Virus record (IMG/VR): IMGVR_UViG_3300037585_002169
Location: 1 to 30,592 of that record
DNA: 30,592 bases
Source: a virus
Direction: 5' to 3' (one strand)
Shown here piece after piece: positions 1 to 30,592 of this stretch. Made by a program: the position numbers and the translations under genes. Under the pieces are notes generated by a model, which did not search any database, was not told the origin of the DNA, and worked only from the letters and a program-made list of their open reading frames with translations. Every line of letters begins with the position of its first letter. Positions within the stretch are counted from its first letter, which is position 1.

Positions 1-2074
1 AAACAAGCATGTCAACTAAGTTGTGTCCTACTTGCGTACCAAATTCCTCAACATATTCAATACCAGTATTCAAACCTATAGCACCAGCCCCTTTTATTGT
101 ATTAGCAAGAGTCAACCTACCTGTAGTCGGCGCAGCTGTCATTAAACCTCTCATTATCCTCATTGTACCTAGCCTTTCAGCGTACATAGCGATACCACCA
201 TATAGAGTTGACGAAAAAGCTTTCTCCCATTCAGTAGCTGTTAATGCTTTACTATAATAATCTATTTGCTTAATTATTTCGGTTCTCTCGTTAGGATCAG
301 TTGCTTGCGCTAAAGCCCCTTGTAAGTTCATTATCTGTTTAGGAGCGTTCTTTTGATCTATCTGCATTGTACTAAGCTTACCAACACCCTCAACAGTGAA
401 GAACGTCCCAGATAGAACCCTTGTGGCTAAGGGTATGTTTGCTCCTATTTTAATAGCCGCGCCGTATGAGGTTGCTGCCGCTATGCTAAATATGTTATCG
501 CCCAAAGCTCTTTTTGACCAAGCGCCAATATTATCCATATCAACATCACTCCAGTCTATAACTGAAGGCAAAACAGCTTGTTTGTGTTGCTGTAAACTTT
601 CGGTGTAGTTTATGGAGGCCGCGCCACCATCTTTAAACCATTGTTCCATACCCTTTGGATTAGCCTCGCTATCCAAGCTCCAATCAACTTCGCTTAACCT
701 ACCCATCGGTTTTATCGCAGCGTCAAGGGTATTAGCTACCCTATCACTTACCCAAGCAAATTTTTCACCAACAAAATTAACTCCTATTGCAATTTGCGAG
801 GCGATATCCTCAAGTTGTAACATCATGTTACCTGTTAAGCTATAGTCCTTAACCATAGCTCTAGCTATCGTGTTAAGATCTTTAACTTTACCATAGTTTT
901 GTCGAACCTTGTTTAAAGATGTCAAAAGTGCTTTGGAAGAAGCCATTAATGACCTTTCACTTAAACCGCTTTTATTAAGCGTAGCTTGGTAATCACTTTT
1001 TAAAGCGTTACCTTTTGCTATCAATGCGTTATACTGAGCTATTTTATCAGGAGAAGAGAACTTGTCTACATCTCCTAGTAAATCAAACTCTTTTTTTAAC
1101 TCTCCTGCTTTGGTTTCAAAATCCTGGTTTATTTGATTAAATTCTCCAAAGCTAGTGTTAAGAGTTGTTGATTGATCGTTGATGCTGGAGTACTTGCTTT
1201 CAAAGTATTTACCTAATACAGCTTGCGCCTTGCTCTTCTCAGAGGTTAGCCTCATGACTTCCTTGTTGCTCGCTTCAGCTTTGGAACCGTAAATGCTACT
1301 CCTATAGCCACCAAGTTCTTTTATTCTATTTTCCTTAGCTCTATCTAGAGCTAAAGCCTCTTCATAACGCTTCATCCAATCACCTTCTCCAGGGCCAAAC
1401 AAATCAAAAACACCATCTTCAGCGCTTGTTTTTAGTTTTGCTTTTAAATCTTCGTCATCAATTCTCTGCGTAAACTGCTCTACTTGCTCGGTCTTAACTC
1501 TAGAAACCACCTCTGCAACAACAGAACTATCAACCCAGTTTGGGTCAAACCCCTCTGCGGTCTCTCCTGACTGTTGCCACATCAAGTACTGCTTATATTT
1601 ATCCTCCCCAAAATACCTCTTATAATTCTCTTCTTCAGCGTAGTACTTATTCATTCCATCAGCACCAAAATCATCTAAGTTAAAATATTCTTTCGCTAAT
1701 CTACTTTTAACTATAACGTGGTTTTTAGTAACCCCATTGTTTATGTCTATAAGTATATTCTTCCAATCATTTGGATCACTTGATTCTGGTAAACCCAAAG
1801 TGCCAACGTCCAAACCTGACTCCGTAACGATTGGCTCTACTTCTGGAGTCGCATTCGCAGAGCCTTTTTTCTTTCCCGGCTCAGCAGTGAAAGATTTTAT
1901 ATAATTTAACTGCTCTTCAGTTGGGTCTTCACCAGTATACTTTTGATAAAAAGCGTTGATAAACTCTGTTGAATCGGAGTCTAACGCATAATTTATTTTT
2001 GTATCTAGTTCTGCTCCAGTTAAATTAGGAGCATATTTAGAATATAGAGCTCTATACAATTCTTCGTTTTGCAT
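1..2074 (-). CDS. Large internal/ejection-type virion protein, 3' end cut by window
   Basis: An open frame of 691 codons starts at ATG 2072-2074 and is still open at base 1, so the protein is longer than shown. It begins MQNEELYRALYSKYAPN. The first ~470 residues are charged and helical, with coiled-coil character around residues 270-360. From about residue 500 the sequence turns Ala/Gly-rich and mildly hydrophobic (SIAAATSYGAAIKIGANIP, then the segment ending EEFGTQVGHNLVDMLV), which suggests amphipathic or membrane-interacting helices. The gene starts 7 bases after the preceding stop and closes a run of likely internal proteins behind the tail genes. Short-tailed phages often place their large ejected internal proteins in this position. 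The function is inferred from position and composition; no catalytic motif was recognised in the visible part. The leader is A/T-rich with no Shine-Dalgarno. Confidence 0.75.
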   Translation of the reverse strand, partial: MQNEELYRALYSKYAPNLTGAELDTKINYALDSDSTEFINAFYQKYTGEDPTEEQLNYIKSFTAEPGKKKGSANATPEVEPIVTESGLDVGTLGLPESSDPNDWKNILIDINNGVTKNHVIVKSRLAKEYFNLDDFGADGMNKYYAEEENYKRYFGEDKYKQYLMWQQSGETAEGFDPNWVDSSVVAEVVSRVKTEQVEQFTQRIDDEDLKAKLKTSAEDGVFDLFGPGEGDWMKRYEEALALDRAKENRIKELGGYRSSIYGSKAEASNKEVMRLTSEKSKAQAVLGKYFESKYSSINDQSTTLNTSFGEFNQINQDFETKAGELKKEFDLLGDVDKFSSPDKIAQYNALIAKGNALKSDYQATLNKSGLSERSLMASSKALLTSLNKVRQNYGKVKDLNTIARAMVKDYSLTGNMMLQLEDIASQIAIGVNFVGEKFAWVSDRVANTLDAAIKPMGRLSEVDWSLDSEANPKGMEQWFKDGGAASINYTESLQQHKQAVLPSVIDWSDVDMDNIGAWSKRALGDNIFSIAAATSYGAAIKIGANIPLATRVLSGTFFTVEGVGKLSTMQIDQKNAPKQIMNLQGALAQATDPNERTEIIKQIDYYSKALTATEWEKAFSSTLYGGIAMYAERLGTMRIMRGLMTAAPTTGRLTLANTIKGAGAIGLNTGIEYVEEFGTQVGHNLVDMLV

Positions 2075-2081
2075 ATTTTAT

Positions 2082-3692
2082 TTATATTTTACTGTTATCA
2101 ATTTCAGTTTTAATCTTAGCTTTTCCAGCTGTTCCAAAAACATTTTGCGCTACTTTGTCGTTGTTCCACTGAGTACCACCAGTTTTTGGGTTTACAGCAA
2201 GATCACCACTTCCAGCTTTTATAATTTTCCACAAACTAACTCTTCCATCTCTATCTACTATGTCTGGTTTGTATACATTGTTAAATATATCTTTAAACTC
2301 TTTACCAGCTTTATATAGTTCTGTAACATCTCCATTCATGTTCCAAGCTCCTTCTGGTCTTAGCTTTCCGTTTTCACGTTTTCTACCAACATATTTAAAT
2401 TCATCAATAGCTGGATTATATGCGTTACCCTGTAATCCAGGAGTTCCAGCCCATACGTCTACTACTTCATCGTTATTAGTATTACTTCCCTCAGGTGGCG
2501 TGTAATTACTTTTATAATGATTGCTATAATGTTGTTTTTCTTTATCTACTGCCCAATCTGCAAACAACTCCTTAGAAGTCTCTAGGTTAAAAGCTGGATC
2601 ATACCTGTTTGTCAAAGCACTCACTATTCTTTTATGGTTTACATTAAACGCCTCGATCTCTGCAGGTGACAATTTGTTAATTGCAGCAACATCTTTAGAA
2701 TCAACATCACCGTCATCATCCATGTCCCATTTAGAAAACACCTCTCCAACAGGAACACTCTCACCGTTCTCTGTGTAATACATGTTTTTAACAAGTTCTA
2801 AAGATATTTCCGCGTGATCTAGTAAATCATTTTTAAACGTTCCAGTTCCAGATGCTAACTCTATAGTAGATGCATTCATAAAATCTTCTTCGTCAACAAT
2901 CTCATCTAAATAACCACCTCTAACAGATGTTATAACACTTTCATTGTCATAATAAGCAAAAGAACTGTTTTTACCATCGGTCGCACCTTTTTGCTGAGCA
3001 GAAATAAACCTGTCAGTGCCATATGTTTTCATTTTTTTATCCATAACGGGTATACCTTCTTTCATCTGAGCCGCGGTGAATTGTAGACCTGTAGCTGAGT
3101 TGATAAAAGTAAATTCACCTCTAATTTTGTCATAATCTACCGTCACATCATTATTAGCGTCCATACCTTTAACATCTAAAAAAGATTGATACGTTGATAT
3201 ATTTTCAGGGTTTATTCTTTCCTTATTCCAATTACCCGCGGTGCCAAGTATAGTTTGAAAATCTGACCTAAGATTAACAACCTCACCAACCGCTCTTTGT
3301 AATTCACCCATTAGTTTCATTCTAGCGTTGTTATTTTCTTCGGTGTCGTTTTTACCATAAGTATTGTAAAGCTCAAACTCTTCTTTTAAGTCCTTAATTC
3401 TATCACGCAAAGCATTAACTACTTTTTCCGGCATCGGTTCTTTTTGTGCATAAAGTTTTTGAAACCCAGCATCAGCAATTTTTTGAAACGCTGCGATTTG
3501 TTTATCTCTCCCTATACGCATTTTCTTATTACCCTCTTTAATGTTACCAATTAACCCAGTAATCACACCACTAACAGTTTTCGTGATCCCAGTAGTGTTA
3601 TCGTATAAAGGTTTTAGATTTGGAACGTCTACCCCAGCCCTACTTACTGCTTCTTTTAATGACGCGTTTACTAACGTGCTATCTGCTCCCAT
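2082..3692 (-). CDS. Probable internal virion protein with EF-hand-like Ca-binding loop
   Basis: A 536-aa soluble protein starting MGADSTLVNASLKEAV. The N-terminal third (residues ~35-145) is helical and charged, with a Gly/Ile/Val stretch near 40-50. Residues 323-334 hold a classic Asp-rich loop (WDMDDDGDVDSKDV) with acidic residues at positions 1, 3, 5, 7, 9 and 12, as in EF-hand or dockerin calcium sites. A weaker Asp/Asn loop sits near 178-189. The C-terminal part carries no recognised domain. It lies between the 248-aa Gln-rich protein and the large open frame at the window edge, so an internal/cargo role is inferred from neighbourhood. I do not recognise a named family. It has an A/T-rich leader without Shine-Dalgarno. 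Confidence 0.8.
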   Translation of the reverse strand: MGADSTLVNASLKEAVSRAGVDVPNLKPLYDNTTGITKTVSGVITGLIGNIKEGNKKMRIGRDKQIAAFQKIADAGFQKLYAQKEPMPEKVVNALRDRIKDLKEEFELYNTYGKNDTEENNNARMKLMGELQRAVGEVVNLRSDFQTILGTAGNWNKERINPENISTYQSFLDVKGMDANNDVTVDYDKIRGEFTFINSATGLQFTAAQMKEGIPVMDKKMKTYGTDRFISAQQKGATDGKNSSFAYYDNESVITSVRGGYLDEIVDEEDFMNASTIELASGTGTFKNDLLDHAEISLELVKNMYYTENGESVPVGEVFSKWDMDDDGDVDSKDVAAINKLSPAEIEAFNVNHKRIVSALTNRYDPAFNLETSKELFADWAVDKEKQHYSNHYKSNYTPPEGSNTNNDEVVDVWAGTPGLQGNAYNPAIDEFKYVGRKRENGKLRPEGAWNMNGDVTELYKAGKEFKDIFNNVYKPDIVDRDGRVSLWKIIKAGSGDLAVNPKTGGTQWNNDKVAQNVFGTAGKAKIKTEIDNSKI

Positions 3693-3714
3693 ATTTGTAT
3701 TTGTTTAATTTTTA

Positions 3715-4461
3715 TTATCCACCCGTGAAGTCCGTGTTCCCAGCTATCGTCCCAAGAGTACCTATCGTGTCCATTGTGTTTTGATGTTGAGCGATTTGTG
3801 CATTCATTTGATTTGCTTGAGCTTGTTGCTGTGCCATGTTAGAACCGGTAGTTTGACTCATTTGCATTCCAAGTAAAGTTGCTTGTCTATCCATTTCAGC
3901 TTGTTGAACCCATTGCGCTCCTTGCATTTTAGCGGTTTGAACCTTGTCAGCGCCTTGTTGTACTTGAAAGGCGCCTTTGGCTTTTAATGCTTGGTTTCTA
4001 GCTTCTTGTTGTCCTATTGATGCTGATATTTTTTGAGTTTGTAAATCACCTTGTCTCGCGAGGGTTTGAGCTAAACCTGCTATACCACTACTACCAGCAG
4101 CGCCTCTAAGACCTTGCATTATATTAGCTCTTTGTTGAGAACCTTGCTGAGCTTGAAATTGAGCTTGTTGTTGGTTCACAGTTAGATCTTCATATACATT
4201 TTCTTGAAACTGGTTTTTCATTCCTGCAAATGGATTCTTAAAATCCATTTTTTTATACTCTTCTTTTTGAGCGTCTAGCTTTGCTGTTTCTGCGTCAGCT
4301 CTTGTTTGTGCTTCGTCAAACTGCTCGTCAGCCGCATCTCTATTGTTCTTAGCTTGAATCCCACCAATAACACCACCAATTATAGTAGCCCCAGCCATAG
4401 CAATCATTCCATAAGTTCTTTGTATCACGGCGCTAGGGCACATCATGTTATTTATATTCAT
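3715..4461 (-). CDS. Gln/Ala-rich internal virion protein
   Basis: A 248-aa protein. Residues ~18-36 (GMIAMAGATIIGGVIGGIQ) form a Gly-rich hydrophobic segment that could insert in a membrane. It is followed by a long Gln/Ala-rich helical region, then a conserved-looking core around NPFAGMKNQF, VYEDLTVNQQQAQFQAQQ and GLRGAAGSSGIAGLAQTLAR (about residues 76-135). This pattern recalls a protein common in marine Bacteroidota phages and internal head/ejection proteins of podophages; the family memory is approximate. Its ATG overlaps the stop of the cupin-like gene (ATGA, 4458-4461), which indicates translational coupling. Met residues at 6 and 7 are alternative starts, but the ATGA overlap favours the first. 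The protein is likely structural and packaged, perhaps delivered with DNA. Confidence 0.8.
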   Translation of the reverse strand: MNINNMMCPSAVIQRTYGMIAMAGATIIGGVIGGIQAKNNRDAADEQFDEAQTRADAETAKLDAQKEEYKKMDFKNPFAGMKNQFQENVYEDLTVNQQQAQFQAQQGSQQRANIMQGLRGAAGSSGIAGLAQTLARQGDLQTQKISASIGQQEARNQALKAKGAFQVQQGADKVQTAKMQGAQWVQQAEMDRQATLLGMQMSQTTGSNMAQQQAQANQMNAQIAQHQNTMDTIGTLGTIAGNTDFTGG

Positions 4462-4952
4462 TTTTTTTCTTTTAAATATTCTTTGTATTCATCCCAATTA
4501 AACACTACGTTCATTTTTGCTAATTTATCTAAATCTTGCGTATTTGTAGGGTTTGCATGCACTGTTACTATTACACAGTCTTCAATTGCATATACTATTC
4601 TTTTTGCTCCTTGTGGTGATATTACGTAACAAGGCGACACAAACTCTTCAACACCATCTTCTTTTGACGATGCTAGTAACCCAGATAGTAAAAAAAAACC
4701 ATAACTACGCTTGTGTATTGCTGAAAAACCCAATTGACCTTTTTTCATTCTCATCTCCCTAATATAAACACCTTCTGGAAAAGAATGTTTATACTCCCAC
4801 ATGTCAGGATAAATTAACTCGCTACCGTTACCAGCTACAATATCAACTCCATCCGCAATACTGGTTAAATAACTTTCTATTTCTTCAACCTTGTCTTTCC
4901 AAGACTCAGCGGGTACGTTATCGAATATTTTTTCTAATTCATTTTTAGACAT
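4458..4952 (-). CDS. Cupin-like (RmlC-type beta-barrel) small protein
   Basis: A 164-aa protein. Its N-terminal ~40 residues are helical and acidic, and residues ~60-150 look like a single-domain cupin barrel. The barrel has a strand-rich run YIREMRMKKGQLGFSAIHK, a Gly-containing turn, SYGFFLLSGLL, then FVSPCYVISPQGAKRIVYAI and EDCVIVTVHANPTNTQDL. The 'P-x-G-x-K-R-x-x-Y-A-x-E-D-x-x-x-x-T-V-H-A' ending is what I associate with small cupin-like proteins seen beside tail genes in podophages and cyanophages. The usual metal-binding HxH motif is not evident: only H80 in the first half and H133 near the end are candidates. It lies between the fibre gene and the internal protein genes. A structural or assembly role is more likely than enzymatic sugar epimerisation, but this is inference. 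Confidence 0.7.
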   Translation of the reverse strand: MSKNELEKIFDNVPAESWKDKVEEIESYLTSIADGVDIVAGNGSELIYPDMWEYKHSFPEGVYIREMRMKKGQLGFSAIHKRSYGFFLLSGLLASSKEDGVEEFVSPCYVISPQGAKRIVYAIEDCVIVTVHANPTNTQDLDKLAKMNVVFNWDEYKEYLKEKK

Positions 4953-5005
4953 AATTTAATTTAATTTATATCTAAATAGTCACAGTTTTGCTTGTTTTTT
5001 TACTA

Positions 5006-7744
5006 TTAAGCTGAAGTAGAAAGTAGCTTATCAACATCAAACCTTAAAGTTTGACTAGCGTTACCCGCTCTATTTATCCGCATGTTACCAGTTATAGTGG
5101 CTACTCTACCTGTGTTTTCTACAGTTAAAGTGATACCACTTTCTAGCGTTTGATTACCATCAACTGTCCAGTCACCACTTTCAGTAGCGCCTCCACCTGC
5201 TGTTATAAGTGGATTTTGTAATGCAGGGTTAATACCTACACCGCCAACTCTAGAAACGTTATTAATAACACCCTCCCTGTTGTTCACCGTTATCGTGCTA
5301 CTATTAGAAACGGTACCAGACGTTGTTGCTGTTGGTGCAGTTAAAGCTATCTTTAAATCTGTAAACTCAACATCCCAGCCATAAAGCCTTCGCACTTCAC
5401 TCTCTCCATAACCACCAATTTCAATTGCAGTTCCACCTAAGCTTATAGGTAGTTGGTTGCTAAAAACAATATCACCAGCTTGATTTGTAACTAAACCTTT
5501 CACAACTGTTGGTTTTAAACCTTTAGTGCTTACAGCCGGAAGTGTTTTACTAACTATTGTGCGCTCTTCTTTTGTTCCTGGTGAGGTAGTTGTTTTATCA
5601 CTGTAAGCTTGTAACCTAGTGTCAACTGGGATGTTAGTACCAGGCAGTACTATCATGCCGTCTTGAATTAAATTAACGTAATTATTAACCGGCCAACTGT
5701 AGTTTACTTGGTTACTAAAACTTAAAGTAGCTCCATCATCAATAGCAACACCAGACGATATAGAAAAAATATTTGTAGAGTCTAAAGAAACAACTGTAAA
5801 TACACCAGCGTTAAGAGCCGCATTACCCGTAACTCTATCTCCAACAGCCATTTTAGTTGCTACAGCAGAATCCATAGTTATAGCTACACCAGAAGAACTT
5901 CTTCCACCCGGCATGTTAACAGTATCCGTACCTGTTACGGTTGGGTATATGTTTTCTCCTTGTAGAGTAGCTGGTACAGATGCAAGCGTGGGTTGTATAA
6001 AAGATATAATATCATCTTGTGAAGGTTGTTTTAAAACTCTAAACGCAGCCGTTGAGGCTGCTGTAGTTGTAAACGAAAAAGCAGTATCTTCTCCTTCTTT
6101 ATATCTATCAATCTCAACGCTTGTAGTTCCCATTGTAGCAGTAATATCACCGCTTACTGAATAACCCGATAGCGTTAGCCTTAGCTTGCTATTGTATTGA
6201 TATATAACTTTTTGTAACAACAAAGAATTAGATCCAATAGAACCGTTTAAATCAATACTGTCATCTCCAAAACGTTTTTCAATGTAAGAAACATGTTTAG
6301 TGCCTGGTTTAGCGTGTAAAAAAACATCGTACTGGTCATCGCTTCCAGATGCTGGAAATACTACTTCGTTTATATAGGAACTGCCTTCTAACTCTTCATC
6401 TAAAAATGAGTGTGTTTCTGTAAAGGTTTTTGTGTAAAAATTATAATAGTTACCATCAGCGTTTTTTATCTCTAAAACAAAACTAGCACCACTATCTCCA
6501 ATAATTTCCAAGGATCTTGTTTCGGTTGCAGCTGTTAAATCAGCTAAATTTAATTTAAATTTTGTTATAACTTTTTCTGATCTATCGCTATATGTATCTA
6601 TAAACACATCTTCTGTAATATAATTACCATTTGGTGTAAGCACCCAGCCGTCAATCTTTTTATTACCACGGTTTGTTACTTTTCTCATTGTATCCCCAGG
6701 TTTAGCTATTTTATGTTTTTGATGAGGAAGTGTTGAGCCCCCAGAACCACAACTAGCTACACAAGCCTGTTGCGTTGGAAACGCTCCTGTTTGAGGAGTA
6801 AACCTCTCAACACATTGCGATATACCCCCAAAAGTGTTAAATAAATTATCAGGAGATACTTCTCCTATATTTGGAGTTGTAGTCACGCAATCCCAGCCGC
6901 TTGATGTAGGTGGTGGACAATAACACGCGTCACAATCATCGCAACCTTTAACAATACTATTAAACGTTGGATAATGCCACAAAGCCCCACCGGTTGTTGG
7001 AATAGAATGTCCATGATATATTAAACAATGCTCTTCCGATCCCCAACAAGCCCATTCTGTTGTGTCAATTACATCCCCGGGATTAATAGGTCCTATTTGG
7101 TTGATCACTTCTTGATAAAAAGCCGCTCTCCATAAATTATGATTGTTAATTGTTGCTGCATTATAAGCGGGAGTTCCACTACCAGCACCACCAGCACATA
7201 ACGCATAAACTGCGCCAGTTGCTGGACTACAATTTGGATCCCAGGTAGGATCAGCCTCCGCAATAGGCTTAGAACCCAATGAGATAAAATGAGTGTTTGT
7301 AAAGTTTTGGATATTACTACTAGTTCCATAATAATTACCTGGGACGTCTAAATCGTTAGGACAGAAACTCCAATGAGCTACGGGATCCCAAGATTGCTTA
7401 TTTTTAATAGGATTTTCTATTATACGTACTTCTTTCACACAACCACTTGTCCCACCACCACTCAACCTAGCGTGATCAGCATCAGACATCAACGTACCGT
7501 CTGGCATGTAATGATATCCCTCAGGAGCAGTTTGACCTTGAGCGTTTCTTCTGTTTAGCTCTATTTCATCGGATCCGTTAGGATTAGCCAATCTTGGACC
7601 ACCAAAATCATAAGGACCTGTTAACTCTTCGTTGGTCATACAATTGCAGTGTCTTTGGCTCCAATAATATCCATCAGCGCAAGACATTTGCTGCACGCAA
7701 GGTTCTCTATTTAAATTCGGCTGAATAGTGCCATCGTATGCCAT
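5006..7744 (-). CDS. Probable tail fibre / receptor-binding protein with Cys-rich N-terminal region
   Basis: A 912-aa multidomain protein. Residues 16-46 hold a Cys module (CADGYYWSQRHCNCM...GPYDFG), followed by GYHYMPDGTLMSDADH (77-91). Residues 268-332 are again Cys-rich (CDDCDACYC and GWDC ... AFPTQQACVASC). From ~345 on the protein is beta-rich, Thr/Ser/Gly/Val-heavy and lacks cysteine, as in fibre shafts. Residues ~622-680 contain a beta module also found in two other virion proteins here. The C-terminus ends GNMRINRAGNASQTLRFDVDK. No enzyme motif was seen. It sits directly after the 177-aa Cys-rich protein and shares a Cys motif with it and with the end of the 2796-aa tail protein. The three may therefore form one host-contact apparatus. 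The fibre role is inferred from composition, size and place. Confidence 0.7.
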   Translation of the reverse strand: MAYDGTIQPNLNREPCVQQMSCADGYYWSQRHCNCMTNEELTGPYDFGGPRLANPNGSDEIELNRRNAQGQTAPEGYHYMPDGTLMSDADHARLSGGGTSGCVKEVRIIENPIKNKQSWDPVAHWSFCPNDLDVPGNYYGTSSNIQNFTNTHFISLGSKPIAEADPTWDPNCSPATGAVYALCAGGAGSGTPAYNAATINNHNLWRAAFYQEVINQIGPINPGDVIDTTEWACWGSEEHCLIYHGHSIPTTGGALWHYPTFNSIVKGCDDCDACYCPPPTSSGWDCVTTTPNIGEVSPDNLFNTFGGISQCVERFTPQTGAFPTQQACVASCGSGGSTLPHQKHKIAKPGDTMRKVTNRGNKKIDGWVLTPNGNYITEDVFIDTYSDRSEKVITKFKLNLADLTAATETRSLEIIGDSGASFVLEIKNADGNYYNFYTKTFTETHSFLDEELEGSSYINEVVFPASGSDDQYDVFLHAKPGTKHVSYIEKRFGDDSIDLNGSIGSNSLLLQKVIYQYNSKLRLTLSGYSVSGDITATMGTTSVEIDRYKEGEDTAFSFTTTAASTAAFRVLKQPSQDDIISFIQPTLASVPATLQGENIYPTVTGTDTVNMPGGRSSSGVAITMDSAVATKMAVGDRVTGNAALNAGVFTVVSLDSTNIFSISSGVAIDDGATLSFSNQVNYSWPVNNYVNLIQDGMIVLPGTNIPVDTRLQAYSDKTTTSPGTKEERTIVSKTLPAVSTKGLKPTVVKGLVTNQAGDIVFSNQLPISLGGTAIEIGGYGESEVRRLYGWDVEFTDLKIALTAPTATTSGTVSNSSTITVNNREGVINNVSRVGGVGINPALQNPLITAGGGATESGDWTVDGNQTLESGITLTVENTGRVATITGNMRINRAGNASQTLRFDVDKLLSTSA

Positions 7745-7800
7745 TTCTTTTGTTTTTTATTTTACTTTTATTTCTTTTTAAGTGAGTCACAAGTGGTATT

Positions 7801-8334
7801 TTATCCCCAAATATCCGGCGCGTGAGTTTCATAACAATGTTGCTGACTACATTGGTACCAACTCCAACAACTTGATGGTGGCGTGTTTCCGTTGTAAGTT
7901 GATGAATAAACGCATTTAGGTCCACCACCCATACCCATACCCATTTCACAGGTATAACACTTTTTGAGTGCTTTACCTGTTAATGGCTCTCTAGTTTCGT
8001 CTGGCACGGTCATTCTAGCAAAAGGTCCGTTTTCATCAGGTTGACACTCGCAGTCAAAATCATTCCAAACAAAACCTTGCTCACACATTCTACCGTAACT
8101 ACCACAACCCCACGTGTTATTTATTTTGCTTTTAGAAGCTATTTCATTTGAATTGTCGCCTGTATCATATTTGTTAAAAGGTCCCATGTCTCCATGATTG
8201 GTACAACTATTATTACACTGCCACCAGCTCCAACAGTTACCAGGTCTAGCACCGCTTGCTGTTGAGGTCCATCTGCACCCAACCCTACCCCTTCCGCTTG
8301 ATTCACACGTGTAACACTTTGCTATTTCTGCCAT
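7801..8334 (-). CDS. Small cysteine-rich tail-associated protein with internal duplication
   Basis: A 177-aa protein with 16 cysteines (positions 7, 10, 20, 34, 40, 44, 77, 84, 95, 97, 126, 129, 141, 156, 162, 167). Residues 6-44 and 125-167 are an evident duplication: KCYTCE ... C ... NCWSWWQC..SC against KCYTCE ... C ... SCWSWYQC...C. Between the copies, residues 84-107 (CEQGFVWNDFDCEC...NGPFARM) match the N-terminal Cys module of the neighbouring 912-aa protein. The even cysteine count suggests disulfides, or alternatively metal knuckles. There is no signal peptide or membrane segment. The gene sits between the conserved 119-aa gene and the fibre gene, so a tail-tip or adhesive role is inferred. 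The family is not recognised. Confidence 0.75.
   Translation of the reverse strand: MAEIAKCYTCESSGRGRVGCRWTSTASGARPGNCWSWWQCNNSCTNHGDMGPFNKYDTGDNSNEIASKSKINNTWGCGSYGRMCEQGFVWNDFDCECQPDENGPFARMTVPDETREPLTGKALKKCYTCEMGMGMGGGPKCVYSSTYNGNTPPSSCWSWYQCSQQHCYETHAPDIWG
7834..7962 (-). repeat. Second copy of the Cys/Trp module in the 177-aa protein
   Basis: Codons 125-167 repeat the pattern of codons 6-44 (8203-8319): KCYTCE, a central Cys, then CWSWYQC and a closing Cys. Similarity is clear at protein level. The DNA has diverged, so the duplication is old. Confidence 0.7.
8203..8319 (-). repeat. First copy of the Cys/Trp module in the 177-aa protein
   Basis: Codons 6-44 encode KCYTCE ... GC ... GNCWSWWQCNNSC. 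This is the N-terminal member of the internal duplication whose second copy lies at 7834-7962. Confidence 0.7.
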
Positions 8335-8363
8335 ACTATTATTTTTTTTTAATTCTTATTTTA

Positions 8364-8723
8364 TTATTTACTGCTTTCTGTTATTTCTGATCCAACACTA
8401 AAAAGCTCTATTTCACAATCCGACTCGTTAACAAGCTCTACGTGCGCATAGTAGCCTAACAAACTAGTGGTGTTTACTTTTTTGTTTTTAGCAAAAGATA
8501 TATAGTCTCCTAGTACAGGAGGGGTCACAAGCGAACTGTTGTACTGCACTATTATAGTGTTACCGCTAATAGATATTATTTTTCCAAAAAACTTAGTGTT
8601 AACCACATCACCTTCATTAAACCCACCAAGAGAACTACCTCCAATAGTGACATAAATATCGTCTCCAATCTGAGCAGACACATTTATGTTACTAAAATCA
8701 AGTTGTACTTGTTGTATTGGCAT
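8364..8723 (-). CDS. Conserved small phage protein of unknown function (tail region)
   Basis: A 119-aa, mostly beta protein starting MPIQQVQLDFSNINVSAQIG. Residues ~43-75 alternate hydrophobic strands around NTKFFGKIISISGNTIIVQY. The C-terminal part (KKVNTTSLLGYYAHVEL...ELFSVGSEITESSK) has the look of a well-conserved motif, and I recall similar short proteins following the giant tail gene in marine Bacteroidota phages. No membrane helix, signal or catalytic motif is visible. It lies between the stabilization protein and the 177-aa Cys-rich protein, so a small virion component or tail connector is plausible. I cannot name the function. The leader is A/T-rich with no Shine-Dalgarno. Confidence 0.8.
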   Translation of the reverse strand: MPIQQVQLDFSNINVSAQIGDDIYVTIGGSSLGGFNEGDVVNTKFFGKIISISGNTIIVQYNSSLVTPPVLGDYISFAKNKKVNTTSLLGYYAHVELVNESDCEIELFSVGSEITESSK

Positions 8724-8758
8724 AATTTATTGTATAGTTTAAGTTAATTTATTAATTT

Positions 8759-11700
8759 TTAATCATTTTGGTTGCTGGCACAATTACTGGCACAATCTTG
8801 CTGCGCAGTAGTTCCTGTGTATGTACCGCATCCAACATAGGTGGTTGTGCCTGGAATAAATCCACAAGTAGTTGGTTGGTAACAACCTTGATTAGGAATA
8901 CAATTCCACCCAGTACCAGAAACTTGTTGATCTTGACACATTAAAGAATACACACACGAGGAGTCATCTAGCGTTGCGCTAGGATCATAATTACATGCCG
9001 CAGCATCTGTACAACCTGGAAACAACGGAGCACAAGAACCGTTATCAAAATCCGCATAAGCAACATAGTTATATACGTAATTTCCGTTTGCATCTACAGT
9101 ATCGTCAGTACAACCTCCAGTCATAGTTTCACTATTTGTTAGTGGACAAAAAGAACCATCAATAGCTAGCGCGGTGGTTGTGTCTGCGAATATTGTAATA
9201 TAAGTATCACCAGTGTTTACTAAGGCACTCATGTCAGTAGTAGTTATAATCTGTCCCCACTGATAATCGAAAAGAGGAGCTCCTATATTAGTAAGCGCGG
9301 TTGTTATAATTCCCCCGGTTATTGTGTTTGTATTGTAAGTTAACGTTACAACAAGATCTCCAGGCGTAGCAAACGTTGTGGCTGCAGCATCAATACTAAG
9401 CACGTAACCGTCACCAAGCGTATAAGAAGAATTTACTATTGGGCAGTTATAAGGATCGCATGAACCATCATCAACTGTTGCGAATGCATTGTAGTTAGCC
9501 GCCGCGGACGTACCATCATTGTTAAGGGTACTATCTGTACATCCAGAGATTAAACCATCAGTTGAGGTTTGTATTATACTAGTCCCACTAGCGGTATTGT
9601 CACAAGTTGCAGTTATCGTTACTTGGTACACCGTGCTTGGTGAAAGCCCAGTTATAGTGTAGGTAGAAGCCGTCCCACTAAGCGGATTAATAGTGTGAGT
9701 GCTCCAAGTGGACGTACCCTGAACTCTCCACTTTATCTCAGCAGTCAACACTGCAGCGGTGTTAGGCGCGACAGAGAGCGATGGGTCAATAGTTACATCT
9801 ATTGTAGTGTTTGTTTCATTACCTAAAGACCAAGCGTTGTCTAAATCACAGTATAAGCAGGAACCATCATCTTGAACAATTGGAGTAGGACCATCATAGT
9901 TATCAGCGGTTGAATCTGTACATCCAGGGTTTGCGGGATAAGTACAAGTGACGCTATCATCATAAGTAACGCCATCAGTACAAGTTACTAAAGATCCAGG
10001 GCTTGCTACTGGGTTACAACCATAATTTTGCGCAGCATATTGAAGACACCCGGGCACTACGCAACCAGAGTTATCTACCCATGTACTGCCAGGGGGCGTA
10101 GTAGGACTAAAGTTGTCCGCGTAAGAAATATCACAACCTATATCCCAAACACACAAACCACTATCTATAGTTGCTGATGGATCATAATTAGAAGCTTGGT
10201 AACCACCATAAGCAGACGCGAATATACCTGCCCCCGTATTATCGTATGTACCGGTACCACTATCTGTACAACCCACGTCTAAACAACTTCCATCATCTAT
10301 CATACCATATCCACCGAAATTATTGTAAGGCACGTAGTTTAATGCTTCTGGAGGAAAAGGTTGACCTACGTTTGCCGCCCCATGCAAAGCTCCAAGTCCG
10401 TAATGAATAGAATATTCATTTGTACACCCAGACCACGCGCAATAACCTGGGTCTACATTTGGTGTTCCAGGGAACCACGTATAATTATAAGCGGATTGTT
10501 CTGTACATCCAATTTGAACATCTATACATGAACCATCATCATTAGTTGCTGCTGGATTGTAGTTAAAAGAACCTTGAAGAAAAGCCGCGCTAACACCGTT
10601 ACAAAAATTAGGTGTATTTTGTGATTCCCAATAACTACCACAATCCGTACATCCTAATACTACTGGAACACAAGAACCATCATCAATTATAGTGCCAACA
10701 CCGCCGTTATAAGTGTAAGCAACCGCGGGGAACGTGGTAGGGTTAAAAGCAGTAGGGTCAGTACAACCAATCCAAATACAAGAACCATCATCTGCGGTTT
10801 GTGCGGAGTTGTAGTTAGAAGCAGTTGGTTCTATACAGCCGTAAGTATAAGGCTGACAAGATCCATCATCTACATTAGCAGCTGGGTTATAATTAGCTTG
10901 AGTTGGATCTGTACAACCTTCAATAACTAGAACACTTACAGGTGCTTCGGTTAATATACCTAAACCCTGCATTGCAAAGCTAGATTCATCAAACGCATTG
11001 CTTGTCATTATTCCGCAGTTGTTTATCGGTATATTATCACCCTTTATGTAATTAAACCATTTTCCTTCTTTTTCTATAAACTCATCAACCGTACCGCCCT
11101 CTTTATCTGTTTCAATTCTTTGAACATACCAACCGTCTTTAGGTGCTAAGTTGTAATAGTCGTTATCTTGAAGGTTTTCAACAACCCTCGACTTGCTACC
11201 CTCGTAACTTAACGTGTGAAAAGATTTTACAATACTAGGAAAATCATTTAAATAAAAACTTATAGATGAAGCTTTTGGCGTTCCATAAAATTGATTCCTA
11301 GGAATAGTCGCCCCACTATCATCAAACTCTGAATGATGTTTCCAAACATAGCCACTTGAAAATGTATAATATTTATTTGCGCAACTAATTGCGTTTTCAG
11401 GTGTAAATGATTTAAAACTTACCCAACCTTTAACGTCTTCTCTAAAGGTTAGTGTTTCAGGCTTATCTGTGCTTGGTAACGTTGCTTCTGACTTAAACAA
11501 CGTTAGGTTGTACTCGCCTTTATAATCGTCATAACTACCTATAACATTGTCAGTCGGTCTAACTAAATTAAAGTGATCTCTAAACCAATCCTTCATACCT
11601 GCGTCTGATATAGGAGTTAACCCGTCTCTAGACAACCTTACAACAGCGCCTCTAACTTTATCTGTAAAGTAAGCTCTGTAGGATTCCGATGCAAATGATT

Positions 11701-14700
11701 CTGGATTTTTAGATATACCAAACTCACCAATGAAAGGTACTGTTTGGCCTAATACGTTTCCAGTAGCTGTTAACTGAATGTTTCCATCAGCGTTAAATAC
11801 AGCGTCTTTATTTGCTAATATTTTTAAAACTTTGTCTTCGCAAAGAGTGATTAAGTCTGTATTTCTAGAGTGTAGTTTTTGAATACTGCCATATACAGGG
11901 TTTACGTCTTTAGTAATTTTTTCTGCAGCAATAAATTGATTTAAGCTATTAACTCCAGAAGTAGAGTTATATAATCCAGAGTATATTAAACCATGTTTCC
12001 TATGCTCCTCTTCGTAGTCTTTTTCAAGAACTGTTGAAACTCTAACTCCTTTACCAATTATATGTGAATTGAAAGTATCAGATATTCTATCTGATTCTAC
12101 ACCGTTACCAAAAGCAAAGCAATTGTGCCAAGATAACCCAAAATCACTGTTGTAAATATTAGGCTTAACCTGTATTTCGTTAACACTTGGAATTCCATCT
12201 ACAACAACAGTAACATAACTACCGTCTAAGTTGGTAAGCTGAATAATATCGCCAGCAATAAGAGTGTTACTATGAGGTTGTGACAAGTATATAGTGTTAT
12301 TTATCCAAAGCTGAATTGTTGTTTGACTAGGTATAACAGCGGCCGCGTTGCAATTATAACAAACAACCCCACTACCTGCTGGGGCAATCTGTAAGTGGTT
12401 GTTATCTTTAAACAAATTCACCGGATAACTCTTAGACGCCTCGTAGTATAACTCTAGGTCTATAGGATCAGTTGGTATTGTTTCCCATATAGCGGGGTTG
12501 TAAGACGATTCGTATTCTTCCGACCCAACACTCACGCTACTGTATATTGACCAATTTATAATTCCGCCTTCAACTTCTTCTGAAGCCGCGTAAACACCGG
12601 TACCTGGAGTTGGAATTGATTCAAGATTACCACCAGCCACATCGTGCTGCATGGTTTTTACGCCTTGGTAAGATGTGTTACCAAGGTTTTCAGTATAAGT
12701 GTTTTGAGTTGGAATATAACCAAGTCTAGTTGAGCCATCTACGTTAGTCCATATAGTATTGTCTATACTTACACCCGGATTACCCGTAACGTTGGAAGCC
12801 GAGTCAACTACATCATAAAAAGCACCGCTTAGTTGTGGACAATCTGTCTTAACGTTAGCTTGTGTCGTTGGAAGCGTGCTAATACCTAACTGGTCGTTAT
12901 AACAGCCACTATTCTGAAATCCTGCTGTCCCGACGCCAATTTGAGAATAGTCATTGTAACCCGGAAGGCCAAGGCTATCATTTAATTGATCTTCAGCAGC
13001 CTCGTAACTTGGTGGGTAAAACTTATATTTTCTAGCATATACCGGTACTCCATTACAACAGTGGTCGCCGCTGAAAGCTATACCCAAGTTATTGTGCTGA
13101 TCTGGAGTTCCACCCGCTAATATATATTCAGTTGGCGTTATTATACCTTGATCTTGAACCGTAGTACCGATAGGTTGGTCTAACAACAATTCATATCTTA
13201 CCCTCCATAACCCAGGGGTAGTATTGTAACTCATAGGCATTCCATTACTATCTAACATAGCGTATACTTCGCCAGAAGCACAGTTGGAATCGTCGGGTAT
13301 GTTTGCAATCTCTTCAACTATTCTATAGTCTACAATTTTATACTTAATCATTCCTGGATCTCCATTAAAAGAAATGTAAGATCCTCCTGCTGTTAAGAAA
13401 TCATGAGTTTCAATGTTGGCATTAAATTGAAAATCTAAACCAGGTTGTGAGCTCGAGGTAGGTATATAATCTGGACCAACGTAAGATATGTCAATTCTTC
13501 TACTTCCTAATCTAGCACCAACTCCAGGTGTGTTTCTATGACCTCTATAAGGGTCACTACCAATATCTGGATCTGCAGATGGGCCATCAAAATTATTAAA
13601 ACCATAAGGAGTACCGCTAGCGTTATCAGCTGGAGTTGCATAGTATTCTTCAACTCCATTAATCCAGTTTTTCTTTGGAAAAAACCAAGTTGGCTCCATG
13701 TCAATAAACCAATTATCATCTTGACCCATAGTTTCCCAAAAGCCACTATCACCACCTCCACCACCTTCTGCTCTACCAAGAAAGTGAACAGACCAAGACC
13801 ATTCATAAGGTGACACGGTTCCATTAGGTATGCATGAAGAAACTTGAACGCTACCAGCGCTATAATTTCCATTAAAAGCACCCAGCATAAAAGGGTAGGC
13901 CTTAGGAAATATGTTTACATGCCTATCATCTCCCGTAAGGTTTTTTCCATGTGACCACGTTGATAGCTCTCTTGAATAAGCCCACTCGGAGTTAGCGGAG
14001 GTGTACTTTGGATTTTGAAAAGCTTCGTCACTTCTGTAAGAACCAGAAGAACCAACATAAGCTGTGTGACCATTGTAATCATACCAAGCAGGATTACTTA
14101 CGCTAGGGGGAAATTCCCATCCACCACTCGTAGTAGAGTTATTCCATACCTCATAATCACCTTTACTACCTAAACTACCTATATCGTAAGAACCGGTACC
14201 GTAATTGGTCATTCGGTCTTCTCGATGCCAATGACCATCATAGCGTAAAAACCTTGGAGTTAACATCCCAACAACACTGTATCCAGCGTCAAATTGGTAT
14301 GTTAAAATAGTTTGCTCTAAATTTAAATCTTTAAGAATTTTTACAAAAAACCTACCATCAAACTGTGCGTATGGAGTGTCTACGCTTCTGGCTATTTCTA
14401 AAGCGGCACCACTAACAAAACCACCACCAACATTAAAAAAATCTATATCATCTTGAAACGCACTATTAACTCTTATTTTAAGTGGGGTTGTAGCGATTGT
14501 CCCCGCGTTATCCATGTAATCGTCCATGGTTGATACTTCGTACCAATTTGAATATTGTTGAGGCGTGGTAGTTTTACGAAATCTAATCCACAATCTTTTG
14601 TCCACCATTTTAGAGTCTCTCCAGTCTTCAAAAGCGTGTATTAAAGAACTAGATGAACTAGTTAAAGCCGCGGGATCTACAGATATAGATGCTGAGCCTG

Positions 14701-17149
14701 TTATTGGAGGAGAACTACCTAACAATGAGGTAGAAGCATGATCTTCTATTCCGTATGATACTTTTGTAGATTTAACATAATCAGGAACCTCGTTTGATAT
14801 AGCTATAACCTTGTATTCCGAGGTATCTTCAATAGCAACATTGCTATTAATATTCTTTTTTAATATTATAGTGTCTTCTTCTGTAAGTTTGTTTCTATCT
14901 AACGACGGAAAACTTAACCAAATATTTCCATCTTCAGCATCATACCACCTATCCATTGCTAAATTGTAATACTGAGTAGAAGGTTCTTTTATAAAAAAGC
15001 GAAAAGATTCTGCCCAAACTGGTGGATTGCTTAGGTTTTTAATTTCTAATAAATTTGAGTTTTTTGCCTCTTTTTTAGGAACTTTTAAAGTAGATTGACT
15101 ACTTGTCATGACAGGGGATTGCCTACCATATTTATCTTCAAAAACAACTCCAAGTTGGTATTCTCTTAGTGATTTTATTGATCTTAAAGGCGTTGTAAGG
15201 TTAGGGTTCCAGACATGAGGGCTTTGTGTGTCTTCGGGTACTGGGGTACCATCTTGAGCAATGTTATGTTCAACTAAGTTTATATCAAACCTAGCGCTAG
15301 CATCTTCGTTTAATATCGTGTAGTTTTGCTTGTAATTACCGTAAACAATTCTACTGCCAGTAACCTCTTGTGCTCTAGCTATTTTTGGAACATTATCGTA
15401 ATGTCTTAGTATTTGGTTTTCAGCAACCACAGCGTGTATAAGTTCTGAATCCACAACGTAAGAATCGCTCTGCCACTGATTAGTACCATCATCAGGCTTT
15501 AGTTGATCAACAAGATATATGTTTGATGATCCGGATTCTTTATACAGTATATCCACTTGAACTACGCCATGCGGAATATTATCTGGTACAATATTTGATA
15601 ACGTAAGCTGCTTTAAGTGATTTTGCATCCCAACGTTTTGTCCTTTTTTTGGTTGATAATCCCAACTTAACGGAACAAAAGCAACCTGTGTAAATGGAGA
15701 GAAGGCAGAATATTCATTGTCTTGGTATTTGTATCTAACAGCAAATTTTGGAAATTTAAACTTGAGTATTCTTTCGTTGTTTTGTAGTTTTAAGTCAATT
15801 AAAAACCTGGTTGGACCTAAAGGTGTTGAAGTACTTATAGATACTATTTCTAAATCAATTAACGTGGTAAACACCCCGTTTGCATCCGGAATTCCAGATA
15901 TGTATGTGTTAATAACGTTTACCGTAACAATAGGCTGTCTAAGAGGAAACGATAAGCTTGATTGTTCATCAGGCAAAATCTCAAGAGACATCACGTCCCC
16001 AATCTCAACATCAAGATTATTAGCGGTACCAGGTGTAAGTCCATTTGTAACACTATGTAGTATTGGCACGCCAAATAACGCGTCTCCTGGAATTAACAAC
16101 TCGCCAGGGTTATTAGCGACGTCTTCAAAAGAAATCTCACATTCACCCATTGTGGCACTAGCTGTTGGTTTAGTAGACTCCAACATCATGCTTGGAGCCA
16201 TTTTAGGTTTTTCTTTTATAACTGTTATGTGTTTTTCTTGCGCAGGTGTACCAGCACCTGTTATACTATTTATAAAAGTAGTGTGTGTAAAAGCGTCAAT
16301 GGTTCCAGCTATAGACCTGGGTATATTTATTTTTTTAGGCTCTGAACCTATTAATTCACCATTTGAGTCATAGTGTCCATCGACCCAGAACAACATGTCA
16401 TCAACTATATTTATCCCAGTTATTAAGTTTTTTGAAGTAAACCCAAGTATTGTATTAAAATCAGGGCTTCCATTGTTAGTGAAAAATAACTTTGTGTTGT
16501 CAAAGTGGTATGTAGTTGTACTGTTGTCTAACCAAGTTAAATCTCCAAATAAAGTAATTGTGTTTGTTCCCGCGTCTATGCTTATGATATAGTTGCTTGA
16601 TACTTCAATAGGCGAGCCACTGCCATCAAACCCAAAAGCTATTAACTGCATACCTGAACTAAGGTCACTAACTGAGTGTGGACTAGGAAGAGTTATAGTT
16701 CCCGCTGTTGAGTTCCAACTGATATTAGTTGCAGTTTGAGATATAGTATAAGCAGGAGCGCTTATTGCTACGAAAACTGGAGTTATTGTTTCGTTTTTAT
16801 ATTGAAATATAATGTCTCTTGAAGCTGAGTCAGCTCCTTGTGGAGACAAAGAAGTAAATGAAGTAGAATCTACATCTTCTCCGCCAGATTTAACAAGATA
16901 ATAAAAGGCGTCGTTTTTTTCATCAACAACAGACCCCACGCACACCGAATCATTACCAATACCCGCTACTTGATAAGCGGATTCAGGCATTGAATTTCCT
17001 AATATATTTTGAACAGTACCAACCTCAGCTCCTTCAGATGTTGATACTTGTATATTCACCGCATGGTCATATTGTCCTTTTGGAACAAGTCTTTCATCAA
17101 CATCCTTGTTCATCTTACCACCGGTAAAATTATGCTTGATTTCTGGCAT
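8759..17149 (-). CDS. Giant tail stabilization (muzzle-type) protein with C-terminal Cys-repeat array
   Basis: A 2796-aa protein, 27% of the window. Its N-terminus (residues 1-50: NFTGGKMNKDVDERLVPKGQ ... AVNIQV ... GTVQNILGN) carries the signature I associate with the phage tail stabilization/muzzle family of crAss-like and related podophages. Other core segments fit: residues ~468-490 (KFAVRYKYQDNEYSAFSPFT), ~600-670 (QEVTGSRIVYGN, SIKSLREYQLGVVFEDKYGR) and ~1750-1880 (KLHSRNTDLITLCEDKVLKI, SYRAYFTDKVRGAVVRLSRDG). A Trp/Gly/Asn-rich stretch near 960-1250 looks like an insertion. From residue 2078 on, a GCTD...DDGSC repeat array follows, interrupted by a fibronectin type III-like domain (~2437-2525) and another beta domain (~2570-2665). 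A Cys-rich tail (~2735-2796) ends the protein. It starts 3 bases after the upstream ring-protein stop. It likely closes the portal channel and projects host-contact domains outward. Confidence 0.85.
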   Translation of the reverse strand: MPEIKHNFTGGKMNKDVDERLVPKGQYDHAVNIQVSTSEGAEVGTVQNILGNSMPESAYQVAGIGNDSVCVGSVVDEKNDAFYYLVKSGGEDVDSTSFTSLSPQGADSASRDIIFQYKNETITPVFVAISAPAYTISQTATNISWNSTAGTITLPSPHSVSDLSSGMQLIAFGFDGSGSPIEVSSNYIISIDAGTNTITLFGDLTWLDNSTTTYHFDNTKLFFTNNGSPDFNTILGFTSKNLITGINIVDDMLFWVDGHYDSNGELIGSEPKKINIPRSIAGTIDAFTHTTFINSITGAGTPAQEKHITVIKEKPKMAPSMMLESTKPTASATMGECEISFEDVANNPGELLIPGDALFGVPILHSVTNGLTPGTANNLDVEIGDVMSLEILPDEQSSLSFPLRQPIVTVNVINTYISGIPDANGVFTTLIDLEIVSISTSTPLGPTRFLIDLKLQNNERILKFKFPKFAVRYKYQDNEYSAFSPFTQVAFVPLSWDYQPKKGQNVGMQNHLKQLTLSNIVPDNIPHGVVQVDILYKESGSSNIYLVDQLKPDDGTNQWQSDSYVVDSELIHAVVAENQILRHYDNVPKIARAQEVTGSRIVYGNYKQNYTILNEDASARFDINLVEHNIAQDGTPVPEDTQSPHVWNPNLTTPLRSIKSLREYQLGVVFEDKYGRQSPVMTSSQSTLKVPKKEAKNSNLLEIKNLSNPPVWAESFRFFIKEPSTQYYNLAMDRWYDAEDGNIWLSFPSLDRNKLTEEDTIILKKNINSNVAIEDTSEYKVIAISNEVPDYVKSTKVSYGIEDHASTSLLGSSPPITGSASISVDPAALTSSSSSLIHAFEDWRDSKMVDKRLWIRFRKTTTPQQYSNWYEVSTMDDYMDNAGTIATTPLKIRVNSAFQDDIDFFNVGGGFVSGAALEIARSVDTPYAQFDGRFFVKILKDLNLEQTILTYQFDAGYSVVGMLTPRFLRYDGHWHREDRMTNYGTGSYDIGSLGSKGDYEVWNNSTTSGGWEFPPSVSNPAWYDYNGHTAYVGSSGSYRSDEAFQNPKYTSANSEWAYSRELSTWSHGKNLTGDDRHVNIFPKAYPFMLGAFNGNYSAGSVQVSSCIPNGTVSPYEWSWSVHFLGRAEGGGGGDSGFWETMGQDDNWFIDMEPTWFFPKKNWINGVEEYYATPADNASGTPYGFNNFDGPSADPDIGSDPYRGHRNTPGVGARLGSRRIDISYVGPDYIPTSSSQPGLDFQFNANIETHDFLTAGGSYISFNGDPGMIKYKIVDYRIVEEIANIPDDSNCASGEVYAMLDSNGMPMSYNTTPGLWRVRYELLLDQPIGTTVQDQGIITPTEYILAGGTPDQHNNLGIAFSGDHCCNGVPVYARKYKFYPPSYEAAEDQLNDSLGLPGYNDYSQIGVGTAGFQNSGCYNDQLGISTLPTTQANVKTDCPQLSGAFYDVVDSASNVTGNPGVSIDNTIWTNVDGSTRLGYIPTQNTYTENLGNTSYQGVKTMQHDVAGGNLESIPTPGTGVYAASEEVEGGIINWSIYSSVSVGSEEYESSYNPAIWETIPTDPIDLELYYEASKSYPVNLFKDNNHLQIAPAGSGVVCYNCNAAAVIPSQTTIQLWINNTIYLSQPHSNTLIAGDIIQLTNLDGSYVTVVVDGIPSVNEIQVKPNIYNSDFGLSWHNCFAFGNGVESDRISDTFNSHIIGKGVRVSTVLEKDYEEEHRKHGLIYSGLYNSTSGVNSLNQFIAAEKITKDVNPVYGSIQKLHSRNTDLITLCEDKVLKILANKDAVFNADGNIQLTATGNVLGQTVPFIGEFGISKNPESFASESYRAYFTDKVRGAVVRLSRDGLTPISDAGMKDWFRDHFNLVRPTDNVIGSYDDYKGEYNLTLFKSEATLPSTDKPETLTFREDVKGWVSFKSFTPENAISCANKYYTFSSGYVWKHHSEFDDSGATIPRNQFYGTPKASSISFYLNDFPSIVKSFHTLSYEGSKSRVVENLQDNDYYNLAPKDGWYVQRIETDKEGGTVDEFIEKEGKWFNYIKGDNIPINNCGIMTSNAFDESSFAMQGLGILTEAPVSVLVIEGCTDPTQANYNPAANVDDGSCQPYTYGCIEPTASNYNSAQTADDGSCIWIGCTDPTAFNPTTFPAVAYTYNGGVGTIIDDGSCVPVVLGCTDCGSYWESQNTPNFCNGVSAAFLQGSFNYNPAATNDDGSCIDVQIGCTEQSAYNYTWFPGTPNVDPGYCAWSGCTNEYSIHYGLGALHGAANVGQPFPPEALNYVPYNNFGGYGMIDDGSCLDVGCTDSGTGTYDNTGAGIFASAYGGYQASNYDPSATIDSGLCVWDIGCDISYADNFSPTTPPGSTWVDNSGCVVPGCLQYAAQNYGCNPVASPGSLVTCTDGVTYDDSVTCTYPANPGCTDSTADNYDGPTPIVQDDGSCLYCDLDNAWSLGNETNTTIDVTIDPSLSVAPNTAAVLTAEIKWRVQGTSTWSTHTINPLSGTASTYTITGLSPSTVYQVTITATCDNTASGTSIIQTSTDGLISGCTDSTLNNDGTSAAANYNAFATVDDGSCDPYNCPIVNSSYTLGDGYVLSIDAAATTFATPGDLVVTLTYNTNTITGGIITTALTNIGAPLFDYQWGQIITTTDMSALVNTGDTYITIFADTTTALAIDGSFCPLTNSETMTGGCTDDTVDANGNYVYNYVAYADFDNGSCAPLFPGCTDAAACNYDPSATLDDSSCVYSLMCQDQQVSGTGWNCIPNQGCYQPTTCGFIPGTTTYVGCGTYTGTTAQQDCASNCASNQND
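8954..10918 (-). repeat. Array of about 13 GCTD...DDGSC protein repeats
   Basis: Codons 2078-2732 of the giant tail gene encode degenerate units that open with GC(T/I)(D/E) and close with a DDGSC-like motif. The shortest are ~21 residues (GCTD..xANYNPxAxxDDGSC), and others are stretched to 30-50 residues by insertions between the two cysteines. I count about ten before the fibronectin-like domain, one after it and two near the end. Each unit keeps its Cys pair and mostly the Asp-Asp/Asp-Asn. This is reminiscent of Flavobacteriia secreted-protein repeats and of calcium-binding thrombospondin type 3 loops. At DNA level only the DDGSC codons recur closely, so the array is not a recent expansion. 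Confidence 0.85.
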
Positions 17150-17152
17150 GTA

Positions 17153-18493
17153 CTAGTGTTTTATTTGTTTAGATTTACCTCTAAGTATTTGAGTTAATTC
17201 TTCTAATTTTAAATTAGATAATCTCAATTTAGCAGTTCTTATAGCCGCGAATCTTTCTTTTTTAAACCTGTTAACTTGATATTCTGGAACATTAGCCTTA
17301 CCAGCTAAAATCGCATGAGTAATCCATTTATACATAGCTTCTTCCGCAAACTTATGAACTTGCATTTCCCCGTCTGTCCCAAGACTATCGCTTATATAAT
17401 CTAAGATCACAGTTTTTCCACTAATATTAGAACTAAAATGAATTTTTCCTGACTTGCAGTCTATATAGAAAGACCCATTGGCTTGAGCGTGCTGAGGATC
17501 TAGACCAAATCTTGACCCGTCTAGCGGCCAATAAGTATCATCTTGATAATCATCTTGGTTTTCTGATGGCGTGTTTGATTTATAATTTGACCAAGTGTCT
17601 GAGTCTTTGGTTTCTAAACTAGTAAAACTAAGAGTGGTTGAACTTGGATTTGCTACAATTGTAGGATTACTTAAAAGTATAGACGCGCCGTCAATATTAA
17701 CTACCGTTGTTCCTTGGTCCCAAACAGCGCCGTTATCGTGAAGAAGCATACCAACCTTTAAACCATCTAGATCCGAGGTAGAAGCTGTTATTGTATATTG
17801 GGATGCTGACCACGCATTAACACCTACCCTTGCGCCGTCCGTATAGTTGGGATATAACGAACCACCAATAGTAGGAAAAGTAAGTTTTTCTTTTGCGGTA
17901 ACGCTTGAAATAAAAAATATACTACTTGTTGTGTTTTGTAGTGTTAACACGGTCGTGTTAGAAGAGTGGGAAAAACCTACTACATCCCAAGGACCACCCG
18001 CAACATTATCTATTTGAAGACCAGTTACTCGCGTGCCGTATGGGAAATAAAACAATCCATCCATAACCACTTGAGTTGACCCGCTGGTTAAATCTACAAT
18101 AGGCTCAAAAACAAAATCCCCATCAGAGTTTTGTAAAGGATTTGGAGGGTTAGATGTTTTACTTGTAGGATATAACAAGTGTTTTATCCCTGCAGAATCC
18201 ACCCAACTAATCTTAGTATAGTTTACATAATCTTGTGGAAGCGTCATCTGAAGTGAAGCGGGTACTGTAATTTCTTGTGCTTTGCAAGATTTAAGCGTGT
18301 CAAACGATAATTCCGCTAAAGCTCGTTGAGCGTGAAAAGCTACATCTGTTCTTCTTGCTTTAGGTATAATTTTATCCTCTCCAACATACACAAACATAAA
18401 TTGGTTTATAATATCTTCTAAAGAAACAAATTGATAATTTCCATAGTCATTTCCATTGTAGTATGCTTGTGCTGTTTGATTTATTAATCCCAT
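17153..18493 (-). CDS. Neck/tail ring-type structural protein
   Basis: A 446-aa protein. The N-terminal ~115 residues are helical then beta (INQFMFVYVGEDKIIPKARR, DVAFHAQRALAELSFDTLKS, ITVPASLQMTLPQDYVNYTK). The C-terminal ~90 residues are helical and basic (HKFAEEAMYKWITHAIL, NRFKKERFAAIRTAKLRLSN, ending LRGKSKQIKH). Between them, residues ~150-300 form a Ser/Thr/Val-rich beta insertion. It includes, at ~240-289, a module shared with the 912- and 2796-aa proteins. The conserved ends recall a structural protein paired with the ring protein in marine Bacteroidota podophages. It lies 4 bases after the 241-aa ring-type gene and 3 bases before the giant stabilization gene, so the three are probably translated from one message and stacked below the portal. 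Confidence 0.75.
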   Translation of the reverse strand: MGLINQTAQAYYNGNDYGNYQFVSLEDIINQFMFVYVGEDKIIPKARRTDVAFHAQRALAELSFDTLKSCKAQEITVPASLQMTLPQDYVNYTKISWVDSAGIKHLLYPTSKTSNPPNPLQNSDGDFVFEPIVDLTSGSTQVVMDGLFYFPYGTRVTGLQIDNVAGGPWDVVGFSHSSNTTVLTLQNTTSSIFFISSVTAKEKLTFPTIGGSLYPNYTDGARVGVNAWSASQYTITASTSDLDGLKVGMLLHDNGAVWDQGTTVVNIDGASILLSNPTIVANPSSTTLSFTSLETKDSDTWSNYKSNTPSENQDDYQDDTYWPLDGSRFGLDPQHAQANGSFYIDCKSGKIHFSSNISGKTVILDYISDSLGTDGEMQVHKFAEEAMYKWITHAILAGKANVPEYQVNRFKKERFAAIRTAKLRLSNLKLEELTQILRGKSKQIKH

Positions 18494-18497
18494 TTAT

Positions 18498-19223
18498 TTA
18501 TTGTTTTTCTTGTGAAACCTGCGCGCTTTCTAATCCTTGTCCAGCTTTCATGATATCATCTCTTCTCATAGATAACCCAGCAAATTTTAATATTTTATAA
18601 ATTAACTCCGTCTCCTCAGAAGCGTGTAATTCAAAATGAACTAATGATGGACTATTACCATCAAAAAGAGCTTTACTACCAACAACAAAGTACGGCCAAT
18701 TAACAGTGGCAGGCGCTCTAAAATAAAAAACACCAGTAGGAGTGACAAAAGTACCACCAGCAGCTCTACACCTCATTATGTTACTTCTTATGTTGACAAC
18801 CGGCCTAGCGTTAGTAGGCGTTAGTAGTTTTCCAGCTTCACGAACATCATTAAAATCTTTGGTGTTCATTATCTCACACTTTACGTTGTTGAGTTCTACC
18901 CTATGAAGCCTATAAATGTAATCAGGTAATCGTTTGTTTATACCACCACCACCAGCGCCCAAGTAAGCGGAAACAACAGCTGGGCCGTCAGTGCTTTCAA
19001 ATATTTGCAACTTTTCTTCTAACATATCATCTACATCTGAATAAACAGTGTCATTACCAGGAATTCTTCTAAACTGATTTACGTCATAAAAATATTGTTC
19101 AAATATTTCTTTTTGTGCTTGATTAGCGAATAAATTAAACTCTTGTGGAGTTATATAGCCTCTTTGCTCTTTATTAGCTAGAGCTAAAACTCTTTGATAT
19201 ACGTCATCTATGTTTACCGCCAT
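18498..19223 (-). CDS. Neck ring / head-tail adaptor protein (crAss-like ring type)
   Basis: A 241-aa protein starting MAVNIDDVYQRVLALANKEQ. The N-terminal helices (RGYITPQEFNLFANQAQKEI, FEQYFYDVNQFRR) and the C-terminal helix block (HFELHASEETELIYKILKFA, GLSMRRDDIMKAGQGLESAQ) match what I recall of a ring/adaptor protein family common in crAss-like and marine podophages. The middle (~90-190) is beta-rich (YIYRLHRVELNNVKCEIMNT, FYFRAPATVNWPYFVVGSKA). Its place just upstream of the second neck protein and downstream of the capsid block fits a dodecameric ring below the portal. It starts 9 bases after the 53-aa gene's stop with an A-rich leader and no Shine-Dalgarno. Confidence 0.75.
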   Translation of the reverse strand: MAVNIDDVYQRVLALANKEQRGYITPQEFNLFANQAQKEIFEQYFYDVNQFRRIPGNDTVYSDVDDMLEEKLQIFESTDGPAVVSAYLGAGGGGINKRLPDYIYRLHRVELNNVKCEIMNTKDFNDVREAGKLLTPTNARPVVNIRSNIMRCRAAGGTFVTPTGVFYFRAPATVNWPYFVVGSKALFDGNSPSLVHFELHASEETELIYKILKFAGLSMRRDDIMKAGQGLESAQVSQEKQ

Positions 19224-19231
19224 ATTTTTTT

Positions 19232-19393
19232 TTATTTATTATAAGGGAATAATCTATTTAAAGTGTCTTTTCTCGCTCCACACCCACAATCTTTTTTAAC
19301 AACCTTACTGACTGTATCTACAACTTTTTTTATTCCCGTTGCTTTTGTAATTTTTTCTATTGAGTCTCCTAAACCCTTTGATTTTTTTGCCAT
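19232..19393 (-). CDS. 53-aa conserved Cys-Gly motif protein
   Basis: The frame opens upstream at 19435, but the better start is ATG 19391-19393, giving 53 aa: MAKKSKGLGDSIEKITKATG..., then KKVVDTVSKVVKKDCGCGAR and KDTLNRLFPYNK. Two reasons support this start. The upstream ATG lies in a stable UUCG hairpin (19412-19435), and the downstream ATG has the A/T-rich leader typical of this genome. The protein is basic and helical, with a Cys-Gly-Cys-Gly motif near residue 38 and a Leu-Phe-Pro-Tyr ending that I have seen conserved in small proteins of marine Bacteroidota phages. The function is unknown. The paired cysteines might bind metal or link to a virion partner. It sits between a conserved unknown and the ring protein. 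Confidence 0.75.
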   Translation of the reverse strand: MAKKSKGLGDSIEKITKATGIKKVVDTVSKVVKKDCGCGARKDTLNRLFPYNK

Positions 19394-19411
19394 AAAATTA
19401 AATTTTAATAA

Positions 19412-19435
19412 ATGGTCACCCCGAAGGGCAACCAT
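19412..19435 (-). terminator. UUCG-tetraloop hairpin, probable terminator or processing stem
   Basis: On the minus-strand RNA, 10 bases (19435-19426) pair with 19421-19412 around a UUCG loop. The helix is complete, with two adjacent G-U wobbles. On the plus strand the same positions give two mismatches, so the structure is selected on the minus strand. The following bases are U/A-rich (TTATTAAAATTTAATTTT). It lies between the stop of the 276-aa gene and the start of the 53-aa gene. Confidence 0.65.
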
Positions 19436-19447
19436 ATTATTTTGTTG

Positions 19448-20278
19448 TTAATTCAATCTTTTCTCTATGTTAGAGTAGATTTCCATTCCTTCATCGGTTT
19501 TAAACCAAGCAGCTAAAGCTGAATAAGGATGCTCATCAAAAGGAACATTCATTAGTTTTCTATCATTAGATCCCCATGAAAAAGTTCTTTGATCAGGTGA
19601 TAGTTTTAATATACCCATTTCAGTCGCTTTGATACCAAAGTTTCTAAGCTGAACATTTTCATCATTCACTAGTTCTAAGAACAAACCTGGATTTCTTTTA
19701 GCATATAATAGTAAATCTCTTTTAAGCTCCTTAGAACTCATCTCTGACACCTTAGATCCCAACTCTACACGCATAACAGCTTCTGCCATATCTATGTCTA
19801 TAGATTGAGCGGCATTTAATGCTGCGATCTCTAGTTCTAATACGTGTATCTCGCTAACGGCTTCTTGTTGGTAGTCTTTCTCATGAAATTTTCTTCCTTT
19901 ATCTGGGTGATACAACGATAGTATTTGTTGTAAAATAACCTTGTTTTTAGGTACGAACAAAGTTCCATTTCTGAATATAACGTGTTCTAGTCTTTGGTCA
20001 CCTACCATTTCATCAACAAATGGAGTTCTTTGATTTGAAGTGATTTTTACTTCTCTTTCATATCCTTTCTCCTCATCAAACCAATATATGTTTGAAGATT
20101 TAATACTGTAACTTAAAGGTCTTAAACTACCTCTTAAATAGTATTGTCTATCTTTTATCTCCCAAGTATCTTTTTTCTTTTTTGGTAATGGTTTTTCCAT
20201 AACCGGTGCTTCAACTTCTTCGAAGTCTTTTTCTATTAAAGGTTCTACGACCTTTTCTGTTTTTTGTTTTTTTGCCAT
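19448..20278 (-). CDS. Conserved phage protein of unknown function, capsid-adjacent
   Basis: A 276-aa protein. The N-terminal ~37 residues are Lys/Glu-rich and disordered. A beta-rich domain follows (~45-110: YYLRGSLRPLSYSIKSSNIY, WFDEEKGYEREVKITSNQRT, VIFRNGTLFVPKNKVILQQI), then an all-helical part (~115-275: ILSLYHPDKGRKFHEKD, MAEAVMRVELGSKVSEMSSK, LLLYAKRNPGLFLELV, AAWFKTDEGMEIYSNIEKR). The beta part resembles a conserved sequence I have seen in marine phage structural clusters, but no function is attached to it. It is the first gene after the capsid terminator and is followed by a second hairpin, so its expression may be set apart from its neighbours. It could be a head-completion or accessory protein, but this is not shown by sequence. 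There is no membrane segment. Confidence 0.7.
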   Translation of the reverse strand: MAKKQKTEKVVEPLIEKDFEEVEAPVMEKPLPKKKKDTWEIKDRQYYLRGSLRPLSYSIKSSNIYWFDEEKGYEREVKITSNQRTPFVDEMVGDQRLEHVIFRNGTLFVPKNKVILQQILSLYHPDKGRKFHEKDYQQEAVSEIHVLELEIAALNAAQSIDIDMAEAVMRVELGSKVSEMSSKELKRDLLLYAKRNPGLFLELVNDENVQLRNFGIKATEMGILKLSPDQRTFSWGSNDRKLMNVPFDEHPYSALAAWFKTDEGMEIYSNIEKRLN

Positions 20279-20308
20279 AATATAATATATAATAAAATTA
20301 ATAAAAAT

Positions 20309-20340
20309 AAAAGGACCGAGGCCGAAACCTCGGTTCTTTT
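20309..20340 (-). terminator. Rho-independent terminator after the major capsid gene
   Basis: The minus-strand RNA forms a stem of 7 G/C-rich pairs (ACCGAGG with CCTCGGT) around a TTTCGG loop. A lower AAAAG/CTTTT stem extends it across one A-C mismatch. The stem is followed by TTTTATTTTTATTAATTTT. It starts 13 bases past the capsid stop codon. It is the clearest terminator in the window and sits where high capsid expression would need to be closed off. Confidence 0.85.
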
Positions 20341-20353
20341 AAAATAATTGTGC

Positions 20354-21820
20354 TTAGTTCATCAACATGAAGTTGTTTGCACCTTGTACGATTAAACATC
20401 TTTCAGATAAGTAATGTACATTCATCGCATCTAAGTCAGTCGTAACATTTCCTCCAACTGAACCAGTGATCCAAGTTTTCATTTTTCTGTCTTCTGACTG
20501 ACCTTTTCTGTAACGAACATGTAAGAAAGGTCTTTTAAGATTCTTTCCTAATTGTTGGTCATAAACTGAAGATACACCTGCTGGTACAATAACACCTCTA
20601 ATTGCACTAGAAGATTCAACAGCACCACCTCTTGTAGCGTTGTCGTTTAAGTATTTCCAATCAGTTTTGTAGAAGTCGTAAGAACCTCTTCTGAAACCAG
20701 AGAAACCTAAGTTTAATGCCATGTCTTCTGAGTTGTCAAATACTCCGTAAGAAGTACCACCAGCTCCGTAAGAATTCATAGAAGCTAACATGTCATCCAT
20801 TGCTAGAGCAGTTGCTCTGTTTACAAACATCATGTTTTCTTCAATAGCACCTTGCTTGTCAAACTCAGCTAAGATAGCGTCGAATTCAGCTAAATCAGTT
20901 GCAGCATTAACACCTGTAACACCTGAAGTTAAATTACCTCTATCTTCGATAGCCGCAAATAAACCTTCAGTTCCAGGATCAGTATTAACAATAGTACCAG
21001 CACCTCCATCATAAACTGCGTCATCGTGAATTGTAGAAGCTGCTAAAGCTCTAACAGATTCAACCATTGACATTTCAACGTAATCAGAAAATCTAGTTCT
21101 AGTATCACCTTCAGCTTTTAAGTACCATAAGTAACCGTTTTGACCATCTTCACCAGAAATTTCAACCCAACCAATTTGAGACGCATCAGATCCATTGATT
21201 TGATAGAAGTCTTTTAAAATAATTGGTTTGTTAGTAAAACTTTGGTGAACTGGCTCGTTAGAAGACGTTTGCCCACTAGTACCTTTCGCAAATTCAGATC
21301 CATATACCATAACAGTACAAGTACCATCAGTAAGCGAACCTGCAGCCGCGTCAGACATAAGAGCAGCTTTGTAAGGTAAAGCTACAATAGTAGCAGCACC
21401 AGCTGTTCTAGTTTTAACGTAACACTGTGTAGTTGCTCCATCACGAGCGCTAGATACTAATATAGTATCACCAACTCTAATACCGTGAGCTGCTGCTCCA
21501 GCGTTACCATCTAAATCAGTACCGATAGTAATTTGATTAGCCGATACATCTAGTGTACCATTGTAACTTAAGTGTAATCTTCCTTGTTCCGACCAGATTA
21601 CTTGGTCTGATGTCATACTTTCTTCTGCTCCAACTTGTGATAAGAAACCTGAAATTGTTCTGTTACCGAACACTTCAGCTTCTTTCTCCATTAAATCAGG
21701 TAAGTATTGTTGTGCCCAACCCGCTGTACCAGCTGCCGTAAAGTCAATATAGTTATTAACTAACGCCATCTGAGTAGAAGTTGCAACACTGTTTAAATTA
21801 TCTCCTGCTGTAATTGCCAT
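20354..21820 (-). CDS. Major capsid protein (HK97-type fold, crAss-like family)
   Basis: A 488-aa protein in the canonical place after portal and scaffold. The N-terminal arm and first helix (AAGTAGWAQQYLPDLMEKEA, EVFGNRTISGFLSQVG) lead into VIWSEQGRLHLSYNG. Residues ~85-182 form a beta-rich Gly/Ala/Thr insertion (GIRVGDTILVSSARDG...GTCTVMVYG). Conserved segments follow at ~187-255 (EPVHQSFTNKPIILKDFYQI, GYLWYLKAEGDTRTRFSDYV) and at the C-terminus (LSERCLIVQGANNFMLMN). That ending is what I associate with crAss-like and related marine capsid proteins. Neither a protease domain nor an N-terminal delta domain is present; the scaffold is encoded separately upstream. The leader is a perfect 11-base tandem repeat, and a strong terminator follows, both consistent with high and separately controlled expression. 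Confidence 0.9.
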   Translation of the reverse strand: MAITAGDNLNSVATSTQMALVNNYIDFTAAGTAGWAQQYLPDLMEKEAEVFGNRTISGFLSQVGAEESMTSDQVIWSEQGRLHLSYNGTLDVSANQITIGTDLDGNAGAAAHGIRVGDTILVSSARDGATTQCYVKTRTAGAATIVALPYKAALMSDAAAGSLTDGTCTVMVYGSEFAKGTSGQTSSNEPVHQSFTNKPIILKDFYQINGSDASQIGWVEISGEDGQNGYLWYLKAEGDTRTRFSDYVEMSMVESVRALAASTIHDDAVYDGGAGTIVNTDPGTEGLFAAIEDRGNLTSGVTGVNAATDLAEFDAILAEFDKQGAIEENMMFVNRATALAMDDMLASMNSYGAGGTSYGVFDNSEDMALNLGFSGFRRGSYDFYKTDWKYLNDNATRGGAVESSSAIRGVIVPAGVSSVYDQQLGKNLKRPFLHVRYRKGQSEDRKMKTWITGSVGGNVTTDLDAMNVHYLSERCLIVQGANNFMLMN

Positions 21821-21841
21821 TTTAAATTTGTTTTAAATTTG
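21820..21841 (-). repeat. Two tandem copies of an 11-base leader before the capsid start
   Basis: On the minus strand CAAATTTAAAA occurs twice back to back and runs into the capsid ATG (its last A is the A of ATG). The scaffold stop codon TAA is at 21842-21844. The repeat replaces any Shine-Dalgarno sequence. A-rich leaders drive initiation in Bacteroidota, so the doubling may raise capsid translation. Confidence 0.7.
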
Positions 21842-23014
21842 TTATTTGTTTTTATTTTTAATTTTAAACTTAAAATCAGAAGAATTTTCGCCCAACACTC
21901 TTACTTTAACACCACCTGCTTCAACCTTCCCATGACTTTGTCTTGGGTTCATATCAACGTTTTTGGCTTTAGCAATACTATCTTTCATAGCATCTGCTTT
22001 TCCTTGTTCGTAAAAGTGTTTCGCAACAGCGTCCGCATTCATTGCTGTATATAGAGACTTATGATAACCCTTAGCGTCTGTTAAAGCAGATTTCTTATCC
22101 AAAAACTTTTTGGTGAAATTACTTATGTCGCTCTGAGTGTTTTTAACCTCTTCAGCATTGTTTACATTAAACCTGTATTTTTTATCACCGACGTTATATT
22201 CAAAACCTTTGAACTTGTCGTTGAAAACTTGTTCAGTTTTCTGTGTAAAAATATCAGAGTTTGTTTTAACTGTTTTTTGAGTTGCTTCTGACTCCTTGTT
22301 ATACCTATTAAAGAAATCAATTGCTTTTTGTTGCTCACCCGTAAGTTTGCTTCCAGCTTTGATCTCTTCATAGTATTTAGACTTTTGCCCGTCTAGGTGG
22401 CTTTTAGCGCTGGCAACTTGCTCTTTAAGCGCTAATTTCTTTCTACGTACATCTCTATCGTCGTCCATATCTTCGTCGTAAGAGAACGTGTCTTCCATAA
22501 GGAAGTTAATTTCTTCATTATTTAAATGAGGTTTTGTTTGCTTATAATATTCATGTAATAGACTTTGATCATCTAACTTCGAATAATCTTGATTAAGCTT
22601 AACGTAATCATTTAAATCTCCACCAGTGTCATCCATAAAGTCCATTAACTTTTGGATATTTTCTGGTAATGGTTTTCCAGTAGCCTCTGCTTCCGCTATA
22701 GCTTCTTCAACCTGCTCTTCCACCTCTTCAACTTCTTCTTCAGTAATTTCTTCTAATACTGGAGTTTCTTGTGTTTCAGCTTCCGGTTGTACTTCTTCTT
22801 GTTCTTGTGTGGGCTCGGCATCTTCAGACTCTGCAACCACTCCGCTGTCGTCAGCGTTATCTTCTTTAACTTCATCTTGTTTTGGTTCTGGTGGTTTACT
22901 TAAATCTACTTTAACAACATTATCGTCTCCAGCAGATTCAAATTTACTTTCTTCAACTTGTTCAGTCGTTTCCTGTTTAGTCTCTTCGACTACTTTTTCA
23001 TTTTCTTCTTCCAT
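21842..23014 (-). CDS. Capsid scaffolding protein
   Basis: A 390-aa protein between portal and major capsid genes, the usual position for a scaffold. Residues 1-115 are extremely acidic (EEITEEEVEEVEEQVEEAIA and similar runs). The middle (~120-345) is highly charged and helical (RRKKLALKEQVASAKSHLDG). The C-terminus is basic and hydrophobic (KVRVLGENSSDFKFKIKNKNK region), as scaffold tails that bind capsid subunits often are. Almost no aromatic-rich folded core and no Ser-His protease motif is seen, so it is a scaffold and not a maturation protease. Residues 25-31 (FESAGDD) echo the portal C-terminus (FESAGND). Its start is 26 bases after the portal stop, with an A/T-only leader. Confidence 0.8.
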   Translation of the reverse strand: MEEENEKVVEETKQETTEQVEESKFESAGDDNVVKVDLSKPPEPKQDEVKEDNADDSGVVAESEDAEPTQEQEEVQPEAETQETPVLEEITEEEVEEVEEQVEEAIAEAEATGKPLPENIQKLMDFMDDTGGDLNDYVKLNQDYSKLDDQSLLHEYYKQTKPHLNNEEINFLMEDTFSYDEDMDDDRDVRRKKLALKEQVASAKSHLDGQKSKYYEEIKAGSKLTGEQQKAIDFFNRYNKESEATQKTVKTNSDIFTQKTEQVFNDKFKGFEYNVGDKKYRFNVNNAEEVKNTQSDISNFTKKFLDKKSALTDAKGYHKSLYTAMNADAVAKHFYEQGKADAMKDSIAKAKNVDMNPRQSHGKVEAGGVKVRVLGENSSDFKFKIKNKNK

Positions 23015-23040
23015 AATATAATATAATAATAGTTAATAAT

Positions 23041-25461
23041 TTATCTAGGATCAAACACGCCTAAATCAAATCCTCCGCCTAGTATATCATTACCTGCGGA
23101 CTCAAAGTTTTTAGGTGGTTTACCACTATTTCTTTGGTCTATAAGCTCGCTTTGTTGAGAGGCTTGTATTCTAGTCCTTTCGTCTTTACGATCTTCTTTT
23201 TCTTTTTCTTTTGATTTTTGCCCATCAACCTCAACGCCCTTAAGCTGCATGTTCATCTCAAACTCTAATTGCATTAGTTCTTTTTTCATCTGAACCTCTT
23301 GCATCATTCTTTGAGACTCCAACTGAGCTTTAACTTGTTCTAACTGCGCTTGGCTCTGTGTTAGTGCTTCATTTTTTTGAACCTCGCTTTGAGCAGCGGC
23401 CTGAGCAGCCTGTTGGTTCATTTGACTTTGCATCTGCATGTTTTGTTGTTGCAAGGCTTGGTCTTTGTCTAGCTTTTTCTTTCTACGTATTTTGAGAAGT
23501 TGATTTGCTAGTTTAACGTTTTTAATATCCCTAATATCAATTGCATCAGCTAGTTCAATTATCTGTTGTTGTAAAGCCATTTGAATGTTGTTCTCCAACA
23601 TCATTTTTTCTTCTTCGTCTGGTTGTAGCTCTATAAAAATACCAAAATCATAAAGATGTAAATCTTGCAACTCCTCTAACACGGCTGCGTTATGAACACC
23701 AATAGCTTGTATAAAAGCATCTTTAGCTGGAGAGTATTCTATAATATCAGATATTCTAAGCGATAAACACTCTGCGGTTTCAGCTGTTAAATATAAACCA
23801 GCTTGTAGTATATGCCTAGTTGCTGTGTTTGAATTTGCCGCCGCTAGCTTCTGAACACCAACTAAAGCGTTTTTATCTGGAGTGCTACCATCTCTAGCTT
23901 CGTTAAGTCCAGTTACATCTCTTATCATTTGTAAATAGTAATTGTAGTTACCAATAAGAGCTTGCATTTTGTTACCACCAGAACCCGATGTAATTTCTTG
24001 AATAGGTACTTTACCTGGGTTCATGTCACCTTCTGACGTGAAGCTCCGTCCAATTACCGAACCAGTTTGAAAAAACATATTTAATGCTTCTTGCGGATTG
24101 TAGTTTGTTCCATTACCTAAATCAACCTCAGCTAAACCGTCGGCATCTAAATAAACACCATCTGGAACCATTCTAGATAACACTTGTTGAAGTTTTAAGT
24201 GTGTTAATTGAATCATGTCAGCAAAACCAGTAATTCTACTAACTAATGATTCTATGCGACCCTCGTACATTCTAGGCGCTACAATAGCGTAGTTCATTTT
24301 TACTTTAGTAAAATCGCTTTTAGGACGCATCATATTTTTAGCCATTTCCCATTTAAGTAACTTATCTGTACCTAAAATCATGGCACCATCATACAAGCAC
24401 TCTATAGACCTTAACATTCTACCAAAGCCACCTTCCATATCTTCTGGTGGATTAAATGAATCGTCTTTAGGAATAATCTTATCTCCTCCAGTTGCTGTCT
24501 CTTTAGTTTTATAAACCTCATTCATATAGGTTTTGTAGTTAAAGTACAAAACTTGAATCGTATTATTATCTTCTTTGTCGTAAGTATGTCTAGAGTTATA
24601 GTTAGATCTGTTGTTGGATTTGTTTTTCATTATATCTTCAAGATCACTTTCGGATAAATGAGGAAATTGTTTTGCCAACTCGTTTACGGGAATAGTCTTT
24701 ACTTCACCAACGTAATAAATATCATCAAAATAAGGAGAGTCAGTATGAGAGTAAACCAAGCTAGCTGGATCAACGTAATCTACAACAGCACCCTCTGATG
24801 TATTAAAACTAGTTTTCACCGCGCCTATTCCTAGCACTGTAAGATCATAATAAAAACGCTTTTTTGTAAGCTCGTATTTACTACCTTCTAAAAGAGTGTT
24901 AATAGCTTGTTCCTCTGCAATTTCAATAGATTGTTTATAAGTTAACTGCATGTGAAGTTCAAGTTCCTCATTGCTTTCTGGTAGTTCTTGTATTGCACTC
25001 TCTCTAACGTCTAACTGTAATTGTTGCTTAACAGCCTCGTTAAATTCCTTAAGTCTCATGTCTTTTAATATAGACTCCATATACTCGGTTCTTTTAGAAA
25101 CACCGTGTGGGTCTTGCGAGTAAGCCTTAACGTCATAAGTTCTTTCAGCAATACCGTTCACAACAATGTCAACAAACTTGGGTATAATTGGAACTGGCTT
25201 CCAGTCTAAATTTAAATAGGACAAATCACCATTTATAGATAACTCATCCTTATATTTCTGTATAGACTGCTCACCTCTAGCATACAGTCTTAAGTTGTGG
25301 AAATTGTTTTTATTAGTTTTATGTCTATTAAAACCTTTATCGTCGTTAAACCACTCTTGTTCTATCGCTTTACCTACTTTCAAACCATAATCATAGCTTA
25401 GCTTTTCAGCATCGCTAACTGTTTGACTCGGAAAATAACTTTTAATGCCAGACTCTGCCAT
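23041..25461 (-). CDS. Portal protein
   Basis: An 806-aa protein directly after TerL, a good size for the large portals of crAss-like podophages. The wing/clip region includes KPVPIIPKFVDIVVNGIAER (~88-107). The best-conserved part is ~202-251 (RFYYDLTVLGIGAVKTSFN, DYVDPASLVYSHTDSPYFDD, IYYVGEVKT), a portal signature in marine Bacteroidota phages. The stem and crown helices lie around 480-650 (IQLTHLKLQQVLSRMVPDG, QMIRDVTGLNEARDGSTPDK). Residues ~660-760 are a Gln/Glu/Lys/Met-rich coiled coil (barrel or crown extension). The C-terminus ends FESAGNDILGGGFDLGVFD. It forms the dodecameric DNA gate and packaging-motor dock. It starts 5 bases after the TerL stop. Confidence 0.9.
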   Translation of the reverse strand: MAESGIKSYFPSQTVSDAEKLSYDYGLKVGKAIEQEWFNDDKGFNRHKTNKNNFHNLRLYARGEQSIQKYKDELSINGDLSYLNLDWKPVPIIPKFVDIVVNGIAERTYDVKAYSQDPHGVSKRTEYMESILKDMRLKEFNEAVKQQLQLDVRESAIQELPESNEELELHMQLTYKQSIEIAEEQAINTLLEGSKYELTKKRFYYDLTVLGIGAVKTSFNTSEGAVVDYVDPASLVYSHTDSPYFDDIYYVGEVKTIPVNELAKQFPHLSESDLEDIMKNKSNNRSNYNSRHTYDKEDNNTIQVLYFNYKTYMNEVYKTKETATGGDKIIPKDDSFNPPEDMEGGFGRMLRSIECLYDGAMILGTDKLLKWEMAKNMMRPKSDFTKVKMNYAIVAPRMYEGRIESLVSRITGFADMIQLTHLKLQQVLSRMVPDGVYLDADGLAEVDLGNGTNYNPQEALNMFFQTGSVIGRSFTSEGDMNPGKVPIQEITSGSGGNKMQALIGNYNYYLQMIRDVTGLNEARDGSTPDKNALVGVQKLAAANSNTATRHILQAGLYLTAETAECLSLRISDIIEYSPAKDAFIQAIGVHNAAVLEELQDLHLYDFGIFIELQPDEEEKMMLENNIQMALQQQIIELADAIDIRDIKNVKLANQLLKIRRKKKLDKDQALQQQNMQMQSQMNQQAAQAAAQSEVQKNEALTQSQAQLEQVKAQLESQRMMQEVQMKKELMQLEFEMNMQLKGVEVDGQKSKEKEKEDRKDERTRIQASQQSELIDQRNSGKPPKNFESAGNDILGGGFDLGVFDPR

Positions 25462-25466
25462 ATTTA

Positions 25467-27680
25467 TTATTTGATTATTTGTGAATTACTTCCAGTATTA
25501 CTATACTTAGAAATGTTTATATTTAGTGGTTGTTTTTCAACCTTAGCATTTGGTCTATATAAATGTCTATTGTTAGCCATAACAGCTAAACCAGAGCTTA
25601 TTGACGCATCATGCTTTGTTCTTTTGTTTATATCAAACTTTGCCCAATCGTTTAGTAGTTCATTGAAATACAAATCACCAAACGTTCCATCTTGCTTGAT
25701 TCCAACGTGATCTTGTATGTACATTTCAATTGCTGCGGCGTGAGCCTGCTTAATGTCTTCTGAGGAATTAGGTATACCACCAACCTCTTTTTCTGCAACA
25801 GATAATTTGTTCCAGACTTTATCTGGTCTATTCATACTAAACCCTCTATATCCTCTACGTCTCAGGTAATACAAGAGACGAGGTTTATTGTTCTCTGCGA
25901 GTATAGGCATCCCATAAAATACTAAAGCCATTAGAACGTCCTCAAAGAACATCTCAGCCGTTGGTGGTCTTGACAAGTATTCTAAAAAGAAACTGTTAGC
26001 CGGAGCATCTTCCATGCTAAACCTAGTTAAACCGTGTAAAGCTCCTTTCGATCCAACTCCATCCACCGTACCTGATATATCGTAACTATCACAACCAAAG
26101 GCTCCCATGTGTTCGTTACCAGGGTATTTAATACCATTTTTAAGTACTACTCTATTTTGTAATTGCTGAGGTGGAACCCAACTAACTTTAAATCTTCCTT
26201 TTGGATCTGGATAAAATATAACTTGAGAATCTTTAATTCCATTCACCCATTGAAAATTACCAGTTGTAATTCCTAAAGTTCTAGACATCTCCTCGTTATA
26301 ATCTATCTGTTCGTATATTTTAACTAGATTAAATATACTATTTTTAGTCTCATCTCTAAAAGCGTGTTCTGTAGTTCTTGGAAACTGGCGATAGAACTCG
26401 TTTAAAGCGTCTTGATCATCTTTTAAACCATCTACTTCGTTTTGCCAGTTATCTATTACACCTACGTCTATTAATTCACCGTCTGGTGTGAGTCTATCGA
26501 TATCAGGAGTAGTAAAGACTGGAATTCCATACTCGTCAATAAATCCTTCGTAGTTCCACTCCATTGGGATAAACAAAGAGTATAAGCCAGACTTTGTCTG
26601 ACCATTTCTATTTCTTCTCGTGACATCTGAGGCATTATATAATTTTTTAAAGTTTTCTCCACCCTTATCTAAAGCATTTGAAGTGCTACCCATCATGCAT
26701 TTACCAATAATTCTAGAACCTAATCGTAAACATGTTTTTGTAACCCTCCAGTTATTTAAAATATTATCGGGTCTCTCCCATTTACCAGATTCATCATGAA
26801 CTAGTAACGCTAGTTTCTCACCATCATAACTATTGTCTCCAGTGTTTTTCCAGTCAATCGTCGTGTCCAAACCTTCAATGTCCTCCATACCATCCGTGGC
26901 TGACATCTTTTTTCTTGTAAACTTACTAGCAGGTACTCTATAAGCAAGTTCAGATTTAGGACGATCCATACCATCCTGGATAGGTTTAAAAAAGAAAGGA
27001 TAATTAATTGATATAGGAACAACTTTGTCCGTAAACATCTTTTTTGCATCTGATCCAGTTTTAGATAATATACCAAATCTACTATCACTCGCAAGAGTGG
27101 CTAAATTAACCGTTTCTGCTGATGACATAAAAGAAAATCCAGAACGTCTATTTTTAAGGTAGCACATTCCGTAACATCTTTTGTCTGCTTTGCAGGCTTC
27201 CCAGAATATGTAAAATAATCTGTTTGCCTCTCTAAAATCTGGAGCGCCAACGTCAATTTTACTCCATTGTAAGTACATGTACTGCGTACCTGTTACCCAG
27301 GTTGGTTTACCATTATTCGTGAACCAGAATCCTTCTTCCCTTCTTCTGAACTCTTCGTCTATATAATCGTACCATTTTTCTTTACTGCTTTCCGGATAGT
27401 TTCTCCAATCGAATATATTTTTAATTCTTTGTAACTCCTTGGGATACTCGAATTTCACCCATTTGTTCTTCGGATCTTTGTATACTTCTTTAGGAGCTTT
27501 TGGTAGCGCAATAACTAGTCCTTGTATTTCTATTATCTCACCTATTTGCCCGTTTTGAGATAACACTATAATATCGTGTTCTTTATCGTAACCGTATTTC
27601 CATTTTTTACCTTTGTTAAGTCTACTGATAGTAGTTTTCTTAACTGGCTCAACTGTCTTAACTAAACTTTGCTCGTACAT
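25467..27680 (-). CDS. terL: Terminase large subunit
   Basis: A 737-aa packaging motor that cuts and pumps DNA into the procapsid. The ATPase domain shows a variant Walker A (LKNRRSGFSF, residues 175-184), Walker B (LALLVHDES, 290-298, with D296/E297) and a coupling motif (GSTSN, 331-335). The C-terminal RNase H-like nuclease shows acidic residues in GAFGCDSYD (D531, D534), an acidic helix start (MFFED, near 577-581) and KHDASIS (D691). The R-R-S-G in place of the classical G-K-T/S loop matches TerL proteins of crAss-like and T4-like phages. Its ATG overlaps the upstream stop by one base (TAATG at 27680), so it is probably translationally coupled to the small gene before it. The portal follows after 5 bases. 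Confidence 0.93.
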   Translation of the reverse strand: MYEQSLVKTVEPVKKTTISRLNKGKKWKYGYDKEHDIIVLSQNGQIGEIIEIQGLVIALPKAPKEVYKDPKNKWVKFEYPKELQRIKNIFDWRNYPESSKEKWYDYIDEEFRRREEGFWFTNNGKPTWVTGTQYMYLQWSKIDVGAPDFREANRLFYIFWEACKADKRCYGMCYLKNRRSGFSFMSSAETVNLATLASDSRFGILSKTGSDAKKMFTDKVVPISINYPFFFKPIQDGMDRPKSELAYRVPASKFTRKKMSATDGMEDIEGLDTTIDWKNTGDNSYDGEKLALLVHDESGKWERPDNILNNWRVTKTCLRLGSRIIGKCMMGSTSNALDKGGENFKKLYNASDVTRRNRNGQTKSGLYSLFIPMEWNYEGFIDEYGIPVFTTPDIDRLTPDGELIDVGVIDNWQNEVDGLKDDQDALNEFYRQFPRTTEHAFRDETKNSIFNLVKIYEQIDYNEEMSRTLGITTGNFQWVNGIKDSQVIFYPDPKGRFKVSWVPPQQLQNRVVLKNGIKYPGNEHMGAFGCDSYDISGTVDGVGSKGALHGLTRFSMEDAPANSFFLEYLSRPPTAEMFFEDVLMALVFYGMPILAENNKPRLLYYLRRRGYRGFSMNRPDKVWNKLSVAEKEVGGIPNSSEDIKQAHAAAIEMYIQDHVGIKQDGTFGDLYFNELLNDWAKFDINKRTKHDASISSGLAVMANNRHLYRPNAKVEKQPLNINISKYSNTGSNSQIIK

Positions 27681-27958
27681 TATTTAGATCTACTTTCTGC
27701 GAATCCCTTAAAAGTTTTTTCCTTTGCCTCTTCAGGTGTTTTACCCTCAAGCAAGTTTTCTTCTTCTTCAATTCTGTTAAGTATCTCAAATGCGTCAAAT
27801 ATAGCTAGTTTTTTAGAAGCCGCGGCATTCTTTAACTTATCAGCTGTTAAATCATCTTCAGAGTCAGTAACAATAGCTTCTTCACCTACTTTAATAAGTT
27901 CTTCAACTGCTTTGTGCCCAGCTTGGATTATACGTTTCTTCGTTTCCTTGATGTTCAT
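27680..27958 (-). CDS. Small helical protein before TerL, candidate small terminase subunit
   Basis: The frame opens at 28045, but ATG 27956-27958 is preferred. It gives 92 aa (MNIKETKKRIIQAGHKAVEE...), has an A/T-rich leader and shortens the overlap with the upstream gene to 56 bases. The protein is all-helical and charged: KRIIQAGHKAVEELIKVGEE, KLKNAAASKKLAIFDAFEIL, then an acidic helix (NRIEEEENLLEGKTPEEAKE) and a basic tail (KGFAESRSK). Its stop overlaps the TerL start by one base. Size, charge pattern and position fit TerS, but no helix-turn-helix is clear enough to prove it. It could equally be a conserved unknown common next to TerL in these phages. Confidence 0.7.
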   Translation of the reverse strand: MNIKETKKRIIQAGHKAVEELIKVGEEAIVTDSEDDLTADKLKNAAASKKLAIFDAFEILNRIEEEENLLEGKTPEEAKEKTFKGFAESRSK

Positions 27959-28493
27959 ATTTGATTGTAATAAAATTAGATAAAACTCGAAATAGTCTCT
28001 CGCCATCAACGATAAACTCATATTCACTACTTGGTCTAAAACCAACTAGATCGCCAACCTTAACCGTACCGTCAGAATATTTAACAATACCTTGTAAAGG
28101 TTTTTCAGATTCAGTGTTAAACTGATCTGTAGCTTTCAAAGGTATTACGAAGCAATATCCTTTTGGAGCTATCCACTTGTCTTTTCTTTTATATAAAAAG
28201 ATTTGATCGTCGTTTATAAAGTAAGTGTCTTCATCGAAATAAGCCCTACTATTCTTTTCAACACCTTTTACATTATGCCACCTACGAAACACGTTGTGAT
28301 GCACTACAACTGTATCTCCTGGCTTTATATCTGTATCACCAATAATAGGTGTTGATATAACCTCTGCTTCTCTATTAACGTATTGGTGGTTGAATATTTC
28401 CGTATTAAGGATTAACTCTCCACCATCTAGTTTTTTAGTATTGTTATATCTTTCTCCTTTTGGCTTTACAACAAAGTTGTAAACGCTTTTCAT
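27903..28493 (-). CDS. Co-chaperonin (GroES/Cpn10)-like protein with two tandem domains
   Basis: A 196-aa protein that reads as two Cpn10-like units. Unit A (~3-103) has YNFVVKPKGE, a mobile-loop-like KKLDGGELILN (compare the GG-IVL loop of GroES), EVISTPIIGDTDIKPGDTVV and a closing strand YFINDDQIFLYKR. Unit B (~108-178) has IAPKGYCFVIPLK, LQGIVKYSDGTVKVGDLVGF and YEFIVDGERLFRV...ITI, as in the GroES ending. Unit B lacks the GG-hydrophobic loop. GroES caps GroEL, and T4 gp31 does this for capsid folding, so a capsid-folding role is inferred. It lies just upstream of TerS/TerL, starts by TAATG coupling at 28493 and overlaps the next gene by 56 bases. It could instead be a structural beta-barrel with only fold resemblance. 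Confidence 0.65.
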   Translation of the reverse strand: MKSVYNFVVKPKGERYNNTKKLDGGELILNTEIFNHQYVNREAEVISTPIIGDTDIKPGDTVVVHHNVFRRWHNVKGVEKNSRAYFDEDTYFINDDQIFLYKRKDKWIAPKGYCFVIPLKATDQFNTESEKPLQGIVKYSDGTVKVGDLVGFRPSSEYEFIVDGERLFRVLSNFITIKYEHQGNEETYNPSWAQSS

Positions 28494-28714
28494 TAGTATT
28501 GTAGATTATATTCTACAGATACAGCCATGTTCTTATTAAAATCCTTCCAAGGCAATACGTCTTTATTTTTTTTGATATAGACAGAATACTTTTCGTCTTC
28601 CTCTATAATATCGCAGATAGTATGACCACCATACACTTCTTGTCCCACAGCGTAGTGCATAGCGTCATTCTTATAATCCTTACCGATACTAATCTTTCTT
28701 ATTAACTTCGACAT
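28493..28714 (-). CDS. Conserved small phage protein of unknown function
   Basis: A 73-aa soluble, beta-type protein: MSKLIRKISIGKDYKNDAMH, YAVGQEVYGGHTICDIIEED, EKYSVYIKKNKDVLPWKDFN, ending VSVEYNLQY. The alternating strand pattern with a Gly-Gln turn suggests a small beta-barrel. I recall similar short proteins next to TerL in marine Bacteroidota phages but know no function. It overlaps the preceding gene by 26 bases and the next by one base (TAATG), so it belongs to a tightly coupled translation unit. Confidence 0.75.
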   Translation of the reverse strand: MSKLIRKISIGKDYKNDAMHYAVGQEVYGGHTICDIIEEDEKYSVYIKKNKDVLPWKDFNKNMAVSVEYNLQY

Positions 28715-28985
28715 CCTGTGGATAGTTTATAACACCATCTGTTATGTTTATATCAAACGTACCGTATTCTTTTTCAAAAGTAAGTTGTAACTCTGTAAGC
28801 GTTTCTCTCATAGCTACTATAGTGTGTAGTAAATCGTGTTTTCTGAGTTCAATACCTCCAATTTCTAATTGAGATTTATTTAAACTGTTCACTGTTTCTT
28901 GGACCTCTTTTAACTGTTCGTCAGTTATTTTCTCAGGTTTAATACCTTTAAGTTCTTTAATTTTTGTACTTGTGTTTTTTGCCAT
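28689..28985 (-). CDS. Small coiled-coil phage protein of unknown function
   Basis: A 98-aa protein. A Lys-rich start (MAKNTSTKIKELKGIKPEKI) leads into a long helix with heptad character (DEQLKEVQETVNSLNKSQLE, ELRKHDLLHTIVAMRETLTE, LQLTFEKEYG). A conserved-looking short tail follows: GTFDINITDGVINYP. The helix-plus-DINI-x-DG-x-INYP architecture recurs in marine phages near the packaging genes, but no role is attached to it. A virion or packaging accessory is possible, and it is a second, weaker small-terminase candidate. A 39-base A/T-rich gap separates it from the LamG gene. Confidence 0.75.
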   Translation of the reverse strand: MAKNTSTKIKELKGIKPEKITDEQLKEVQETVNSLNKSQLEIGGIELRKHDLLHTIVAMRETLTELQLTFEKEYGTFDINITDGVINYPQDVEVNKKD

Positions 28986-29024
28986 TTTTTATTTAATTTA
29001 AGTTAATTTAATTTGTTTTTTTTA

Positions 29025-29765
29025 TTAAGAAGGTGTTGTTGAAGAAAAAGCAGCATCACCATTTAGAGTAGCATCTAGACTTCCAACACTATCTTCCGCT
29101 GTACTACCACTACCTTCTGTAAAGTTCCAAAGATTTGTTAAATCACCAGAATTATCATAATCCCCACTATCAACAGTTATATCTATAGGTGTACCACTAT
29201 TATATATTGCAGTAACCGCGTTTGCATCTAAAACTTCGTCATATAAAGCTATTTGATATAGTAAACCATCAAAACCGTTTGAACCACCCGGAGTGCTACC
29301 TATAGTGTTCACGGTTAGGTCTCCAGTTGCTGCTCCAAGTGAAGTATTACTAACGGTAACTGAAGATCCATCTTCATAAATAACAACAGTGGCAGCTTGT
29401 CCTGAACCAGGATTACTTAACGTAAGAACATAGTGGTGCCAGTTTGTATCTGCTGTCACTACTCCGTCTGCTTCCTGCCCATTTTGGTCACCTTCAATTT
29501 CCAATCTATCACCAGCAGTATTAAAATTTATTTTTCTTTTATAGCCGTTAACGTTTGACAGCACGTGATCAGCGCTGACTCCCGCAGTGTCTCTTTTTGC
29601 CCAAAAAGATATACTAAATTTATCTCCACTACCACCAATAGGAAATCCGGTTTCTGTAAAAGAAAGATAATCTCCAGTTCCATCAAAAGACATTGAAAAA
29701 GCGGAAGCTGCTCCAGAAGCAGTTTGATGTACCTCACCAACTAAACTATTTCCTAATCCTAACAT
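29025..29765 (-). CDS. LamG/concanavalin A-like domain protein, probable head or tail decoration
   Basis: A 246-aa protein. Residues ~22-190 follow the LamG (Laminin_G_3-type) jelly-roll pattern: FSMSFDGTGDYLSFTE, FSISFWAKRD, NWHHYVLTL, YEDGSSVTVSNTSLG, then FDGLLYQIALYDEVLDANAV with TAIYNSG. These domains bind carbohydrates. In phages they occur on virion-surface proteins that contact host polysaccharides. The C-terminal 50 residues (DYDNSGDLTNLWNFTEGSGS, LDATLNGDAAFSS) look like the start of a second similar unit or a linker. The start overlaps the upstream stop by one base (TAATG). Its placement before packaging genes, away from the fibre gene, suggests a head fibre or separate decoration protein; this is inference. 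Confidence 0.85.
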   Translation of the reverse strand: MLGLGNSLVGEVHQTASGAASAFSMSFDGTGDYLSFTETGFPIGGSGDKFSISFWAKRDTAGVSADHVLSNVNGYKRKINFNTAGDRLEIEGDQNGQEADGVVTADTNWHHYVLTLSNPGSGQAATVVIYEDGSSVTVSNTSLGAATGDLTVNTIGSTPGGSNGFDGLLYQIALYDEVLDANAVTAIYNSGTPIDITVDSGDYDNSGDLTNLWNFTEGSGSTAEDSVGSLDATLNGDAAFSSTTPS

Positions 29766-30130
29766 TAGTTACCTATATAAGCTATAAAGCTACCTGAAGC
29801 TGGATTAACACTTGTCCACCTACCATATATAGTTAAACCTTTTGGAAACGTATTACCAACGTCAACGACAACACCACCAGCACCAGACTGTCCAAGATCA
29901 GGAGATAACACAGTGTCGTGTGCCGCTGTACCTGTTCCTATATACTCTAAACCGTTACCACCGTCGTTATCAGCTACTAAACCGCCGGATGTGTCAAAAG
30001 TTGTGTCTGCCAACATTGTTATTGCTATAAATACTTTCCCTGTAGGAGGTGTCATAACAGCTGTTCCATCGTTAAAAGCAGAGCCTAGCTGTCCAAAGCC
30101 ATAAGCGACTTCTGTTGAATTTATTCCCAT
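29765..30130 (-). CDS. Conserved small virion-type protein of marine phages
   Basis: A 121-aa beta-rich, Gly/Thr/Val-heavy protein with almost no Lys/Arg: MGINSTEVAYGFGQLGSAFN, DGTAVMTPPTGKVFIAITML, ADTTFDTSGGLVAD, then TFPKGLTIYGRWTSVNPASG ending SFIAYIGN. The opening and closing motifs (STEVxYGFGQLGS; GLTIYGRWxSV) are ones I recall from many uncultured marine phage genomes, always without a known function. The protein has no cysteine or membrane helix. It precedes the LamG protein by TAATG coupling, so the pair may be assembled together as a surface decoration. Confidence 0.75.
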   Translation of the reverse strand: MGINSTEVAYGFGQLGSAFNDGTAVMTPPTGKVFIAITMLADTTFDTSGGLVADNDGGNGLEYIGTGTAAHDTVLSPDLGQSGAGGVVVDVGNTFPKGLTIYGRWTSVNPASGSFIAYIGN

Positions 30131-30134
30131 AATT

Positions 30135-30521
30135 TTATTTTTTTACTTTTTCTAATGATCTACCGCCAAAATAAGCACCGATCACGGTTATTAATACTAA
30201 TTGTAAAAGATCTACATAAGAATCTTTTACGTTAAATTTTAAAGCACCAGCATCAATGAATATTAATAGCATGGTGCATACTATTAAAAAAATCAATACC
30301 ATTGGCCTAACATTCTTGCTAAGCCATGAGTCTGATTTTAAATCCGCCTCCCAACGAGAAGTTATGTTTTTCTCCATCTCTACTTCATAATCACTTATAA
30401 GTTGCTTAATTTTAAGCTCAGCAGCAAGCTTTTCTTCTTTGGAAGTGTGTAGGTTGTCTATTACTCCACCTACACTTTTTACCAAATCAGCAGCACCACC
30501 AGAAAATAGTTTACCTAACAT
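30135..30521 (-). CDS. Holin-like membrane protein (GTA holin 3TM type)
   Basis: A 128-aa protein. The N-terminal half is amphipathic and charged (MLGKLFSGGAADLVKSVGGV, SKEEKLAAELKIKQLISDYE). A signature SDSWLSKNVRPMVLIFLIVC enters transmembrane segment 1 (~73-92). A second hydrophobic segment (~102-120: VDLLQLVLITVIGAYFGGR) precedes a basic end (SLEKVKK). The 'W-L-S-K-N-x-R-P' entry and 'YFGGRSxEK' ending match the holin family described for gene transfer agents (GTA_holin_3TM). Holins time lysis by permeabilising the inner membrane for the endolysin. No endolysin or spanin is in this window. Its start is 1 base after the stop codon of a similar short protein that runs off the window. Confidence 0.8.
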   Translation of the reverse strand: MLGKLFSGGAADLVKSVGGVIDNLHTSKEEKLAAELKIKQLISDYEVEMEKNITSRWEADLKSDSWLSKNVRPMVLIFLIVCTMLLIFIDAGALKFNVKDSYVDLLQLVLITVIGAYFGGRSLEKVKK

Positions 30522-30522
30522 A

Positions 30523-30592
30523 TTATTTTGTTTTTACTTTTTCAAAAGAACTAATTCCAAAACATCCTAATGTTACCCATACAAATGAATTG
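30523..30592 (-). CDS. 3' end of a second small membrane protein (holin-like)
   Basis: The last 22 codons are visible: NSFVWVTLGCFGISSFEKVK then TK and stop (30523-30525). A hydrophobic segment followed by FGxSSFEKVK resembles the end of the next gene (YFGGRSLEKVKK). It may therefore be a paralogue or a holin partner. The stop is separated by 1 base from the holin-like ATG at 30519-30521. The start and the rest of the gene lie outside the window. Confidence 0.6.
   Translation of the reverse strand, partial: NSFVWVTLGCFGISSFEKVKTK

Follow-up and report, generated by a model that had tools for sequence, protein, structure and literature searches.

C177, a cysteine-rich protein of 177 residues, is the product of a real, internally duplicated and so far orphan gene in the tail-tip operon of what reads as a crAss-like phage of aquatic bacteria. 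Judged by its position, it is most likely, and plausibly, a disulfide-stabilised accessory or adhesin of the tail tip; the fuller explanation, in which it is a disulfide-locked structural protein of two modules at a crAss-like tail tip, is one that we credit with slightly less than an even chance. In the window, which is the whole virus record IMGVR_UViG_3300037585_002169 (30,592 bases), the gene and its parts lie as follows.

8334 to 7801, minus strand: C177, cysteine-rich open reading frame of 177 residues (ATG at 8334, stop at 7801-7803)
8335 to 8385, minus strand: A-rich leader ahead of the C177 ATG (sequence inspected)
8203 to 8319, minus strand: copy A, a six-cysteine module, residues 6-44 (Cys 7, 10, 20, 34, 40 and 44; duplication test, pattern match at 8215-8316)
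8044 to 8106, minus strand: middle module M, residues 77-97 (Cys 77, 84, 95 and 97), with C..GF.W....C.C (pattern match at 8044-8085)
7834 to 7965, minus strand: copy B, a six-cysteine module, residues 124-167 (Cys 126, 129, 141, 156, 162 and 167; duplication test, pattern match and models)

The terminase, portal and capsid proteins of the record match phrog_6681 (1.2e-167), phrog_6547 (8.9e-154) and phrog_13704 (1.5e-103), respectively, which PHROGs names terminase, portal and virion protein and which we take to be crAss-type, and a 2796-residue protein matches the crassvirus muzzle families PF25731 (2.6e-11) and PF25729 (6.2e-08), both over cut-off. The record carries, in this way, the crAss-type TerL, portal, capsid and muzzle by which crAss-like membership is recognised. 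Related terminases were found in 87 phage records: the closest, at 63.5% identity, is that of MW202828 (Manatee Spring), and the others belong to phages infecting Flavobacterium (68), Cellulophaga (15), Tenacibaculum (2) and Maribacter (1). Because of the PHROG and muzzle Pfam matches and the host genera of these terminase relatives, the record is, on sequence grounds, read as part of the genome of a crAss-like phage that infects Bacteroidota. At its opposite end from C177 lie a Laminin_G_3 lectin-like gene (29025-29765, 1.4e-14) and a protein barely below the GTA_holin_3TM cut-off (30135-30521, 24.7 versus 24.8 bits).

The first-pass annotation had placed the protein at 7801-8334, which is correct, the gene being on the minus strand, and its 16 cysteines with several tryptophans are found again on counting, with nine tryptophans. 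Against a background of 98 cysteines in the 9088 residues of 20 other window genes (1.08%), 16 in 177 residues has a binomial p of 1.4e-10. With a codon table trained on 12 window genes, the C177 frame scores 0.252 per codon and the five other frames score 0.005 to −0.418, so that C177 reads as coding, at a lower score than each of the 13 comparison genes (0.269-0.477), 12 of which are the training genes. The synonymous part alone amounts to 0.068 in C177, is negative in the other frames and ranges from 0.055 to 0.182 in the 12 genes. By eye, no Shine-Dalgarno sequence was seen in the leader (8335-8385); A-rich leaders are usual for Bacteroidota genes. A signal peptide, likewise judged by eye, is absent.

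The two ends of C177 are a true internal duplication. They align locally with a BLOSUM62 score of 99 (residues 4-41 versus 123-163), compared with best scores of 67 among 2000 full shuffles and 72 among 2000 shuffles with the cysteines fixed, so none of the latter reached it, and identical residues occupy 20 of the 37 ungapped columns. Six cysteines follow the same order in both copies, with small indels altering their spacing (x2-x9-x13-x5-x3 in copy A and x2-x11-x14-x5-x4 in copy B); the last pair, Cys44 and Cys167, falls beyond the local alignment and is paired in the MAFFT alignment. These results confirm the duplication with equal cysteine order proposed in the first-pass annotation, and they agree with its view that a different cysteine module separates the copies, as the middle four-cysteine module scores within shuffles against either copy and shows no relationship to them. 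At nine of the 20 identical residue pairs the copies use different synonymous codons, and over the 37 aligned pairs the codon differences number 8, 14 and 19 at codon positions 1, 2 and 3, respectively. This synonymous change is the pattern left by selection on the C177 protein. It bears on the proposal that C177 is an accessory gene whose product is not in the virion, or else a functionless insertion in decay, a proposal favoured by its occurrence in one record only and by a codon score below all 13 genes measured; the open frame, the synonymous differences between the copies and the retention of all six cysteines in both argue against it, and we regard it as improbable.

The neighbours of C177 are themselves tail-tip genes, and several of them are rich in cysteine.

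8364 to 8723, minus strand: P119, the small gene just upstream of C177 (phrog_18548 match)
8759 to 17149, minus strand: muzzle protein, 2796 residues (PF25731, PF25729)
8759 to 11038, minus strand: cysteine-rich extension of the muzzle, residues 2038-2796, with GCTD...NY...DDGSC repeats (repeat and cysteine counts)
5006 to 7744, minus strand: P912, the next gene after C177, with a variable cysteine-rich N-terminal part and a conserved C-terminal part
7640 to 7681, minus strand: M-type module at the N-terminus of P912, CADGYYWSQRHCNC (pattern match; profile score 43.2 bits)

C177 is co-directional with P119 and P912, with gaps of 29 and 56 bases to these neighbours, and another part of phrog_18548, the family matched by P119, matches the muzzle. 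The muzzle extension after residue 2037 holds 43 of the 56 muzzle cysteines and ten GCTD...C repeats (regular expression), and all 18 cysteines of P912 lie in residues 1-345, with none beyond; together with C177, these two regions hold 77 of the 114 cysteines of the 21 genes counted. Many related loci also have cysteine-rich muzzle ends, and in the window an fn3-like stretch, below cut-off, was seen in the C-terminal extension of about 760 residues (8759-11038). The first-pass annotation had named C177 a candidate tail-tip adhesin, and its position in the cluster of muzzle, P119 and P912 supports it as a candidate binder; by the same positional argument it is probably a part of the tail-tip attachment apparatus.

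The site that C177 occupies is variable among relatives. With P164, the gene after P912, 27 loci were fetched, of which 25 have P119 and 24 of these P912 as well; since L093, L101 and L102 share ORF coordinates with another locus, about 21 of the 24 are distinct. Neither P119 nor P912 is present in L114 and L115, and a different gene takes the place of P912 in L109. On the plus strand of the 24 oriented loci, no ORF of at least 60 residues separates P119 from P912, and the homologues of these two genes stand in swapped order, compared with the window, in L099, L100, L101, L102, L108, L110 and L113. P164 itself is 72-94% identical in 23 of the 25 relatives carrying P119. A search of the 27 related records for C177 found it in none at E≤10 and recovered the window itself at 4e-131. 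From these two counts, 0/24 loci with an intervening ORF and 0/27 records with C177, the gene is to date known from a single record, in which it occupies a variable site within the tail-tip operon; it probably arrived there by insertion rather than having been lost from the relatives, and it may be dispensable. The cysteine region of P912 is optional too, because its homologues have 17-45 cysteines in four of the 24 loci and 0-3 in the other 20. At this locus the cysteine mini-modules vary from one relative to the next, whereas P164 and the conserved part of P912 are retained. Many P912 homologues, from loci between L082 and L110, share a conserved motif, AP.G[FY]HYMPDG[TS]LM.D.E, close to their N-terminus. 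It occurs twice in L082; in the window it begins at about residue 74 of P912, with the M-type module ahead of it.

The M-type pattern, C..G[YF].W....C.C, is common to the middle module of C177 and the N-terminus of P912, where the stretch holding it seems, by eye, to be absent from relatives. Compared with an 80-residue piece of P912, the C177 middle scores 51, which is reached by one of 2000 full and 10 of 2000 cysteine-fixed shuffles. This shared pattern, the place of C177 directly before P912 and the joining of crassvirus tail parts by disulfides, described in PMC10172136, all speak for C177 having a structural part, as a clamp or chaperone for P912 or for the assembly of the tail, instead of binding the host surface. 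The P912 homologues of 24 loci, of which four are cysteine-rich, nevertheless manage without C177 at this place, and we put the clamp at roughly one chance in four.

When IMG/VR was scanned with the pattern, at least 120 stretches were obtained, and open frames of length 90 or more surrounded it in 14 of 80 and 11 of 40 among the matches listed. By eye, 11 of these 25 frames carry the same kind of module (L286, L245, L305, L269, L266, L258, L323, L329, L335, L352 and L355), some of these loci being near copies of each other. In L335 the M-type gene stands two genes ahead of a phrog_6681 terminase and a phrog_6547 portal, therefore the module also occurs in crAss-like phages. L286, L245, L305, L266, L323, L352 and L355 hold giant viral frames of 1395-4968 residues with 75-304 cysteines and M-type modules, the largest being that of L286 (4968 residues, 304 cysteines, open at both ends), and Pfam gave no family over its cut-off for L286, L245 and L305.

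A profile was built from eight such modules of other viral contigs, which were picked by the shared pattern, so that the test is partly circular. The N-terminus of P912 scores 43.2 bits against it, with 0/2000 shuffles as high, whereas the cut-out M piece of C177 scores 9.7 bits (12/2000 cysteine-fixed and 4/2000 full shuffles as high) and the unrelated copy A, as a control, 4.6 bits (15/2000 and 29/2000). With a nine-module profile, M reaches 10.8 bits (5 and 1 shuffles as high) and the copy A control 3.8 bits (32 and 33). The whole of C177 scores −5.2 bits, with 5.9 bits for its best stretch, and when all six frames of the window are scanned at E≤10, P912 is listed at 3.4e-10 and the C177 frame is not. 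The match of P912 to the M-type modules is convincing apart from the circular pattern columns, and the link of the C177 middle module to them is at best suggestive.

A second viral module, a four-cysteine repeat of about [WYF]xC..GC...G.[YF].[ST]...CxxxC, has 22 copies in L286 (regular expression) and a few in L245, L305 and L266. A profile of the 22 repeats gave 40.7, 20.4 and 15.0 bits on held-out P912 modules of L084, L082 and L112, respectively, a weak 9.5 bits on P912 of the window (7/1000 cysteine-fixed and 2/1000 full shuffles as high), and −8.2 and −9.1 bits on copies A and B (891/1000 and 961/1000 shuffles as high). The repeat is therefore present in P912 homologues and, as far as this test shows, absent from C177. 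Descent of the C177 copies from the repeat, which looked good by eye, was not supported, since with profiles of 5, 8, 22 and 28 modules the scores of A and B fell within those of shuffles. In a set of seven proteins, BLAST without composition correction matched residues 4-87 of C177 to L245 at E 0.001, which would also point to the repeat but was given no weight.

Searches for relatives of C177 returned no family at E≤1 in Pfam, PHROGs and NCBIfam and nothing significant among PDB sequences (best E 1.7), in line with the first-pass annotation, which recognised no family. Phage records gave a single match at E 7, and the peptide patterns of C177 gave 12 and 49 pattern stretches in IMG/VR and one in GTDB genomes, none confirmed as a relative. 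Peptides of the neighbours' modules had non-significant phage matches (best E 9 and 0.8). The DNA pattern for CYxC...CWxWxxC occurs in at least 119 stretches of IMG/VR and falls in an open frame of length 60 or more in 11 of 81 matches (first 80 loci) and 3 of 39 (the other 39 loci), all of low complexity by eye and none a relative. As no relative was found, conservation offers no argument for function. Among the literature titles listed, none was on phage Kunitz-like or crassvirus cysteine-rich tail modules, a title-level result that does not prove absence.

AlphaFold2 modelled C177 alone with a low mean pLDDT of 48.5, in which copy A has strands at 5-12 and 18-26 and a helix at 37-46 (pLDDT block means 41-50), and copy B has strands at 124-131 and 139-147 and a helix at 159-171. 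Copy B modelled from an alignment whose one further row was copy A reached a pLDDT of 68.4 (strands 8-16 and 24-33, helix 49-56). Structure prediction of the two halves, by which the first-pass annotation had wished its duplication to be judged, thus gives strand-strand-helix for both, the agreement being one of element order in low-confidence models and not of superposed coordinates. The predicted order would also fit a zinc protein, each copy being a strand-strand-helix finger whose zinc is bound by its CxxC and CxxxC pairs. Zinc fingers are laid out with CxxC and CxxxC pairs, and CxxC at 7-10 and 126-129 with CxxxC or CxxxxC in or near the helix recalls them; on the other hand, six cysteines per copy and the CxC of the middle module would leave odd ligands, a content of only 3 His and of 15 Lys and Arg versus 18 Asp and Glu is unlike that of nucleic-acid binders, and the cysteine-rich neighbours are tail-tip proteins. 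We consider zinc unlikely, and infer that disulfides are to be favoured over metal.

Foldseek of the models against PDB and BFVD found nothing at E≤0.001, and its top PDB rows were other folds (E 2.7 and worse). VIA-align was run on chains preselected by Foldseek ranking, 14 for copy B, of which three had Z of 2.2-2.7 and 11 fell below 2, and 31 for the whole model, of which nine had Z of 2.7-3.1, all over residues 121-172, and 22 fell below 2. Eleven of the 12 rows with Z≥2 are titled BPTI, APPI or Kunitz, and the twelfth is the cone snail toxin 6yht, presumably of Kunitz type. These Kunitz matches (Z 2.2-3.1, 40-45 residues, rmsd 2.8-3.2) concern copy B only and come from low-confidence models. 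That two models seem to point to the Kunitz fold is notable; the Z values are low and within the range of chance arrangement, and AlphaFold2 may lean on familiar cysteine-rich folds. A six-frame search of the window with PF00014 had 0 matches at E≤10, a search without a positive control since none of 14 control genomes exceeded the PF00014 cut-off. Of nine records, a single one gave matches, at E 0.113 and 3.47, both under the cut-off and within a GCTD-repeat protein encoded on the L112 contig. Elsewhere on that contig, L356 (1-2121) is a 707-residue frame with GCTD...DGSC repeats and a tail without a Pfam match, whose end resembles what we take to be a type IX secretion sorting tail; it could be a secreted protein that the phage carries, or else a fragment derived from a host.

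A role as a Kunitz-like protease inhibitor, protecting the tail tip against host-surface proteases, would suit BPTI and other Kunitz chains being the sole neighbours of copy B at Z≥2 among the chains compared. It is, however, very unlikely in our judgement: PF00014 does not match, the cysteine spacing differs, and a fold does not show function; moreover, the alignment takes in BPTI only from residue 14-16 onwards, which leaves most of the inhibitory loop unmatched in C177. A broader conjecture, to which we give little credence, is that the copies are a phage-grown, shortened Kunitz-like mini-domain with six cysteines, doubled to serve as binding knobs at the tip of a crassvirus tail; it would belong to a set of exchangeable cysteine mini-modules that aquatic crAss-like phages swap in host-contact genes.

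As a disulfide-stabilised tail-tip protein, C177 would be made without a signal peptide and placed on or near the tail tip formed by the muzzle, P119 and P912. Each end would be a module of about 45 residues in which three disulfides, formed once the virion meets oxidising surroundings, hold two strands and a helix together, and the middle would be a separate four-cysteine module. By analogy with the Kunitz order, the pairing predicted in each copy is C1-C6, C2-C4 and C3-C5, that is C7-C44, C10-C34 and C20-C40, with the counterparts in copy B. The protein could then be a small and rigid knob, either in contact with the host surface or serving as a prop for the variable cysteine-rich head of P912, and may have originated by an insertion with module duplication at the variable site of the operon. 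To our knowledge, little is known of the host-contact proteins of aquatic crAss-like phages; the variable cysteine mini-module site is a place where host range may be tuned and, if the disulfide reading is true, such mini-modules are small stable binding scaffolds.

Compared with known systems, the Kunitz/BPTI fold resembles the C177 copies in its hairpin and C-terminal helix, as predicted for the copies, and in a six-cysteine order that permits the same pairing (5-55, 14-38 and 30-51 in BPTI), and copy B gives a weak structural match to BPTI residues of about 15-58. It differs in that the Kunitz spacing of x8-x15-x7-x12-x3 is not found in the copies, the N-terminal part of the fold is missing and no profile matches. 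The M-type modules of giant cysteine-rich viral proteins (L286, L245, L305, L266, L258 and near copies) share their pattern with the C177 middle, but the spacing of the first cysteine is off by one and the C177 match is weak. The viral four-cysteine repeat is, like the copies, a small cysteine module of the same operon, with the last two cysteines spaced x3-x4, but its profile scores A and B below most shuffles. In phiCrAss001, the muzzle and tail tip lie in a gene neighbourhood like that of the window, with the muzzle upstream, and the partial text of PMC10172136 describes no counterpart of C177. That text reports disulfides stabilising the tail barrel and fibre hubs, and those it names for the tail are not at the tip; oxidised cysteine in a crassvirus tail therefore has a precedent, away from the tip. 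The known kind around C177, whose duplicated six-cysteine module is unclassified, is that of the small disulfide-rich appendage proteins of phages.
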